64,000 nt of DNA from positions 90,768 to 154,767 of the forward strand of contig SVRT01000002.1 of assembly GCA_015064685.1 (NCBI GenBank). Reading direction: 5' to 3'. The position numbers and the translations under genes are program-made. The notes beneath the pieces are model-generated. The model was given only the letters and a program-made list of their open reading frames with translations. It searched no databases and was not told where the DNA came from. The stretch's first letter is position 1. Every line of letters starts with the position of its first letter. The stretch comes from Oscillospiraceae bacterium (GTDB lineage: Bacteria; Bacillota; Clostridia; Oscillospirales; CAG-272). Below are positions 1 to 64,000 of the stretch, piece by piece.

Positions 1-327
1 GAAATCGAAGATAAGGCAATCAATTCCATTTACAGTGTTTGTGCCTACAGAAGAGAGAACAGCGTCTTGTGTGCCGAATATATAGCTGTCACTCGGCGAA
101 GTCCACACGAGAAGCTTAACGTCATCCTGACCGCCTATATTGCCTACAGATACAGCGTATTTTAAATAAATTGACTCGCTGAATGAAAGGTTTGTGGCAA
201 CGATATCCAGTTGCGGTTCTGCAGACCTTGATGAATCTATGGCTAATGCAGAGAAAACAATGACCAATGAAATCATCAAAAGAATCAAGGCAACTGAAAA
301 CATTCGACCATAATTTTGTTTTGTCAT
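1..327 (-). CDS. Secreted or membrane-anchored protein, N-terminal part only
   Basis: This reading frame is open from an ATG at 327 to the window edge, so only the first 109 codons are present; the ORF track missed it because it has no stop. It starts MTKQNYGRMF and runs into one long hydrophobic stretch (about residues 11-29), a signal anchor or signal peptide. The rest is polar and beta-rich with no family I recognise (NIGGQDDVKLLVWTSPSD). A GAGGTG ribosome site precedes the ATG. It lies 30 bases downstream of a 47-codon peptide gene on the same strand and probably shares its promoter at 546-574. I infer an extracellular beta-sandwich domain but cannot name a function. Confidence 0.7.
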   Translation of the reverse strand, partial: MTKQNYGRMFSVALILLMISLVIVFSALAIDSSRSAEPQLDIVATNLSFSESIYLKYAVSVGNIGGQDDVKLLVWTSPSDSYIFGTQDAVLSSVGTNTVNGIDCLIFDF

Positions 328-357
328 TATTCGCACCTCATCAATAAAAAGCGTTTA

Positions 358-501
358 TTACTCGGTATCCCATTCGCCCATATTGGGGTCTGAATGGGAT
401 GCTGTAATTATGTCATCGGCTGTTACAGACATAGCGTCTATTTTGGGTTCTTCATATGGTACTTTGTTTTTTTGTTCGATAGCTTCGCAAAATAAAAACA
501 T
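358..501 (-). CDS. Small 47-aa acidic peptide of unknown function
   Basis: This short gene is absent from the ORF track. Its product begins MFLFCEAIEQKNK and contains the stretch YEEPKIDAMSVTADDIITAS before an acidic tail ending WDTE. An AAAGGA ribosome site lies about 7 bases before the ATG. A near-consensus promoter (TTGACT, 17 bases, TATAAT at 546-574) points at it with a leader of about 38 bases. From memory, short peptides with a PK-x-D/E...DDIITTS core are common and unexplained in gut Clostridia. It sits just upstream of a secreted protein gene on the same strand. Function unknown; coding status is supported by promoter, ribosome site and family resemblance. Confidence 0.6.
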   Translation of the reverse strand: MFLFCEAIEQKNKVPYEEPKIDAMSVTADDIITASHSDPNMGEWDTE

Positions 502-545
502 ATTTTTTTCCTTTCGGCGCCATAAGCGTTTAATTTTCTTTTTAC

Positions 546-574
546 ATTATACAAGATATCAGTTTAAAAGTCAA
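546..574 (-). promoter_or_regulatory. Sigma-A-type promoter for the small peptide operon
   Basis: Read on the minus strand, TTGACT (569-574) and TATAAT (546-551) are separated by exactly 17 bases. Transcription would start around 539 and run into the 47-aa peptide gene and the truncated secreted protein. Confidence 0.65.
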
Positions 575-681
575 TATATATTTTGTATTTTAATTGGCTT
601 AGAAAAAAAGTGGGAAAAAAACTGCTTAGTTTTCGAAAATATTAATTAAAATTTTACAATTGATATATTTTGAAAAAACTC

Positions 682-710
682 TTGTTTTTTGTCAGAAACT
701 GTGTTATACT
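682..710 (+). promoter_or_regulatory. Probable promoter for the RDD protein gene
   Basis: TTGTTT (682-687) and TATACT (705-710) are 17 bases apart, about 75 bases before the RDD start codon. It is divergent from the promoter at 546-574. Confidence 0.5.
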
Positions 711-783
711 TATGATGCCTATGTGAAAATATAAATAAAATGGAACTTTAGTGCTATTTTTGCATTAAAATATGGGGTTTTAT

Positions 784-1545
784 ATGAATTTCGATCTGCA
801 AAAAGCGAGTTTGTCTAAAAGACTTTCTGCTTTCCTTATCGACTTTTTGATTTTCTGTCTTGTGGCTTTGGCTATTGCTCCGATAATATCCAATTTGGTT
901 GGTTACAATGCTAAGCTCAATGAGTTCAAGTCGTTTTATGACAAATATGAAGAGATTTACGGTATAGATACCAATATTTCAGCTGAGGAATACAATGCGC
1001 TTTCCGATGCTGATAAAATAAAATTCGATCAGGCAACTGCTGCTATCAATAGCGATAAAGAGATGCTCGATATGTACGCAGACCTCATCAGCTTGATCCT
1101 TCTGGTTATCTCGATTTCGATTTTACTTTCATTTATTATATTGGAGGTCGTTATACCTCTGATTTTTAAGAACGGTCAGACGCTCGGTAAAAAGATATTC
1201 GGAATAGCTGTTATGAGAACCGACGGTGTCAGGATCACACCTTTCCAGGTTTGTGTCAGAGCTATACTCGGTAAATTTACCGTTGAAACAATGTTCCCGC
1301 TGTTTTTGCTTCTCTTCGTATCCTTGGATATGATGGGGCTGATCGGCTTCTTGGTTATCGGTGCTTTGCTGATCCTCCAGATAGTTGTGATGATCGCTAC
1401 CAAAACGAATTCAATGATACACGATCTGTTTGCAGTTACCGTAACAGTTGATCTAACCAGCCAAACAATTTTTAATACCGTTGACGATCTCATCGAATAT
1501 AAGAAGAGAATTGCCGAGGAAAAGGCTAACGAAAAGCCTTACTGA
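784..1545 (+). CDS. RDD family membrane protein
   Basis: This is a 253-aa integral membrane protein of the RDD family (PF06271). The family marks are visible: Arg and Asp in KRLSAFLIDFLIF near the N-terminus, the NGQTLGKKIFGI signature in the middle, and the late Asp in MIHDLFA. I see about four hydrophobic segments. A polar loop of about 60 residues separates the first two (around residues 40-105), longer than in minimal RDD proteins. I prefer the ATG at 784 because GGGG sits six bases ahead of it, while the ORF-track start at 772 has no ribosome site and would itself contribute that GGGG. Some RDD proteins transport ions or solutes; here the function is unknown. It is directly upstream of an ABC importer operon with its own promoter. 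Confidence 0.8.
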   Translation: MNFDLQKASLSKRLSAFLIDFLIFCLVALAIAPIISNLVGYNAKLNEFKSFYDKYEEIYGIDTNISAEEYNALSDADKIKFDQATAAINSDKEMLDMYADLISLILLVISISILLSFIILEVVIPLIFKNGQTLGKKIFGIAVMRTDGVRITPFQVCVRAILGKFTVETMFPLFLLLFVSLDMMGLIGFLVIGALLILQIVVMIATKTNSMIHDLFAVTVTVDLTSQTIFNTVDDLIEYKKRIAEEKANEKPY

Positions 1546-1550
1546 TACTC

Positions 1551-1579
1551 TTGTCAAAAAATAAAAAAACATATATACA
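1551..1579 (+). promoter_or_regulatory. Promoter for the first MalK-F-G importer operon
   Basis: TTGTCA (1551-1556) and TATACA (1574-1579) are 17 bases apart, just after the RDD stop codon. The -10 element runs into the palindrome at 1578-1606, as expected for a regulated promoter. Confidence 0.5.
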
Positions 1580-1606
1580 TATACCGCGAAAATCTTACGG
1601 TATATG
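1578..1606 (+). promoter_or_regulatory. Palindrome at the transcription start of the importer operon, candidate operator
   Basis: CATATACCG and CGGTATATG form a perfect 9-base inverted repeat around an 11-base centre. It overlaps the -10 element and lies only 8 bases before the AGGAGG ribosome site of the ATPase gene. It may be a repressor operator or an RNA hairpin controlling translation; no cognate regulator is next to it. Confidence 0.45.
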
Positions 1607-1624
1607 AAACTTTCAGGAGGTTAT

Positions 1625-2728
1625 ATGAAAGTCGAACTGCAAAATCTAACAAAGATCTTCCCCAGCCGAAACAAAAAGTCGGGTGAGGAAGTGGTGGCGG
1701 TAAACGATTTTACCTTCACCATCCCCGACGGCAAGCTCGTCGGACTTCTCGGCCCCTCAGGCTGTGGAAAGAGTACCACTCTCTATATGATCAGTGGACT
1801 CCAGAAACCCTCTTCGGGCAAGATCTTCTTTGGAGAAGAGGATGTTACCGATCTTTCTCCAGAAAACAGAGGCGTAGGTCTCGTTTTCCAGAACTACGCG
1901 CTTTATCCTCATCTTACAGTTAAGCAGAACATTTTGTTCCCGCTTCAGAACCTCAGAGGAGCTGATAAGCTCGCTAAGGAAGAGATGCAGGAAAGAGCAC
2001 TCGAGGCAGCACGTCTCGTTCAGATCGACGAGCTTATGGACAGAAAGCCCAGCGAGCTCTCCGGCGGTCAGCAGCAGAGAGTTGCAATCGCACGTGCGCT
2101 TGTAAAGATGCCTCGCGTTCTTCTTCTCGATGAGCCTCTTTCCAACCTCGATGCTCGTCTCCGTCTTCAGACTCGTGAAGAGATCAGAAGAATCCAGAAG
2201 GAGACCGGTATCACCACTGTATTCGTAACACACGACCAGGAAGAGGCAATGTCTATTTCCGATATGATCGTTGTTATGAAGCTCGGTATTCTTCAGCAGA
2301 TCGGAAAGCCCCAGGAGATCTATGACGATCCTACCAATTTGTTCGTTGCAAAGTTCTTGGGAACACCTCCTATCAACGTATTCAAGGGCACAGTTAAGGA
2401 CGGTCAGCTTTACCTTGGTGATGCTGCTGTTCTCGACGTTAACGGCGTAGAGGATCAGGACGTTACTGTTGGTATCCGTCCCGAAGGATTTATTCCGGAT
2501 GCAAACGGAAAGCTCGTTTGCAAGCTCAACAACGTTGAGGTAATGGGACGTGACGTAAGCGTTGTCGCAGAGCATCCCGCATCTCTCAATCCTGTTGTTC
2601 GCTCCATTATCAACGCAGATTATGCTATCGATAACTCCGCTGAAACTGTTAGCTATACCCTTAAGCCTCACAAGGTATTCCTCTTTAACAGTGAAACTGA
2701 AGAAAGAATTCGTTACGAGGTGAAATAA
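1625..2728 (+). CDS. ABC importer ATPase, MalK/UgpC (CUT1) family
   Basis: This 367-aa cytoplasmic ATPase would power import of a sugar or related solute. Visible motifs are Walker A GPSGCGKST, Q-loop VFQNYALYPH, signature LSGGQQQR, Walker B VLLLDEPLSNLD and the H-loop THDQEEA. A C-terminal regulatory domain of about 130 residues (TOBE/MalK-type) begins near GTPPINVF. I start it at the ATG at 1625, four bases after a perfect AGGAGG, instead of the ORF-track start at 1604, which lies inside the upstream palindrome. Its stop overlaps the start of the permease gene (TAATG). It is distinct from the second MalK-type ATPase at 59168, so each importer here carries its own ATPase. Confidence 0.93.
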   Translation: MKVELQNLTKIFPSRNKKSGEEVVAVNDFTFTIPDGKLVGLLGPSGCGKSTTLYMISGLQKPSSGKIFFGEEDVTDLSPENRGVGLVFQNYALYPHLTVKQNILFPLQNLRGADKLAKEEMQERALEAARLVQIDELMDRKPSELSGGQQQRVAIARALVKMPRVLLLDEPLSNLDARLRLQTREEIRRIQKETGITTVFVTHDQEEAMSISDMIVVMKLGILQQIGKPQEIYDDPTNLFVAKFLGTPPINVFKGTVKDGQLYLGDAAVLDVNGVEDQDVTVGIRPEGFIPDANGKLVCKLNNVEVMGRDVSVVAEHPASLNPVVRSIINADYAIDNSAETVSYTLKPHKVFLFNSETEERIRYEVK

Positions 2729-4569
2729 TGGTTGACAGTAAACATCAATGGAAAGCTTGGATATATCTGTTGCCGGCTATCATACTGCTCCTCATATTCA
2801 CAGTATGGCCCATTATCAACACGGTAGTTACAGCGTTCATATATGATGTAGAGTTCAACTTAGCTGCCATTCAGGTTGAAGAGACAGAAGACGGATGCCG
2901 CTTCTACCGTGCAGACGAAAAGGGCAACAAGTACTACATCAACGCCTCGAAAAATGACAAGGGCGCTATTGAATTGCAGTATTCATCCAAGGCTGATAGC
3001 TTATTCGTTTATAACGAGGAGCTTGGCGTTTGGACGACCGCTGTCGGTGAAAAGACATATTTCCTTGGCGCAGATAAGGAATCCGACCTCAACGTCATCG
3101 AGCTTACAGAAGACGTTGCTAATAAAATTGGAAACTCAATTTATCCCGCAGGCATATTTGCAGACGTTCCCAACAATCTTATTACGAAGGATTTTGTTTC
3201 CAAAACCGGATATAAGATGGGTGTTTTCAAAGGCTTGCCTGAGGCATACGTTTACGTTAATAACGTAACAAGTGACGGCTATATCAACGTAACCAATATA
3301 CTTGATGATGCCGCAAAGATCTGGCCTGAGACCGTTAAGGTAGACGGCGTGCGCGGATATAAGCTCTACGTTGAAGATGCAGAGCTCGTTAAGCATTACC
3401 TTACCGTTGTCGCGAGCGATGACGGCAAGCTTGAGCTTCAGTATGCTGACACAACAGAGAACATCTTCATTTACAATAAGGAAAGCAAGGCATGGACTTG
3501 CACTATTGAGGATGCTGTGTATTATCTTGCTCTCGACAGTGAGACAAACCACCTCGGTCTTTTCACGCTTGCTGACGTCGCTCAGGAGGGTATGCCCTCT
3601 CCCGTTACGTTCTATATGCACAGAGGTACTGCTTCCGAGGCAAAGGAGGTCTCCTCCCTTATTCAGGATAACGCATACCGTATAGGTGCCCACCGTAACG
3701 CAAATGGTACGCAGACATACCTCTCTGATTCTGCCTCTGAAAATGCAGGATTGAGACTCACAACAAGTGTTTCAGGTGACGCTGTATCAAAGGTTGGTAT
3801 GCATAACTTCGTTAAGGTCCTGACCGATGAGGGAAGTGACTTTATGGTTTGCTTGAAGAATACACTTATTCTTACAGTCATCACCGTACCGATCTCCACA
3901 ATACTCGCGCTTCTTATCGCGGTTGCGCTTAACTCGATCAAGCCTCTTCAGAAGCTCCTTCAGACTATCTTCTTCCTTCCTTACGTAACAAACTCCATTG
4001 CTATAGGAATGGTATTCGCGGCAATGTTTAATATCGTAGGATTGAACTCGGCTAATGAGTCTGTCGGTATCATAAATAACATTCTCGGTGTCTTTGGCAT
4101 TGAGCGTGTTAACTGGATCAACCAGGGTGCTCCCGCATGGGCAAGCTTTACCGCGCTGATCATTTACATTGTTTGGAATGCGCTTCCTTTCAAGATCCTC
4201 ATTCTTCTTGGAGGACTTCAGAGTATCAACAAGCAGTATTACGATGCTGCGAAGGTTGACGGCACACCCAAGTGGCGTGTTCTTCTCAGAATTACAGTTC
4301 CGCTCCTTTCTCCTATGCTTACCTACACGGTAATTACCAGCTTTATCGGCGGATTCAAGGAATATTCCAGCGTCGTCGGTATCTTTGGTGATGGAAGAGC
4401 AGTTCCCGGCGGTGCAAATATGAATACCATCGTCGGACACATTCAGGATCATCTTACTATTACCCGTGACTACGGTCTTGCAGGTGCAGCTGCGCTGATG
4501 CTCTTTGCGATCATCTTCGTTGTTACCATGATCAACCTCTGGGTAAGTAAGAAGAATACTCATTATTAA
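2728..4569 (+). CDS. ABC importer permease, MalF-type, with a large extracellular insertion
   Basis: This 613-aa inner-membrane permease is about twice the usual CUT1 length. TM1 is at residues 11-38. Residues 40-355 are a hydrophilic insertion. The usual core resumes at MHNFVKVL (residue 358) with five more TMs and the EAA loop YYDAAKVDGTPKWR. The insertion has repeated units: FYRADEKG...ELQYSSKADSLFVYN and LYVEDAEL...ELQYADTTENIFIYN, each with an aromatic YFLG/YYLA end. Similar units occur in the lipoprotein at 8792. It sits after the first core TM, the same place as the P2 loop of E. coli MalF, which contacts the binding protein. The fold looks unrelated to P2. It is translationally coupled to the ATPase gene. 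Confidence 0.88.
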   Translation: MVDSKHQWKAWIYLLPAIILLLIFTVWPIINTVVTAFIYDVEFNLAAIQVEETEDGCRFYRADEKGNKYYINASKNDKGAIELQYSSKADSLFVYNEELGVWTTAVGEKTYFLGADKESDLNVIELTEDVANKIGNSIYPAGIFADVPNNLITKDFVSKTGYKMGVFKGLPEAYVYVNNVTSDGYINVTNILDDAAKIWPETVKVDGVRGYKLYVEDAELVKHYLTVVASDDGKLELQYADTTENIFIYNKESKAWTCTIEDAVYYLALDSETNHLGLFTLADVAQEGMPSPVTFYMHRGTASEAKEVSSLIQDNAYRIGAHRNANGTQTYLSDSASENAGLRLTTSVSGDAVSKVGMHNFVKVLTDEGSDFMVCLKNTLILTVITVPISTILALLIAVALNSIKPLQKLLQTIFFLPYVTNSIAIGMVFAAMFNIVGLNSANESVGIINNILGVFGIERVNWINQGAPAWASFTALIIYIVWNALPFKILILLGGLQSINKQYYDAAKVDGTPKWRVLLRITVPLLSPMLTYTVITSFIGGFKEYSSVVGIFGDGRAVPGGANMNTIVGHIQDHLTITRDYGLAGAAALMLFAIIFVVTMINLWVSKKNTHY

Positions 4570-4586
4570 GAAAGGAGGAAACAGAC

Positions 4587-5633
4587 ATGAAAAACAATGC
4601 ACAAGTTAAAGAAAAGTCAAAGGGAATGCAGGCACGTGATATTCAGCAGGTCGCTACTTCTCAGAAGTGGAGAAAAGTACTGTCGAACGTTATTACATAT
4701 ACCTTCCTTGGTATAATGGCTCTTATCGTGCTTTTCCCGTTCTACTTCATGATCATTTCCTCTTTGAAGTCGTTGGATGAGTATAGACTTCCTGTTCCCA
4801 CGCTTATTCCTCAGTCCTGGAAATTCCAGAACTATACGGATATCCTTATCCCCCGCGAGTGGGCTCTCGAAAACGGACTGGGTCATCTTATTTCCGCAGA
4901 TGCCGCAAGTAACGATTTCGACCTTTTCACCCTTCTCAGAAACACAATGTTTGTAGGAATTGTTTCTACTATTCTTTCTTTGGTTATTACAGTTCTTTCC
5001 GCATTCGCTTTCGCAAGATTGAAGTTTAAAGGTAAAAACGCTCTCTTTGCAGCTCTCCTCGGAACAATGATGATTCCCGGTGAGCTCTTCACGATCACAA
5101 ACTACGCAACCGTTATGACTAAGGACGGTTGGTTCCCGACGTTCTTTAATAACCTCGGAAATATGTTTGGTCTGTTTGGTGAAGATTTCCGTATTCCTAT
5201 GATGGATGCAAGCTATGCAGCCCTCATAGTTCCGTTCCTTGTAAGTATCTTCTACATATATCTGTTAAGACAGAATTTCCTGCAGATACCCAATGAGCTT
5301 TACCTCGCCGCTAAGGTCGACGGAACAAGTGATTTCAAGTATCTTTGCAAGGTTATGATTCCCTTGGCACTCCCCACTATCATTTCTATTACTATCTTGA
5401 AGATGATGGGTGCTTGGAACTCGTATATGTGGCCTCGACTCGTTGCAAACGATGAGGCTCACCGTCTTATCACAAACGGATTGCGTAATGCCTTCAACGA
5501 CGTATCGGGTAACACCGACTATCCCCGCCAGATGGCAGCAGTCGCGCTTGTTTCGCTCCCGCTCTTCCTTGTATTTATCTTCTTGAGAAAGTACATTATG
5601 AAGGGTGTAAGCCGTAGCGGTATCAAGGGTTAA
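4587..5633 (+). CDS. ABC importer permease, MalG-type
   Basis: This 348-aa protein is the second permease of the importer. After a polar N-terminus of about 35 residues, the first TM (VITYTFLGIMALIVLFPFY) starts the MalG-like fold. The EAA loop that docks on the ATPase is visible as ELYLAAKVDGTSDFKY. The loop between TM1 and TM2 is longer than usual (about 60 residues), with the segment ISADAASNDFDLF. AGGAGG precedes the ATG with good spacing. It lies 17 bases after the MalF-type gene and 70 bases before the binding-protein gene. The solute is not obvious from sequence. Confidence 0.9.
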   Translation: MKNNAQVKEKSKGMQARDIQQVATSQKWRKVLSNVITYTFLGIMALIVLFPFYFMIISSLKSLDEYRLPVPTLIPQSWKFQNYTDILIPREWALENGLGHLISADAASNDFDLFTLLRNTMFVGIVSTILSLVITVLSAFAFARLKFKGKNALFAALLGTMMIPGELFTITNYATVMTKDGWFPTFFNNLGNMFGLFGEDFRIPMMDASYAALIVPFLVSIFYIYLLRQNFLQIPNELYLAAKVDGTSDFKYLCKVMIPLALPTIISITILKMMGAWNSYMWPRLVANDEAHRLITNGLRNAFNDVSGNTDYPRQMAAVALVSLPLFLVFIFLRKYIMKGVSRSGIKG

Positions 5634-5702
5634 TCGCTTTTACATTTTTGTAAGGCTTAACACAAATAAAAAAAACAAACAAAAAAATGGAGGAAAAACA
5701 CC

Positions 5703-7256
5703 ATGAAAAAGATTCTTGCATTCATTTTGTTGTTCGCTCTTACTGTAGGTTGTTTCGTTTTTGTCGGATGTGACGTTAACGTTAACGTTAATGACGACGA
5801 AAAGGGTACAAGCGCTGAAACAGACGCTCCCGCTGAAACAAACAAGGGTAACACAGGCGATGACAACATCAAGGAAACCACCGGCGGTTCCGATGTAACT
5901 CCCGAGGAAACCGATCCTGATAACGGCGACGATGACCTTGAGAGTGATGAGGAAGGTTACGACGGAAGCGCAGTAACCGTTGTATTCTATCACACAATGG
6001 GTAGCAACCTGTCTGACGTTCTCAATATCTATATTGCAGAATTCAACAAGCTTTACCCCAACATTACCATCGAGCACCAGCAGGTGGGTGGTTATGACGA
6101 CGTTCGTGAGCAGATCAGTACTGAGATCACAGTTGGTAACCAGCCCAACATCGCGTACTGCTATCCCGACCACGTTGCTATGTACAACGTAACTAAGGCA
6201 GTTGTTCCGCTTGATTCTCTCATTGATAGCCTTGCTATCGTTGAACGTGCTGACGGAACTGAGGAGATGATGGGTCTTTCTCAGAAGCAGATCGATGATT
6301 TCATCGAGGGTTACTATAACGAAGGTAAGCAGTTTGGCGACGGTAAGATGTACACACTTCCTCTCTCCAAGTCAACTGAGGTTCTTTACTACAATAAGAC
6401 ATTCTTTGATCAGCACAATCTCACTCTCCCCACAACATGGGATGAGATGAAAGCTCTTTGCGCTAAGATCAAGGAGATCGATCCTAACTGCATTCCTCTC
6501 GGATATGACAGTGAGTCCAACTGGTTCATCACAATGTGCGAGCAGTACGGTACACCTTACACAAGTGCAACCGGCGAGCACTTCCTCTTCAATACTCCTG
6601 AAAACGTTGCATTCGTAAAGGAATTCAAGAGCTGGTACGATAAGGGCTACTTCACAACTCAGGAGCTCTTCGGTGCATACACATCCGGACTCTTTGTTTC
6701 TGAGACAAGCCCCAAGAGCTACATGTCCATCGGTTCTTCCGCAGGTGCAACTCACCAGCGTCCTACAAAGGGTAACGATGGTAAGTACCCCTTCGAGGTA
6801 GGTATCGCAACTATTCCTCAGGTTAATCCCGAAGATCCTAAGGTTATTTCTCAGGGACCCTCTCTCTGCATCTTTGATAAGGAAAACAAGCAGGAAGTTT
6901 ACGCTTCTTGGCTCTTCATGAAGTTCCTTACAACTAACATTGACTTCCAGGCAGAGTTCTCAATGGTTTCCGGTTACGTTCCTGTTCTTAAGTCCGTTGC
7001 AGAGCACGAGTACTACAAGAGCGCATTCCTTGATAAGGCAGACGGCGGCGACTATATCGCAGCTCTCTCTGCAAAGGTTTGCTTGTCTCAGGTAGATGCA
7101 TACTACACATCTCCCGCATTCAACGGTTCTTCCGTTGCTCGTGACCAGGTTGGTCTTCTTATGCAGAACTGCTTCGTATTCACAGGCGATAACATCGACG
7201 AGCAGATCCAGAAGGCATTCGAGGATGCTGTTGCTAAGTGCAAGTACCTCTCTTAA
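5703..7256 (+). CDS. Extracellular solute-binding lipoprotein (family 1, sugar-type)
   Basis: This 517-aa protein starts with a lipoprotein signal peptide ending VFVGC. An acidic, Thr-rich linker follows to about residue 85, including a VNVNVND stretch encoded by tandem GTTAAC. The mature fold begins VTVVFYHTMGSNLSDVLN, with typical family-1 features such as TLPLSKSTEVLYYNKTFF and a C-terminal WLFMKFLTT. It should capture substrate on the cell surface for the permeases just upstream. Codon use is strongly biased to C- and T-ending codons, suggesting high expression. Family-1 binding proteins mostly bind sugars, but the neighbours (nuclease and OB-fold lipoproteins) leave other ligands possible. 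Confidence 0.88.
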   Translation: MKKILAFILLFALTVGCFVFVGCDVNVNVNDDEKGTSAETDAPAETNKGNTGDDNIKETTGGSDVTPEETDPDNGDDDLESDEEGYDGSAVTVVFYHTMGSNLSDVLNIYIAEFNKLYPNITIEHQQVGGYDDVREQISTEITVGNQPNIAYCYPDHVAMYNVTKAVVPLDSLIDSLAIVERADGTEEMMGLSQKQIDDFIEGYYNEGKQFGDGKMYTLPLSKSTEVLYYNKTFFDQHNLTLPTTWDEMKALCAKIKEIDPNCIPLGYDSESNWFITMCEQYGTPYTSATGEHFLFNTPENVAFVKEFKSWYDKGYFTTQELFGAYTSGLFVSETSPKSYMSIGSSAGATHQRPTKGNDGKYPFEVGIATIPQVNPEDPKVISQGPSLCIFDKENKQEVYASWLFMKFLTTNIDFQAEFSMVSGYVPVLKSVAEHEYYKSAFLDKADGGDYIAALSAKVCLSQVDAYYTSPAFNGSSVARDQVGLLMQNCFVFTGDNIDEQIQKAFEDAVAKCKYLS

Positions 7257-7281
7257 TCTGATTACTTTTTACAGGTAATAT

Positions 7282-8757
7282 ATGAATAGTTTTAAGAAAA
7301 TTCTAGCTGTTGTAATGCTGGCATGCATCCTTCTCGGATGCATGGCAGCATGCGACACAAAAAAAGAAAATGATGGCGATAAGGAATCCCAGAAGATAGA
7401 ATCTACTGAGACCGAAAGCACACAGGGCACAGAAGTGCCCGAAACAGAAGGAGCTTCTGATCCCGAGAGCGAGTCAGCAAATGAGACCGATCCCGAGACA
7501 GATCCCGAAACAGAAGAGCCTGAATTCGTCGACTATGCCGACGAGCTCAAGCTTGATATGAATTCAGATACATTTAAGCAGACTGTTACAGTCAAGTCTT
7601 TTATTGACGGTGACACAACACACTTCAACGTTCCCACTTCCGTTATTGACACGGGTGTTCTCAAGGCAAGATATCTCGGTATCAACACCCCTGAGTCCAC
7701 CGGTAAGATAGAAGAGTGGGGAAAAGCCGCTTCTAACTTCACCAAGGAGAAGCTTTCATCCGCAACGTCGATCATAGTTGAATCCGACAATGCAAATCTG
7801 AATGCTGACTCCACCGGTGACAGATATCTCCTTTGGGTATGGTACAAGCCCGCAGGCTCTGATGAATACCGTAACCTTAATATCGAGATATTGCAGAACG
7901 GTCTTGCTATTGCATCGAATTCCGCTAACAACCGTTACGGAACAACATGTATGGCAGCTATTAACCAGGCAAAAGCATTCAAGATGGCTGTTTATTCCGG
8001 GCAGAAGGATCCCGATTTCTATTACGGCGAAGCTCAGGTCATTACTCTTAAGGAGTTGCGTTGCAATATCGAAGAGTACAACGGTACCAAGGTTGCGTTC
8101 ACAGGTATCATTACTGTGAACTATAACAACGGTGTTTACGTTGAGAGCTTTGACGAGGAGACAGGCATTTGGTATGGTATCTACGTATATTACGGATTCG
8201 GTATGAGTGGATCCGCGCTTGAGATCCTTACCGAAGGTAATGAGTCAAGAATCGTTGGAACCGTATCCTACTACGAAACCGGTGGAACGTATCAGGTTTC
8301 AGGACTTACGTACCGTGTAATGAATCCCGATGATCCGTCCAACATCAAGAAGCTTAGCGATGGACATTCTCCCGTATATCTCCCGACCACTCCCGACCGT
8401 TTTGTTAACGGAAAGGTTGACATTACTTTCACTGATGACGAGGAAACACAGACAACCGAAACATATAATTATGCTGAGGTCGCTATCAACTCCTCGATCA
8501 GCATGGAAGGTCTCAAGGTCAAGAGCGTATACACAACTACAACTGAGTCTAGCTACGGTGCAATGACTCTTACGTGTGAGGCGAACGGCGTTACAGTTGA
8601 CGTCCGCACAGACGTTTTCCGTGATGAGAACGGTGAATTGATAACTGCTGATTACTACCAGGGTAAAACCATTAACGTAAAGGGAATTATCGATTATTTC
8701 TCCGGAAATCATCAGATCAAGGTATTCTTACCTGAACATATTACAATAGTGGAATAA
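7282..8757 (+). CDS. Surface lipoprotein with staphylococcal-nuclease-like and OB-fold domains
   Basis: This 491-aa protein has a lipoprotein signal (MAAC) and an acidic DPETDPET linker. A thermonuclease-like (SNase) domain covers about residues 95-235. Catalytic-site matches are SFIDGDT (first Asp) and ARYLGINTPES (Arg, Thr, Glu); the position that is usually Asp in GIDTPE is Asn here. The later Arg lies in TGDRYLLWVW rather than YGR. C-terminal regions at about 250-340 and 375-490 (NGTKVAFTGIITV, YYQGKTINVKGII) look like OB-type nucleic-acid-binding domains, as in the surface nuclease YhcR of Bacillus. It probably degrades extracellular DNA or RNA. It lies 25 bases after the binding-protein gene, so it is likely in the importer operon. 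Confidence 0.8.
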   Translation: MNSFKKILAVVMLACILLGCMAACDTKKENDGDKESQKIESTETESTQGTEVPETEGASDPESESANETDPETDPETEEPEFVDYADELKLDMNSDTFKQTVTVKSFIDGDTTHFNVPTSVIDTGVLKARYLGINTPESTGKIEEWGKAASNFTKEKLSSATSIIVESDNANLNADSTGDRYLLWVWYKPAGSDEYRNLNIEILQNGLAIASNSANNRYGTTCMAAINQAKAFKMAVYSGQKDPDFYYGEAQVITLKELRCNIEEYNGTKVAFTGIITVNYNNGVYVESFDEETGIWYGIYVYYGFGMSGSALEILTEGNESRIVGTVSYYETGGTYQVSGLTYRVMNPDDPSNIKKLSDGHSPVYLPTTPDRFVNGKVDITFTDDEETQTTETYNYAEVAINSSISMEGLKVKSVYTTTTESSYGAMTLTCEANGVTVDVRTDVFRDENGELITADYYQGKTINVKGIIDYFSGNHQIKVFLPEHITIVE

Positions 8758-8791
8758 AAATTTTATAAAAAAATAAAATAAAGGAGTCACT

Positions 8792-11700
8792 ATGAAAAGA
8801 CTAATCGCAATTTGTCTTGCTATGGTACTTTGCCTTGCGGTATTCGTATCATGTGCAGACATCCAGGAAGGTGGCACCGAGACAGGTGACACAAACGCAG
8901 GTAACGAGACAGTTGTTGAGACTGATCCTGTTACAGAGCCCGCTGAAACAGATCCCGAGACAGATCCTGAGACAGATCCTGAAACTGATCCTGAGACTGA
9001 TCCCGAGTCTGCTCCCGAGTCTGAGACACCTGAGGTTGAGTATGATGCAGAGGCTGCTGTAGCGTTCATTAAGAACCTCTACAGAGATGACCTTCTTCTC
9101 AACAACGTTACAGCAAGCGACTTCACAGTAGTTGCAACTGTTCCTGTTGGAACTGTTACATACACTGTTGAGTGGTCTGTTGATAACGAGCTTGTTAAGG
9201 CTGTTAAGGGTGAGAACGAGTGGACTATCGACGTTGACGAAAAGGCAGCAGAGGCGCATACATATAAGCTCACCGCTACTGTTATTGCCGGCGACGGATC
9301 CACAGCTTCCATTTCCTTTGACCTCAATGTTCCCAAGTACAATGTTGCTTCCTTTGAAGAGTACATGGCTGCAGAGTCCGGTGCAACAATCACTATTGAG
9401 GGTATCGTTGTAGCAATGAATGGTAAGAGTGTTGGCAACTCCAGAAACCACCTCTTCCTCGCAGACGCATCCGGCAAGGGTGGTTACTACTGCTACCAGC
9501 TCGATTCTGACCCCGTAGCTGAGGGTGTTAAGATCGGTATGACCGTTTCCGTAACTGCTGTTGTATCTCCTTACTCAGGCATGCAGGAGACAAAGGGCGG
9601 TACATTCACTATCGTTGACGAGACTATCAAGACTGTTGAGCCTCTCGACATTACTGAAAAATTCGCTTCCGGCGCAGATCTTAAGAACTATGTTGGTCTC
9701 GCTGTAACCGTCAAGGGTGTTACCATTGCCGGTCAGGAGCTTGGTGGAACAAGCGAATACCTTAAGTTTGAACTTAATGGCAAAACCTCCTATATCAGAA
9801 CATACATCACAGATTTCCCCACAACTCTTTCTATCGTTAAGGATGAAAACGGTTCTGTAAGTAGCGCTGATAAGACCGCTATCGATGCAGCTCATGCAGA
9901 GAAGTTCGGCTGGACAGCAAATGCAACCGGTATCCTTGTACTCTACAGCGGCAATCCTTACCTCATTCCTATGGGTGTTGATTGCTTCGAGTATCTTGAG
10001 CTCGTAGAAAAGACTCCCGAGGAAAAGATTGCAGCAGAGCTTGATGCTCTTACTTTCAGCACATCCTTTACTGCTGATACAGTTGTTGATCTCCCTGCAG
10101 TTGGTACATACTACAACGAAGTAACCCTCGCATGGGCATCCGATAAGGACGCAATTGCTATCGCAGATGGCAAGGCAACTGTTACTGTTCCTGATGAGAC
10201 TGTTATAGTTAAGATTACTGTTACTGCTACATGTGGCGATGCAACAGCTACAAAGGAGATCGAGGTTAAGGTTTCCAAGGCAGTTACTACAATCGCTGAC
10301 GCTATTGCTATAGGTTCAGCTCAGGCTCACAATACTTACACTACCGGCAAGTATATTGTTGCAGGTATCATTAAGGATGTTTACGGCGAAGCATATGGCA
10401 ATATGCACATCGTTGACGAGCTTGGCAACGAGTTCACCGTATACGGAACCTACATTGACGGAACCAAGTATGGTGATTACACCGGTGCAAAGCCTGTTGC
10501 AGGCGACTACATCGTAGTTATCGGTGCTCTCGGTCAGTATAACGGTACTGCACAGATGAAGAACGCTGATCTTGTATCATTCATTACTCCTACATCCATT
10601 AAGGATGCTGCTGATAAGGGTGCTGCTATGACACAGGACACCTTTACCAACGAAAAGTATGTTGTAACTGGTACCGTTACCGAGATTAAGAGTGACAAGT
10701 ACGGAAATATGACTATTGTTGATGCAGAGGGTAATTCCATTTACCTCTACGGTCTCTACAGTGCAGATGGTACAACAAGATACGACGGAATGACTGTTAA
10801 GCCTGCAGTTGGTGATACAGTAACAGTTCTTGGTGTTGTTGGTAATTACAACGGCGCGCAGATGAAGAACTCTTGGCTCGTAGCTCATACAGTAGCTTCT
10901 TCCGATAACCCCGATCAGGGTGGTTCTGGTACACCTGATGATGGTGGCGATGAACCCACAACACCCGATACCCCTGCTACAGGCGTAGTTGATCCTGTTG
11001 TTGGTACTGCATACAAGTTCGGTATGGTACAGGGCAATCTTGATAACGCTGTTTACTACCTTGCAGGTGGCATGAACGGTTACTATATGGAAACAACCAC
11101 AGATGCTTCTGCTGCTCTCGATGTATATCTTGAGACAACAGAGGGTGGATACTATATGTACTGCATGGTTAACGGTGTAAAGACTTACATCAACTTTGTT
11201 GTAAGTGGAACACATGTAAACGGTGCTTACGAGACCACTGCTTCTACTGTATACACTTATAACGAGACAAGCAAGACGGTTATCGCAATCGTTAATGATA
11301 CTGAATACTGGCTTGGAACAAGAAATGACAAGACCTATACAACAATGGGTCCCTGCGCAGTTTCCTATAACGGATTCTACGGTCAGTTCTACGTATCCGG
11401 CGGTGCAACTACAGATCCTACTCCCGATCCCGATCCCACTCCCGATCCTGAGCCTACACCTAGCACAGGTCTCGTAGTTGGAACCGGTTACACCATTTCC
11501 GCAGCTAACGCAAACGGTCTTCTTTACTTCGATGGAACTGTCTCCAGCGGTCGTTTCAACGGTTCTAATGATGCTTCTAAGGCTGCTGTGGTTTACGTTG
11601 AGAATGCAACAAATGCAGGCGAATATCTTCTTTACTTCTTTGTAAATGGTACAAAGAACTATGTTGTTATGGAGGATAAGTCTGCAGGTGGTTCTTTTGC

Positions 11701-11854
11701 TACTGATGCAGCAAATGCAACCGTGTTTGAGTGGAACGCAGAGAAGAATACTCTCGCTGTTGCTGAAGATTCTAACAACCGTGCATTTGGTGTTGGCGCA
11801 ACAAGCACATACTCAAACTTCAGTGCTTACGATCTTACCGGCGCATATAACTGA
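8792..11854 (+). CDS. Large surface lipoprotein with Ig-like, OB-fold and repeated beta modules
   Basis: This 1020-aa protein begins with a lipoprotein signal (VFVSC) and a DPET repeat linker. I see two degenerate bacterial Ig-like domains (about 85-180 and 410-500). Three OB-like domains follow the pattern YIVAGIIKDV...GNMHIVD...GDYIVVIGALG (about 190-290, 505-600, 605-705). After a Pro/Asp linker come two C-terminal modules of about 110 residues, starting YKFGMVQGNL and YTISAANANG. These resemble the units inserted in the MalF-type permease at 2728. There is no catalytic motif; it probably binds nucleic acid or glycans at the surface. It lies 35 bases after the nuclease gene and ends the operon before the terminator at 11919. 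Confidence 0.8.
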   Translation: MKRLIAICLAMVLCLAVFVSCADIQEGGTETGDTNAGNETVVETDPVTEPAETDPETDPETDPETDPETDPESAPESETPEVEYDAEAAVAFIKNLYRDDLLLNNVTASDFTVVATVPVGTVTYTVEWSVDNELVKAVKGENEWTIDVDEKAAEAHTYKLTATVIAGDGSTASISFDLNVPKYNVASFEEYMAAESGATITIEGIVVAMNGKSVGNSRNHLFLADASGKGGYYCYQLDSDPVAEGVKIGMTVSVTAVVSPYSGMQETKGGTFTIVDETIKTVEPLDITEKFASGADLKNYVGLAVTVKGVTIAGQELGGTSEYLKFELNGKTSYIRTYITDFPTTLSIVKDENGSVSSADKTAIDAAHAEKFGWTANATGILVLYSGNPYLIPMGVDCFEYLELVEKTPEEKIAAELDALTFSTSFTADTVVDLPAVGTYYNEVTLAWASDKDAIAIADGKATVTVPDETVIVKITVTATCGDATATKEIEVKVSKAVTTIADAIAIGSAQAHNTYTTGKYIVAGIIKDVYGEAYGNMHIVDELGNEFTVYGTYIDGTKYGDYTGAKPVAGDYIVVIGALGQYNGTAQMKNADLVSFITPTSIKDAADKGAAMTQDTFTNEKYVVTGTVTEIKSDKYGNMTIVDAEGNSIYLYGLYSADGTTRYDGMTVKPAVGDTVTVLGVVGNYNGAQMKNSWLVAHTVASSDNPDQGGSGTPDDGGDEPTTPDTPATGVVDPVVGTAYKFGMVQGNLDNAVYYLAGGMNGYYMETTTDASAALDVYLETTEGGYYMYCMVNGVKTYINFVVSGTHVNGAYETTASTVYTYNETSKTVIAIVNDTEYWLGTRNDKTYTTMGPCAVSYNGFYGQFYVSGGATTDPTPDPDPTPDPEPTPSTGLVVGTGYTISAANANGLLYFDGTVSSGRFNGSNDASKAAVVYVENATNAGEYLLYFFVNGTKNYVVMEDKSAGGSFATDAANATVFEWNAEKNTLAVAEDSNNRAFGVGATSTYSNFSAYDLTGAYN
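8944..9003 (+). repeat. Tandem 12-base repeat coding for DPET units
   Basis: Five near-identical 12-base units (GATCCTGAGACA type) encode the DPETDPET linker just after the lipid-anchoring cysteine. A shorter version occurs in the neighbouring nuclease gene. Such repeats can change length by slippage without breaking frame. Confidence 0.8.
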
Positions 11855-11918
11855 GGTCAGTTCACTGCAGTTGAAGCAGAATAAGCTTTTTATTAGCTTT
11901 TATTCTAGAATATAATTT

Positions 11919-11947
11919 GAACCGCACCTTCGGGTGCGGTTCTTTTT
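11919..11947 (+). terminator. Rho-independent terminator of the importer/nuclease operon
   Basis: GAACCGCACC, a TTCG loop and GGTGCGGTTC form a perfect 10-base-pair stem followed by five T. Confidence 0.93.
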
Positions 11948-11959
11948 ACTTATATACTC

Positions 11960-11988
11960 TTGACTTTATGTACAAAATATGGTAGAAT
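11960..11988 (+). promoter_or_regulatory. Promoter for the barnase-like lipoprotein gene
   Basis: TTGACT (11960-11965) and TAGAAT (11983-11988) are 17 bases apart, about 30 bases before the start codon and right after a strong terminator. The gene is therefore probably its own transcription unit. Confidence 0.75.
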
Positions 11989-12019
11989 AGGATGATAAGT
12001 AAAACGAGGAAAAAGGTGT

Positions 12020-13264
12020 ATGAATAATTTCTTTTTGAAAAAGAGTTTAGCATTAATTCTTGTATTAATGCTGTTATTTACAGTTGCTTGTGATTCTAAA
12101 GTTGATAATAATAATCAAAGTACAACAGGGGCTGAATCCAACGTTGAAACGTCATCGGATATAGAGACGAATACAGAAGAGGAATCACTCTCTGAATCCG
12201 ACAGATCAAGTGAAGAGATAACCGAAGAGCAAACAGAACCGGAAACAGAGTCACAGTCATCAACAGAGACAGAGGAAGAGACTACCGAAAATATTAGCGA
12301 GACTCACACAGAATCAGATACTGAAACAGTATCTGAAACAGAGAGCGAAAAAGAGACCGAAACACTTGATGCGGTAGATGAAGCAAGCAGAGACGAATTC
12401 TATGGGGATAGCGATCCCGCAGACAGCTATGAAGAGGCAATCGATCGCGCAACAAGAGGTGAAATAGCAGGAGCAGATACAGTACCGGATCAGGCGCCGA
12501 CAATTTCAGAATACAGACCCTCAGTTGACGGTATATATGTAAAAAACGTACATCCTTATTATATTGATGAGAACACTTACGTAGTTGTAAATGCATACGG
12601 ACAAGAGGTTTTAAGAGTTTACCGCGGCGGTGGATATATCACCCTCGAGGAAGTCGCGGCGTACATTTACGCTTTTGGTGAGCCTCCCGCAAATCACTCG
12701 TCAAGCAAAAGAACTAAGCCCAAGGATAGCATCTGGGGAGAGTATCTTCGCGTCAATAATACTAAATTCAGCGGAAATACAACCAGGTATCCTTATGAGC
12801 CCGTTCTTCCTCGAATAAATGGGTGCGGGGGAGATCTCCAATACTGGGAGATGGACATCGGCACTACCGGTAACGATTGCGATCCTTCATACTCGCCAAG
12901 AATATACAATAACGGTACTACGATCGTACGCGGTGCATCGCGTATAGTTTATACCTGGAATGATCTGAATAACAACGGAATAACAGATTCTACTGATATC
13001 GTTTACGTATTCTATACTTACAATCACTACAACGATTTCCAAGAGTATCTGAATTATTTCGGCGGTTGGGGAGATATGTTCGGTAATATCACCGGCGGCG
13101 GAGAAATATCCAGCAAAACGAACTATAATCCCACTCCCTACGTTCCAGTCTATAACGGATCACTTGTTGATAATAACACAACCGAGACAACAAATGATGC
13201 TTACATCATTTCCGTTATTCTTCCCACGGATCTTTATTATATGAACAAGTACAGAATTGCATAA
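12020..13264 (+). CDS. Surface lipoprotein with a barnase-type ribonuclease domain
   Basis: This 414-aa protein has a lipoprotein signal (TVAC) and an acidic, Ser/Thr-rich linker of about 110 residues. The C-terminal 220 residues match the order of motifs in barnase-family RNases: helix VAAYIYAFGEPPAN (barnase VADYLQTYHKLPDN), YWEMDI (catalytic Glu73 in WREADI), VRGASRIVYT (Arg83 and Arg87 in FRNSDRILYS) and YNHYNDF (His102 in DHYQTF). An Asp/Asn-rich insertion, NDLNNNGITDSTD, sits between the last two strands. I infer a cell-surface guanyl-type RNase. No barstar-like inhibitor gene is adjacent; a secreted enzyme may not need one. It is convergent with surE. The assignment is by motif order only and should be confirmed by profile search. 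Confidence 0.7.
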   Translation: MNNFFLKKSLALILVLMLLFTVACDSKVDNNNQSTTGAESNVETSSDIETNTEEESLSESDRSSEEITEEQTEPETESQSSTETEEETTENISETHTESDTETVSETESEKETETLDAVDEASRDEFYGDSDPADSYEEAIDRATRGEIAGADTVPDQAPTISEYRPSVDGIYVKNVHPYYIDENTYVVVNAYGQEVLRVYRGGGYITLEEVAAYIYAFGEPPANHSSSKRTKPKDSIWGEYLRVNNTKFSGNTTRYPYEPVLPRINGCGGDLQYWEMDIGTTGNDCDPSYSPRIYNNGTTIVRGASRIVYTWNDLNNNGITDSTDIVYVFYTYNHYNDFQEYLNYFGGWGDMFGNITGGGEISSKTNYNPTPYVPVYNGSLVDNNTTETTNDAYIISVILPTDLYYMNKYRIA

Positions 13265-13266
13265 CA

Positions 13267-13300
13267 AAAAATGCTTGCCTTAATCAAGGCAAGCATTTTT
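13267..13300. terminator. Bidirectional terminator between the RNase-like gene and surE
   Basis: AAAAATGCTTGCCTT and its exact complement flank an AATC loop, giving T-runs on both strands. The surE stop codon lies inside the stem. Confidence 0.9.
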
Positions 13301-14008
13301 AATTGCGTTATATACAGAGAACTCTGTTCTGTCGTTTTGCATTGGGGTAATTGATATTAAATTATGATTTACTGCCACGGCATCAAGTTCAATATCATTC
13401 TGATCCTTGTCGGGGGTATAATAGCCCTTCTGTGCGTAAAGATTGTTTCCAACGGGTATAAATTCATCAGCGAAATAAGCGCGTCCCTGACGTGTAATCT
13501 TAACTCCATCAGCTACAGGGGGAATATTGATATTGTATATAGGATTGATATTTAAAAGATTGTTGTTTACAATGTAAGCATATGCTTTATCGAAATGCTC
13601 GGCGGCTGCTTCAAGAGTATCGGGAAAGGTGGAGAGAGCCAAAGCCTTATGATCGAGCGCGGCAGCTTCGAATATTGCACCGACTGTTCCAGAATAAACA
13701 ATATCTTTTCCGAGATTTGCCCCCTTATTTATGCCCGAAAGCACGAGATCATATTTTCTCTTCATACCGAGAATACCGTATCTTACACAGTCGGCAGGCG
13801 TCGAGTCAACAGAATATGCCTCAACACCGTAAAGATCTGATCTGTCAAGCACTTCAATTGGACGGACAAGCTCGATTCCGTGACCTTTTCCGCTTTGCTC
13901 GACCTTAGGTGCCACTATTGTGACTTCACCAAGCTTTTTCGCCCATTCAACAAGCAGTTTTATGCCAAGGGCTTCAATTCCGTCATCGTTTGTAATAAGA
14001 ATTCTCAT
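13280..14008 (-). CDS. surE: 5'/3'-nucleotidase SurE
   Basis: This 242-aa protein is a SurE-family metal-dependent phosphatase that removes phosphate from nucleoside monophosphates. It begins MRILITNDDG, the metal-binding motif of the family, followed by SGINKGANLG and YSGTVGAIFEA, all in the expected order. Length is normal. Its start overlaps the end of the DHH phosphoesterase gene upstream (14005), so the two are translationally coupled. It is the last gene of a dgt-nrnA-nrnA-surE operon. The operon fits nucleotide breakdown and recycling: oligonucleotides to mononucleotides to nucleosides. Confidence 0.95.
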   Translation of the reverse strand: MRILITNDDGIEALGIKLLVEWAKKLGEVTIVAPKVEQSGKGHGIELVRPIEVLDRSDLYGVEAYSVDSTPADCVRYGILGMKRKYDLVLSGINKGANLGKDIVYSGTVGAIFEAAALDHKALALSTFPDTLEAAAEHFDKAYAYIVNNNLLNINPIYNINIPPVADGVKITRQGRAYFADEFIPVGNNLYAQKGYYTPDKDQNDIELDAVAVNHNLISITPMQNDRTEFSVYNAIKNACLD

Positions 14009-14985
14009 AACCAGCCCTCGTGTGTGGATTTGTATTCCTTAAGAAGAGCATCGGCCTCGGAAAGAAGCTTTTTTATCTCCTTTTTGTTGAGAAGGGTAGC
14101 ACCGCATGCAGAAGCATGTCCTCCGCCGCGATATCTCTCGGCAATTTCGTTTACGTGAAGGAAACGGGAGCGAAGTCGCACTCTGATTGTGCCGTCGGGA
14201 GAGTCAATAAATGCGACCCAGATAAGAGAGCCTTTAATTGAATCAAGATAAGAGACCGCGGCACTTGCATTTTCCATTGTCAGATTGAATTTTTCCTTGA
14301 TAGCATCTGTAATGTGAATATATGCGACTCCGTTTTCGGTTATCTTCATCTTTTGGTAAACAAAGGACTCAAATTTGAAAAGCTCGAAATCCTTCATATA
14401 AAGATTTGCAAAAATCCATTCGGTATCAATGTTCTGTCGAAGCATAAGGCCCGCGAGTCTCATAGTCTCATCCGACACGTCGCGGAAGCGGAAACGACCC
14501 GAGTCTGTAACCATTCCGGTGTAAATATACGTTGCAGCCTCTTTATCTATAACGAGTTTATCGCTTAAAGCCTCATAAAATGCCGCAACCATTTCGCAGG
14601 TTGATGATCTGTCCTCTTCGACCCACTCAAGAGTACCGTAAGATTCAAGCGGAATATGGTGATCAAGCTTTACCAGCTCTTTACAAAGAGCATACTTTTG
14701 ATTTGATATACGCTTTGCGTTACCGGTATCAAGAACCATACCGAGAGAGGATGCATACATCGAATCATTGATCGGCTTATCCTCCTCTCCGAGAAAAGCA
14801 AGATATTCGGAAAAATCATCATTCTGAAGATAGATATCTTTTTCAGGAAATGAAAGCTGAAGGATTCTCTGAAGACCCTTGGTAGAGCCTACCGCATCTC
14901 CGTCGGGTCTGAAATGACGGAAAATAATGATCCTGTCATATTCCTTTATTTTATTGTATATTTCTATAATCTTTTCTTTGCTCAT
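14005..14985 (-). CDS. DHH-family phosphoesterase, NrnA-like (second paralogue)
   Basis: This 326-aa cytoplasmic protein has the DHH/DHHA1 architecture of NrnA, which degrades short oligoribonucleotides and 3'-phosphoadenosine 5'-phosphate. Motifs are FRHFRPDGDAVGS, VLDTGNAKR, KLDHHIPL (the DHH motif), MVTDSGRFRFRD and C-terminal GGGHASACGATL. It lies three bases after a second gene of the same family, with about the same length and motif set, so the pair arose by tandem duplication. Its end overlaps surE. The two may differ in substrate, for example nanoRNA against pAp or cyclic dinucleotide products. I cannot tell which is which. Confidence 0.9.
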   Translation of the reverse strand: MSKEKIIEIYNKIKEYDRIIIFRHFRPDGDAVGSTKGLQRILQLSFPEKDIYLQNDDFSEYLAFLGEEDKPINDSMYASSLGMVLDTGNAKRISNQKYALCKELVKLDHHIPLESYGTLEWVEEDRSSTCEMVAAFYEALSDKLVIDKEAATYIYTGMVTDSGRFRFRDVSDETMRLAGLMLRQNIDTEWIFANLYMKDFELFKFESFVYQKMKITENGVAYIHITDAIKEKFNLTMENASAAVSYLDSIKGSLIWVAFIDSPDGTIRVRLRSRFLHVNEIAERYRGGGHASACGATLLNKKEIKKLLSEADALLKEYKSTHEGWL

Positions 14986-14987
14986 TA

Positions 14988-15923
14988 TTACACCTCAGTG
15001 ATTGCGTTAAGATCGGCAAGCATGCTCATCGCCTCGTCGCGGTTTTTGAGTGTTGCTCCACTTGCCTTTGCATGACCGCCACCACCGTATTTAACGGCGA
15101 TCGGGTTAATATTATACTTGCTTGAACGGATCTCACAGAGAACACCTGCGTCGGTTTCGGTAAAGTTTACCCAAACATCAACTCCGCGAATATCAGACAT
15201 CGTGCTGACCATTCCGCGAGAGATAGAGAAGGTATCAACGTTGTACGAGGCAAGCTCGTCCTTAGTTGTATAAATATAAGCGACGTTTTTCTCTGTGAAA
15301 TTAATTTTAAGAACAAACTGAGCTCTCAAACGAATGTAGCTAAAATCATCCGCATAAAGATTTGCGTAAATATCATTCGTATCAAATTTCTGCTCCATCA
15401 AAAATGACGCGAGTCTAAAGGTATTGGAGTTTGTCGAGTCGTAACGGAAGCGACCGGAATCGGTTACCATACCTGTGTAGAGCGATTTTGCCGCAAGGGA
15501 ATTGAGCTTGAGTGAACACTCTATTGCGAATTCTGCGATAAGTCCGCAGCAGCTTTCGTAAGTTGTGTTACGAATCTCAATATCAGTAAATTTTTCGCAG
15601 AAAATGTGATGGTCTACACATGCAGTAAGCTCCGCGGTTGCGTAACGGGCATCGCTGATAAGGGCAGTTGCAGACGTGTCTAGAACAATTGCAAGAGCAC
15701 CGTTGTAGTATTCATCGGGAATATCGTCGGTTTTGGAGTCCTCCATAAAGCCGAAGCGAACCGAAGAATCTCCAACAGCATAAACCTCTTTGCCGGGGAA
15801 ATTTTCCTTGATAATGTTCTTGAGTCCTATCTGACTTCCAAGGGCATCGCCGTCAGGGTTTGAGTGACGGTGGATTATTATTCTATCATATTTCTTTATT
15901 GCCTCTATAAGCTGTTCAAACAT
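14988..15923 (-). CDS. DHH-family phosphoesterase, NrnA-like (first paralogue)
   Basis: This 311-aa protein has the same architecture as its neighbour: HRHSNPDGDALGS, VLDTSATAL, CVDHHIF, MVTDSGRFRYDS and GGGGHAKASGATL. I place the start at the ATG at 15923 because GGAG lies six bases before it; the ORF-track start at 15935 is a TTG that overlaps this ribosome site. Only two bases separate it from the downstream paralogue. It lies 15 bases after the dgt-like gene, so it belongs to the same operon. Confidence 0.9.
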   Translation of the reverse strand: MFEQLIEAIKKYDRIIIHRHSNPDGDALGSQIGLKNIIKENFPGKEVYAVGDSSVRFGFMEDSKTDDIPDEYYNGALAIVLDTSATALISDARYATAELTACVDHHIFCEKFTDIEIRNTTYESCCGLIAEFAIECSLKLNSLAAKSLYTGMVTDSGRFRYDSTNSNTFRLASFLMEQKFDTNDIYANLYADDFSYIRLRAQFVLKINFTEKNVAYIYTTKDELASYNVDTFSISRGMVSTMSDIRGVDVWVNFTETDAGVLCEIRSSKYNINPIAVKYGGGGHAKASGATLKNRDEAMSMLADLNAITEV

Positions 15924-15938
15924 ATCTATCTCCAAAAA

Positions 15939-17150
15939 TTATTTTTTTAAATGCTCAAAGTATCCCTTATATTCAATATGATAATCCGAGTCAGGGAAAA
16001 GGAACTGATGAAGCTCCACAAAGTAATCGTCCGTCATACTTGAAATAAAGTCAACTACGATTTGATTCTTTTCGGTTTCAATGTAAGGCGAGATCCTTTT
16101 GTAAGGTGTTTTTTCAACGAAAGCAATGTGCTCGGAATATATCGGTGAATCCTCGTTACCTTTTTCCAGATCATACATACAACGCTCATATATATCAGCC
16201 ATCATAGGCTTGATAGTTACGTCAAGCCTTGCAGAGGATACTGTCTTGTTATATATCTTTTCATAATTGTCGCGCTTTGACTGACGCAATGCTTCAAAGT
16301 GCTTCTTGTCCATTTTAATGGATCTTTGTCCGTAGCTGTTTTCAATAATATTGACCACAAGATTGTTAATTATCTCTGAATTGATCGATCCGATCTCCTC
16401 GTTGAAGAAATCCTTCTCGTTGACGTTCCTCGTTCTTATCGCATCCTGTCTGTCTTTTCCGAGATAAGCAATAATATCCGAAATGCGAACGACTGCCCCC
16501 TCAAGTGTGCAGGGGAGAAGCGCATTTGCTGTTTTTGTGTCCCATAGACATTCCTCCATAAGCTTGTCAAACTCTTCGAACGTCGGAACTGGAACGGGTA
16601 TATATTCTTGAAGCTCAAGCTCTCCGTTGTGACTTGCTATATCGTGAAGCGTCTGAAGGCTTATATTATGCGGAAAGAGCTTGTCAAAGACACGTACGGA
16701 CTGAATGTTATGATAAAAATGCTTTCCGCAGTGAGCAACGAACAACTCATTGAGATATTTTTCGCCTGTGTGAGCAAACGGTGGATGCCCCATATCGTGA
16801 CCGAGAGCAATCGCTTCAATAAGATCGGTATTTAAGTGAAGAGCGCAACCGATAGTGCGTGCTATTCTTGAAACGAGCTGTACATGAAGACTTCTTCGTG
16901 TCAAGTCATCATTTTTATATAAAGAATAAACCTGGGTCTTATCTGAATATCGGTTGAAATACGGGCTGTGCATTATTTTGTCGATATCATGCACGAACGG
17001 TTGACGCCAAATGGTTGATGTGTCTTTTGCAACCTTGTAGCGTCTTGTGACACAAGCGTTGTCGAAGCCAACCTTTAAGTAAGTTCCGTTTTCGCTTTCG
17101 TATTCCATTTTTTTTGTAAGTTCGGGGGATACTACCTCGAATTTAGGCAT
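15939..17150 (-). CDS. Deoxyguanosinetriphosphate triphosphohydrolase-like HD protein
   Basis: This 403-aa protein belongs to the Dgt/SAMHD1-like HD-domain family, which hydrolyses dNTPs to deoxynucleosides and triphosphate. The family marks are RYSDKTQVYSL, SLHVQLVSRIAR (first metal His), LGHDMGHPPFAHTGE (HD motif) and RISDIIAYLGKDRQD (last Asp). Length is within the family range. An AGAGGTAG site precedes the ATG. It is the first gene of the dgt-nrnA-nrnA-surE operon, with a good promoter at 17191-17219. Whether it is specific for dGTP cannot be judged; many Firmicutes homologues act on several dNTPs. Confidence 0.9.
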   Translation of the reverse strand: MPKFEVVSPELTKKMEYESENGTYLKVGFDNACVTRRYKVAKDTSTIWRQPFVHDIDKIMHSPYFNRYSDKTQVYSLYKNDDLTRRSLHVQLVSRIARTIGCALHLNTDLIEAIALGHDMGHPPFAHTGEKYLNELFVAHCGKHFYHNIQSVRVFDKLFPHNISLQTLHDIASHNGELELQEYIPVPVPTFEEFDKLMEECLWDTKTANALLPCTLEGAVVRISDIIAYLGKDRQDAIRTRNVNEKDFFNEEIGSINSEIINNLVVNIIENSYGQRSIKMDKKHFEALRQSKRDNYEKIYNKTVSSARLDVTIKPMMADIYERCMYDLEKGNEDSPIYSEHIAFVEKTPYKRISPYIETEKNQIVVDFISSMTDDYFVELHQFLFPDSDYHIEYKGYFEHLKK

Positions 17151-17190
17151 ATACTACCTCTCATAATTCTATATTTGTACACTATTCTTT

Positions 17191-17219
17191 ATTATACAAC
17201 AGTATTTGTTTTTTTTCAA
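17191..17219 (-). promoter_or_regulatory. Promoter for the dgt-nrnA-nrnA-surE operon
   Basis: On the minus strand TTGAAA (17214-17219) and TATAAT (17191-17196) are 17 bases apart, about 40 bases before the dgt start. Confidence 0.75.
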
Positions 17220-17245
17220 GTATAAAATTATAACAATTTATAAAT

Positions 17246-17274
17246 AACGGACGAAACAATTGGCTTCGTCCGTT
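17246..17274 (-). terminator. Probable terminator after the 5'-nucleotidase gene
   Basis: AACGGACGAAG and its complement (one position apart in pairing) form a stem of about 10 base pairs just past the stop codon. The following sequence (ATTTATAAATT) is only weakly T-rich, so termination may be partial. Confidence 0.5.
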
Positions 17275-17280
17275 GTAGGT

Positions 17281-19029
17281 TTACTTCCATCCACCGTTTT
17301 TGATAAATTCAGCAAGCAGGTCTCTTGCATACACACCATCGTCGAATCTTACGATCTCTGTCAGGCGATTGGAAGAATATGTAGAGGTATAAGTGTCAGT
17401 TATCAAATAATAAGTGGCATTGGGATCTATGCTGTTTTTGATGCTTTCGCCGTATTCACCGCAGTAAATGTAGTAATTTGAGTTCGATGTCTCTAAAAAC
17501 TTCTTATTAAGATCAGAGCCCTTTATCGAACAGAGAACAAGCTGATTATCGAAGGGAAGAAGCGACTGAAGATCGGAATATTTCACCTGTCCTGCATCAA
17601 GATCGTACGGACTTCTGGTGGATATGAATCCGCCTCCGAGAACGATATCATACTGATCTCCGAAAAGCTCAATACCTCTTTGGTAGTAAAGCTGAGCTAC
17701 AGTAGCCTTGATTTGAGACGAGTATTTTGCAGACGAGATCGTTCCGAGTACTTCATCCCCCTTTGCTATCTGGTCTTTATATTTCTCAAGAAGCTGATCG
17801 CGCAACGGATCTCCATCAAAGCTTGAATAACGTGAGGACTCAACGAATTCTGCTACACCGACAAAGGAGGTGAAGGTTACGGAGTTTATAGCGATCTCGA
17901 CGTGTGAAATACCCTTGTTTTCGCCTCCGTTCTGAAGATGGTAAACACCGTATTCATCTATAAGCACATATCTTTGATGTGTATGTCCCTCAAAAACGAG
18001 ATCAACGTATCCGTTTGAAAGCTCTGTATCGTAGTAGCTTGCAAGCTGCGCGCTACTCACTCTCGTGGGTGAATATTTGTTTTGTCCAAATCCGTCGTGA
18101 ATTGAATATACAATAAAATCAACACCTATAGAACGTAATCTTTCTGATTCGGCTTTAACAAGAGCAGTAAGATCATTTCCGACCTTGAAATAAACGGCGC
18201 TTGATTTATCGGCTGAAATTGAGGAATAGCAATCGCCAATTGCGCCAATTATTCCGACCTGGATTCCGTTACACTCAACGATTACAGATGCCTCGCAGTA
18301 ATCTACTCTTTGGTTTGTCTCACGGTCGTAGATATTAATAGCGAGAAGAGGGAATTCTGCAAGCTCGCAGTTGTCCTCAATGATCTCCTCACCCCAATCG
18401 TACTCGTGGTTGCCAAGAGTCATTGAAACAAAATCAAGCTCGTTCATCCACTCTGTGATAATAAATCCGTTTGTCAGATTTGATTCGGAGCTACCTTGCC
18501 ACATATCTCCGCTTGAAAGGAATACGGAGTTATCATCTGTATTCAGTGTGCTCTTTAAATAGGCAGTAAGCTCGTCAACACCGGAGTTTGAATCAGTGTC
18601 CTTGAATTTACCGTGAAGGTCGTTCAATGCATAGAAATCAATACTGATAATTAGGGAAACGTTACATACATCACATTCACCGTCGTCGTTTTGATCTGTG
18701 TGTTTATCACAGATGTCACTTGTATCGGTTTCTTCTTCAGTTGTTGTACCGTCATTTTTATCAGTATTGTCTTCTGAATCAAGTTCAGTTGTTTCTTTAG
18801 TTATAGAATCAGAATCTGAGCTTTCGATTTCAGGTGCGGTTTCTTCTACCGCAGGGCTATCGGAAGTTTTTTCCGATTCAATGTCCTGTTCGGTAGATAT
18901 GTAATCTTGTGTTTCTTGTTGCGTTGCATCGGTTTCTTTTTCTGCGTTTGTTAAATCACATCCGCAAAAGAGAGATATCAAGAGTAAAAGTGAAAGAGCG
19001 AATGATAATAATTTTACATTATATTTCAC
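17281..19029 (-). CDS. Surface lipoprotein 5'-nucleotidase / metallophosphoesterase (UshA-like)
   Basis: This 582-aa protein has a lipoprotein signal (LFCGC) and an acidic Ser/Thr linker of about 90 residues. A short Cys/Asp motif, HTDQNDDGECDVC, then leads into a calcineurin-like phosphoesterase domain. Metal ligands are visible in ALNDLHGKF, SSGDMWQGS, GNHEYDWG and GHTHQRY. The C-terminal 5'-nucleotidase substrate domain starts near GDEVLGTIS (about residue 425). It should release nucleosides and phosphate from nucleotides outside the cell. It is the last gene of the pepT-tdk-traX-nucleotidase operon, 16 bases after the TraX gene. Together with thymidine kinase this suggests nucleoside scavenging. 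Confidence 0.9.
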   Translation of the reverse strand: MKYNVKLLSFALSLLLLISLFCGCDLTNAEKETDATQQETQDYISTEQDIESEKTSDSPAVEETAPEIESSDSDSITKETTELDSEDNTDKNDGTTTEEETDTSDICDKHTDQNDDGECDVCNVSLIISIDFYALNDLHGKFKDTDSNSGVDELTAYLKSTLNTDDNSVFLSSGDMWQGSSESNLTNGFIITEWMNELDFVSMTLGNHEYDWGEEIIEDNCELAEFPLLAINIYDRETNQRVDYCEASVIVECNGIQVGIIGAIGDCYSSISADKSSAVYFKVGNDLTALVKAESERLRSIGVDFIVYSIHDGFGQNKYSPTRVSSAQLASYYDTELSNGYVDLVFEGHTHQRYVLIDEYGVYHLQNGGENKGISHVEIAINSVTFTSFVGVAEFVESSRYSSFDGDPLRDQLLEKYKDQIAKGDEVLGTISSAKYSSQIKATVAQLYYQRGIELFGDQYDIVLGGGFISTRSPYDLDAGQVKYSDLQSLLPFDNQLVLCSIKGSDLNKKFLETSNSNYYIYCGEYGESIKNSIDPNATYYLITDTYTSTYSSNRLTEIVRFDDGVYARDLLAEFIKNGGWK

Positions 19030-19045
19030 AAATTCATTCCTCCTA

Positions 19046-19810
19046 TCAAAGATAGTTTATCAATAAAGCAATCCCCTCAATAATTACAAGATGTACGGGA
19101 TAAAAGAAGTAGAAGGCATACTTTAGCTTTTTGTTGCCTACCTTGCCATTATAAAAAAGAACAAAGAGTACAGATATGAGACAGAAAAACTGTATGCCCG
19201 TCATTCTGCCCCAAATGCACAGCGGGATCAAGCCCAAGGTGAAGGAGATTATTCTGAGCCAATGAGTGTCCAAATGTTTTAGCGTGTCACTAACCGGTAT
19301 ATTCTTAAAATCGAAGAGAGATGTGAATACAGGAACGAGCATTCCGCAGAAGCCGTACTCAAAATGAACGATCTCGAAAACAAAATACCCGCAAGCAAGT
19401 GCTATGAGGAAGATCAGAACAGCCCCAACTTTATTAATAAGTGATTCAGAGCAGAACAGCTGCTTTTTACTCCATTCAAGCAGGTAAATGTAAAGCACAG
19501 AAACGGAAAAAGTCATAAAAATATTTCCGTATATCTGACCGCCATAGAAGAAGTAGAAAATACCAAACAAAGCACCGATAGTAAAAAGCGTCAAAAAACG
19601 CTTCACTTTGTTTTTTGTATATCTGCATCCCTCTGCAATAAAGAACGCAAAAAGCGGAAAGGCAAGTCTACCAATTATTCTGAATGGCAAGTAGTCATTA
19701 AGAAGCTCAAGTCCTATGTGGTCTATTGCCATTAGAACACAAGCAATGATCTTTAAGGTAGAGCCGCTCAAAAATCCAATTTTATTATAGCTGTTTTCAA
19801 TATGCATCAT
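19046..19810 (-). CDS. TraX family integral membrane protein
   Basis: This 254-aa protein belongs to the TraX family (PF05857), recognised from the N-terminus GSTLKIIACVLMAIDHIG followed by RIIGRLAFPLFAFFIAEG. I see about eight hydrophobic segments along the whole length. F-plasmid TraX acetylates pilin, but chromosomal homologues in Firmicutes have no firm role and are probably membrane acyltransferase-like. Its ATG overlaps the tdk stop codon, so translation is coupled. Confidence 0.85.
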   Translation of the reverse strand: MMHIENSYNKIGFLSGSTLKIIACVLMAIDHIGLELLNDYLPFRIIGRLAFPLFAFFIAEGCRYTKNKVKRFLTLFTIGALFGIFYFFYGGQIYGNIFMTFSVSVLYIYLLEWSKKQLFCSESLINKVGAVLIFLIALACGYFVFEIVHFEYGFCGMLVPVFTSLFDFKNIPVSDTLKHLDTHWLRIISFTLGLIPLCIWGRMTGIQFFCLISVLFVLFYNGKVGNKKLKYAFYFFYPVHLVIIEGIALLINYL

Positions 19811-20376
19811 TTATGCGTTGCTTTTTTCCAGCAGCTGTGGCACATTGCAACGTATGAGTCATTACCGCCTATAAGTATCTGACCGCCGCTTGTAACAACG
19901 TTGCCCTCTCCGTCAATTCTTGCGTTTACGATCGCCTTACTTCCGCAAGAACAAATCGTTTTGATCTCGTTTATTGAATCGGCAATTTCAAAAAGACGTC
20001 TGCTACCCTCAAAAAGGTTAGTCAAGAAGTCTGTTCTCAGTCCAAAGCAGAGAACGGGAATGTCAAGCTCATCAACGATTCTTCTAAGCTGATCTATTTG
20101 TTTAGCGGTGAAGAACTGACATTCGTCAGCAATAACTGCGTGATAACCATCAAGCTTATTAAATTCAGCGTAAAGATCTGTTTCGGGCTTAGCAATATAA
20201 GCGTGTTCGGAAAGACCTATTCTTGAACGAACTATATCAGCACCGTCTCTGTCGTCAAGCGAGGGCTTGATAAGCCATACTCGCATGCCTCTTTCTTCAT
20301 AGTTAAACTTAGTTATAAGTGCATTCGCTGTCTTGGATGAGCCCATTGCTCCGTATTTGAAATACAACTTTGCCAT
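19807..20376 (-). CDS. tdk: Thymidine kinase
   Basis: This 189-aa enzyme phosphorylates thymidine to dTMP for DNA precursor salvage. It is the bacterial type II form, with P-loop GAMGSSKT, the DECQFF catalytic loop, LDIPVLCFGLRTDF and a structural zinc site (CSCGSKA near residue 140 and CHSCWKK at the end). The start is the ATG at 20376 with GAGGAG six bases upstream; the ORF-track start at 20391 is a TTG inside that ribosome site. It lies immediately after pepT. Confidence 0.95.
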   Translation of the reverse strand: MAKLYFKYGAMGSSKTANALITKFNYEERGMRVWLIKPSLDDRDGADIVRSRIGLSEHAYIAKPETDLYAEFNKLDGYHAVIADECQFFTAKQIDQLRRIVDELDIPVLCFGLRTDFLTNLFEGSRRLFEIADSINEIKTICSCGSKAIVNARIDGEGNVVTSGGQILIGGNDSYVAMCHSCWKKATHK

Positions 20377-20377
20377 C

Positions 20378-21601
20378 TTAATTCTCCTCAATCGCAGTAT
20401 TCAAAATAAGTCTTTCAACGATATCAACGACTTTGTTCAAGGATTCAACCGAAAGGAACTCAAATCTTGAGTGGAAGTTTTCGCCGCCTGTGCAAATGTT
20501 GGGACAGGGAAGACCCATAAATGAAAGTCTTGCTCCGTCTGTTCCTCCTCGAATAGGGCAAACAACGGGAGTTACCCCAACCTCAAGCATCGCTTTTTTG
20601 GCACGGTCTACTGTATACATATGATCGTCAATGATCTCTTTCATGTTGTAATAAGAGTCCCTGACTGTTGCAATGCAGGTTTCAGCACCGTATTTTTCAT
20701 TTATCGCGTTCGCACAATCTGTAAACAGTCTCTTTTTTTCGATAAACTTTTCCTTATCATGATCGCGAATGATATAAATAAGCTCGGCGTTTTCGCAGTC
20801 GCCATTCATATCGCAAAGATGGAAAAATCCTTCGTAACCCTCTGTTTTAGCTGGGATCTGATCGGGCGGGAGCATTGAATTGAATTCCATTGCAACAAGC
20901 TGTGCATTTTTCATTTTATCCTTTGCGGAACCGGGATGAATTGAAATACCGTTGAATACTGCCTTAGCTGCAGCAGCATTAAAATTCTCATATTCAAGCT
21001 CGCCAAGCGCGCCGCCGTCAACCGTATATGCGTAATCTGCTGCGAATTTCTGAACGTCGAAGTGATCCGCGCCTCGACCGATCTCCTCATCGGGAGTGAA
21101 GCATATCTTAATGCAGCCGTGAGGAGCGTTGCTTTTAATAATGCGTTCTACCGCGGAAACAATTGCGCACACACCGGCTTTATCGTCTGCGCCGAGAAGC
21201 GTTGTTCCGTCGGTAACTATAAGATGATCTCCAACGTAGTTTTTCAAGTTGGGATAATCGTTTTCGGTAAGGTATATTTCTTTTTCGCTGTTGAGACAGA
21301 CGTCTCCGCCCTTGTACTCAACGATCTTCGCATTTATGGGATAGTCCGCGCATGCGTCCGAGGTGTCTACGTGAGCGATAAGGCCCAATGTTACCTTTAC
21401 CTTGTCGGTGTTTGCGGGAAGAGTTGTGTAAAGATAGCCTTTTTGGTCGAGTTCTACGTCGGAAAGACCGAGCGAGATAAGCTCGTCGGCAAGATAACGG
21501 CTAAGGACAAGCTGCTTATCAGAGCTTGGAACCGTGTCCGATCCTTCGTCAGACATGGTGGGGAAAGAAACGTATTTTAAAAATCTGTTTGTGATATCCA
21601 T
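20378..21601 (-). CDS. pepT: Peptidase T (tripeptide aminopeptidase)
   Basis: This 407-aa cytoplasmic M20 metallopeptidase removes the N-terminal residue from tripeptides. Zinc-site motifs in order are LIAHVDTSDACADYP (His, Asp), LLGADDKAG (bridging Asp), FTPDEEIGRG (catalytic Glu and ligand) and TGGENFHSRFEF (last His). The PIRGGTDGARLSFMG segment is typical of PepT. Length is normal. It is the first gene of the operon, with a promoter at 21637-21665 that is divergent from the glpK promoter. Confidence 0.95.
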   Translation of the reverse strand: MDITNRFLKYVSFPTMSDEGSDTVPSSDKQLVLSRYLADELISLGLSDVELDQKGYLYTTLPANTDKVKVTLGLIAHVDTSDACADYPINAKIVEYKGGDVCLNSEKEIYLTENDYPNLKNYVGDHLIVTDGTTLLGADDKAGVCAIVSAVERIIKSNAPHGCIKICFTPDEEIGRGADHFDVQKFAADYAYTVDGGALGELEYENFNAAAAKAVFNGISIHPGSAKDKMKNAQLVAMEFNSMLPPDQIPAKTEGYEGFFHLCDMNGDCENAELIYIIRDHDKEKFIEKKRLFTDCANAINEKYGAETCIATVRDSYYNMKEIIDDHMYTVDRAKKAMLEVGVTPVVCPIRGGTDGARLSFMGLPCPNICTGGENFHSRFEFLSVESLNKVVDIVERLILNTAIEEN

Positions 21602-21636
21602 AATATCCCTCGTTTCGACAATTTCATATTTATTAC

Positions 21637-21665
21637 ATTATATCATAGTTTGAATCTTTCTACAA
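21637..21665 (-). promoter_or_regulatory. Promoter for the pepT-tdk-traX-nucleotidase operon
   Basis: On the minus strand TTGTAG (21660-21665) and TATAAT (21637-21642) are 17 bases apart, about 35 bases before pepT. Confidence 0.65.
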
Positions 21666-21694
21666 GCATTAAATCAGGATTATTTGAAAAAAAT

Positions 21695-21723
21695 TTGACA
21701 GGTGATGAATAAAGTGATATAAT
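21695..21723 (+). promoter_or_regulatory. Consensus promoter for glpK
   Basis: A perfect TTGACA (21695-21700) and perfect TATAAT (21718-21723) are separated by 17 bases, 37 bases before the glpK start. No operator-like repeat was noticed. Confidence 0.9.
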
Positions 21724-21760
21724 TGAATTGTAAATCAAAAAGTAAAGGATCTATCTGACA

Positions 21761-23275
21761 ATGAAAAAATACATTCTTGCCCTTGATGAGGGAACAACAA
21801 GCGCACGCGCGATACTTTTTGACCGTGAATCAAATATTATTTCCGTTGCACAGCACGAATTTCCTCAGTATTATCCGTATCCCGGATGGGTTGAGCAGGA
21901 GCCGATGGAGATTTATGCAAATCAGTATGCGGCACTTACAGAGTGTATCGCGAAAAGCGGAATCGATCCCGAGGAGATTGCGGCGGTCGGTATAACCAAT
22001 CAGCGCGAGACTGTCATTGCATGGAATAAAAACACGGGTAAACCTATTTGCCGTGCTATTGTCTGGCAATGCAGAAGAACTGCCGATATTTGCGATAAGT
22101 TAACAGATGACGGTCACGGCGACTATATAAGAAAAACAACGGGACTCAGAATCGATCCGTATTTCAGTGGAACAAAGATCAAATGGATACTTGATAACGT
22201 GTGTGGCGCTAAAGAAATGGCAAGCAACGGTGAACTTTTGGTAGGTACAGTTGACACTTGGCTTACATGGAAGTTGACAGAAGGAAAGGTTTTCGTCACA
22301 GACGTCACAAATGCGTCCAGGACCATGCTTTGCAACATACATACCGGTCAATGGGACGAAAGAATGCTCGAAATACTTGATATCCCGAGATCGATATTAC
22401 CTGATATTAAAAGCAGTAGCGAAATATACGGATATTTTGAGTGTATGGGATCAAAGCTGCCGATCGCAGGAATGGCAGGAGACCAGCAGGCAGCACTCTT
22501 CGGACAATGCTGCTTTGAATCAGGAGAGGCAAAGAATACCTACGGAACGGGATGCTTCCTCTTGGCACACACAGGAACCAAAGCAGTAGAAAGCCAGAAT
22601 GGACTCTTGACTACGGTTGCCGCGACAGAAAAGGGAAAGATGTTGGAGTATGCGCTTGAAGGTAGCGTTTTCGTTGGCGGGGCAATTGTCAGATGGCTTC
22701 GAGATGAGCTTAAATTTATCAGAAAATCGTCAGAAAGTGAGAAATATGCCCTTGAGGTTGAAAACAATGGCGGAGTTTATCTTGTCCCGGCGTTTTCCGG
22801 ACTTGGTGCTCCATTCTGGGATATGCGCGCTTCGGGAACTATCGTAGGTCTTACAGCCGGATCAAATAAAAACCATATTATTCGCGCCGCTTTAGAATCG
22901 ATAGCATATCAGTCAGAGGACGTTATCTCTGCTATGAATGAAGATATTAAGCTATTTAAAGCCGATACCACTGAAATTATTTCAAGTCTCAGAGTTGACG
23001 GAGGCGCATCTGCAAACGATCTTCTGATGCAAATGCAGAGTGATATTTCGGGTATTGAGGTCATCAGACCAACAAGTGCCGAGGCTACTGCCGCAGGCGC
23101 CGCCTATCTTGCGGGACTTGCAACAGGATTCTATAAAAGCCGCGATGAGCTTAAGGAATTAATGAGTATAAAAAACACCTTTATACCCACTATTACTGAA
23201 GAAGAAAGACTTCAAAGCATTACCAAATGGCATAAGGCTATCAAGGCGTGCCGCGCCTTTTCAGAGGAGGAATAA
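21761..23275 (+). CDS. glpK: Glycerol kinase
   Basis: This 504-aa FGGY-family enzyme converts glycerol to glycerol 3-phosphate. It begins with the ATP-binding [13 protein letters not shown], followed by [16 protein letters not shown] and the substrate region [29 protein letters not shown] and [17 protein letters not shown] of the C-terminal lobe come later, all canonical. Length matches the family. The gene is driven by a consensus promoter and is followed three bases later by a lipase-like gene, so glycerol may come from acylglycerols. No glycerol facilitator or glycerol-3-phosphate dehydrogenase gene is in the window. Confidence 0.97.
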
Positions 23276-23277
23276 CA

Positions 23278-24204
23278 ATGAGTATTGAAATAATAAAGAA
23301 AAAAGTGCGCTCAAGCGACGGTATACATAATCTTGCAGGTGTTATCTATCTGCCGCAAGGTGAAATCAAGGGAATATATCACGTTGTACACGGAATGACC
23401 GAACATATCGGAAGATATGACAGATTTATGAGAGATATAGCCGATTTGGGATTTCTCTGCTTTGGATATGATAACCTTGGACACGGGTATACCGCAAAAG
23501 ATAAAAGTGAGCTTGGCTATATTGCCAAAAAGAATGGCTGGGATCTACTTGCCAAGGACGTTAAGGTTTATTCGGATGCAATAAGAGCAGACTACGGAAA
23601 GGATCTGCCGTACTATCTTATGGGACACAGTATGGGCTCATTTATCGTAAGACTTGCAGCTGAAAAATATGTGACACCCACAAAGCTTATTATTATGGGA
23701 ACAGGTGGACCTAATCCTGCTGCAGGTGCCGGACTTGCTGTTATAGAGACTATCAAGCTCTTCAAAGGCGATAGATATATTTCAAAGTTTGTTGACAAGC
23801 TCGCATTCGGCAGCTACAACAAAAAGTTTACCGATAACGATTCAAATAACAGCTCTTGGCTCACAACTGATATGTCAGTCAGAAAGCAATACTGGTCGGA
23901 TGATTTCTGCACTTTCAAATTTACCGTTAGTGCAATGGGTGATCTTATCCGTGTAATGAAATATTCTAACCGTAAAGCATGGTTTAAGAATATTTCATCA
24001 AACCTTCCTATTCTTCTCGTATCAGGCGAGGAAGATCCCGTAGGAAACTACGGAAAAGGAGTTATCTACGTAGGAGAAACATTAAAAAAGCACGGTAAAA
24101 ATGCCGCTTATATTTTATATAATGGTGCAAGACACGAAATACTCAATGATTTTACCTATGATCAGGTAAAAAATGATATTATTTCGTTTATTGAGGGAGA
24201 ATAA
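23278..24204 (+). CDS. Alpha/beta hydrolase, monoacylglycerol lipase / lysophospholipase-like
   Basis: This 308-aa cytoplasmic protein has the serine hydrolase fold. The oxyanion region is VVHGMTEHIGRYDRF, and FGYDNLGHGYTA is typical of monoacylglycerol lipases. The nucleophile Ser sits in LMGHSMGSF, the acid Asp in GEEDPVGNYG and the His in NGARHEILND. I use the ATG at 23278, seven bases after GAGGAGG; the ORF-track start at 23248 lies inside glpK. Its place three bases after glpK suggests that it frees glycerol from monoacylglycerol or lysophospholipid for phosphorylation; this is inference from context. Confidence 0.85.
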   Translation: MSIEIIKKKVRSSDGIHNLAGVIYLPQGEIKGIYHVVHGMTEHIGRYDRFMRDIADLGFLCFGYDNLGHGYTAKDKSELGYIAKKNGWDLLAKDVKVYSDAIRADYGKDLPYYLMGHSMGSFIVRLAAEKYVTPTKLIIMGTGGPNPAAGAGLAVIETIKLFKGDRYISKFVDKLAFGSYNKKFTDNDSNNSSWLTTDMSVRKQYWSDDFCTFKFTVSAMGDLIRVMKYSNRKAWFKNISSNLPILLVSGEEDPVGNYGKGVIYVGETLKKHGKNAAYILYNGARHEILNDFTYDQVKNDIISFIEGE

Positions 24205-24207
24205 AAA

Positions 24208-24735
24208 ATGAATCATAGCGAACTGATTAGAGTCCGTCAATCCTGCCGCGCATACGATCACGAAAAAGCAGTTGAAAAAGAAAAGCTTAATGCCATTCTT
24301 GAAGCAGGAAGGCTGGCGCCGTCTGCCTGCAACGGTCAACCGTATCACATAACCGTTTGTGAGGGTGAAACTGCTAAGAAGGTTGCCGAGTGTGTGACAG
24401 GACTGGGAATGAATAAATTTGCTAAGGATGCACCTATTCTCCTTGTTATTTCCGAAGAGGATTACGTTGCAAGCGCAGCTTTCGGAGCAAAGGTTAAGAA
24501 AAACGATTACAGATCAATTGACATAGGTATACTTGCAGCTTACCTTACAAGTGAAGCAGCAGACATAGGTCTTGGTACGTGTATACTCGGCTGGTTTGAC
24601 GATGAGAAAATAAGAGCAATTTGCTCACTTGATAAGCCCGTCAGACTTGTAATAACTCTTGGATATCCCAAAGCAGATGAAAAAATTCGCGAGAAGAAGC
24701 GTAAAAATATTGACGAATTGGTTACGTATAAGTGA
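24208..24735 (+). CDS. Nitroreductase family flavoprotein
   Basis: This 175-aa protein has the FMN-dependent nitroreductase fold: N-terminal RQSCRAYD (FMN phosphate contact), GRLAPSACNGQPYHI, DIGILAAYLTSEAADIGLGTCILGW and the closing LGYPKADEKIREKKRK. It resembles short clostridial members that probably work as dimers reducing quinones, nitro compounds or flavins. The start lies three bases after the hydrolase stop, so it is in the glpK operon. Substrate unknown. Confidence 0.9.
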   Translation: MNHSELIRVRQSCRAYDHEKAVEKEKLNAILEAGRLAPSACNGQPYHITVCEGETAKKVAECVTGLGMNKFAKDAPILLVISEEDYVASAAFGAKVKKNDYRSIDIGILAAYLTSEAADIGLGTCILGWFDDEKIRAICSLDKPVRLVITLGYPKADEKIREKKRKNIDELVTYK

Positions 24736-24738
24736 AAA

Positions 24739-24767
24739 AAAGGCTTTCCCTCCTCGGGAAAGCCTTT
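24739..24767. terminator. Bidirectional terminator between the nitroreductase and DUF4838 genes
   Basis: AAAGGCTTTCCC and GGGAAAGCCTTT form a perfect 12-base-pair stem around TCCTC, with A-rich and T-rich flanks serving both convergent genes. Confidence 0.85.
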
Positions 24768-24780
24768 AAAATTTTAAAAA

Positions 24781-26664
24781 TCAGTTTTTGAAATCCATAA
24801 ATCCTATCGCACCCTCAAGATTGATCCTCTCAATGGTCATCGCGTAATAGAACATAGTATCAAGCACGCCTTGGAGCTTGTCCTCGTATTTCCATGCAAG
24901 ATCGATAGACTCGTCACGGAGCTTGTTGCCGCCCTCAATATCTCCGTCAAGACGGATAACGATACCTCTACCGAGAGTGAGGTATATCTGTCTGTGAAGC
25001 TCTAAAAGCTCCCAGGATGCCTTGTGGCAGGGATCGGTAACGGTTGAAATTCTCGAGGAAATAAGAGGCTCGATTTCCTCCATCGCTTTAACTGCTGCAC
25101 GCATATCTTTTTTGAATTGATCGCGGTCAACCTTTACTTGGCTTCTTATAGCGCCGATATCAAATCCTCTTGAAAGGGTTGCAAAATAATTGCAAAGATA
25201 TTCAGTGTCCTCATTACCAAAGCTTGCAGAGTAAAGATCCTTTTTAACCTCATTAAAATCAGTATTGATATTCCAAAGCGTTCTCGCCATCGTTGTCATT
25301 GCGATCGAGGTAGGGAACGCGTTTCTCTGAAGCTGACAGCTGATAAGACCGCTCATACCGAGACCCGTGAAATTCTTGATATCCTGATGAAGCACCTTTG
25401 CGATGCATTCACCGCCTGCATCGAGAATATGGTCCCACATAAGATGATAGTCAAAGTCAACTGCGTCTCCCTCGGGACAGAACTGCTCCCATACGTACAT
25501 TGAAGAAAGATTTTCGTCAACAGAACGAGGCAAACTGTACGCATTGATTTGATATTTTGGCACAGTCTTTATCTTGTACTCGCTTGGGAAAGATTCGCCA
25601 AATGTCCTCGAGATCGGAGCAAACATCATAATTATGTTGTCGCTATGCTCGATCTTCTCATGAATGGGTGGATTGGTTTTATTTCCGCTGATCGAGAAGA
25701 CGACCTTGTTCTTCCATCCGCGCTTGTTGAACTCTCTGGTTATAATGTTGACCATATTCACGTAATAATCAGAGTAATGATATTTTGTGCATTCGGGGCA
25801 TTCGCAGGTGTTGTTCGGGAAATCGCCAAGCCAGAAATGAATAACGTCTGATTCGGGATTTTTCTCAACGTAATCTATAACCGCACCCGTCATTTTCTCG
25901 ATAACATAAGGATTGGAGTAACAGAGCTGTGTTGCAACCGGAGAGTTTTCGTAAACGTATCGTTTTCCGCCAACCATTGCACATATATCCTTGTATTCCT
26001 GCGGAATGGTATCGGGATCTACAGGATCCCAACCGTTATTTTTGATTCCAAAGGGCTCGCACGTCCAACCGTGTCCCATTCTCTGAAGGAGAAGACCGCG
26101 TTTCTTGATCTCACGTGTCATTATCTTAACGTATTCGACTGCTTTTTCTTCAGTAAATGTCTCCGGTTGCTTATAAGGATTTTTTCTGTGACCGTACCAT
26201 CTGTCAAAGAAGATAAATGCATCGTCAAACTGAATATAATACCCGTTCATACCGACCTTGGGAAGCCATTCTATCATATCCAGAACGTTCTCAATGGATA
26301 CTGCGCCCTCTATACACATAACACGGTGACGGCGGTCAGCTGCTTCGTGAATATTCACGTCGCAGGGAATACAGTTCTGAGGTATGTATGTTCCTTTTTC
26401 GCCGGGACGGTTCCACTTTATACCCCACTCGCTGAGCAAGCGGTAAACGCCTATAAGAACACTTCTTTCGTTTGATCCCGCAATGAAACCTTTTTTATCA
26501 TTAACCTTGATCTCAATCGCGTCGTCATACACCTTATCCTTGATCTTTTCATCGGTTATTCCGAGATCGTCAAATAGTTCAAGATCGATTTCGGCATTAA
26601 CTCCGATAATCGAAAGATATTTGTCAAGCTCTTGTCTTGCAAATCCAATAACATCGTATTTCAA
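24781..26664 (-). CDS. DUF4838-type glycoside-hydrolase-like protein
   Basis: This protein of about 627 aa resembles DUF4838 proteins, which carry an alpha-glucuronidase-type N-terminal domain followed by a TIM-barrel. The N-terminal part ends in the typical sequence SVLIGVYRLLSEWGIKWNRPGE. The barrel begins RRHRVMCIEGAV, and the family signature is visible as DVIHFWLGDFPNNTCECPECTKY. There is no signal peptide, so it should act in the cytoplasm on imported oligosaccharides. I propose a TTG start at 26664, seven bases after GGAGG, because the promoter at 26710-26738 would start transcription at or past the ATG at 26703. Catalytic residues and substrate are not known to me. Confidence 0.75.
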   Translation of the reverse strand: MKYDVIGFARQELDKYLSIIGVNAEIDLELFDDLGITDEKIKDKVYDDAIEIKVNDKKGFIAGSNERSVLIGVYRLLSEWGIKWNRPGEKGTYIPQNCIPCDVNIHEAADRRHRVMCIEGAVSIENVLDMIEWLPKVGMNGYYIQFDDAFIFFDRWYGHRKNPYKQPETFTEEKAVEYVKIMTREIKKRGLLLQRMGHGWTCEPFGIKNNGWDPVDPDTIPQEYKDICAMVGGKRYVYENSPVATQLCYSNPYVIEKMTGAVIDYVEKNPESDVIHFWLGDFPNNTCECPECTKYHYSDYYVNMVNIITREFNKRGWKNKVVFSISGNKTNPPIHEKIEHSDNIIMMFAPISRTFGESFPSEYKIKTVPKYQINAYSLPRSVDENLSSMYVWEQFCPEGDAVDFDYHLMWDHILDAGGECIAKVLHQDIKNFTGLGMSGLISCQLQRNAFPTSIAMTTMARTLWNINTDFNEVKKDLYSASFGNEDTEYLCNYFATLSRGFDIGAIRSQVKVDRDQFKKDMRAAVKAMEEIEPLISSRISTVTDPCHKASWELLELHRQIYLTLGRGIVIRLDGDIEGGNKLRDESIDLAWKYEDKLQGVLDTMFYYAMTIERINLEGAIGFMDFKN

Positions 26665-26709
26665 AATAGCACCTCCAAGATAATCATCATAAATGATGTC
26701 CATAAAATG

Positions 26710-26738
26710 ATTGTATCACATTTTACTTGAAAAAACAA
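26710..26738 (-). promoter_or_regulatory. Promoter for the DUF4838 gene
   Basis: On the minus strand TTGTTT (26733-26738) and TACAAT (26710-26715) are 17 bases apart. The transcript would begin near 26703, which supports the internal TTG start at 26664. Confidence 0.6.
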
Positions 26739-26817
26739 TAATAATATTGCATATTACTTGCACTATATTGATATTTTGGAACATAATACAACAAAATAAT
26801 TATTTTATTTTTTTATG

Positions 26818-26846
26818 TTGAAAAAAAAGTGTTTTCGTGTTAGAAT
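26818..26846 (+). promoter_or_regulatory. Promoter for the apbE-like gene
   Basis: TTGAAA (26818-26823) and TAGAAT (26841-26846) are 17 bases apart. The -10 element covers the ORF-track start at 26837, ruling that start out. Confidence 0.75.
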
Positions 26847-26881
26847 ATATTATAAAGTCAATGAAAGGAGCTGGAAGGAAA

Positions 26882-27925
26882 ATGTTAAAAAGGATTGCTT
26901 CATTTATATTATCTATCCTATTTGTTTTAGGATGTGCGGTTGGTTGTAGCGGAATATATCGCGAACCTCAATCAGCAACCTATTACGGACTGTTTGACAG
27001 CTATGTAACGATAAGCTCCTATTCGTCTGATTCTGAGGAGGAGTTTCTGTCCAATTGCGAGGCAATTCATGAAATGCTCCGAAAATACAACAAGTTATTC
27101 GATATATATCGGGAATATAATGGAATAAATAACCTATGTACAGTCAACAGAGAAGCAGGTAAATCGCCCGTAGAGGTTGACGGTGATCTGCTTGATTTTA
27201 TAGATTTTTCCATACAATTATCCATAAAAACAGATCTTGAGGTCAATATCGCGATGGGTTCGGTTTTAAAGCTCTGGCATGACGCCCGAGAATCTGCAAA
27301 CGAAGATTCCAAGCCATATTTACCCGAAAAATCAGCTCTTGAAAGCGCATTTGCTCATACTGATATTGAATCAATAGTTATTGATAGAGAAAATAGCACA
27401 ATCTTCATCACGGATCCCGAAACACAAATAGACGTCGGAGCTATTGCAAAGGGATATGCCGCACAGAAGGCAGCCGATCTTCTAAGGTCAAGAAATGCTG
27501 ACGGATATATTCTTGATCTTGGAGGAAATATCGTCGCTGTAGGAACCAGAGAAAAGGGTAAAGGCTGGACGACGGGAATAAGAAATCCCGATAAAAATTC
27601 TTCTGAAAGCTTCATTGCAAAAATTGAAATATCCAACGTTTCATGCGTTACTTCGGGTGATTACGAAAGATATTTTTCCTTTAATGGGAAGGATTATCAT
27701 CATATCATTGACAAGGATACACTCGAGCCTGCCGCTTATTTCAGGTCAGTAACAGTACTTTGCTCAGACAGTGCCACGGCTGACGCTTTGTCAACAGCAC
27801 TATTCTGTATGTCGATTGAAGACGGTAAAAAGCTTATTTCAAGATTTAACAACGTAGAGGTCGTTTGGGTACTTTACGACGGTAGCATTCAAAAAACAGA
27901 CGGAGTCAAGATTTTAGCACAATGA
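26882..27925 (+). CDS. apbE: FAD:protein FMN transferase (ApbE), lipoprotein
   Basis: This 347-aa exported lipoprotein (signal ending AVGC) attaches FMN covalently to Thr in flavoproteins such as RnfG and RnfD. ApbE features in order are YYGLFDSYVTISSY, INREAG-like NREAGKSPVEVD, DVGAIAKGYAAQKA (Mg/FAD site), GGNIVAVGTREKG, VTSGDYERYF and SVTVLCSDSATADAL. The start is the ATG at 26882 after GGAAGG. It has its own promoter and stands 160 bases before the rnf operon, whose subunits are its expected targets. Confidence 0.93.
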   Translation: MLKRIASFILSILFVLGCAVGCSGIYREPQSATYYGLFDSYVTISSYSSDSEEEFLSNCEAIHEMLRKYNKLFDIYREYNGINNLCTVNREAGKSPVEVDGDLLDFIDFSIQLSIKTDLEVNIAMGSVLKLWHDARESANEDSKPYLPEKSALESAFAHTDIESIVIDRENSTIFITDPETQIDVGAIAKGYAAQKAADLLRSRNADGYILDLGGNIVAVGTREKGKGWTTGIRNPDKNSSESFIAKIEISNVSCVTSGDYERYFSFNGKDYHHIIDKDTLEPAAYFRSVTVLCSDSATADALSTALFCMSIEDGKKLISRFNNVEVVWVLYDGSIQKTDGVKILAQ

Positions 27926-27957
27926 TAAAGTAATTTTTGTCAATTTTGTCTTTTTAC

Positions 27958-27986
27958 TTGACATGTCGACACAAAAAAGATATAAT
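27958..27986 (+). promoter_or_regulatory. Consensus promoter for the rnf operon
   Basis: TTGACA (27958-27963) and TATAAT (27981-27986), both perfect, are separated by 17 bases. This predicts a leader of about 90 bases before rnfC. Confidence 0.92.
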
Positions 27987-28009
27987 ATATATTGTTAAAT
28001 TAAATGCAC

Positions 28010-28048
28010 ATGCGGCATAATTTTGGTTGATCCATATTTTTGCCGCAT
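28010..28048 (+). promoter_or_regulatory. Inverted repeat in the rnf leader
   Basis: ATGCGGCA (28010-28017) and TGCCGCAT (28041-28048) are perfect 8-base complements 23 bases apart, in the untranslated leader of rnfC. It could be an RNA stem or a protein site. No known riboswitch class was recognised. Confidence 0.4.
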
Positions 28049-28085
28049 AAATTTATTTTACCGTTTAAAGAAAGGGTATTGGTTA

Positions 28086-29420
28086 ATGTTTGGAATTCGA
28101 TACATAGGAAACACGCATATACCTCACTATAAGGAGACGGCAACACTTGCCTCAATTGATATGCCTGCTCCGCAGAGCGTCCTCTTACCGATGGTTCAAC
28201 ACATCGGCGCTCCTGCCACTCCAATAGTAAATCCCGGCGATACCGTCAAGATCGGACAGAAGATCGCCGAGGCATCAGGATACGTCTCATCGCCTATCTT
28301 TGCTCCCATTTCCGGAAAGATTGAAAAGTTTGAAGAGTTTCTTCGTCCCGATGGAAAAAAGGTGCAGGCTATACGTATCACCTCCGATGGTGAAATGGCT
28401 ATCCATGAAAGCGTACAGCCCAAGAATATTGACAATCTTGACGATCTTATCGTTGCAGCTCGTGAATCGGGAGTTGTTGGTCTTGGCGGTGCAGGGTTTC
28501 CCCTTGCCGTTAAGCTTGACGTTTTAAAGAAAGAGACAATAGATACCGTTATCTTGAACGGTGCGGAGTGCGAGCCTTACATAACTAGTGACACACGTAC
28601 TATGATCGACCGTGCGAATGATATCAGATACGGCGTTGAGCTTCTTTTAAAGCACGCTCCCGCGGTAAAGCAGTACGTGATCGGAATCGAGAAAAACAAG
28701 CCCGAAGCAATTGTAAAAATGCGCGAGACCTTTGCTGACATCTCAAACGTTACTGTAAAGGCGCTTCCTCCCAGATACCCTCAGGGAGCTGAGAAGGTGC
28801 TTATATACAACACGGTTCGCCGCGTAGTTCCGGAGGGCAAGCTCCCGAGTGACGTTAACGTAGTCGTTTTGAATATCACTTCGATCGCAGTTCTTGCAAA
28901 ATATTGCAGAACAGGAATGCCTCTTGTCAGAAAAAGCGTAACGCTGGACGGTAGCGCAGTTGCGCACCCCAAGAATATCAAAGCGCCCATAGGAACGTCG
29001 GTAAAGGAGATCATTGAGTTTGGCGGTGGAACCAAGGGCGAGGTCGGCAAGGTGCTCCTCGGCGGGCCTATGATGGGTAGCGCTATCGCATCCACTGACG
29101 ATCCGATCATAAAAACAACAGGTGCGATCACTATTCTGTCTAAAGAGGACGTACGAATCCCTGAGCATACTGCATGTATCCGTTGCGGTAGATGCTCCGA
29201 GGCTTGTCCTCATCTTCTCAAGCCCGTAAATTATTCCGATGCTTTAAAGCTTACAAGCAGAGAAGACAAAATGAAAATTCTTGAAAAGAACAAGATAATG
29301 CTTTGCGTTGAGTGCGGAAGCTGTTCATTCGTATGTCCCGCAGGACGCCCGCTCGTTCTCAACAATAAGATCGCGAAAGCGGAATACCGCGAATATCTCG
29401 CGGAGCAAAATAAAAGGTAA
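28086..29420 (+). CDS. rnfC: Rnf complex subunit C
   Basis: This 444-aa subunit sits on the cytoplasmic face of the Rnf ferredoxin:NAD+ oxidoreductase and carries the NADH/FMN site. It has the flavin-binding GGAGFPLAVKL and NGAECEPYITSD region of the NuoF-like fold, and two C-terminal 4Fe-4S motifs, CIRCGRCSEACP and CVECGSCSFVCPAGRP. I start it at the ATG at 28086 after AAAGGG; the ORF-track start at 28023 falls inside the leader inverted repeat. It is the first gene of the operon, in the order C-D-G-E-A-B. Confidence 0.95.
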   Translation: MFGIRYIGNTHIPHYKETATLASIDMPAPQSVLLPMVQHIGAPATPIVNPGDTVKIGQKIAEASGYVSSPIFAPISGKIEKFEEFLRPDGKKVQAIRITSDGEMAIHESVQPKNIDNLDDLIVAARESGVVGLGGAGFPLAVKLDVLKKETIDTVILNGAECEPYITSDTRTMIDRANDIRYGVELLLKHAPAVKQYVIGIEKNKPEAIVKMRETFADISNVTVKALPPRYPQGAEKVLIYNTVRRVVPEGKLPSDVNVVVLNITSIAVLAKYCRTGMPLVRKSVTLDGSAVAHPKNIKAPIGTSVKEIIEFGGGTKGEVGKVLLGGPMMGSAIASTDDPIIKTTGAITILSKEDVRIPEHTACIRCGRCSEACPHLLKPVNYSDALKLTSREDKMKILEKNKIMLCVECGSCSFVCPAGRPLVLNNKIAKAEYREYLAEQNKR

Positions 29421-29431
29421 GGAGGCACAAA

Positions 29432-30370
29432 ATGGATAATCATCTTATCGTTACATCATCACCGCATATTCATTCTCACGCTACAACGAGAAACATTATG
29501 CGTGACGTTCTGATCGCACTCCTTCCCGCGACAGTAGCATCGATTGTCCTTTTCGGCTTCAAGGCTGCGCTTATGATCGCTGTTTGCCTTGTAAGTGCCG
29601 TTTTATCCGAATTCTTTTTCAACATCATTACGAAGAAAAAGCAAACAATCGGTGATTGCAGTGCGGCAATAACGGGGCTTTTGCTCGCACTTAACCTTTC
29701 AACAAAGGTTGAGCTTTGGCAATGCGCTATCGGTTCAATGTTTGCTATAATAGTAGTTAAGTGCCTTTTCGGAGGTCTTGGCAAAAACTTTGCTAATCCT
29801 GCGATCTCAGGAAGAGTATTCCTCATAATAGCATTCGGTGCAGTTGCAGGTGGCGCGCAAACACAGTTTGCAGAAATAGCAACAGGTGCAACTCCCTTGT
29901 ATGCCATCGAGAACGGCGGAACTCTTCCTTCGCTTCTTGATATGTTCCTCGGAAACAGAGGCGGAGCTATCGGTGAAACGTGTGCTCTTGCATTGCTTCT
30001 TGGACTTGCCTATTTGTTGGTCAGAAAGATAATCAGCTGGCATATTCCCGTGATATATGTTGCTACGGTTTTTGTTCTTTCGCTAATAATCAAGCAGGAT
30101 CTTACTATTGCACTTTACGAGGTGCTCGGCGGTGGACTTCTGATCGGTGCGATCTTTATGGCTACCGACTACGTTACCTCTCCGTCAGGAAGAACAGGCA
30201 AGATCATTTTTGCACTTGGATGCGGAATAATAACCGTTCTTATCAGATTCTGGGGATCATATCCCGAGGGTGTTTCCTTTGCGATACTCTTTATGAACAT
30301 CCTCACACCTTATCTTGATCAGATACACGTAATAAAGCCGCTTGGAGGTATTAAAAATGCTAAAAAGTAA
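29432..30370 (+). CDS. rnfD: Rnf complex subunit D
   Basis: This 312-aa membrane subunit has about nine to ten hydrophobic segments. The Thr in ATGATPLYA matches the covalent FMN attachment motif ((S/T)GAT) of RnfD/NqrB, so it is a likely ApbE target. FATNPAISGR-like FANPAISGR and MATDYVTSP are further family marks. It takes part in ion pumping together with RnfA and RnfE. It lies 11 bases after rnfC, and its 3' end overlaps the rnfG start. Confidence 0.95.
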   Translation: MDNHLIVTSSPHIHSHATTRNIMRDVLIALLPATVASIVLFGFKAALMIAVCLVSAVLSEFFFNIITKKKQTIGDCSAAITGLLLALNLSTKVELWQCAIGSMFAIIVVKCLFGGLGKNFANPAISGRVFLIIAFGAVAGGAQTQFAEIATGATPLYAIENGGTLPSLLDMFLGNRGGAIGETCALALLLGLAYLLVRKIISWHIPVIYVATVFVLSLIIKQDLTIALYEVLGGGLLIGAIFMATDYVTSPSGRTGKIIFALGCGIITVLIRFWGSYPEGVSFAILFMNILTPYLDQIHVIKPLGGIKNAKK

Positions 30371-30869
30371 ATTAATGCCCACAATCGTACTTTCAGTTAT
30401 TTGTGTTTGCGTTGTTGCGATCCTTGCGACAGTAAATATCTTTACAGCACCTGTAATTACAGCAAGTCAAGAAGCAAAGACACAACAGGCACTCCTTGAG
30501 GTTATGCCCGATGGAGGTAGCTTTGAAGAGATAACAGACCGTACAGCACTCCCCACAGAGGTTACCGCGGTCTATAAATCATCAAACGGCGGTTACGTTT
30601 TCAGAATGACGGCAAAGGGATATAAAACCGGACTTGTCATTATGTGCGGAATCGACGAAAACGGAGTTGTAACGGGTGCAAAATACATTCAGTCAAGTGA
30701 AACTCTTGGAGCTGAGAACGAGCTTGGCACAAAATATGTTGGAAAGAATGCAGCTGACTATGCATCCGTAGATATTATTTCCGGAGCAACTCTTACTTGC
30801 AAAGGATATCAAGAGGCGATCTCCATTGCATTCCGTTCATTTGAAATACTTACGGGAGGGGAAGAATAA
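30357..30869 (+). CDS. rnfG: Rnf complex subunit G, flavoprotein
   Basis: This 170-aa protein has one N-terminal TM anchor and an extracytoplasmic FMN-binding domain. The motif ISGATLTCKGY holds the Thr that ApbE modifies with FMN. The start is the ATG at 30357, with GGAGG seven bases upstream; the ORF-track start at 30342 is a TTG overlapping that site. It overlaps rnfD by 14 bases and rnfE by one base. Confidence 0.95.
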   Translation: MLKSKLMPTIVLSVICVCVVAILATVNIFTAPVITASQEAKTQQALLEVMPDGGSFEEITDRTALPTEVTAVYKSSNGGYVFRMTAKGYKTGLVIMCGIDENGVVTGAKYIQSSETLGAENELGTKYVGKNAADYASVDIISGATLTCKGYQEAISIAFRSFEILTGGEE

Positions 30870-31573
30870 TGTCTGATAAGAAAAAGCTTTCAATACTTCT
30901 CAAGGGTATTATTCAGGAAAACCCCGTCCTAATACTTGTTCTTGGAACCTGTCCTACGCTTGCAACTACTAACTCGGTTATTTCCGCTCTCTCTATGGGA
31001 ATTGCCGCTACGGTTGTACTCATTTGCTCCAATCTCGTTATTTCATTGCTTAGAAAAATTATTCCCGACACGGTCAGAATTCCGTGTTATATAGTAATTA
31101 TTGCAGGCTTTGTAACTGCAGTACAAATGCTTCTTCAGGCATATCTGCCGTCAATTTACGATATGCTCGGCGTATATCTCGCGCTTATCGTAGTTAACTG
31201 TATAATACTCGGAAGAGCAGAAATGTTCGCAAGAAAGAATCCTGTTGGAGACTCAATTCTTGACGGTCTCGGAATGGGTATAGGCTTCCTTGTAGCGCTT
31301 CTCATTATGGCAACGATCAGAGAAGTGCTTGGAGCAGGCTCATTTGCAGGATTTGAAATTCCTGTACTCTCTCAGTTTAAGATTCCGATACTCACTCAAG
31401 CTCCCGGCGGTTATCTTGTATTTGGCATAGTAATTGCTGTAATGAATGCGATCACCGCAAAGCAGGGAGGAGTCAAGAGAAAATCCTTCTCCTGCGAGGG
31501 CTGTGCTATGAAGGACGGCTGCTCGAAGGAAAGCTGTGAAATGAAGGAAAAGGAGGATAAGACTGATGTATAA
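30869..31573 (+). CDS. rnfE: Rnf complex subunit E, with a Cys-rich tail
   Basis: This 234-aa membrane subunit has six hydrophobic segments and the Rnf/Nqr motif LGTCPTLATTNS, whose Cys lies in the membrane and helps bind a 2Fe-2S centre with RnfA. GMGIGFLVALLIMATIREVLG is conserved. The C-terminal tail of about 25 residues is charged and holds four Cys (CEGCAMKDGCSKESC), beyond the usual end of the family. It overlaps rnfA by eight bases. Confidence 0.94.
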   Translation: MSDKKKLSILLKGIIQENPVLILVLGTCPTLATTNSVISALSMGIAATVVLICSNLVISLLRKIIPDTVRIPCYIVIIAGFVTAVQMLLQAYLPSIYDMLGVYLALIVVNCIILGRAEMFARKNPVGDSILDGLGMGIGFLVALLIMATIREVLGAGSFAGFEIPVLSQFKIPILTQAPGGYLVFGIVIAVMNAITAKQGGVKRKSFSCEGCAMKDGCSKESCEMKEKEDKTDV

Positions 31574-32159
31574 GGAGCTTATACTTATCCTCATGGGCGG
31601 AGTCCTTGTTAATAACTACGTCCTTCAGCAATTCCTTGGAATATGTCCTTTCCTGGGAGTTTCAAAAAAATTCGATCAGGCAAGCGGAATGGGTATTGCC
31701 GTTACATTCGTAATGCTTTTTGCAACGGCGGCTACTTGGCCTATTTATACCTACATACTTGTACCCTCCAAGCTTGAGTATCTTCAGACGATCATATTCA
31801 TTCTCGTAATTGCAACACTCGTTCAGTTTGTTGAGATCATCTTAAAGCGTTTTATTCCCGCGCTATTCAAGGCGCTTGGAGTATATCTGCCTCTTATCAC
31901 TACAAACTGTGCAGTTCTTGGTGTTACGCTTAATAATATAACCGACGGATATAATTTCGTTGAGTCTATGATCTCATCTCTCGGAGTCGGCGTTGGCTTC
32001 TGGCTCGCTATGGTTCTTTTTGCGGGTGTGCGCTCGAGAATATCAGAGACCGCCCCCACAAAATCCTTCCGCGGACTCCCCGTGACTCTAATTGCTGCAT
32101 CAATTGTTGCAATGTCATTTTACGGATTCTCGGGCATTGTTGAGAATCTCTTGGCATAA
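31566..32159 (+). CDS. rnfA: Rnf complex subunit A
   Basis: This 197-aa membrane subunit is homologous to RnfE with inverted topology. It has NNYVLQQFLGICPFLGVS, with the membrane Cys, and YLPLITTNCAVLGV, containing the second conserved Cys. Six TM segments are expected. Its length is normal. It starts inside the end of rnfE and is followed 12 bases later by rnfB. Confidence 0.96.
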   Translation: MYKELILILMGGVLVNNYVLQQFLGICPFLGVSKKFDQASGMGIAVTFVMLFATAATWPIYTYILVPSKLEYLQTIIFILVIATLVQFVEIILKRFIPALFKALGVYLPLITTNCAVLGVTLNNITDGYNFVESMISSLGVGVGFWLAMVLFAGVRSRISETAPTKSFRGLPVTLIAASIVAMSFYGFSGIVENLLA

Positions 32160-32171
32160 GGAGGCAAGAAA

Positions 32172-32984
32172 ATGGAAATATTGATACCTGTACTTATATG
32201 CCTTGCAATAGCCGCCGTATGTGCAGTTATTTTGACACTTACGTCTCACTTTTTTTCAGTCAAGGTTGACGAAACAGAAGAAAAGATAAGAGATTGCCTC
32301 GCAGGCGCTAACTGTGGTGCGTGCGGATACAGCGGATGTGACGGTTACGCAAAAGCTCTTGCCGATAAGTCCTGTACTAAAACGAACCTTTGCACCCCAG
32401 GCGGTGATTCAGTCTCAAAGCAGATCTCTGAAATACTCGGTGTTGAGGCGGAAGATGTCGTTGAGATGGTTGCCTACGTTGCTTGCAACGGCAACTGTAA
32501 CGCTCTTCCTAAGCGTTATACATACCAGGGAAATAAGAGCTGTAAGATTGCCAATATGAACTATGCCGGAGACAAGATGTGTACGTATGCATGTCTCGGT
32601 TACGGCGACTGTGCGGCGGTTTGTCCCAACGATGCTATAAACATAGTTGACGGAGTCGCTGTTGTTGACAGCAAAAAATGTATCGGATGCGGTCTTTGTG
32701 CAAAGACCTGTCCTAAAAAGATGATTCATCTTATCCGTGATGAAGAGCGCGTTATAGTCGCTTGCTCAAATCACGATAAGGGTGCAGTAACAAAGAAGAT
32801 CTGCTCAAACGGATGTATCGGTTGCGGACTTTGCAAGCGCAACTGTCCCGAGGGTGCGATCACAATCGATAACAATCTTGCCGTGATTGACTATGAAAAG
32901 TGTGTTAAGTGCGGCAAATGTGCCGAGGTATGTCCCGTAGGATGTCTCAAGGAATCCTGCTTCATTGGCGCAACCAAACAGTAA
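32172..32984 (+). CDS. rnfB: Rnf complex subunit B, multi-cluster ferredoxin
   Basis: This 270-aa subunit accepts electrons from ferredoxin. An N-terminal TM is followed by a 4Fe-4S domain, ANCGACGYSGCDGYA. Two ferredoxin-like pairs come next: CTYACLGYGDCAAVCP with CIGCGLCAKTCP, and CIGCGLCKRNCP with CVKCGKCAEVCPVGC. That gives up to five clusters, as in clostridial RnfB. It closes the core six-gene set, and the NusG-II gene follows 21 bases later. Confidence 0.95.
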   Translation: MEILIPVLICLAIAAVCAVILTLTSHFFSVKVDETEEKIRDCLAGANCGACGYSGCDGYAKALADKSCTKTNLCTPGGDSVSKQISEILGVEAEDVVEMVAYVACNGNCNALPKRYTYQGNKSCKIANMNYAGDKMCTYACLGYGDCAAVCPNDAINIVDGVAVVDSKKCIGCGLCAKTCPKKMIHLIRDEERVIVACSNHDKGAVTKKICSNGCIGCGLCKRNCPEGAITIDNNLAVIDYEKCVKCGKCAEVCPVGCLKESCFIGATKQ

Positions 32985-33005
32985 ATTTGCGGAGGCAAAG
33001 CGATC

Positions 33006-33374
33006 ATGGAAAAGAAAAGAAGCACAAGATACGATATTCTTTTGATTTCCGCGTTGCTTTGCCTTTCTTTAATTATTGGACTCGTTGTTTTCCTTACAAG
33101 ACGTGAAGGTGCCTACGTAGTTATTGAAATAAACGGAAAAGAGACTGCGAAGTATTCACTCAGCATTGACGGAGAGTATTCAATAAATGGAGGAACTAAT
33201 ATTTTAGTCGTTAAGGATGGGGAAGCATATCTCACTTATGCCGACTGTCCGGATAAGACTTGCGTAAAGACAGGGAAGATAAAACACGTTGGAGAGAGCA
33301 TTATCTGTTTGCCAAACAGGGTAGCTATCACAATTAAAGGCAACACCGAGGACGGTGTCGATATCGTTTCATGA
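33006..33374 (+). CDS. NusG domain II protein
   Basis: This 122-aa protein has one N-terminal TM and a small extracytoplasmic NusG-II domain (PF07009), marked by YADCPDKTCVKTGKI and ESIICLPNRVAI. The Cys pair in CPDKTC and the later Cys are typical. It lies between rnfB and a Gx-transporter gene, a recurrent clostridial arrangement. From memory, both families also appear in flavin-based extracellular electron-transfer loci, so a redox role beside Rnf is plausible but unproven. Confidence 0.88.
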   Translation: MEKKRSTRYDILLISALLCLSLIIGLVVFLTRREGAYVVIEINGKETAKYSLSIDGEYSINGGTNILVVKDGEAYLTYADCPDKTCVKTGKIKHVGESIICLPNRVAITIKGNTEDGVDIVS

Positions 33375-33381
33375 GGTGGTT

Positions 33382-33867
33382 ATGAATAAGAATAAAAAAA
33401 TAGCTTTACTGGGTGTCCTTGCTGCGCTTGCAATAGTGTTATCCTATCTTGAATCCCTTATCCCGCCTCTTGTAGCTATACCCGGTGTTAAGATCGGACT
33501 CGCAAATATTGCAGTCATGCTTGCCCTATATAAATTGAGCGTCAAAGAAGCCGCTTTGATCTCAATTTGCAGAAATCTTGTGATCTTTCTGCTTTTCGGT
33601 GGTCTTTTAGCACTTTTATACAGTCTCGCAGGATCAATATTGAGCCTTACGGTGATGTTCATTCTTAAAAAATTCACACCGTTCAGCGAGATCGGCGTAA
33701 GTGTAGCAGGTGGTGTAACCCACAATATAGCACAAATCGTTGTGGCAGTCTTTACATTCAGTACACCGTCATTGATGCTATACCTTCCTGTTTTGCTTGT
33801 ATCAGGCACAATAGCGGGCATAGTTATCGGAATATGCTCAGGTGTAATCATAAAAAAAATCAAATAA
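33382..33867 (+). CDS. Gx transporter family membrane protein
   Basis: This 161-aa protein has about five TM segments and belongs to the Gx_transp family (PF07456), often mislabelled heptaprenyl diphosphate synthase component I. Visible marks are YLESLIPPLVAIPGVKIGLANIAV and GGVTHNIAQIVVA. The start at 33382 follows GAGGTGG; the ORF-track start at 33355 lies within the NusG-II gene. The fold resembles substrate-binding components of ECF transporters. Next to Rnf and the NusG-II protein it may handle a quinone or flavin precursor; this is inference. Confidence 0.85.
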   Translation: MNKNKKIALLGVLAALAIVLSYLESLIPPLVAIPGVKIGLANIAVMLALYKLSVKEAALISICRNLVIFLLFGGLLALLYSLAGSILSLTVMFILKKFTPFSEIGVSVAGGVTHNIAQIVVAVFTFSTPSLMLYLPVLLVSGTIAGIVIGICSGVIIKKIK

Positions 33868-33894
33868 TCTCTTGGAGATATAGAGGATAATATA

Positions 33895-35127
33895 ATGACT
33901 AATAAATTTTTAATTATACTGATAGTTTTGATGAGCGGAATTTACCAAACCGTTCTTAATATTGTAAAACACCGTTCTGCAAACAACCCTACTCCGCAAA
34001 ACGTCTCCGACGTTTATGATGCTCAAACGTATGCAAAATGGAAGAGATACAGCGCTGAACACTGTAAGCTGAGTATTGCTTCGGGCATAGTATCGTGCCT
34101 TATATCGATTGCACTTTTGGCGACAAATACTTACAGCCTATTTGCTTCACTTTTTTCAAACGATCTTTTTATACAGCTGCTTGCTGTAATTATTTTGGAA
34201 ACAGTAGTAGGAACTGTAGTAGGATGTGTTGAAAGCTATATTTCAACAATGAAGATAGAAGAGAAGTACGGCTTCAACCGTTCAACGATGAAAACCTTTA
34301 TCTTTGATCAAATAAGATCACTCTTACTGGCTCTCGGCATCTCACTTGCTATCTCTTCCTTGCTAACCCTTTATTTCAGCATCGGCGACTGGATCTTCAT
34401 TCTCTTTGCAGGAGTAATGTTCGCATTTGGACTTCTAATATCCTTCCTTTATCCTTTCTTTTCAAGGATCGGCAATAAATTTGTCCCTCTTGAGGAGGGA
34501 GAACTTAAGGATATGCTTATGGAGCTTCTCAATAAGCACGGATACAAGGTAAAAGCGATAGAGGTAATGGACGCTTCAAGACGTACTACCAAGCTCAACG
34601 CCTACATCACGGGATTCGGTAAAACTAAGACCATAGTTCTGTACGATAACCTCGTAAATGCAATGACCCCCGATGAGATATGCGCAGTATTTGCGCACGA
34701 GCTCGGTCACGGCTTAAACAGAGACGTCTTTAAAAGTCAGCTCTTCAATCTCTTGCAGTTTTTCGTAATGGCAGCAATTGCGTGTCTCTGCGTCCGCGAG
34801 CCGTCGCTCCACACAGATTTTGGATTTACAGAGGTCAACTTCGGCTTCGCCTATATACTTATTGGTGTCATTTTAGGACTTGTCCAACCATTTCTTGCCT
34901 TGTTCAGTAATGCAAGAAGCAGAAAAGCAGAGTACAGAGCCGACAGACAAGCCGTCAAGGAAGGCTACGGCAAACCGATGATATCTGCACTCAAAAAGCT
35001 TGCCCGTGATAATTTTGCTCACATTTCACCATCGAAGATTAACGTTTTGCTCGATTATAGCCATCCGCCGCTTGCAGACAGAATAGCAGCGGTGCAAAAA
35101 GAGCTCGACAAAATATCGGAGGAATAA
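33895..35127 (+). CDS. M48 family zinc metalloprotease, membrane bound
   Basis: This 410-aa protein has hydrophobic segments in its first half. The zinc motif HELGH is in VFAHELGHGLNRD and the third ligand Glu in SRKAEYRADRQA, the arrangement of Ste24/HtpX-type peptidases. It is expected to cleave misfolded membrane proteins or small peptides at the cytoplasmic face. It follows the Gx transporter by 27 bases and the peroxiredoxin gene starts two bases after its stop. Confidence 0.9.
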   Translation: MTNKFLIILIVLMSGIYQTVLNIVKHRSANNPTPQNVSDVYDAQTYAKWKRYSAEHCKLSIASGIVSCLISIALLATNTYSLFASLFSNDLFIQLLAVIILETVVGTVVGCVESYISTMKIEEKYGFNRSTMKTFIFDQIRSLLLALGISLAISSLLTLYFSIGDWIFILFAGVMFAFGLLISFLYPFFSRIGNKFVPLEEGELKDMLMELLNKHGYKVKAIEVMDASRRTTKLNAYITGFGKTKTIVLYDNLVNAMTPDEICAVFAHELGHGLNRDVFKSQLFNLLQFFVMAAIACLCVREPSLHTDFGFTEVNFGFAYILIGVILGLVQPFLALFSNARSRKAEYRADRQAVKEGYGKPMISALKKLARDNFAHISPSKINVLLDYSHPPLADRIAAVQKELDKISEE

Positions 35128-35129
35128 CA

Positions 35130-35585
35130 ATGCTTAAAATTGGCGATAAAGCACCGAATTTCATACTTCAGGATAAAAACGGAAATAGCGTCTCACTGTC
35201 AGACTTTCTCGGCAAAAAAGTAGTGGTATATTTCTATCCGAAGGACAACACACCCGGCTGCACCCGTCAGGCGTGCGCTTTTGCATCAAATTATGAAAAA
35301 TTCAACGCTCTCGACGTCACGGTCATCGGAATCAGTAAGGATAGCGTAGCATCGCATCAAAAATTTGCCGAAAAATTCGCACTTCCGTTCATTCTATTGT
35401 CCGACCCCGATCTTGATGCAATCAAGGCATTTGGTGTATGGCAGGAAAAGAAGAATTACGGAAAAACTATAATGGGAGTCGTAAGATCCACCTTTATAAT
35501 TGATGAAAATGGCATCATCGAACACGTAATGCCCAAGGTCAAGCCCGATACAAACGCCGAAGAAATACTCGAAATACTTAAATAA
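35130..35585 (+). CDS. bcp: Thioredoxin-dependent peroxiredoxin, BCP/PrxQ type
   Basis: This 151-aa thiol peroxidase reduces hydroperoxides. The N-terminus GDKAPNFILQDKNGNSVSLSDF and the active-site segment YPKDNTPGCTRQAC (peroxidatic Cys, with the resolving Cys five residues later) define the BCP subgroup. Length is normal. It is tightly packed between the M48 gene and a UPF0316 gene. Confidence 0.95.
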   Translation: MLKIGDKAPNFILQDKNGNSVSLSDFLGKKVVVYFYPKDNTPGCTRQACAFASNYEKFNALDVTVIGISKDSVASHQKFAEKFALPFILLSDPDLDAIKAFGVWQEKKNYGKTIMGVVRSTFIIDENGIIEHVMPKVKPDTNAEEILEILK

Positions 35586-35597
35586 AAGGAGAACGAA

Positions 35598-36149
35598 ATG
35601 TCAGAATTTTTAGCAGCCGTCGAATCGGTCCACCCAATACTCGTATGCCTTCTTGTATGCGCGGCGAAAATTGTAGAAATAACAATTCAATCTCTCAAGA
35701 CCTGCATGATGGTCAAGGGTCAGCGCCTTAAGGCGGCAGGACTCGGCTTTATCGAATGCACGATTTGGGGTCTCGTTATTTCAACTCTCATCGGATCTCT
35801 TGGAGACAATCTCTTCCTTTTATTGTTCTATTGCTGCGGTTATGCAACGGGACTTTTCCTCGGCTCAACGCTTGAAAGCAAGATAGCGCTCGGAACATCT
35901 AACCTTGAGCTTATAGCGAATGACACAAGCACAGAAAAGATCACCGCATACCTGAAAGATAATAACCGTGGATATACCGTATTTGAAGGACACGGATCAA
36001 AAGAGAAAATGAATATGATCTTTATCGTACTCTCAAGAAAGGAAACTCCAAAGGTTCTCAAGGAAATACGTCAATCCTGCGACGGTAAGGTGTTCGTCGT
36101 TGCCTCTGAAATAAGCAAGTATGCAGGCGGCTACGGAATGGTAAAATAA
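35598..36149 (+). CDS. UPF0316 / DUF2179 family membrane protein
   Basis: This 183-aa protein has three N-terminal TM segments, with the family sequence KIVEITIQSLKTCMMVKG. The cytoplasmic C-terminal DUF2179 domain includes GYTVFEGHGSKEKMNMIFIVLSRKE and ends in SKYAGGYG. DUF2179 domains are suspected to bind nucleotides, but no function is established. Confidence 0.88.
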   Translation: MSEFLAAVESVHPILVCLLVCAAKIVEITIQSLKTCMMVKGQRLKAAGLGFIECTIWGLVISTLIGSLGDNLFLLLFYCCGYATGLFLGSTLESKIALGTSNLELIANDTSTEKITAYLKDNNRGYTVFEGHGSKEKMNMIFIVLSRKETPKVLKEIRQSCDGKVFVVASEISKYAGGYGMVK

Positions 36150-36161
36150 TAGGTGAGAAAG

Positions 36162-37367
36162 ATGAAATTTGATTTTGATTCAATAATGGACCGACACGGT
36201 ATGGACGCAATGGCTGTTGACAACCTCGGAAACGGTTGGGCGCCCGGCGCACCAATGGAGGGCTATGATGCCATTCCAATGTGGGTTGCTGACATGAATT
36301 TTCCGACAGTCCCTACCGTTTGTGAATACATAATTAAAAGAGCATCCCATCCCGCGTTCGGTTACTTTGAAACAAGAAACGAATATTACGATGCAATTAT
36401 CAATTGGCAAGGCGCAAGGAATGGAATGAGTGGTATACTTCCTGAAAATATCGGATACGAGAACGGAGTGCTCGGCGGTGTCCTTTCTGCCATTGGCACA
36501 TTTACATCTAAAGGAGACAACGTACTTGTCCATTCACCTGTATATCTAGGCTTCTCGATGTCTCTTAAAAATGCGGGATATAATATTGTTACAAGTCCTC
36601 TTTATCTTGATGAAAACAACATCTGGCGCATTGACTTTGACGATATGGAGAAGAAAATTGCTGAGAATAATATTCACGCCGCAATCTTTTGCTCACCTCA
36701 CAACCCGACAGGACGCGTGTGGGAAAAATGGGAGATAGAGCGTGTTATGGAAATATATAAAAAATATGACGTTTACGTGGTTTCTGACGAGATCTGGTCT
36801 GATATCATCCTAACCGGGCACAAGCATATCCCAACTCAGTCGGTAAGTGAGGATGCCAAGAATCGCACTGTAGCGATGTATGCCCCCTCAAAGACCTTCA
36901 ATCTTGCGGGACTTATAGGAGCTTATCATATAGTCTATAATAATCGCATACGCGACAGGATAAAAAAAGAAGCATCGCTTTCACACTATAATTCGATGAA
37001 CGTTCTATCCATGCACGCACTTATCGGTGCATATCAAAGGGAAGGACACGAGTGGGTTGATGAGCTGTGCAGCGTTATCACACATAATATCGAGTATGCC
37101 TATGCATATGTGGGTGAAAACTTCAAGGGTGTAACTGCATCAATGCCGCAAGGCACTTATATGTTATTTATTGATTGCAAGGACTGGCTTGAGGAACATA
37201 AAATGACACTCGACGAGCTTTTGAAGCGCGGTTGGGATGTTGGAGTAACCTGGCAGGACGGTAGACAACACGGCGGAACAACTCACATAAGACTTAACCT
37301 CGCCTTGCCTCTCAGCAGAGTCAAAGAAGCATTTGACAGAATGAATAAACTTGTTTTTAATAAATGA
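36162..37367 (+). CDS. PatB/MalY-type PLP-dependent C-S lyase/aminotransferase
   Basis: This 401-aa fold-type I PLP enzyme belongs to the PatB/MalY group, which acts mainly as cystathionine beta-lyase. Marks are MWVADMNFPTVP near the N-terminus, SPHNPTGRVW, SDEIWSDI, the PLP lysine in YAPSKTFNLAG and HIRLNLALP at the end. I use the ATG at 36162 after AGGTGA; the ORF-track GTG at 36153 is part of that ribosome site. It is the last gene before the terminator at 37374. Confidence 0.92.
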   Translation: MKFDFDSIMDRHGMDAMAVDNLGNGWAPGAPMEGYDAIPMWVADMNFPTVPTVCEYIIKRASHPAFGYFETRNEYYDAIINWQGARNGMSGILPENIGYENGVLGGVLSAIGTFTSKGDNVLVHSPVYLGFSMSLKNAGYNIVTSPLYLDENNIWRIDFDDMEKKIAENNIHAAIFCSPHNPTGRVWEKWEIERVMEIYKKYDVYVVSDEIWSDIILTGHKHIPTQSVSEDAKNRTVAMYAPSKTFNLAGLIGAYHIVYNNRIRDRIKKEASLSHYNSMNVLSMHALIGAYQREGHEWVDELCSVITHNIEYAYAYVGENFKGVTASMPQGTYMLFIDCKDWLEEHKMTLDELLKRGWDVGVTWQDGRQHGGTTHIRLNLALPLSRVKEAFDRMNKLVFNK

Positions 37368-37373
37368 TAAACT

Positions 37374-37401
37374 GGTGGCAGAAGATTCTGCCACCTTTTT
37401 T
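37374..37401 (+). terminator. Rho-independent terminator after the PatB-like gene
   Basis: GGTGGCAGAA and TTCTGCCACC pair perfectly (10 bp) across a GA centre and are followed by six T. It may end the whole rnf-to-patB transcript. Confidence 0.92.
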
Positions 37402-37413
37402 GATGCAAAAGCA

Positions 37414-37442
37414 TTGACAAATTACATTATTTGCTCTATAAT
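37414..37442 (+). promoter_or_regulatory. Consensus promoter for the two-HTH regulator
   Basis: Perfect TTGACA (37414-37419) and TATAAT (37437-37442) are separated by 17 bases. Transcription would start near 37449, six bases before the palindrome at 37455-37468. Confidence 0.93.
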
Positions 37443-37454
37443 ATATAATGTATA

Positions 37455-37468
37455 TTCGCTAAAGCGAA
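37455..37468 (+). promoter_or_regulatory. Palindrome TTCGC-N4-GCGAA between promoter and ribosome site
   Basis: TTCGCTAAAGCGAA lies just downstream of the predicted transcription start and one base before AGGAGG of the regulator gene. The same 5-4-5 pattern with other centres occurs twice after the gene. It may be an autoregulatory operator or an RNA hairpin that masks the ribosome site. Confidence 0.6.
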
Positions 37469-37479
37469 CAGGAGGCAAT

Positions 37480-38697
37480 ATGGAATTCATTACCGTAAAG
37501 CAGGCAGCAGAAAAATGGGGTGTCAGTACAAGACGTGTTCAAGTCCTTTGTGCGCAGGACCGCGTCAAAGGGGCATACCGTTTCGGCAGGTCGTGGATGA
37601 TACCCGAGAAAGCAGTACTACCCAATGCGTACCGCACCGAGGAAGAGAAAATGCCAATGCCAAGACGCAGTCCTTTTCTTGATATGACCGATCTGTATAA
37701 TAAGGCAGGCGGAGCTGATGAGTGTGCTGAAATGCTGATCAACCGCCCGGAAGCATACGCCCTTTTCGAAGCACAGCTTGCATACAGACGCGGTGAGATC
37801 GATAAGGTATACGACCGTGCAAGATTTTTCCTTTCGTCACATTCGGGCTTTTACGCGATACTAGGCGGAGGAATGTTGCTTGCGCAGTGTGCAATATGGC
37901 GCGGAGACTTTGCTCTTTGGACTGAGGCAAAAAAACACATTTGCGAAGCACCTTGTCAGACAAAAGAAGAAAGGGAAATAATTTCACTTTCACTTGCAAT
38001 AATCGACAGTTCTGTCTATGATAACAAGGATTATCCCGAATGGTTCAAATCCGGAAACTTCGAAACCTTGCCAGCAGATGCACATCCTGCGGCAAAGGTA
38101 TTTTACGTCAAGTATCTCTATATGGCGGCTTACGCAATAGCATCCGGAAAGCTTCAATACGAAGGAGCGCAGGGGCTCGCCGTAATGAAAATGATCCCGA
38201 ATGCTGTCGAGCCGCTGATCACACAATCGGTTGTTGATAAGACAGTAATTCCCGAAATATTCCTCAGAATGTCCTGCGCAGTGGCATATCACAATTCAGG
38301 AGAAAGAGAAAAGGCTATAAAGCACATTGATAAAGCAATCGCCTTAGCTCTTCCCGATAAGCTATACGGCATTCTGACTGAATACATAAGGCATTTTAAC
38401 GGCCTTCTTGAGGAGAGGCTTTTACTTGTTGATGAGCGTGCTTTGAACGAGATTAATGAACTATATGACAGATATAGGCTCGGATGGGCAAGGCTTTCCG
38501 GGCAGGTAAGGAACAAGCAGATTGCGACCAACCTTACACCCAGGGAACACGAGGTTGCAAAGCTCAAGACATTCGGCTTCAAGCCAAAGCAGATTGGAGA
38601 GATGCTTTATCTTTCTGAGTCTATGGTGAGATATCTTATCACTCAAATAGCAAATAAAGCCGGCTGTGATGAAGATGACTTTTCGGAAATTATTTAA
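37480..38697 (+). CDS. Transcriptional regulator with N-terminal excisionase/MerR-like and C-terminal LuxR-type HTH
   Basis: This 405-aa protein has two DNA-binding regions. The N-terminus, ITVKQAAEKWGVSTRRVQVLC...GRSWMIPEKA, is an excisionase/MerR-like winged helix. The C-terminus, LTPREHEVAKL...QIGEMLYLSESMVRYLITQIANKAG, is a GerE/LuxR HTH. The middle of about 280 residues is helical with TPR-like repeats, as in MalT-like regulators without the ATPase domain. The true start is the ATG at 37480 after AGGAGG; the 37351 start lies inside the preceding gene and terminator. TTCGC-N4-GCGAA palindromes flank the gene. The signal it senses is unknown. Confidence 0.87.
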   Translation: MEFITVKQAAEKWGVSTRRVQVLCAQDRVKGAYRFGRSWMIPEKAVLPNAYRTEEEKMPMPRRSPFLDMTDLYNKAGGADECAEMLINRPEAYALFEAQLAYRRGEIDKVYDRARFFLSSHSGFYAILGGGMLLAQCAIWRGDFALWTEAKKHICEAPCQTKEEREIISLSLAIIDSSVYDNKDYPEWFKSGNFETLPADAHPAAKVFYVKYLYMAAYAIASGKLQYEGAQGLAVMKMIPNAVEPLITQSVVDKTVIPEIFLRMSCAVAYHNSGEREKAIKHIDKAIALALPDKLYGILTEYIRHFNGLLEERLLLVDERALNEINELYDRYRLGWARLSGQVRNKQIATNLTPREHEVAKLKTFGFKPKQIGEMLYLSESMVRYLITQIANKAGCDEDDFSEII

Positions 38698-38701
38698 CCT
38701 G

Positions 38702-38749
38702 TTCGCGTATGCGAATAGGCTTCAATGGCGAACTGTTCGCAGTGGCGAA
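38702..38749 (+). promoter_or_regulatory. Cluster of two TTCGC-N4-GCGAA palindromes plus one half site
   Basis: TTCGCGTATGCGAA (38702-38715) and TTCGCAGTGGCGAA (38736-38749) flank a GCGAA half site (38728-38732). They start four bases after the regulator stop codon and precede the terminator at 38790. No promoter is obvious directly at them, so RNA hairpins in the 3' region are as likely as DNA operators. Confidence 0.55.
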
Positions 38750-38789
38750 TAGATTTGATTGAACAAAATAATGACTTTCATATCAAATG

Positions 38790-38832
38790 ACGTGATTTTT
38801 CTCTTTTTTAAAGGAAAAATCACGTTATTTTT
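38790..38832 (+). terminator. Terminator after the regulator gene
   Basis: ACGTGATTTTTC and GAAAAATCACGT pair perfectly over 12 bases around a T-rich loop, followed by TATTTTTAT. Confidence 0.75.
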
Positions 38833-38902
38833 ATCTTACCAAATTGCGTTTATTTGGATAAAAACCGCAATAATAATTGTTGAAATTCGCCGATGTTCTC
38901 TA

Positions 38903-38932
38903 GTGACAAATCTTTTTTCCGTATGATATAAT
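38903..38932 (+). promoter_or_regulatory. Promoter for the small Cys protein and surface protein genes
   Basis: GTGACA (38903-38908) and TATAAT (38927-38932) are 18 bases apart, about 33 bases before the start codon at 38966. Confidence 0.7.
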
Positions 38933-38965
38933 GTTACCACGATCAAAGGAAAGGAGAACCCCCTC

Positions 38966-39286
38966 ATGGAAAAAAGAAGAGAAGGCGATCTCTACCAATC
39001 AGTCGAAATCTACGGCAAAGTATTCGATATATACTATGGGTATTACGAGGATTTTGAAAGAAACAGTAAGTATAATGATCCCGTGCCGGTGTATCCCGAT
39101 CTGGTGACAAATCCCGAGTACAACGATGAAGCGTACAGGATCGTAACACAAATGCAGATTGCGTGTGACGATTATTCGGGCAAGCACGGCGAGGACCGAT
39201 GCGGTCTGTGTTCTCATTTTGAAAAGGGAAGCAATCTATTCGGACTGTGTACTTGTGAGAACCAAAGAAACAAAGAAAATAAATAA
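38966..39286 (+). CDS. Conserved small protein with a C-terminal Cys motif
   Basis: This 106-aa protein has no signal peptide or TM. It is rich in acidic and aromatic residues (FDIYYGYYEDFERNSKY), and near the end has the motif CGLCSHFEKGSNLFGLCTC, four Cys in a pattern that could bind a metal or Fe-S cluster. I recall similar unnamed clostridial proteins with a C-x-x-C-x-x-F...GLC core but no known function. AAAGGAGAA precedes the ATG. A secreted-protein gene follows 35 bases later, probably on the same transcript. Confidence 0.72.
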   Translation: MEKRREGDLYQSVEIYGKVFDIYYGYYEDFERNSKYNDPVPVYPDLVTNPEYNDEAYRIVTQMQIACDDYSGKHGEDRCGLCSHFEKGSNLFGLCTCENQRNKENK

Positions 39287-39321
39287 TTCACATACATTTT
39301 ATTTAGTTGGAGGAAAACACC

Positions 39322-41853
39322 ATGAAAAAAACCAAAAGCAAAATCGGTCTCTTATCACTGATCGGACTTACGTTAATGCTTAGCATAATAATTGCTATGG
39401 GCATTATCTCATCGAGTGCAACCGATGAAACAAGCGGATCAATATTGGATGATGTCGATATACCACCTGTCGCGTATCCTCATCAGGACACATCTTCCTT
39501 TGATGTTGACATGAATGCATTGTATTCATGCTTCTCCGAAACACTTGAATTAGATTATGCTGACGGAATAGTCAGAATAGAAGATATGGAATACGCAGAA
39601 GTTTATTATAATTCTCCTAACGGGTTTTTTCCGTTAGAACTTGTGGATGGATATTGGACAGCCGAGATTGGGGAAAGAAGAAACGATTATTCAAACGGTG
39701 ATTACGAAATAGTCAATATAACTTCTTCAAAAAATAAAAACGGCATCTATTGGCGCATAAACTACATCGACGGGAAATTAGATCCCTATATTAACTTTGT
39801 TAAATACGAGCCATACATTGAAATGATCATTAATGCCAAATCAGATTCATTAAGATTTCTCTATATGATTGATGAATATAACGTTGATGATACATATTCA
39901 AAGGGTGTTCTGCAAACCCACAGTGTAAGTAACAATAATGTCGAGCCTAGTAAAACTGTTTATTATAATCCGGATAAAACAGCAAAATACGCTACGGTAT
40001 ATTTAAACGGATATTACTACTATTTCCCGGGCCAGGGCTGGTCAAGTAATTGGTCAATATTCACCCCTTGCGATGCGCCTGCAGGATATGAGGACGCAGA
40101 CGAAATATACTTTACGTCAGATTGTCCCTCATTTTTCCCCTGTGAGCATCCTGAATGGTCTGAGGCGAGTTGTACTTTGCCCAAAACATGCATGAAATGT
40201 GGCGAGACCGAGGGCGAATCTCTTGGCGGTCACGTCTGGGGAGAGCTTGGAAGCGAAAACAGATCTATCTGCACGGTTTGCAATGAAAAAATAATCCCTG
40301 ATTTTGATTTTATCGTTGGAGCATACAATGATCTCAGCGAAGCTGGATTCCAGTCACAAAAAATCAGAGATGCGCTTCCTGCTGAAATCGAGGTTAAATA
40401 CGAGAATGGCAAGTATATGGTAAAAGACTTCGGTGGTGTCACCGCAACCGGATTCACCGACATCGATTATATTAGAACCGATCTCACACTTGTCGACGGA
40501 TACTGGATATACGAGGTAAGCGAAGAAATATACAATAGCGATGACATATCGATTTACGTGGAGTTTTTCGGCGAGGATGATATTTGGGAAATTGAGTACT
40601 GTGACGGAATTTTCTACGGTGCTATTCAATTGGTAGATAGGACACCCAACAATTATAAATGTATTCTTATTTACCTTGACTACGATTTAGTTGAAACCAT
40701 TTACGTGGTCGGAGAAAGGGAATACAGAGACGAATATGTGAATGGCATATTCAACGCTCAACAAGTTTTTTCCGAAGTTGATGGTTACGGCGTATATGTA
40801 GAATACGATTCAACCGGCAACATCGAATATGTGAGTGCATATGGTGATGATCATAACTTCTATTACTACTATCCCGAATACGGCTGGAAGAATACACCGG
40901 TTAGCTACGATGATCCTCAATACTCCTGCGATGCCCCGAAGGGATTTGAAAACGCAGACGTTAACTTCTTTATGAGCGTAGCCCCCTTCACACTGGGCTG
41001 CACCCATGAGGAATATACCCCTGCTAACTGCACTAATCCCGAAAGATGTGCAGTATGCGGAAGAGCAAAAGATGGAACCGAAGCTCTTGGACATACAGTT
41101 GTCACTGTAGAGAAGAAAGAGCCCTCTTGCTCCGGTGTTGGGTATTCGGAGTGGACTTATTGCTCGGTTTGTGAAGAAATACTTGAAGAACCTGATGAGA
41201 TCCCATCGCTCGGACATGACATCGTCACCGATGCAGCAGTTGCTCCCACATGCACAGAAACAGGGCTTACCGAAGGCTCTCACTGCACAAGATGCAGCGA
41301 AGCAACCGTAGAGCAGACCGAGGTTCCCGCGCTCGGACATGACAAGGTAACCGATGCAGCAGTCGCTCCCACATGCACGGAAACAGGCCTTTCAGAGGGA
41401 TATCATTGCTCAAGATGTGATGAAATTATCACAGAGCAGACCGAGGTTTCCGCGCTTGGACATGACAAGGTAACCGATGCAGCAGTCGCTCCCACATGCA
41501 CGGAAACAGGTCTTTCAGAGGGATATCATTGCTCAAGATGTGATGAAATTATCACAGAGCAGACCGAAGTTCCCGCACTTGGACACGATTACAAGGACGC
41601 AACCACTTCAGCTCCCAAGACCTGCAAGTTATGCGGCCATACAGTAGGTGATCCGCTTCCCGTAGAGTCCGAAACAGATGCGGCAGACGAGACCGAGAAG
41701 ACAGAGGAGAGCACAAAAGCCGAGGCGACCAAAAAGCCCGATGATAAGAAAGAGAAAAATAATAACGGATGCAAATCAAGCATCGGCTTCGTTTCTATAT
41801 CTGCTGCAGTTATCTTGGGTGCGATCTGCATCTTCAAGAAGAAAAAGAACTAA
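39322..41853 (+). CDS. Large secreted, membrane-anchored protein with duplicated domain and Cys/His repeats
   Basis: This 843-aa protein has an N-terminal signal sequence (LLSLIGLTLMLSIIIAMG). The body is a tandem duplication of a unit of about 270 residues; both copies have LVDGYW, a Y-x-YYYYP(E/G)-type aromatic stretch, CDAP-x-G(Y/F)E-x-AD and a Cys-containing end (CMKCGETEG; CAVCGRAKDG). Four Cys/His units follow, the last three nearly identical. A Thr/Lys linker, NNGCKSSIG, one TM and KKKK close the protein, looking like a C-terminal anchor. The start at 39322 has GGAGG in place; the TTG at 39307 is inside it. Probably a surface adhesin or sensor; function unknown. Confidence 0.78.
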   Translation: MKKTKSKIGLLSLIGLTLMLSIIIAMGIISSSATDETSGSILDDVDIPPVAYPHQDTSSFDVDMNALYSCFSETLELDYADGIVRIEDMEYAEVYYNSPNGFFPLELVDGYWTAEIGERRNDYSNGDYEIVNITSSKNKNGIYWRINYIDGKLDPYINFVKYEPYIEMIINAKSDSLRFLYMIDEYNVDDTYSKGVLQTHSVSNNNVEPSKTVYYNPDKTAKYATVYLNGYYYYFPGQGWSSNWSIFTPCDAPAGYEDADEIYFTSDCPSFFPCEHPEWSEASCTLPKTCMKCGETEGESLGGHVWGELGSENRSICTVCNEKIIPDFDFIVGAYNDLSEAGFQSQKIRDALPAEIEVKYENGKYMVKDFGGVTATGFTDIDYIRTDLTLVDGYWIYEVSEEIYNSDDISIYVEFFGEDDIWEIEYCDGIFYGAIQLVDRTPNNYKCILIYLDYDLVETIYVVGEREYRDEYVNGIFNAQQVFSEVDGYGVYVEYDSTGNIEYVSAYGDDHNFYYYYPEYGWKNTPVSYDDPQYSCDAPKGFENADVNFFMSVAPFTLGCTHEEYTPANCTNPERCAVCGRAKDGTEALGHTVVTVEKKEPSCSGVGYSEWTYCSVCEEILEEPDEIPSLGHDIVTDAAVAPTCTETGLTEGSHCTRCSEATVEQTEVPALGHDKVTDAAVAPTCTETGLSEGYHCSRCDEIITEQTEVSALGHDKVTDAAVAPTCTETGLSEGYHCSRCDEIITEQTEVPALGHDYKDATTSAPKTCKLCGHTVGDPLPVESETDAADETEKTEESTKAEATKKPDDKKEKNNNGCKSSIGFVSISAAVILGAICIFKKKKN
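41209..41577 (+). repeat. Three tandem 123-base coding repeats
   Basis: Three units of 123 bases (41 codons) start at 41209, 41332 and 41455, each encoding LGHD-x-VTDAAVAPTCTETGL and four Cys/His positions. Units two and three are almost identical in DNA, implying recent duplication or gene conversion. Confidence 0.9.
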
Positions 41854-41886
41854 AGTCTGATAAATAGCGAAAACACAAAATAGCAT

Positions 41887-41926
41887 GCCCTTGGAGAGGG
41901 AATCAAGCCTTCTCCAAGGGCTTTTT
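41887..41926 (+). terminator. Terminator after the duplicated surface protein gene
   Basis: GCCCTTGGAGA and TCTCCAAGGGC pair perfectly (11 bp) around a 13-base loop, followed by five T. Confidence 0.9.
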
Positions 41927-41989
41927 ATATCAAAAACGCCCTATTTTGCCACAATTCAAAAAAAATTTACATTTATTTCAAAAAACATC

Positions 41990-42018
41990 TTGCACACTGT
42001 ATGCGTAAATGATAAAAT
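41990..42018 (+). promoter_or_regulatory. Promoter for the SipW-type secreted protein
   Basis: TTGCAC (41990-41995) and TAAAAT (42013-42018) are 17 bases apart, about 45 bases before the start at 42063. Confidence 0.6.
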
Positions 42019-42062
42019 GTTTCTATCCAGCATCCAAAATACATTTTGTGGAAGGATTTGTT

Positions 42063-45000
42063 ATGAAAAACACAACAAAAAAGATCGTTTCCAGTGTTAT
42101 TGCACTCGCACTTTCTTTTCTCATGCTCATCGGCACGACTTGGGCATGGTTTACAGACAGTGTAACAAGCGCAGGAAATAAGATCCAGGCAGGAAACCTC
42201 AAGCTTGATCTTGAACTTCTTGATCAAGAGACAGGCGTATGGAATTCCATCAAGGACAGTAAAGAACCCCTCTTTACACACGAGAATTGGGAACCCGGCT
42301 ATACCGACGTAACCATTCTTAAGGTAGAGAACGAGGGAAGCCTTGCTCTCAAATGGGAGGCAAGATTTGTCTCTGCGAACGGTGTATCCAAGCTCGCAGA
42401 AGCGATCGACGTCTACGTAAAGCCCAGCGAGACTGAATTGTCCTATCCCGCAGGCAGAGATGAGATCACCGCTGCAAACGGCTGGGAAATGGTTGGCTCA
42501 CTTGACAAATTTATTGACACACTTTCAGATACAACCTACGGAGACCTTCTCCCGGGTAAGTGCGCATACCTCGGTATCGCTCTCAAGATGAGAGAGAATG
42601 CAGGCAACGAGTACCAGAATCTCACACTCGGCGCATTTGATATTCTCATCGTTGCAACTCAAAAGGCATATGAATCAGACGACCTCGGCGACGATTATGA
42701 CAATAATGCAGAATGGCCCGAGTTCGAGATGAACTTCGAGACAACAAAGTCTCTTGACGGCGTTGCAACACTCTATAACGAGCTTGCCGAGGATGTAATC
42801 ATCCGTCACGAGGCAACAGGCGCGTATGCGGTCGTTCCCGCGGGCGTAAAGCTTAAGGATGGCGCAACCGAGCTCAAGTTCTCGGGTAAGTCCTTAGCAA
42901 CGGGCGGAACCATCTCCGACTCCGCGAGAAACTACGATATCCACATCGAGGGAATCGCTGATGATAACACCAAGTGCATCACCGTCTACATAGGCGCGAT
43001 CCTTCCCGCAAACCTCGCTGATACAGCGCTCAAGCTCTACCACGAGGACACTCTTATGACGAGAGTCAATAGCGTATCCGATTTCGCTATGAACAACCAG
43101 TTCACCTACGATCCCGCAACGGGCGCAGTAGTCCTCTACGTCGATAACTTCTCAGTCTTCTCGGCAGTGCAGTCAAATGCTGACGAGTGGGACGGCACGT
43201 CCGACACAACCTGGTATAACGAAAACGATACCGAGTTCACTCTCACAACCGCAGAGCAATTCGCAGGCTTCAGAGACCTCGTTGACGGCGGAAATACCTT
43301 CGCAGGTAAGACTGTTAAGCTCGGCGCAGACATTGACCTCGCAGACAAGCCCTTCGACCCCATCGGCTTTGGTTATTACGACGATGATAATTCTGACGGC
43401 AAGACAAACTATAGCGTCTTCATGGGTACCTTCGACGGTGCAGGTCGTACCATCTACAACCTCTACGAGAATTGCTGGGAGCTTGACCCCGATAAGACAA
43501 ACTACAGCACCTACACATACAGCACCGCGGGCGCAGGACTCTTCGCATCCATCAAGGACGCAACCATTAAGAACCTCGCTGTAAGCGGCGCAGAGATCGT
43601 TTTCGAATGCGTAGATATGGGCGTAGTCGTTGGCTACGCGCAGGGAACCTGCCACTTTGAAAATATAGTTGTAACAGACTCCAACATCGCAAACTATAAC
43701 CGCTACACAGGCGGCGTAGTCGGTGAGGTAAGCTACGGTCCTTACGGCATCGATACAAGCCTTGGCTACAGCCACACCTTCAAGAATGTCACCGTCGACT
43801 CCTCTGTTAAGGTCTCAGGCCTTTGGGGATCATTCGGCTGCGGAATGGGCGGTGTTATCGGCGGTAAGTGGGGCGATGCAACCGTTAAGATGGAGAACGT
43901 TATCTCCGCTGCAGAGATGGACGTCTACAACGACGTCGTATCCGCATACCAGTGGTATGCATTCCGCGGATGCGGTATGCTTATCGGACATACCGAGGAG
44001 CCTTATTCCGACGGTAGACACTCGGGCAACGCGACAGCAAGCTTCCTTACCTGCGAAAACGTCAAGGTCTACTACGGCGATTGGGTAAATTACCACTACT
44101 ATGAATTTGAAGACCAGGATAACGCAACAGGTCGGAGTTATCCTTGGGTAAGAGCCGAGGAAGGCGAGTATTGCGACCCATTCTCTAACATCAGATACGG
44201 CGTTCCCACCCACGAAGGCGTAAAGGTCAGCGACCTTACCGAGGAAGAACTCACGGCAGTAGCAACCGACTATACCCCCATCGTCTTCGACCAGCTCTAC
44301 GGCGCCGACCGCGGTATGTACGGTACCGCCACGCACGAGGGTGTAACTGTAAACAAAACGAACGTAAAAACCGTTTATATTCACAATAATGAATCTTGGA
44401 CCAATCTCAAACTTGATTATTGGTATAAGAATGGCGAAGACACTTGGACAAACCTCCTTGAATCCATTGTTCTTACCCCTGTTGAAGGCGAAACCGATAT
44501 CTATAAGCTTCAAATTCCTCATTATGCAGATAGCTTTAAGATTACTGGTGACAATAATAAGGAAATCACCTTCCGTCTTATTGATGTAGCAAATAACGGA
44601 TTCTATACCCTTGAAGGAACACATACACATGATTTCAGCGTTAATGACAAATGCATTTGCGGATGTATAAAAGCAACGCTTAACATTAAGAATTATGCGG
44701 AAGCAAACAGTTGGGAAAACGGTGAACAATATGCAGAAATCGTTATTAATAGTGATATTGAAGTAACCGCCAGCTCCAACGGAAATAATGCTAAGTATTA
44801 TACTAGCGGAAATAACTGGAGAATTTATCAAAGTGATAGTGGAACATTTAAGATATCTTCCACAAGCGGAAACATCATTTCTGTTAAGGTAACTTATAGT
44901 TTTGGCAATACAGGTATTCTTACATTAGGCAATGAACAAATAAATTCAGAAGCAGTAGTTGAGGTAAATGACGTTTCCGCAACGTTTGGTGTAGGTAATA

Positions 45001-46592
45001 CCGGAAGTGCTACTAACGGTCAAGTTAGAATAACCGCTATTGAAGTAATTTACTCAACAGCACTTGCATGTGAGCACAAACAAATTACAACTGAAACAAA
45101 GAGTCCTACTTGCACAGAATCTGGATACACAGCTAAAAAGTGCGTTGAATGTGGAAAGATAATTGAAAAGGATGCTGGTGATCCTGCAACAGGTCACTCT
45201 TATAGCGGAGAAGTTACTAAGCAACCGACCTGTACAGAACAAGGATTAACGACCTTTACTTGTGCAAAATGTCAATCAAGCTATCAAGAAAAAATCTCTG
45301 CAACAGGACATACGGATGTTACTACCGATAACGACCACAGATGTGATGTTTGTGGTACTGAAAATGTGACAGAACACGATTACACTGACGGTGTTTGTAA
45401 TTGTGGTGCAGAGGAACCTAGTTTAGAACCCGAGCATACATGCGAAAGCATATGTAGTACATGTAAAAAATGTACTGATAAAGAATGCAACGACGCCGCA
45501 TGTGCCGACAAGTGCGTTTGCTCGACTGACACACCGGCAACTCCTACTTGGGAAAAAGTTGATCTAGCTGATATCCAATCCACCGACGTTGTTATTATTG
45601 TTTGGACTAAAGTAACCGAATCATGGGCAATGTCCAATGACAATGGTACAGGTTCTGCGCCTGCCGCCGTCAAAGTAACAGTCGATGGTAACAATTTGAC
45701 TGGCACAATTACTGACAATATCAAGTGGAACATTTCCAACGATAATGGCTATTTAACTATCTATCCCAACGGAACTACTGAAACATGGCTCTACTGTACA
45801 AATACGAATAACGGAGTTCGTGTAGGTACAAATGCTAATAATAAAGTATTTACCATCGATGCATCAAGCGGCTATCTTAAAAATACGGCAACAGAACGTT
45901 ATCTTGGTGTCTATACAACAAATCCTGATGTTCGTTGTTACACTAATACAACGGGAAATACTGCTGGACAGACACTTTCCTTCTATAAATGTTCCGGCTC
46001 CGAAGGTGGAGAAGAAACAACTCCTTGCGAACACACCAACATAATCACAACAACAGTAGATGCAACTTGCACAGAAGCAGGTTCTACCACCGTAACTTGT
46101 GATGATTGCGGTGAAACCATTAGCTCTGAAGTAATCGAAGCAACAGGCCACCAATATGAAAATGGTATCTGCTCTGTCTGTGATGCTAAAGAATCCGCAT
46201 CACTATCAAATGCAACCTTAAGTTTTACAGACAGTACATCTCGTACTGAATTCAGTACTTTGAAACAGGTATGGGTACAAAACGGTATAACATTTACAAA
46301 TAACAAGTCATCGAGTACAAATAATGTTGCAGACTATTCTAACCCCGTTCGTTTGTATGCAAATTCTGAGGTAATTGTTAAGGGGGCAGGCATGACGGAA
46401 ATCGTTTTCGATTGTAATAGCTCATCTTATGCTACAGCACTTCAGAATTCTATTGGAACTGTAGACGGTGCAAACGTAACTATCAGCAGCGACAAAGTAA
46501 CTGTTACATTTGATTCTGCACGTGATAGTTTTACCATTGCAAAAGTTACTGCACAGGTCAGAATTGATTCCATTACAGTTAACCCCCAGTAA
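42063..46592 (+). CDS. Giant secreted protein with SipW-type signal and mosaic repeat modules
   Basis: This 1509-aa protein begins with a SipW-dependent signal (SFLMLIGTTWAWFTDSVTSAGN), as in TasA/camelysin fibre proteins. A TasA-like domain fills about residues 25-220. Next comes a GLUG-like right-handed repeat region (FAGKTVKLGADIDLA, FMGTFDGAGRTIYNLYEN). From about residue 760 there is a CBM26-like unit (YIHNNESWTNLKLDYWYK), followed by beta modules separated by Cys/His units (SPTCTESGYTAKKCVECGK). Codon use changes near 44340: the first half favours C-ending codons, the second is A/T-rich. There is no C-terminal anchor and no SipW gene in the window. I use the ATG at 42063 since the ORF-track start overlaps the promoter. 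Probably a matrix or fibre protein. Confidence 0.8.
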   Translation: MKNTTKKIVSSVIALALSFLMLIGTTWAWFTDSVTSAGNKIQAGNLKLDLELLDQETGVWNSIKDSKEPLFTHENWEPGYTDVTILKVENEGSLALKWEARFVSANGVSKLAEAIDVYVKPSETELSYPAGRDEITAANGWEMVGSLDKFIDTLSDTTYGDLLPGKCAYLGIALKMRENAGNEYQNLTLGAFDILIVATQKAYESDDLGDDYDNNAEWPEFEMNFETTKSLDGVATLYNELAEDVIIRHEATGAYAVVPAGVKLKDGATELKFSGKSLATGGTISDSARNYDIHIEGIADDNTKCITVYIGAILPANLADTALKLYHEDTLMTRVNSVSDFAMNNQFTYDPATGAVVLYVDNFSVFSAVQSNADEWDGTSDTTWYNENDTEFTLTTAEQFAGFRDLVDGGNTFAGKTVKLGADIDLADKPFDPIGFGYYDDDNSDGKTNYSVFMGTFDGAGRTIYNLYENCWELDPDKTNYSTYTYSTAGAGLFASIKDATIKNLAVSGAEIVFECVDMGVVVGYAQGTCHFENIVVTDSNIANYNRYTGGVVGEVSYGPYGIDTSLGYSHTFKNVTVDSSVKVSGLWGSFGCGMGGVIGGKWGDATVKMENVISAAEMDVYNDVVSAYQWYAFRGCGMLIGHTEEPYSDGRHSGNATASFLTCENVKVYYGDWVNYHYYEFEDQDNATGRSYPWVRAEEGEYCDPFSNIRYGVPTHEGVKVSDLTEEELTAVATDYTPIVFDQLYGADRGMYGTATHEGVTVNKTNVKTVYIHNNESWTNLKLDYWYKNGEDTWTNLLESIVLTPVEGETDIYKLQIPHYADSFKITGDNNKEITFRLIDVANNGFYTLEGTHTHDFSVNDKCICGCIKATLNIKNYAEANSWENGEQYAEIVINSDIEVTASSNGNNAKYYTSGNNWRIYQSDSGTFKISSTSGNIISVKVTYSFGNTGILTLGNEQINSEAVVEVNDVSATFGVGNTGSATNGQVRITAIEVIYSTALACEHKQITTETKSPTCTESGYTAKKCVECGKIIEKDAGDPATGHSYSGEVTKQPTCTEQGLTTFTCAKCQSSYQEKISATGHTDVTTDNDHRCDVCGTENVTEHDYTDGVCNCGAEEPSLEPEHTCESICSTCKKCTDKECNDAACADKCVCSTDTPATPTWEKVDLADIQSTDVVIIVWTKVTESWAMSNDNGTGSAPAAVKVTVDGNNLTGTITDNIKWNISNDNGYLTIYPNGTTETWLYCTNTNNGVRVGTNANNKVFTIDASSGYLKNTATERYLGVYTTNPDVRCYTNTTGNTAGQTLSFYKCSGSEGGEETTPCEHTNIITTTVDATCTEAGSTTVTCDDCGETISSEVIEATGHQYENGICSVCDAKESASLSNATLSFTDSTSRTEFSTLKQVWVQNGITFTNNKSSSTNNVADYSNPVRLYANSEVIVKGAGMTEIVFDCNSSSYATALQNSIGTVDGANVTISSDKVTVTFDSARDSFTIAKVTAQVRIDSITVNPQ

Positions 46593-46605
46593 AAGACACA
46601 TTCCC

Positions 46606-46634
46606 AGCACGCGCCTTCGGGCGCGTGCTTTTTT
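46606..46634 (+). terminator. Terminator after the SipW-type protein gene
   Basis: AGCACGCGCC, a TTCG loop and GGCGCGTGCT form a perfect 10-bp stem followed by T-run. Confidence 0.93.
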
Positions 46635-46742
46635 CATCCTTAACACACAAATGCCAAAAGGCCCGACAACAAATCCCAGCCATTTTAAGATCCCAAACCT
46701 GTAAATGAACCATAAATAAATTAATAAAATGTAAATATCCGC

Positions 46743-46771
46743 TTGCATTTTTTCACATTTAGTGTTATAAT
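46743..46771 (+). promoter_or_regulatory. Promoter for the malQ-pullulanase-galactanase-amylase operon
   Basis: TTGCAT (46743-46748) and TATAAT (46766-46771) are 17 bases apart, about 55 bases before malQ. Confidence 0.75.
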
Positions 46772-46825
46772 CACAATAGCATAATGTGCAAAATATATAA
46801 ATCTCAACAGAAAGGGTGAACAACT

Positions 46826-48319
46826 TTGGAAAATTACACCAAAAACTTTGGATTCAAACACAAAAGCGGCATTTTGATGCCGATAAGCAGCCTCCCGTCA
46901 AAATACGGAATCGGATCGTTTGGCAAATCAGCCTACGATTTTATCGATTTTCTTGATAAAACAGGTCAGAAATGTTGGCAGGTACTGCCGCTCAACCCCA
47001 CCTCGTACGGAGACAGCCCCTACCAGTCTCCTGCGTCCGCGGCAGGCAACCCTTATTTTATTGATCTTGATATCCTCGTCAAAAAGCATCTTCTTACCAA
47101 AGAAGAGGTGCTTGCTCTCAAGAACGACTCAAAAAAGATCGATTATGGCTGGCTCTTCAACACTCGATACAGCGCGTTGAGAACTGCTCACTCGCGCTTC
47201 GTTGAAAACAAGGAGTATAAGGCATTCCTCAAGGCAAATGCATCTTGGGTAGAGGACTACGCGCTCTTTATGGCACTCAAGATCCACTATAATTACTGTC
47301 AGTGGACTCTCTGGGCAGACGAGCATCGCGACTACTCAAAGGCTCAGCTTTGCAAGGACGAATTCGAGACAGAGATGTCATTTTGGCGTTGGGTTCAGTT
47401 CGAATTTTCAGCTCAGTGGCAGAATATAGTAAAATACGCGCACTCAAAGGATATCGTCATTATCGGCGATATGCCTATATACGTCGCACACGACAGTATG
47501 GACGTTTGGGCATCGCCCGAGCAGTTCCTGCTTGATGAAAACTTCAATCCCACGGTCGTTGCAGGATGTCCTCCCGACGGATATTCTCCCGACGGTCAGC
47601 TTTGGGGCAATCCTATCTATAATTGGGCTCTTATGAAGGAGCAGGGCTTTAGCTGGTGGATCAAGAGAGTTGGCTCTGCATTCCGTCTCTACGATATCCT
47701 CAGAATCGACCATTTCCGCGGCTTTGCAGGCTATTACAACATCCCGCACGGCGATAGCACCGCAAGAAACGGCAAATGGGATTCCGCACCCGGAATCGAG
47801 CTTTTCGAAGCTATCGGAAACAAATATCCCAAGTCCAAGATCATCGCAGAGGACCTCGGATTTATCACAGACGACGTCCGCGAGCTTCTCGTAAAGACCG
47901 GATTCCCCGGAATGAAGATGCTCCAATTCGGCGTTTACAAGGATGATGACGAGTATATGCCCAGAATGTTTACAACACCCAACTGTGTTGTATATCCTTC
48001 CTCCCACGACTCCGACTGCACTTATACCTGGCTTTGTGAGCTTCCCGAGGATGCAAAGGCGAGATTAGCTCGCGAATGCCCGAGAAACACAAAGCAGCCA
48101 AGAACCTATGACGTTATCGAGCTTGCGCTCGGAAGCATCGCAAACCTTGCCATTATTCCTATGCAGGACTATCTTGTTCTCTCAAATGAAGAGGGAAGAA
48201 TGAATACCCCCTCAACCGCTTCGGGCAACTGGGGCTGGAGAATCAGCTCAAGATACAACACCGAAAGCCTTAGAAACAAGATCCGCGCTCTCACAGTTAA
48301 GACCAAGCGCCAGAAATAA
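46826..48319 (+). CDS. malQ: 4-alpha-glucanotransferase (amylomaltase, GH77)
   Basis: This 497-aa cytoplasmic enzyme shuffles alpha-1,4-glucans, helping to use imported maltodextrins. GH77 marks are SGILMPISSLPSKYGIGSFG, GDMPIYVAHDS, RIDHFRGFAGYY (nucleophile Asp), IIAEDLGFIT (acid/base Glu) and SSHDSDCTYTW (transition-state Asp; commonly GTHDNDT). The gene starts with TTG, seven bases after AAAGGGTGA; no better ATG exists nearby. It heads a four-gene operon of alpha-glucan and galactan enzymes. Confidence 0.95.
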   Translation: MENYTKNFGFKHKSGILMPISSLPSKYGIGSFGKSAYDFIDFLDKTGQKCWQVLPLNPTSYGDSPYQSPASAAGNPYFIDLDILVKKHLLTKEEVLALKNDSKKIDYGWLFNTRYSALRTAHSRFVENKEYKAFLKANASWVEDYALFMALKIHYNYCQWTLWADEHRDYSKAQLCKDEFETEMSFWRWVQFEFSAQWQNIVKYAHSKDIVIIGDMPIYVAHDSMDVWASPEQFLLDENFNPTVVAGCPPDGYSPDGQLWGNPIYNWALMKEQGFSWWIKRVGSAFRLYDILRIDHFRGFAGYYNIPHGDSTARNGKWDSAPGIELFEAIGNKYPKSKIIAEDLGFITDDVRELLVKTGFPGMKMLQFGVYKDDDEYMPRMFTTPNCVVYPSSHDSDCTYTWLCELPEDAKARLARECPRNTKQPRTYDVIELALGSIANLAIIPMQDYLVLSNEEGRMNTPSTASGNWGWRISSRYNTESLRNKIRALTVKTKRQK

Positions 48320-48344
48320 AACTTTATAGGATAGGAGAAGAATT

Positions 48345-51065
48345 ATGAAAAAATATATCAGAATTCTTTGCTTGACACTCGTAATTATTATGTCTTTTTC
48401 GGTTATACTGACATCATGTACAAATACCGACAAGGGCAATGAAACCTCGCCCGAAACAAACACAGAAGCCCCCACAGAGGGCTCTAACGACGAAAAGGAA
48501 ACCACTCCGGAGCATAACTATCCTGATTACGAATACCAACTTCCTCTCGAGAACGGTTACAACCAGCTAACCCTTTACTGGAACTACAACGGCACGTATG
48601 AAAACTGTGACGTTTGGATCTGGTGGGGAGACAAGGCTGGACGGGGATATCTTTTCCACGAATGTGAATACGGCGCAAAGGTAGTCATTAACGTTCCCGA
48701 GGACGTGACCGAGGTCGGATTTATCGTCCGTAAGGACTGCTCTGAGCCCGGCGGCAGCTCCTGGGGTTCAGCCACCAAGGACTACGATCAGGACAGATTT
48801 GCGATCATCGAAGGTAAGGAAACTGTAATCTACCTCAAATCCGGTGACGCATCACAGTATAAGAGCAATGATGGGGGAAAGACTCTCGAAATGATAAAGA
48901 AGTTCTCAATTGCCGGAATGGCAGACGCGCACAAAATTGAATATAAGGTAACTCCCAAGGTAACTATCTCAGACCTAAGCCAGGTCAAGGTCTACGAGGG
49001 AGAAAGAGAGATCAAGGTCGCATCTGTCTCCACTCTCGGCAGATCCGCAGCATCAGGCTACATTGAGGTTGAAGAAAGCCTTGATCTTGCAAAGAATTAC
49101 AGAGTTGAGATAGAAGGCTACGGCTCTAAGACAGTTGTTCCAACAACAATATTTGACAGCGATTATTTCGCTGAAAACTTCCACTATGACGGCACCGACC
49201 TCGGTAACGTCATAAACGGTGACACAACCACCTTCAAGGTCTGGGCGCCCACCGCATCCAAGGTCGTTCTCAATCTCTACAGCGACGGTCACACAGACTC
49301 TCTTATAAAGAGCGTAGATATGGTTCTCGGTGAAAAGGGTGTCTGGTCACACACCGAGAATTGCGGACACGGCACGTATTACACTTACACAGTAACAACT
49401 TCCGTAGGAACCCAGACGGCAACAGACCCCTATGCAAAGTCTGCAGGCGTTAACGGAAACAGAAGTATGGTCGTTGACCTCTCGCTTACAAATCCCGAGG
49501 GATGGGAAAGCACAAGCTTCACTTCAGACATCGATAGCTATTCCGATGCTGTGATCTGGGAAGTACACGTAAGAGACTTCTCAAATAAGATTGCATCCTC
49601 ACAGTATAAGGGCAAATATCTTGCATTTACCGAGCGCGGTCTTGTCAACGAGCATGGCACCCCCGTTGGAGTTGACTATCTTGTTGAGCTTGGAATTACA
49701 CACGTGCATCTTCTTCCCGTATACGACTACGCAACAGTTGATGAATCAAATCCAGATGCTGAATTCAACTGGGGATACGATCCCAAGAACTACAACGTAC
49801 CCGAGGGAAGCTATTCCACCGATCCTTATAACGGTGAGGTCAGAATCAAAGAATTCAAGCAGATGGTGATGGCTCTTCACGCAGCAGGTATCGGTGTTGT
49901 TATGGACGTTGTTTATAACCATACCTACGATGCAAACAGCTCGTTTAACAGAATTGTTCCTTATTACTATTACAGATATACCAATACAGGCGCTAACTCA
50001 TCTGCAAGCGGCTGCGGAAACGATACCGCGTCCGAGAGATATATGTACGGTAAGTTTATGGTCGAATCTACCTCGTATTGGGTAAGCGAGTATAAGCTTG
50101 ACGGACTTCGCTTCGACCTTATGGGTCTCCACGATCTTGAAACCATGCAAGAGGTTGAAAATGCAGTTCATACGATCAATCCCAAGGCGATCATTTACGG
50201 TGAGGGCTGGACAATGGGATCGACTATCGACGGAAGCAAGCAGGCAAATCAGTCCAATATAAGCGAAATAGTTCCCGCAGACGGCGCAATCGGTGGAATT
50301 GCCGTATTTAACGATGCCATCAGAGACGGACTCAAGGGAAGTGTATTTGACAAAGCATCCAAGGGATATATCAGCGGCGCTTATAAGGCAAATACGTCCA
50401 AGGTTGTATTCGGAATCAAGGGCGGTACAGGAACAGGTATCGGTTGGGCAGTTGATAACGCTATGGTCATCAACTACATGAGCGCACACGATAACAACAC
50501 TCTCTGGGATAAGCTTCTACTCTCGAATCCTGATGATAGCGATGACAATCGCAACAAGATGAACAATCTCGGTGCGGCAATCATTATGATCTCCAAGGGA
50601 ACACCGTTCTGGCAGGCAGGAGAGGAAATGCTCCGAACAAAGGACGGCGATGAGAACAGCTACAAGTCCAGTGATGCTATCAATAATATCGATTGGAGTG
50701 TTCTTGCGGAAGGTAATAGAGAATATTCAACTATGCTCTATTATAAGGGCCTTATCGAGATGCGCAAAGCATACGGTATCTTTACAAACGTAAGTGCTCA
50801 GATCACCCATGTCGAAACGGGAAGCGGATTGCTTGTTGTTTCCTTTGACGACGGTCAGGGTGGAAAAGCAATGGCGGTCATCAATCCTCATAAGACAACT
50901 CTTCCTTATAATCTTGAAGGTGAGTGGAATCTCATAGCCGACGGAACCGGCGCAGGCGCGCAGGCAATAGCACGCGAAAACGGAAGCGTTTCTGTCGACT
51001 CGTTAAGTGTAAGAATTTACGTAAATGACGCGATCCTCGTAAGCTCCGATAATACAGCTAACTGA
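48345..51065 (+). CDS. pulA: Surface lipoprotein type I pullulanase (GH13)
   Basis: This 906-aa protein has a lipoprotein signal (ILTSC). An N-terminal CBM41-like starch-binding domain (YPDYEYQLPLENGYNQLTLYWNYNG) precedes a linking Ig-like region and a CBM48-like domain (TTFKVWAPTASKVVLNLY). The catalytic barrel has the type I hallmark FNWGYDPKNYNVPEGSY and GH13 regions VVMDVVYNHT, DGLRFDLMG (nucleophile), IYGEGW (acid/base) and MSAHDNNTL. It removes alpha-1,6 branches from pullulan and starch outside the cell. It lies 25 bases after malQ. Confidence 0.94.
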   Translation: MKKYIRILCLTLVIIMSFSVILTSCTNTDKGNETSPETNTEAPTEGSNDEKETTPEHNYPDYEYQLPLENGYNQLTLYWNYNGTYENCDVWIWWGDKAGRGYLFHECEYGAKVVINVPEDVTEVGFIVRKDCSEPGGSSWGSATKDYDQDRFAIIEGKETVIYLKSGDASQYKSNDGGKTLEMIKKFSIAGMADAHKIEYKVTPKVTISDLSQVKVYEGEREIKVASVSTLGRSAASGYIEVEESLDLAKNYRVEIEGYGSKTVVPTTIFDSDYFAENFHYDGTDLGNVINGDTTTFKVWAPTASKVVLNLYSDGHTDSLIKSVDMVLGEKGVWSHTENCGHGTYYTYTVTTSVGTQTATDPYAKSAGVNGNRSMVVDLSLTNPEGWESTSFTSDIDSYSDAVIWEVHVRDFSNKIASSQYKGKYLAFTERGLVNEHGTPVGVDYLVELGITHVHLLPVYDYATVDESNPDAEFNWGYDPKNYNVPEGSYSTDPYNGEVRIKEFKQMVMALHAAGIGVVMDVVYNHTYDANSSFNRIVPYYYYRYTNTGANSSASGCGNDTASERYMYGKFMVESTSYWVSEYKLDGLRFDLMGLHDLETMQEVENAVHTINPKAIIYGEGWTMGSTIDGSKQANQSNISEIVPADGAIGGIAVFNDAIRDGLKGSVFDKASKGYISGAYKANTSKVVFGIKGGTGTGIGWAVDNAMVINYMSAHDNNTLWDKLLLSNPDDSDDNRNKMNNLGAAIIMISKGTPFWQAGEEMLRTKDGDENSYKSSDAINNIDWSVLAEGNREYSTMLYYKGLIEMRKAYGIFTNVSAQITHVETGSGLLVVSFDDGQGGKAMAVINPHKTTLPYNLEGEWNLIADGTGAGAQAIARENGSVSVDSLSVRIYVNDAILVSSDNTAN

Positions 51066-51076
51066 TAGGAGGATTT

Positions 51077-53107
51077 ATGAAAATCAATAAATCGTTATTG
51101 GTATCTCTCTTAGCTTTACTCATCGCGCTTCTGACTCTGTCATCCTGCAATGTTCCTGAAGGGACAGAAAAGGATACAGAGGGCGAAACACAGATAACTT
51201 CTGATTGGAGACCCAACGATATGAATCTAAATCTTTCTTCGGATTCACTATATGTAAAAAAGGTTGAAAACCTGACTGACGACTTCATTATGGGCATGGA
51301 CGCATCCTGCGTTCCTGCCCTTGAAGCGGGCGGAGTCAAGTATTACGACTATAACGGAGAAGAGAAAGACGTCTACAAGATACTCGCCGAAAACGGTATC
51401 AACTATATCCGTGTGCGTGTTTGGAATGATCCATTTGATGAAAACGGCAAGGGATATGGCGGCGGCAATTGCGATATTGAAAACGCGATCGCAATCGGCA
51501 AGCGCGCAACCGAGAACGGAATGAAGCTTTTGGTCAATTTCCATTATTCTGATTTTTGGGCTGATCCCGCAAAGCAGATGACGCCTAAGGCGTGGGTTGG
51601 AATGACCATTGATGAAAAATCAGATGCTTTGTATAAGTATACAAAGGAATGTCTTGAAAAGCTTATATCAGCAGGTGTCGACGTCGGCATGGTACAGATA
51701 GGAAACGAGACTAACGGAGCTATGTGCGGCGAATCAAGCAGCGCTCTCGGCGGATGGAAAAAGATCACTCAGCTTATGTCAGCAGGCTCTCGCGCAGTTC
51801 GTGAGGTCTGCCCTAATGCGCTTATAGCAATTCATTTCGCTAATCCCGAAAAGACAGAAAGCTACGTAAGCTACAGTAAAAATCTCGATTACTACGGCGT
51901 TGATTACGACGTTTTCGCATCCTCGTACTATCCTTACTGGCACGGAACACTTGATAATCTTGCCGAAGTATTGACCAAGGTAGCCGAAACATATAATAAA
52001 AAAGTAATGGTTGCCGAAACGTCCTATGCTTTCACACCCGAAAATACCGATTTTTACGGCAATACCGTTGGAGAAGGTGACGGATACGTAAAGAATTACC
52101 CGTATACTATCCAAGGACAGGCAAATCTCGTTCGTGACGTGATCGATACAGTTGCGAACAAGACCAAAAACGGCATCGGTGTTTTCTATTGGGAGGGAAC
52201 ATGGATCTCCGCAGGAGGAGACAGTTATGAAGAGAATCTCGCTCTTTGGGAGAAGCACGGCTCGGGATGGGCATCATCCTATGCCGCAGATTACGATCCC
52301 GATGACGCAGGACAGTGGTACGGTGGATGTGCCGTAGATAACCAGGCATTCTTTGATGCAAGCGGTAAGGTAACTGAAGCATTGAAGGTATTTGCGCTTG
52401 TAAGAACAGGGAATTCTGTTGACGTAAAGGTCGATGCTGTTGAAGACGTTAGTCTCATCATCGATTTAAACGGTGATATCGTTCTCCCTGAAACCGTGAA
52501 TGCGATAATGTCGGATAACTCAAGAAAAGCTGTTCCTGTAGAGTGGCATAACGTAGATACTGAGGCTATGAAGCAGGGCGGTGTAGCGAAATATGATATC
52601 ATCGGCACAGCAGACGGAATGACATCACATTGCTACGTTTCAATGGTCGAATATAATTTCCTTGAAAACTGGAGCTTTGAGGACGGCGAAACAGCCTGGA
52701 CCGCTAACGCAATCAAGAGCTTTGACGAGCTCTGCATTGAAAACAAGGTAACCGATTCTCTCACTGGCGATAAGCACTATCATTTTTGGGGCGCTGCGGC
52801 AAACGCGGTCGAATTTACACTTGAGCAAGAGGTTAAGAATCTCAAAAGCGGAAAATATAACTACTCCATCTCGATAATGGGCGGTGACGGAGGAGTAACG
52901 GAAATCTACGCATACGTTAAGATCAACGGCGAGATAGTTCATACCGCCGACACTCAAATCACCGTCTACGATGAATGGCACACAGCTACGATCAACAACA
53001 TTGAATATTCAGAGGGCGATACTATAACAGTTGGAATTTACGTTAAGTGTGCAGGTCCCAACGCATGGGGCAAGATAGACGATGCGCTCCTCAATTCAGT
53101 CAAGTAA
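51077..53107 (+). CDS. Surface lipoprotein endo-beta-1,4-galactanase (GH53)
   Basis: This 676-aa protein has a lipoprotein signal (TLSSC) and a GH53 barrel beginning FIMGMDASCVPALEAGG. Further marks are YIRVRVWNDP, NFHYSDFWADP, the acid/base Glu in QIGNETNG and the nucleophile Glu in MVAETSYAF. C-terminal parts are an Ig-like domain (about 440-520, VSLIIDLNGDIVLPETVNA) and a beta-sandwich carbohydrate-binding domain (about 525-676, NWSFEDGETAWTANA). It should cut the beta-1,4-galactan side chains of pectin. It is unexpected between pullulanase and amylase, and no beta-galactosidase or galactan importer is adjacent. Confidence 0.93.
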   Translation: MKINKSLLVSLLALLIALLTLSSCNVPEGTEKDTEGETQITSDWRPNDMNLNLSSDSLYVKKVENLTDDFIMGMDASCVPALEAGGVKYYDYNGEEKDVYKILAENGINYIRVRVWNDPFDENGKGYGGGNCDIENAIAIGKRATENGMKLLVNFHYSDFWADPAKQMTPKAWVGMTIDEKSDALYKYTKECLEKLISAGVDVGMVQIGNETNGAMCGESSSALGGWKKITQLMSAGSRAVREVCPNALIAIHFANPEKTESYVSYSKNLDYYGVDYDVFASSYYPYWHGTLDNLAEVLTKVAETYNKKVMVAETSYAFTPENTDFYGNTVGEGDGYVKNYPYTIQGQANLVRDVIDTVANKTKNGIGVFYWEGTWISAGGDSYEENLALWEKHGSGWASSYAADYDPDDAGQWYGGCAVDNQAFFDASGKVTEALKVFALVRTGNSVDVKVDAVEDVSLIIDLNGDIVLPETVNAIMSDNSRKAVPVEWHNVDTEAMKQGGVAKYDIIGTADGMTSHCYVSMVEYNFLENWSFEDGETAWTANAIKSFDELCIENKVTDSLTGDKHYHFWGAAANAVEFTLEQEVKNLKSGKYNYSISIMGGDGGVTEIYAYVKINGEIVHTADTQITVYDEWHTATINNIEYSEGDTITVGIYVKCAGPNAWGKIDDALLNSVK

Positions 53108-53126
53108 GCAAAACAAAGGTCACACT

Positions 53127-54764
53127 ATGAATAATATGAAAAAAATTATTAAAATTGCCGCAGGTCTCTTTCTTTCGGCTCTGATGCTGCTTTCGGTGGT
53201 ATCCTGCAATCAAACTCCTGTCACTCAGGATCAGCCCGAATCAGAAAAAGAGCTTGAGCCGATGAAGGATCCTATTGACGACAATTACAGAACATTTTAT
53301 CAGGTCTTCGTTGGCTCGTTCTCCGACGGAAACGGTGACGGAATAGGAGATCTCAGAGGTCTTATCAACCGTATAGATTACCTCAATGACGGTAATATTA
53401 ACTCAGGAAAGAGTCTCGGTGTTCAGGGTATCTGGCTCTCGCCAATCTTCTCCTCACCCTCGTATCACAAATACGATGCAAGCAACTACTACAAGGTAGA
53501 TTGGAGATTCGGTGAAGAAAAGGATCTCGTTGAACTTGCAAACATTTGCGAGGAGCGCAATATCAAACTGATTATGGATCTTGCGATCAATCACACCTCA
53601 AATCAGCACGCGTGGTTCCAGCAGTTCAAGGAAGCACGTATGAACGGTGATACCGAAAACAAATACTATGATTACTATTCCTGTGTAACGTCCGAGGAAA
53701 AGCAAGGTGGAATCCAATATCAGAAGATCGCAGGTGTAGATTTTTGGTTTGAATGTAACTTTGACGGAGCTATGCCCGAGCTTAACTTTGATAATCCCGA
53801 GGTAAGGGAAGAGATGCTCAACGTTGCAAGATATTATCTTGACCTCGGAATTGACGGATTCAGATTTGACGCTGTAAAGTATATCTATTACGGAAATACT
53901 GCCAAGAGCGTTGAATTCTGGGAATGGTATATGGACGAGCTCAGGAAAGATTATCCGGATATCTACTGTGTAGGAGAATGTTGGTCGGGTGAGACCGAGA
54001 TCCTTGAGTACTACAGTGCTATGAATTGTTTCAACTTCGCGATGTCGCAAGCAGAAGGTGTTGTTGCCACAGCAGCGAGAGGAAATACTAATATAGCGCA
54101 GTACTTGAATTATATTGATAGTTTTCAAGCAAAAGTTCTTGAAAAGAACCCCGACGGAATGGTAATGCCGTTCCTCTCCAATCACGATATGGATAGAATA
54201 GCAGGCGCATTTGTTACTGAAAATAACATGCGAATGGCTGCAAACCTCTATCTCCTTTCCCCCGGATCTCCCGTGATCTATTACGGAGAAGAGATTGGAA
54301 TGAGGGGCTCGCGCGGAAGTGAAAGCACAGATGCTAATCGCCGTTTGGCTATGCTTTGGGGAGACGATGATATCATCCGTGACCCCGTAGGATCTACTTA
54401 TCCCGCAAAGAATCAGATCAAGACAACAGTCGCCGATCAGCTTGAGGACGAAAACAGTCTCTACAATTATTATTGCAAGCTTATCGCCATAAGACACAAA
54501 TACCCTGCAATCGCGCGCGGTGACTATAATCCTGTAACAACCGGCGAAAAGAATGTCGGCGGATTTGTTATTGAATACAATAATGAAAAGCTCATTCTTT
54601 TCCATAACACTTCAACCAAATCAATATCTATCGATCTTTCAAAATGTAAAGACCTTGACGGATATTCCTTCTCACAGATATGTGACAGTATTGGCGTCGG
54701 CAATGCAAAATTGGAGGGAACAATTTTGACTATTGAAGGACAGACAAGCGTTTTAGTTAAATAA
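53127..54764 (+). CDS. Surface lipoprotein alpha-amylase family enzyme (GH13)
   Basis: This 545-aa protein has a lipoprotein signal (SVVSC) and a single GH13 catalytic domain beginning YRTFYQVFVGSFSDGNGDGIGD. GH13 regions are LIMDLAINHTS, DGFRFDAVKY (nucleophile), CVGECW (acid/base) and LSNHDMDR. A short C-terminal beta domain follows. The ATG at 53127 has AAAGG upstream; the ORF-track start at 53082 lies inside the GH53 gene. It should hydrolyse alpha-1,4-glucans to maltodextrins at the surface, for uptake by the importer encoded next. Confidence 0.94.
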   Translation: MNNMKKIIKIAAGLFLSALMLLSVVSCNQTPVTQDQPESEKELEPMKDPIDDNYRTFYQVFVGSFSDGNGDGIGDLRGLINRIDYLNDGNINSGKSLGVQGIWLSPIFSSPSYHKYDASNYYKVDWRFGEEKDLVELANICEERNIKLIMDLAINHTSNQHAWFQQFKEARMNGDTENKYYDYYSCVTSEEKQGGIQYQKIAGVDFWFECNFDGAMPELNFDNPEVREEMLNVARYYLDLGIDGFRFDAVKYIYYGNTAKSVEFWEWYMDELRKDYPDIYCVGECWSGETEILEYYSAMNCFNFAMSQAEGVVATAARGNTNIAQYLNYIDSFQAKVLEKNPDGMVMPFLSNHDMDRIAGAFVTENNMRMAANLYLLSPGSPVIYYGEEIGMRGSRGSESTDANRRLAMLWGDDDIIRDPVGSTYPAKNQIKTTVADQLEDENSLYNYYCKLIAIRHKYPAIARGDYNPVTTGEKNVGGFVIEYNNEKLILFHNTSTKSISIDLSKCKDLDGYSFSQICDSIGVGNAKLEGTILTIEGQTSVLVK

Positions 54765-54816
54765 AGTTGCTTTAGCAAATCGCCGAAATTTTCAGGACTG
54801 ATTTGTGAAAAACGCC

Positions 54817-54841
54817 AAAAATCAACTTAAAGTTGTTTTTA
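54817..54841 (+). terminator. Possible terminator or operator after the amylase gene
   Basis: CAACTT-A-AAGTTG is an odd-centred perfect inverted repeat followed by TTTTTATTATT and preceded by AAAA. It ends right before the -35 of the next promoter, so it could also be an operator. The hairpin is short and its loop small. Confidence 0.4.
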
Positions 54842-54844
54842 TTA

Positions 54845-54873
54845 TTGACAATTTGGTGAAATAATAGTATAAT
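54845..54873 (+). promoter_or_regulatory. Consensus promoter for the maltodextrin importer operon
   Basis: Perfect TTGACA (54845-54850) and TATAAT (54868-54873) are 17 bases apart. An imperfect inverted repeat, TTAGGTAC..GTACTAA (54877-54897), covers the expected transcription start and may be an operator. Confidence 0.92.
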
Positions 54874-54927
54874 ACATTAGGTACGGCTAAGTACTAAATA
54901 AAACATTTTAACGGAGGTTTACTTATT

Positions 54928-56523
54928 ATGAAAATGAGTAAAATCTTATCTCTGCTTTTGGCGCTCCTTATGGTCGTTGCATGCTTCGTAGCATGTAATC
55001 CCGCAGCCAACAACGGTGACGGCGACGAAACCAAGGCTCCTAACAGCGGAGATGAAGGAAACAAGCAGCCCACTGTTGAGGAAATAGTTGAAGCATACAA
55101 AGGCACCTATGACATCAGCATTTGGGTATCCGAACTCGCAGGTGTTGCTGAGCTTACACAGCAGCAGATCGACGCGTTCGAAAAGAAGTATCCCGGAATC
55201 GTTATTAACGCTTCCATCGAGGGTGTTACAGAGGCAGACGCAGGCTCTAAGGTAGTTGCAGACGTTGCTTCCGCTCCCGACATTTACTGCTTCGCACAGG
55301 ACCAGCTTGCTCGTCTTGTTCAGGCAGCTGCTCTCGCAGTTCCCCCCGAGGTTATTGCTAACAACCTCAAGGCTAACAACGATGGCGGTTCTGTAAAGGC
55401 TGCTTCCGTTGCAGGAAACCTTTACGCTTATCCTATGACAAGTGACAACGGTTACTACATGTACTACAACACCAGCATCATCTCCGAAGAGGACGCAGAG
55501 AGCCTCGAGAAGATCATCGCTGCATGTGAGAAGAACGGCGTTAAGTTCCGTTTTGCACTTGAGAACGCATGGTACACAGCATCCTTCTTCTTTGCAACAG
55601 GATGCCATTCCAACTGGACAATGGACGCTGAGGGTAACTTCAACGCAGTTGACGATACTTTCAACTCCGCAGCAGGTCTCGCAGCAATGAAGGGCATGCA
55701 GATGCTCGCTCACTCTACTTGCTACGATTCCAACGCTGATATCTTTACCGATGCAGGCGTAGTTATCACAGGTATCTGGAACGCTACAGCAGCAGAGGAG
55801 CACTTTGGTGCAAACTTCGGTGCAACCGATCTTCCTTCCTTCACCGTTGACGGTGAGACATACCACCTCGGTTCTTACACCGGTAACAAGCTTATGGGTG
55901 TTAAGCCCCAGTCCGACGAAAAGAGAGCAGCTGTTCTTGCTCTTCTCGCTGAGTTCTTGACCAGCGAAGAGTGCCAGATGCAGAGATATACCCAGTTCCA
56001 GTGGGGTCCCTCCAACAAGAATGCTCAGGCTTCTGATGCAGTTCAGGCTAACCCCTCCCTCGCAGCTCTTGCAAAGCAGGGTGAATACGGTCAGCCTCAG
56101 GGCCAGATCCACGGCGCATGGTGGGATATCGCAAAGGTTCTCGGAGCAGACGCTAAGGCAGCTACCTCCGATGCAGACCTCCAGGCAGCTCTTAATGCAT
56201 ACGATGCAGCAATCGAAGCAGTTCTCACTATGAGTGACGAAGCTAAGCAGGCATGGTCCGTTATCGGTAGCCTTTGCGGAACTTCTTGGGACACAGACTT
56301 CGCAATGAAGGCTGACGGCGAGAACACTTGGGTATCTGATGTTCTCGAGCTCAACGCAGGCGATGAGTTCAAGGTACGTCAGGGTGCAGCTTGGGACGTT
56401 AACTTCGGTGCTAACGGTGAGCCCAACGGTGCAAACATCGTTGTTGAGACAGCAGGTAAGTTCATCGTTAAGCTCGTTTACGACGGCACAACAGCAACAG
56501 TTGAGCTTGTTCCCGCAGAATAA
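54928..56523 (+). CDS. Maltodextrin-binding lipoprotein with an added C-terminal starch-binding-like domain
   Basis: This 531-aa protein has a lipoprotein signal (FVAC) and a MalE-like family-1 fold from about residue 55 (YDISIWVSELAGVAELTQQQ) to 425, with DIYCFAQDQLARLVQAA and YTGNKLMGVKPQSDEKRAA typical of maltose-binding proteins. The last 95 residues form an extra domain beginning AWSVIGSLCGTSWDTDFAM and ending in two beta strands. It resembles the small beta domains (X25/SusE-like) of clostridial amylases and pullulanases. Codon use indicates very high expression. It is the first gene of the importer operon, followed by hairpins before the permease genes. Confidence 0.92.
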   Translation: MKMSKILSLLLALLMVVACFVACNPAANNGDGDETKAPNSGDEGNKQPTVEEIVEAYKGTYDISIWVSELAGVAELTQQQIDAFEKKYPGIVINASIEGVTEADAGSKVVADVASAPDIYCFAQDQLARLVQAAALAVPPEVIANNLKANNDGGSVKAASVAGNLYAYPMTSDNGYYMYYNTSIISEEDAESLEKIIAACEKNGVKFRFALENAWYTASFFFATGCHSNWTMDAEGNFNAVDDTFNSAAGLAAMKGMQMLAHSTCYDSNADIFTDAGVVITGIWNATAAEEHFGANFGATDLPSFTVDGETYHLGSYTGNKLMGVKPQSDEKRAAVLALLAEFLTSEECQMQRYTQFQWGPSNKNAQASDAVQANPSLAALAKQGEYGQPQGQIHGAWWDIAKVLGADAKAATSDADLQAALNAYDAAIEAVLTMSDEAKQAWSVIGSLCGTSWDTDFAMKADGENTWVSDVLELNAGDEFKVRQGAAWDVNFGANGEPNGANIVVETAGKFIVKLVYDGTTATVELVPAE

Positions 56524-56534
56524 TTAATAAATTT

Positions 56535-56566
56535 GAAGGTTTTGGGGGCGCAAGCCCCCAGCCTTC
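56535..56566 (+). terminator. Strong hairpin after the binding-protein gene
   Basis: TGGGGGC, a GCAA loop and GCCCCCA form a tight stem, extended outside by GAAGG/CCTTC. There is no T-run after it, so it more likely stabilises the upstream mRNA end or causes partial termination, lowering permease expression relative to the binding protein. Confidence 0.6.
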
Positions 56567-56571
56567 GGGAA

Positions 56572-56635
56572 AAAGGCATTGTTAGCCGAAATACAAGGAC
56601 AACAAGCGTCTTGTGTAGCGGCTAACAATGCCTTT
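56572..56635 (+). repeat. 17-bp perfect inverted repeat between binding protein and permease genes
   Basis: AAAGGCATTGTTAGCCG (56572-56588) and its exact complement (56619-56635) flank 30 bases that hold a small inner stem (ACAAG..CTTGT). It could be a second RNA stem, a miniature mobile element remnant or a processing site. Confidence 0.65.
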
Positions 56636-56670
56636 CATTATAAACCCTTATATAATCATAAAAAGGAGCT

Positions 56671-56689
56671 ATATAAACTCGGTTTATAT
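56671..56689 (+). promoter_or_regulatory. Hairpin between ribosome site and start codon of the MalF-type gene
   Basis: AAGGAG (56663-56668) is 28 bases from the ATG at 56697, too far to work directly. Between them ATATAAAC-TCG-GTTTATAT forms a perfect 8-bp stem. Folding it would leave an effective spacing of 9 bases. No nearer start codon or ribosome site is present. Confidence 0.55.
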
Positions 56690-56696
56690 TTTTACT

Positions 56697-58271
56697 ATGA
56701 AAAGATTAAGCGATTTAGAATATTTAAAGCTGAATAAATGGAAGGCTTTTTGGTATAACGTAGCCCTCTTTATATGTTCGATACCGAACTTTCTTTTAAA
56801 GGGCTTGCGTGCCATTTGGAAATTGATTAAAAATATAGGAATTGGAATAAAGAATGAGTTCGTTGATATCGGCTCTACCTTTATCAAAGGAAACTGGGCG
56901 GTTAAGCTCTCCTATATTATTTTTGGATTAGGAAACATATACTACGGACAGGTAATGCGCGGAATATTCTTCTTCTTGTTTGAGGTAATATTCATTGGAT
57001 ATATGCTTGTTCCCAGCGGCGGTCTTTATTGGCTTGGAAAGAGCAATCTCTTCCAAGTTGGTCAAACTGTAGGTACCGTAGGTCCTCGTAAAGAAGTAGT
57101 TAGCGGACTTTTGGGTAAAACAGAGATAACAATTTACGGTGACGACTCCGTAAAGGTTTTACTTTACGCTCTTTTGACAGTTTTCTTTATGGTAGCGTTC
57201 CTCTATACCTGGAGACTCCAGGTAAAGCAGTGCCGCATCTGTATGGACATCACCGCAAAGGGAAAGAAGGTCAGAAGCGGCAAGGAGGATATGAAGTCCT
57301 TGCTTGATGACCAATTCCATAAAACTCTCCTTTCGTTGCCTCTTGCAGGTATTTTAATTTTTACAGTTCTGCCTATCATTTACATGATACTCGTTGCTTT
57401 CACAAGCTACGATGCTGCGCACGACGGTTATTCAAACCTCTTCTCGTGGGTAGGACTTGAGAATTTCAACGCCTTGTTCGACTTCGGTTACGGCGGTCTC
57501 GGTCTTGCATTCGGAGAGATCCTCTCGTGGACTCTGATGTGGTCATTCTTCGCAACATTCTCCAACTACTTCCTTGGAATGCTCGTTGCAATAATGATCA
57601 ACAAGAAGGGAATTAAGATCAAAAAATTCTGGAGAACCGTACTTGTAATGACGATTGCGATTCCTCAGTTCGTTTCACTTCTTTACGTATCTCACCTTTT
57701 CGATTCATCGGGAATTATTGGTAAGCTTCTCGGTCAGATACCCTTTATAAGCAATTATCTCAACGCAAATCACTTTATTTCTCTGTGGGATTCACCGGTT
57801 GTGGCGAAGATTCTTCTTATCGTCATAAACATTTGGGTAGGTATACCTTATATCATGCTTATGGCAACCGGTATTCTTATGAATATTCCCCAGGACCTCT
57901 ATGAGTCAGCGAGAATCGACGGGGCAAGCTCCTATCAACAGTTTACAAAGATCACTCTTCCTTATATGCTCTTTGTAACAGGACCTTACCTTCTTACCAG
58001 CTTCGTAGGTAACCTTAACAACTTTAACGTTATCTACCTTCTGTCAGGCGGTAACCCGCTCAATACCGACATCGGTGTTGCGGGAGGCGCATCTGTAGGA
58101 CATACAGACTTGCTTGTAACGTGGTTGTTCAAGATGACCTTCGGAAGCACGGAAAGCAAGTACTATATGGCTTCGATCATCGGTATTCTTGTCTTCCTGG
58201 TCGTAGCGATACTCTCGCTGATCGTCTACAATGTAATTCCGTCAACTAAGAATGAGGAGGATTACAAATAA
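56697..58271 (+). CDS. malF: Maltodextrin ABC importer permease, MalF-type
   Basis: This 524-aa permease has about 210 extra N-terminal residues with several TM segments before the usual core. The core starts LLSLPLAGILIFTVLPIIYMI. NYFLGMLVAIMIN lies in TM2-3, and the EAA loop is DLYESARIDGASSYQQF. The extracellular loop near residues 120-165 (NLFQVGQTVGTVGPRKEVV) may be the counterpart of the P2 domain. I use the ATG at 56697 (MKRLSDLEYL); the ORF-track start at 56628 lies in the inverted repeat. It overlaps the MalG-type gene (TAATG). Confidence 0.92.
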   Translation: MKRLSDLEYLKLNKWKAFWYNVALFICSIPNFLLKGLRAIWKLIKNIGIGIKNEFVDIGSTFIKGNWAVKLSYIIFGLGNIYYGQVMRGIFFFLFEVIFIGYMLVPSGGLYWLGKSNLFQVGQTVGTVGPRKEVVSGLLGKTEITIYGDDSVKVLLYALLTVFFMVAFLYTWRLQVKQCRICMDITAKGKKVRSGKEDMKSLLDDQFHKTLLSLPLAGILIFTVLPIIYMILVAFTSYDAAHDGYSNLFSWVGLENFNALFDFGYGGLGLAFGEILSWTLMWSFFATFSNYFLGMLVAIMINKKGIKIKKFWRTVLVMTIAIPQFVSLLYVSHLFDSSGIIGKLLGQIPFISNYLNANHFISLWDSPVVAKILLIVINIWVGIPYIMLMATGILMNIPQDLYESARIDGASSYQQFTKITLPYMLFVTGPYLLTSFVGNLNNFNVIYLLSGGNPLNTDIGVAGGASVGHTDLLVTWLFKMTFGSTESKYYMASIIGILVFLVVAILSLIVYNVIPSTKNEEDYK

Positions 58272-59155
58272 TGCGTAAAAACAAAGATAATAAGATCCGT
58301 AAAAGAGGTCTGGGTGCGAAAGCAAGCAGAAACCTCGGCAATACGATAATTTACATTATCCTCATATTGATCACCCTGGTGTGGCTGTTCCCATTCTTTG
58401 GAATTCTCCTTGAGTCCTTCAAGGTTGAGACAAGAATGCAGACCAGCTATCTCTGGCCTCAGAAGTTCGGATTTGATAACTATATCAGACTCTTTAAGGA
58501 AACAGACTTCCTTGTTTGGTTCAAAAACACCGCTATAATGGGTGTTGCAACGTCTATTTTGCAGACAATTTTCATTCTTTCAATGAGCTACGTTCTTTCA
58601 AGACTTCGCTTCAAGGGAAGAAAGGCACTTATGAACTTCATGCTCATCCTCGGAATGTTCCCCGGATTCCTTACGATGATCCTCATCTATAAGGTATTTT
58701 ATGATTTTGGACTCACCGCTAATATGGCGCCTTTAGGACTTATAATTGTCTACTGTGCAAGCAGTGGAATGGGATATTACGTATCAAAGGGATTCTTTGA
58801 TACTATCCCTAAGAGCCTTGACGAAGCCGCAAGAGTTGACGGTGCAACGCGCTTCCAGGTATTTTATAAGGTTATCATGCCTTTGTCAAAGCCTATCGTA
58901 ATCTATACGATACTTATGGGCTTTATGGCACCTTGGGGTGACTTCATGATGGCAAGCTATCTCATCCATGAGAACAGCCAGGGTATGAACGTTGCAGTCG
59001 GAATGTTCGAATGGCTTTCAAGAGCGAATATGAACTTAAATTATACTATGTTCTGTGCCGCAGGCGTTATCGTGGCAATCCCCGTCGTAGCAGTCTTCCT
59101 TGCATTGCAGAAGTACTATGTAGAAGGCGTTACGGGCGGAGCAGTAAAAGGATAA
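58271..59155 (+). CDS. malG: Maltodextrin ABC importer permease, MalG-type
   Basis: This 294-aa permease has six TM segments, the normal MalG length and the EAA loop KSLDEAARVDGATRFQVF. The N-terminal tail is very basic. It ends with the typical QKYYVEGVTGGAVKG. It is translationally coupled to the malF-type gene by a one-base overlap and followed 12 bases later by the ATPase gene. Confidence 0.94.
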   Translation: MRKNKDNKIRKRGLGAKASRNLGNTIIYIILILITLVWLFPFFGILLESFKVETRMQTSYLWPQKFGFDNYIRLFKETDFLVWFKNTAIMGVATSILQTIFILSMSYVLSRLRFKGRKALMNFMLILGMFPGFLTMILIYKVFYDFGLTANMAPLGLIIVYCASSGMGYYVSKGFFDTIPKSLDEAARVDGATRFQVFYKVIMPLSKPIVIYTILMGFMAPWGDFMMASYLIHENSQGMNVAVGMFEWLSRANMNLNYTMFCAAGVIVAIPVVAVFLALQKYYVEGVTGGAVKG

Positions 59156-59167
59156 GAGGTAAATATT

Positions 59168-60292
59168 ATGGCAAGTGTTAAATTAACAAACGTAAAGAAG
59201 ATATACGGCAAGGACACGGTTGCGGTTCAGGATTTCAACCTTGATATTGCCGATAAAGAATTTATCGTTTTCGTAGGTCCCTCGGGATGCGGAAAGTCCA
59301 CAACTCTCCGTATGATCGCAGGACTTGAGGATATCTCTGCGGGAACGGTTGAGATCGACGGTGTTGTAGTAAACGACCTTCAGCCCAGAGACAGAGATAT
59401 AGCGATGGTTTTCCAGAACTACGCGCTTTATCCTCATCTTACAGTTTTTGAGAATATGGCATTCAGCTTGAGACTCAAGAATGTTCCCAATGATATCGTA
59501 TATGAAAAGGTTACTCAGGCAGCTGAGATCCTCGGCATCACAGATTACCTTACAAGAAAGCCCAGGGCTCTTTCGGGCGGTCAGAGACAGAGAGTTGCGA
59601 TCGGACGTGCAATGGTAAGAGACAGTAAGGTATTCCTTATGGATGAGCCTCTCTCAAACCTCGACGCCAAGCTCCGTAACCAGATGAGAGCTGAGATCAT
59701 ACTTCTTCGTCAGAAGATCGATACAACCTTCATCTACGTTACACACGACCAAACCGAGGCTATGACGCTTGGTGACCGTATCGTAATTATGAAAGACGGA
59801 TTCATTCAGCAGGTTGGCACACCTACAGAGGTGTTTGATATGCCTCTCAATCTCTTCGTTGCGGAGTTCATCGGTGCACCTAAGATGAACACCTTCAAGA
59901 CTAATCTTGTATGTGAGGGCGGTAAGTACTATGTAACTCCTTACGGCTCCAAGATCGAGGTTACTGGTAAGAAGGCAGAAATGCTTAAGAGCAAGGGAAT
60001 TACCTCCGGAGAAATCATCCTTGGTGTGCGTCCCGAGCATTTCGTGCTTTCCAACGCAAGCAATCCCGGAGCAATTCCTTGCAAGATCGTTGTAAACGAG
60101 ATGATGGGTAGCGAGCTTCACCTTCACGTGCTTGAGGAGAACGGCGATAGACTTATCGTTCGTATCCCCACAGTATCACTTGATGATGATCAGCGTAATA
60201 TGCTTACCTACGGACATACCATCTACGTAACCTTCGAAGGAAAGGTAATGCATTTCTTCGATAAGGATACAGAGCAGAATCTTCTCATCTGA
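59168..60292 (+). CDS. malK: Maltodextrin ABC importer ATPase, MalK/MsmX type
   Basis: This 374-aa ATPase has Walker A GPSGCGKST, Q-loop VFQNYALYPH, signature LSGGQRQR, Walker B VFLMDEPLSNLD and H-loop THDQTEA. The C-terminal MalK regulatory domain includes GAPKMNTF and LGVRPEHF. It completes the second importer. It could also serve other importers, as MsmX does in Bacillus, although the first importer has its own ATPase at 1625. Confidence 0.95.
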   Translation: MASVKLTNVKKIYGKDTVAVQDFNLDIADKEFIVFVGPSGCGKSTTLRMIAGLEDISAGTVEIDGVVVNDLQPRDRDIAMVFQNYALYPHLTVFENMAFSLRLKNVPNDIVYEKVTQAAEILGITDYLTRKPRALSGGQRQRVAIGRAMVRDSKVFLMDEPLSNLDAKLRNQMRAEIILLRQKIDTTFIYVTHDQTEAMTLGDRIVIMKDGFIQQVGTPTEVFDMPLNLFVAEFIGAPKMNTFKTNLVCEGGKYYVTPYGSKIEVTGKKAEMLKSKGITSGEIILGVRPEHFVLSNASNPGAIPCKIVVNEMMGSELHLHVLEENGDRLIVRIPTVSLDDDQRNMLTYGHTIYVTFEGKVMHFFDKDTEQNLLI

Positions 60293-60302
60293 GAAAAATA
60301 AC

Positions 60303-60341
60303 AAAAAAGCATTGAAGCACAAAAGGCTTCAATGCTTTTTT
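60303..60341. terminator. Bidirectional terminator between malK and the GTPase-NYN gene
   Basis: AAAAAAGCATTGAAG and its exact complement flank a 9-base loop, providing T-runs for both convergent genes. Confidence 0.92.
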
Positions 60342-60362
60342 GTTGTAATAGTGACATGTAGA

Positions 60363-62948
60363 TCAACTTCTGCTTTCCGAAAGCTTACGCACGAATTCTG
60401 TAATCTCGTTACCTATTCGAGTAAGCTCTTCAAGAAATTCCTTAGCCGTCATACGTGATATACCCGAATGAACAGCAGAGAATTGCAACAATCTGTCATC
60501 GGTCACCATTCTGATGCTGTAATCGGGACCAAGCTCGTGCATCAGCTTTTCAATATATGCATCCGCAGTTTGATCGGATTTAGTATATACCACCTTGTAT
60601 CCGTCATGCTCAAACTCAGAGCCCTCGCCATCCTTGACAAGATAAGCATCGAATACAAGTACTAGATCGGTCTTTGTGTATGAAACGTAGTTGCTAAGGA
60701 GATCCATAAGCTCCTCGCGAGCCTTTTCAAGACTGAAAAGAGAAGTCTTTTTCAGATTATCGTCAGAGTAAATAAGATTGTATCCATCCACAATAACCAT
60801 ATTTCTCTGCGAGCGTATCACCTTTGATTTATGTGGCTTTTCTTTCTTGTTTTCGGAGATCGATTTAGGCTCACTGTATCTTCTGCGTTTTATCGGTCCG
60901 TAAATTCGAAGCATAATTGCTTCAAGCTCTTCATCACTTATACTGTATCTTCGCGCAAGTGTTGATGCTCTCGGTATTATGGTCTCGCTGGATGCTGAAA
61001 TTTTCACGTTAGCGTCGAGATGCTTATATGAGTCGACTTCACTCCAATGCAAAGTAAAACCCGCGCCGTGAGCACAAAAAACCGAGTGAGGAGGGTTTTC
61101 AAGGTCTCCCTCGGGATCATAACCAACACAAGAGACGATTTCATCTTGATTGTGGCACGGCTCATACCCGTCAGAGGTGCAGAAAAGTCTGCCCTCGCCG
61201 CGTGTATAAGCAATCACGTCTCTTGTATAATCGTAAAGGGTAGCGACAGGCGCTCTGCCGCATATGGTAGTGCGCTCTGTATCAGATCCATCAAGTTCAA
61301 AGTCTGCAAAACGCGCTTGAAGATCAGACATGGCTCTGCCAACACAGGACGATGGAATTTCAAGCCTGAATTTGTAATATGGCTCAAGCAAAGTGCATCC
61401 CGCTTTCATAAGTCCGTGTCTGACTGCTCGATAAGTCGCCTCGCGGAAATCCCCGCCCTCAGTATGCTTAAGATGTGCTTTACCGGCAACAAGAGTTATC
61501 TTAGTATCTGTAAGTAAAGCGCCGGTAAGCGTGCCGCGGTGATCCTTTTCATAAAGGTGAGTCAAAATTAGCCTTTGCCAGTTGAGATCAAGCTGATTTT
61601 CAGGCAAACGAGTGTCAAAGATCAATCCGGTGCCTTTAGGTTGAGGCTCAATGAGAAGTTGAACCTCTGCATAGTGTCGTAAAGGCTCAAAATGACCGAC
61701 TCCGACTGCCTTTTGCGCAGCTTTTTCCTTGTATAGAATTTTTCCGGCACCAAACTCACAATCAAGTGAAAAACGGTCCTTTATCAGTCGCTTAATTAAC
61801 TCTGTCTGAACCTCACCCATAATACGCGCTTCTATTTGCGCGAGTTCTTCGTTCCACATAAGGTGTAATGATGGCTCTTCTTCCTCAAGCTCCTTAAGCT
61901 TGGGGAAATAAAGTCGCTTATCACATCCGTCGGGGAGGAGAATAGCGTAAGAAAGCACAGGCTCAAGTATTGGCTTTTGAGTATCCTGCTCAAGTCCCAA
62001 GCCCTGACCCACATAAGACGCGGAAAGTCCGATAACAGCACATATTTCTCCCGCGGAGGCATTATCTACCTGCTCAAACTTATCGCCCGAATAAAGCCTG
62101 ATTTGACTGATCTTCTCGGTAGTGCGAATACCGTCCTCAGAAAGATATGTTATCTCATCCCGAGCAGAGAGAGTCCCGCCGGTGATCTTCATATAGGTAA
62201 GCCTCGTGGCACCTATACGTGAAATTTTGTAAACAGTTGCGCCAAAACGTTCGCCGTCATATTGTGACGGTAAAGTATACTTATCAAGCACGTCAAGAAG
62301 ATGATCTATACCTTGCATTCTCAAAGCGGAACCGAAAAGACAGGGAAAGAGCTTGCGGTTGCTAATAAGATAAGCTATATCCTCGTCATCGATTCCTTCG
62401 CCCGAAAGATAGCTCTCCATGAAATCCTCGTGAACGTAAGCCAGCTTTTCTTCAAGCTCTTCGCGCCCTTGGGCTTCCATAAACCCGACGCACAGAGGCG
62501 AAAGAACGTCCGAAAGATCTTTCTCAATATCTTCCTTGAGCTTTATTGCAAGGTCGCACTTGTTAACGAAAATAAACGTAGGAACACCGTAATGCTCAAG
62601 AAGCTGCCAGAGAGTGCGAGTGTGATTCTGAACTCCGTCAGATGCGCTTATAACTAAAACAGCGTAGTCAAGAAGGGAAAGCGTGCGCTCTGTTTCAGTG
62701 GAAAAATCCACGTGACCCGGTGTATCAAGAAGGATAAAATCGCAATGCTCACTTGAAAATTTCGCTTGCTTGGAAAAAATGGTGATCCCGCGCTCGCGTT
62801 CAATTACATTTGTGTCGAGATATGTATTTTTGTGATCAACTCGCCCCAAAGTCCTGATCTTACCCGAAATATACAGTAACGCTTCGCTGAGCGTTGTTTT
62901 GCCTGCATCAACGTGTGCAAGTATACCGATAGTAATCTTCTTTTTCAC
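60363..62948 (-). CDS. TetM-like translational GTPase fused to a Rae1/YacP-type NYN endoribonuclease domain
   Basis: This 861-aa protein has an EF-G/TetM-like body. G motifs are AHVDAGKTT, RGITIF, DTPGHVDFS, NKCD and GSAL. Domains II-V follow, with KAGCTLLEPYYKFRLEIP as in TetM. The domain IV tip that expels tetracycline (SPVSTPADF in TetM) is replaced by HTEGGDFREA, so resistance is doubtful. After a basic linker, residues about 716-861 match Rae1/YacP: VDGYNLIYS, YTKTDLVLVFDAYLVK, YTKSDQTADAYIEKL and VTDDRLLQFS carry the acidic NYN/PIN residues. Rae1 cleaves mRNA in the ribosomal A site, so I infer a GTPase-guided mRNA-cleaving ribosome factor. The start is GTG at 62948 after AAAGGAGG; the 62978 start precedes that site. 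Confidence 0.88.
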   Translation of the reverse strand: MKKKITIGILAHVDAGKTTLSEALLYISGKIRTLGRVDHKNTYLDTNVIERERGITIFSKQAKFSSEHCDFILLDTPGHVDFSTETERTLSLLDYAVLVISASDGVQNHTRTLWQLLEHYGVPTFIFVNKCDLAIKLKEDIEKDLSDVLSPLCVGFMEAQGREELEEKLAYVHEDFMESYLSGEGIDDEDIAYLISNRKLFPCLFGSALRMQGIDHLLDVLDKYTLPSQYDGERFGATVYKISRIGATRLTYMKITGGTLSARDEITYLSEDGIRTTEKISQIRLYSGDKFEQVDNASAGEICAVIGLSASYVGQGLGLEQDTQKPILEPVLSYAILLPDGCDKRLYFPKLKELEEEEPSLHLMWNEELAQIEARIMGEVQTELIKRLIKDRFSLDCEFGAGKILYKEKAAQKAVGVGHFEPLRHYAEVQLLIEPQPKGTGLIFDTRLPENQLDLNWQRLILTHLYEKDHRGTLTGALLTDTKITLVAGKAHLKHTEGGDFREATYRAVRHGLMKAGCTLLEPYYKFRLEIPSSCVGRAMSDLQARFADFELDGSDTERTTICGRAPVATLYDYTRDVIAYTRGEGRLFCTSDGYEPCHNQDEIVSCVGYDPEGDLENPPHSVFCAHGAGFTLHWSEVDSYKHLDANVKISASSETIIPRASTLARRYSISDEELEAIMLRIYGPIKRRRYSEPKSISENKKEKPHKSKVIRSQRNMVIVDGYNLIYSDDNLKKTSLFSLEKAREELMDLLSNYVSYTKTDLVLVFDAYLVKDGEGSEFEHDGYKVVYTKSDQTADAYIEKLMHELGPDYSIRMVTDDRLLQFSAVHSGISRMTAKEFLEELTRIGNEITEFVRKLSESRS

Positions 62949-62980
62949 TTTCTCCCTCCTTTCTGTGTTACAACACATTT

Positions 62981-63009
62981 ATTATACCATATACTAAAAA
63001 ATGTTTCAA
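62981..63009 (-). promoter_or_regulatory. Promoter for the GTPase-NYN fusion gene
   Basis: On the minus strand TTGAAA (63004-63009) and TATAAT (62981-62986) are 17 bases apart, giving a short leader of about 25 bases. Confidence 0.75.
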
Positions 63010-63149
63010 TAGAAAAAACACATATTCAGAGTTAACATCTTTTATTTTTCATTGCTCCTTGCAATAGCGCAAAATGCATATAATACAAAAAGGAAGAGAT
63101 TAGCACGGGGAAGGTAGAAATCGATATCAATCAAATACTCTCGTATCAA

Positions 63150-63263
63150 ATGCGGTTGCTTTGCAAGACGCTTCTTGAGGCTTGTCATAAGTTTTATTCC
63201 GATCCCGAAAAAGTTAAAAAGTACGAGGAATGGAAGCGGTCCGGAGAAGAGAACAAGCAATAA
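63150..63263 (+). pseudogene. Small gene remnant, possibly mobile-element derived
   Basis: The frame is open from 63084 to a TAA at 63261 and reads like a real protein: EIDINQILSYQMRLLCKTLL then HKFYSDPEKVKKYEEWK. The only start is the ATG at 63150, which has no ribosome site and would drop the N-terminal part. I think the 5' end was lost. I recall short phage or plasmid proteins with an FYSDPEN-x-EEW core but cannot name a family. The opposite-strand 87-aa ORF is its shadow. Confidence 0.45.
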
Positions 63264-63552
63264 GAAAAGGCGGCATCGAAAGGTGTCACCTAATTCTATT
63301 TGCACCGATAGATCACAGAAAATGCACCGCTTATTTTTGAAAACTGCATCTCCTAAAAAGCATAATTACATTATAGATATAAGCCTTATTTCGTCCTGAA
63401 AATGACCTTAAAATGTAACGAAAAGATTTACGTCATAAGAATTATAATGTAACGCTCAATTTAGGGGGGGTGAAAAAGTGTTGATTTGACAAGGGTTTTA
63501 AGTAAAAAAATAAGAACTACCGTTTCAATACAAACTGTATCAAAATAGATGT

Positions 63553-64000
63553 ATGTGGGTGGACGAAACGTACAGAGTCGTTCTTTTCGGTCATCGCTAC
63601 TTTGAAGGACATCGAGCACTCGATGAGCACCTTGAACCGCTTTTGAAGGATGTTATTCGAACGAAACCCTTCGTAGAGATATACATCGGTCGCAACGGAG
63701 AGTTTGATATCTATGCTGCATCGGTAGTGAAGCGAGTTCAGAATGCGATGGGAAAGGAAAACAGCGAATTTATCTGCGTGCTGCCATACCCGGAGAAGGA
63801 TATGGTATACTAAGAGGCATATTACGATAATGTCATGATCCCCGAGTGCATCGGCAGAACTCATCCCAAGTGTGCCATTACCAAGCGCAACCGCTGGATG
63901 GTAGAAGCGTGCGACCTTTTTATCTGCTACGTTGAGAGGGAAGATGGCGGCGCTTATACCGCAATGAAATATGCAAAGAAGCTTGAAAAGAAAGTAATCA
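63553..64000 (+). pseudogene. SLOG-type protein gene interrupted by an in-frame TAA, running off the window
   Basis: Codons 1-86 encode VVLFGHRYFEGHRALDEHLE and EIYIGRNGEFDIYAASVVKR, typical of a conserved clostridial/phage SLOG (YpsA/DprA-like Rossmann) protein. After DMVY comes TAA, and the same frame then continues without a shift: EAYYDNVMIPECIGRTHPKC, KRNRWMVEACDLFICYVE, GAYTAMKYAKKLEKK. I recall intact relatives with a Tyr at the stop position, so one base change (TAC/TAT to TAA) has broken the gene. There is no good ribosome site. SLOG proteins bind nucleotides and occur in mobile elements and defence-linked loci. Confidence 0.75.

Follow-up and report, generated by a model that had tools for sequence, protein, structure and literature searches.

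We found that the three TTCGC-N4-GCGAA palindromes flanking the gene of a 405-aa regulator in an Oscillospiraceae bacterium are probably the regulator's own operators. The window analysed here is the whole stretch of 64,000 nucleotides of contig SVRT01000002.1 in which this gene lies. Our sequence comparisons point to a protein with two DNA-binding ends, of which the N-terminal HTH_17 domain would read the palindromes and repress its own promoter and the C-terminal LuxR-type HTH would act on the next operon, the HTH_17 domain and its operators probably forming an exchangeable module. The sites, their phasing, their restriction to the own locus, their covariation with HTH_17 and the gene order were computed directly. 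The features of the locus (window coordinates) are:

37414..37442, plus strand: regulator promoter TTGACA-17-TATAAT, a 12/12 consensus match
37453..37470 (core 37455-37468), minus strand: putative Operator 1, exact TGTTCGC-N4-GCGAATA
37480..38697, plus strand: regulator gene, 405 aa, with HTH_17, helical repeats and LuxR/GerE HTH (Pfam, PDB profile search, AlphaFold model)
37489..37617, plus strand: codons of the N-terminal winged HTH (HTH_17, residues 4-46), the presumed reader of the palindromes
38530..38664, plus strand: codons of the C-terminal LuxR/GerE HTH (residues 351-395; Pfam, family profile, AlphaFold model)
38700..38717 (core 38702-38715), plus strand: putative Operator 2, exact TGTTCGC-N4-GCGAATA, directly 3' of the stop codon
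38729..38733, minus strand: half site GCGAA between Operators 2 and 3, read in the sequence
38734..38751 (core 38736-38749), plus strand: putative Operator 3, exact motif, 34 bp from Operator 2
38785..38830, plus strand: strong hairpin, probable terminator of the regulator transcript (17-bp inverted repeat; fold)
38865..38882, plus strand: imperfect dyad CCGCAA-N6-TTGTTG, candidate site of the LuxR HTH (conserved block, four close homologues aligned)
38903..38932, plus strand: promoter of the downstream operon, GTGACA-18-TATAAT
38966..39286, plus strand: gene for a small Cys-rich protein of 106 aa, next to the regulator in 86/99 homologous loci
39322..41853, plus strand: gene for a large secreted repeat protein with a signal-like N-terminus, C-terminally membrane-anchored

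A preliminary description of this DNA had reported the three palindromes, a perfect promoter upstream of the first and a half site near the downstream pair, and all of these were found again. TTCGC-N4-GCGAA occurs three times in the window against 0.07 copies expected, a number reached in none of 100 shuffles, and a scan of the whole window with one mismatch allowed gave no further site. The palindromes are part of a longer, slightly asymmetric motif, TGTTCGC-N4-GCGAATA, which is exact at all three sites and lies on the minus strand at site 1 and on the plus strand at sites 2 and 3. Operator 1 is directly adjoined by AGGAGG (37470-37475).

The claim that the protein carries an HTH at both ends was borne out by Pfam, by a family profile and by an AlphaFold model. 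HTH_17 is found with E=2e-6 and 28.3 bits, above the curated cut-off of 27. As a single sequence, the GerE domain (E=7e-5, 22.9 bits) stays slightly below the Pfam cut-off of 23.5; the profile of 18 homologues matches NarL (1je8) at 4.9e-7. Only weak TPR matches were obtained for the middle part. In the model (mean pLDDT 87), residues 6-42 form a winged HTH with two helices and a wing of two strands. A disordered linker (50-58) leads to the helical repeats (79-344), and the C-terminal HTH (354-394) has helices at 354-364, 369-376 and 380-394. Fold searches with this model were weak (best E 0.003), the closest bacterial regulator being domain III of MalT (1hz4; TM 0.42-0.45, E 0.026). Pfam gave no match to a receiver or autoinducer-binding domain at the N-terminus, which is occupied by HTH_17, and none to an NTPase domain with Walker motifs within the 405 residues.

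Full-length homologues of the regulator are frequent in the family and its order, and those with named records belong to metagenome-assembled genomes of Clostridia/Oscillospiraceae, mostly from the ruminant gut. Our comparison set comprised 99 distinct full-length homologues, the window's regulator included (98 others). In most of them, one to four palindromes are located in the leader right after the -10 box, with a spelling that varies between homologues: GTTCGC-N4-GCGAAC, TTTCGC-N4-GCGAAA, TTCGTTCGAACGAA, ATAGCG-N6-CGCTAT, TCAGCGCGTAAACGCTGA, GTGCGTTTAAACGCAC and others. The expectation that the motif should be conserved near orthologues thus held for the presence of palindromes, but not for their sequence. 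Perfect dyads with 6/6 arms occur upstream of 97 homologues at 0.81 per 110 nt, compared with 0.18 in shuffled sequence and 0.17 in other parts of these loci (approximately 4.5-fold enrichment). With this detector, 14 of the 97 homologues were without a clear dyad, and L054 has no convincing upstream operator. The axis of the first dyad lies at +10 to +12 or +17 to +20 from the -10 box in 55/76 cases, and the interquartile range of its distance is 11-20 to the -10 box versus 50-85 to the start codon. The operator pitch peaks at 33 bp (40/81 at 32-34) and at 25 bp. Judging by axis positions and spacing in the homologue set, the operator-like sites overlap or adjoin their own transcription start. 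The axis of Operator 1, 19 bp past the end of the -10 box, agrees with the +18 grid of the homologues.

We determined that operator spelling follows the N-terminal domain. Pairwise operator distance correlates with HTH_17 distance at r 0.30, and the partial correlation, given the protein body and GerE, is 0.28 (0/500 permutations, which leave phylogeny in); correlations of this size (r about 0.3) are modest. Operator distance hardly tracks any other segment of the protein, such as residues 60-105 next to HTH_17 (0.085) or GerE (0.10), and DNA upstream of the -35 box does not track HTH_17 (0.04). Joint transfer of leader and HTH_17 is rejected as the whole explanation, since the correlation survives both control for masked leader DNA (0.277, 0/500) and restriction to pairs whose leaders are dissimilar and whose HTH_17 domains are no more than 75% identical (0.272). 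Natural swaps were also detected. L049 and L048 have operators of identical type and are 93% identical in HTH_17, 50% in the body and 40% in GerE; their leaders are nearly identical as well, so this pair represents co-transfer of the module and not an independent test. In turn, L047 and L103 share 95% of the body and 94% of GerE, are 59% identical in HTH_17, and their operators differ. There are hints of contacts between residue 19 and operator position 6, residue 22 and position 8, and residue 35 and position 3. From this covariation we infer that the palindromes would be read by the N-terminal HTH_17.

Downstream of the regulator, gene order is conserved; the genes upstream show no conservation across homologous loci. 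In 77/77 testable loci, the small gene is followed by a gene for a mostly large protein with a signal-like N-terminus, and the domains of these secreted proteins include leucine-rich repeats, GLUG motifs and FctA-type isopeptide domains, among others. The small protein of the window has EGDLY and YGYY motifs and a C..C / C.C pattern; it gave no significant Pfam or NCBIfam match and is possibly a partner or sensor for the regulator. In its large neighbour, the tandem repeats (GHDKVTDAAVAPTCTETGLSEGYHCSRC...) are nearly identical, and a GCKSSIG motif precedes the C-terminal membrane anchor. Directly downstream, at 42063-46592, a second large secreted protein is encoded, with a weak N-terminal camelysin/TasA-like (Peptidase_M73) match.

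The promoter region of this operon holds the second element. The dyad at 38865-38882 reads CCGCAATAATAATTGTTG in the window, the clade element in L053, L054 and L055 being CGCAA-N6-TTGCGG, and it lies about 65 bp 5' of where the next transcript probably starts. Across homologues, DNA upstream of the downstream promoter tracks GerE (partial r 0.36, 0/300) versus -0.09 for HTH_17. Residues 300-345 track the downstream element like the GerE HTH itself (0.545 versus 0.552), so the C-terminal half of this double dissociation could be partly linkage. It appears from these comparisons that the LuxR HTH reads an element at the next operon's promoter, a weaker claim than that for the N-terminal domain. 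The downstream promoter of the homologues commonly has an extended -10 box within the terminator hairpin of the regulator, TGCTATACTG...CAGTATGGCAGATTTTT. In most homologues (e.g., L017, L047, L048 and L152), this extended -10 promoter (TGCTATACT) is the 5' arm of the hairpin; thus, promoter and terminator are formed by the same bases.

The arrangement of sites on both sides of the gene is a feature of the window's clade. Seven regulators (the window's, L053, L054, L055, L059, L064 and L138) have two sites 3' of the stop codon and at most one convincing site 5' of the gene; the paired site of Operator 2 is kept in all six relatives. The spacing of the downstream pair is 34-35 bp in the four closest members, and L053, L054 and L055 share it with Operators 2 and 3. 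The half site GCGAA is absent at the corresponding place in the relatives included in the downstream-site comparison. Other homologues of at least 63% identity have no sites 3' of the gene and 0-4 detected upstream, and the total number of sites, split or not, is usually near two or three. We read the downstream pair as displaced auxiliary operators, and looping of site 1 to this pair by an oligomer, over 1.25 kb, is plausible. The preliminary description had proposed instead that one protein could link both gene ends by binding the palindromes with its two HTHs. This is an unlikely arrangement: the protein does have two HTHs and the sites do lie at both gene ends, with a 3' pair present in seven regulators of this clade, but the palindromes covary with HTH_17 only and not with GerE, the element that the LuxR HTH tracks is another one, located at the next promoter, and in most homologues all sites are located at one end.

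The invariant arms and free central bases had originally been taken as the pattern of either a protein-binding site or selected RNA stem-loops. The former is supported by the promoter-tied position, the covariation with HTH_17, the private copies and the dyads in untranscribed spacers. For the latter, in which tetraloop hairpins of the transcript would be bound by a protein or would affect stability or translation, it speaks that the palindromes are able to fold, with invariant arms and free loops in the window, and that region 38690-38850 folds far better than shuffles, though largely owing to the terminator. We give this reading little weight. Full dyads are present within the untranscribed -35/-10 spacer of 12/92 promoters, compared with 0.15 expected from shuffles, and the position of the sites is set by the -10 box rather than by the start codon. 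Moreover, site 1 keeps its asymmetric outer bases in the opposite orientation, which would create an A-C mismatch on the transcript, specificity follows a DNA-binding domain, and there is no Rfam match. When half-sites in promoter spacers were paired at random, no excess was seen (21 versus 20.8), unlike in the count of full dyads; the likely cause is that relatives have similar half-sites.

We also found that the operators are private. Throughout the 2.38 Mb assembly (78% complete), TTCGC-N4-GCGAA is clustered only at the window's regulator, and across genomes such clusters are confined to the own regulators; the remaining copies are scattered singles at about the level of the reversed-pattern control. 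Likewise, G009, G010, G011 and G042 each carry exactly two copies of ATAGCG-N6-CGCTAT, always at the own regulator, and six other genomes have none. The cluster is therefore not background, the outcome which the preliminary description had named as speaking against its reading, and the window and genome counts rule out chance origin or a dispersed repeat. Two further TTCGC-N4-GCGAA cores of the own genome are both found in unrelated hairpin arrays. These intergenic arrays (L005:640-740 and L004:1498-1590, on C34 and C17) consist of different short hairpins with GTGATAT or similar linkers and look like a separate repeat family. Paralogues encoded in one genome mostly have different operators. 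Genome G368 contains four regulator copies (L156-L159) with three operator types; its copies on C31 and C34 have identical leaders and HTH_17 and may either have duplicated recently or have been duplicated in the assembly. The control exerted by each regulator seems limited to a single small cluster of surface-protein genes, its own. Autoregulation is a prediction, and a different regulator, encoded elsewhere, might instead target the palindromes; we consider this very improbable, as clustered sites are restricted to this gene in the genome and the sites change with the regulator's own HTH_17, also among paralogues of one genome. Finally, that the palindromes are inverted recombination sites flipping or mobilising the regulator gene is hardly credible: the excisionase-like nature of HTH_17, the opposite orientation of site 1 to the other two, the 20-nt inverted repeats at both ends and the variation of upstream neighbours by genome would fit it, but the two to three sites of relatives are one-sided and follow a promoter-phased grid, and no conserved recombinase gene was found among the neighbours.

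For the operator reading, we infer binding, repression, activation, looping and the signal as follows. The HTH_17 winged helix would bind the palindromes flanking its own gene. Since the array of the family starts at the transcription start and runs, phased, into the 5' leader, autorepression is the most likely outcome of binding. The clade of the window would retain one operator at the promoter and two behind the stop codon as auxiliary operators resembling lac O2, which may form a loop with Operator 1, influence the adjacent operon, or do both. The C-terminal LuxR HTH would read the different dyad 5' of the next operon's promoter and most likely activates the operon of the small Cys protein and the large secreted protein, when a ligand or partner engages the helical-repeat domain. 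HTH_17 and its operators would evolve as one exchangeable module, so that each cassette acquires a private specificity.

This regulator resembles MalT and other LAL-type LuxR regulators in its C-terminal LuxR-type HTH behind a helical-repeat domain, but differs from them by the lack of an NTPase domain and by the extra N-terminal HTH_17 with its own operators. Its N-terminal domain of two helices and a two-strand wing is that of HTH_17/excisionase proteins (MerR-like winged helix); yet, here it would serve as a promoter-operator reader in a larger regulator, with no adjacent recombinase. Classical autorepressors of the lac and lambda type use palindromic operators that are phased or auxiliary. 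Like them, the present system has palindromic operators at or beyond the start of its own transcript, sometimes with a distal auxiliary pair; unlike them, specificity would be rewired repeatedly as the HTH-plus-operator module is exchanged, and there is a second HTH, which would be directed at another promoter. Immunity repressors of Cluster A mycobacteriophages and their stoperators also combine two DNA-binding domains, many related sites and diversifying specificity (PMC9283540, PMC6550527); there, both repressor domains are reported to read one asymmetric site. In contrast, the two domains of our regulator appear to read two different sites, and the sites are confined to the own locus, whereas those of stoperator-type repressors are dispersed through the phage genome. 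Our literature searches on the HTH_17 plus LuxR architecture, as well as on two-domain autoregulated repressors and the coevolution of transcription factors and their sites, retrieved no description of such regulators.

On balance, we lean towards a broader picture of two-headed regulators, each serving one surface-protein cassette, in which module exchange has produced orthogonal private switches, also among paralogues of one genome, and the C-terminal head has its own specificity, evolving differently, for the promoter of the surface proteins. The family represents a natural experiment in the joint change of transcription factors and their binding sites: with about 100 homologues available, each having one target locus, and with many operator spellings and clean cases of domain exchange among them, the sequences allow the HTH_17 recognition code to be worked out. 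Its members would also make a ready source of small, probably orthogonal repressors. The family further points to a way of controlling large surface proteins that is widespread in gut Clostridia, chiefly those of ruminants, and of which we found no previous description.
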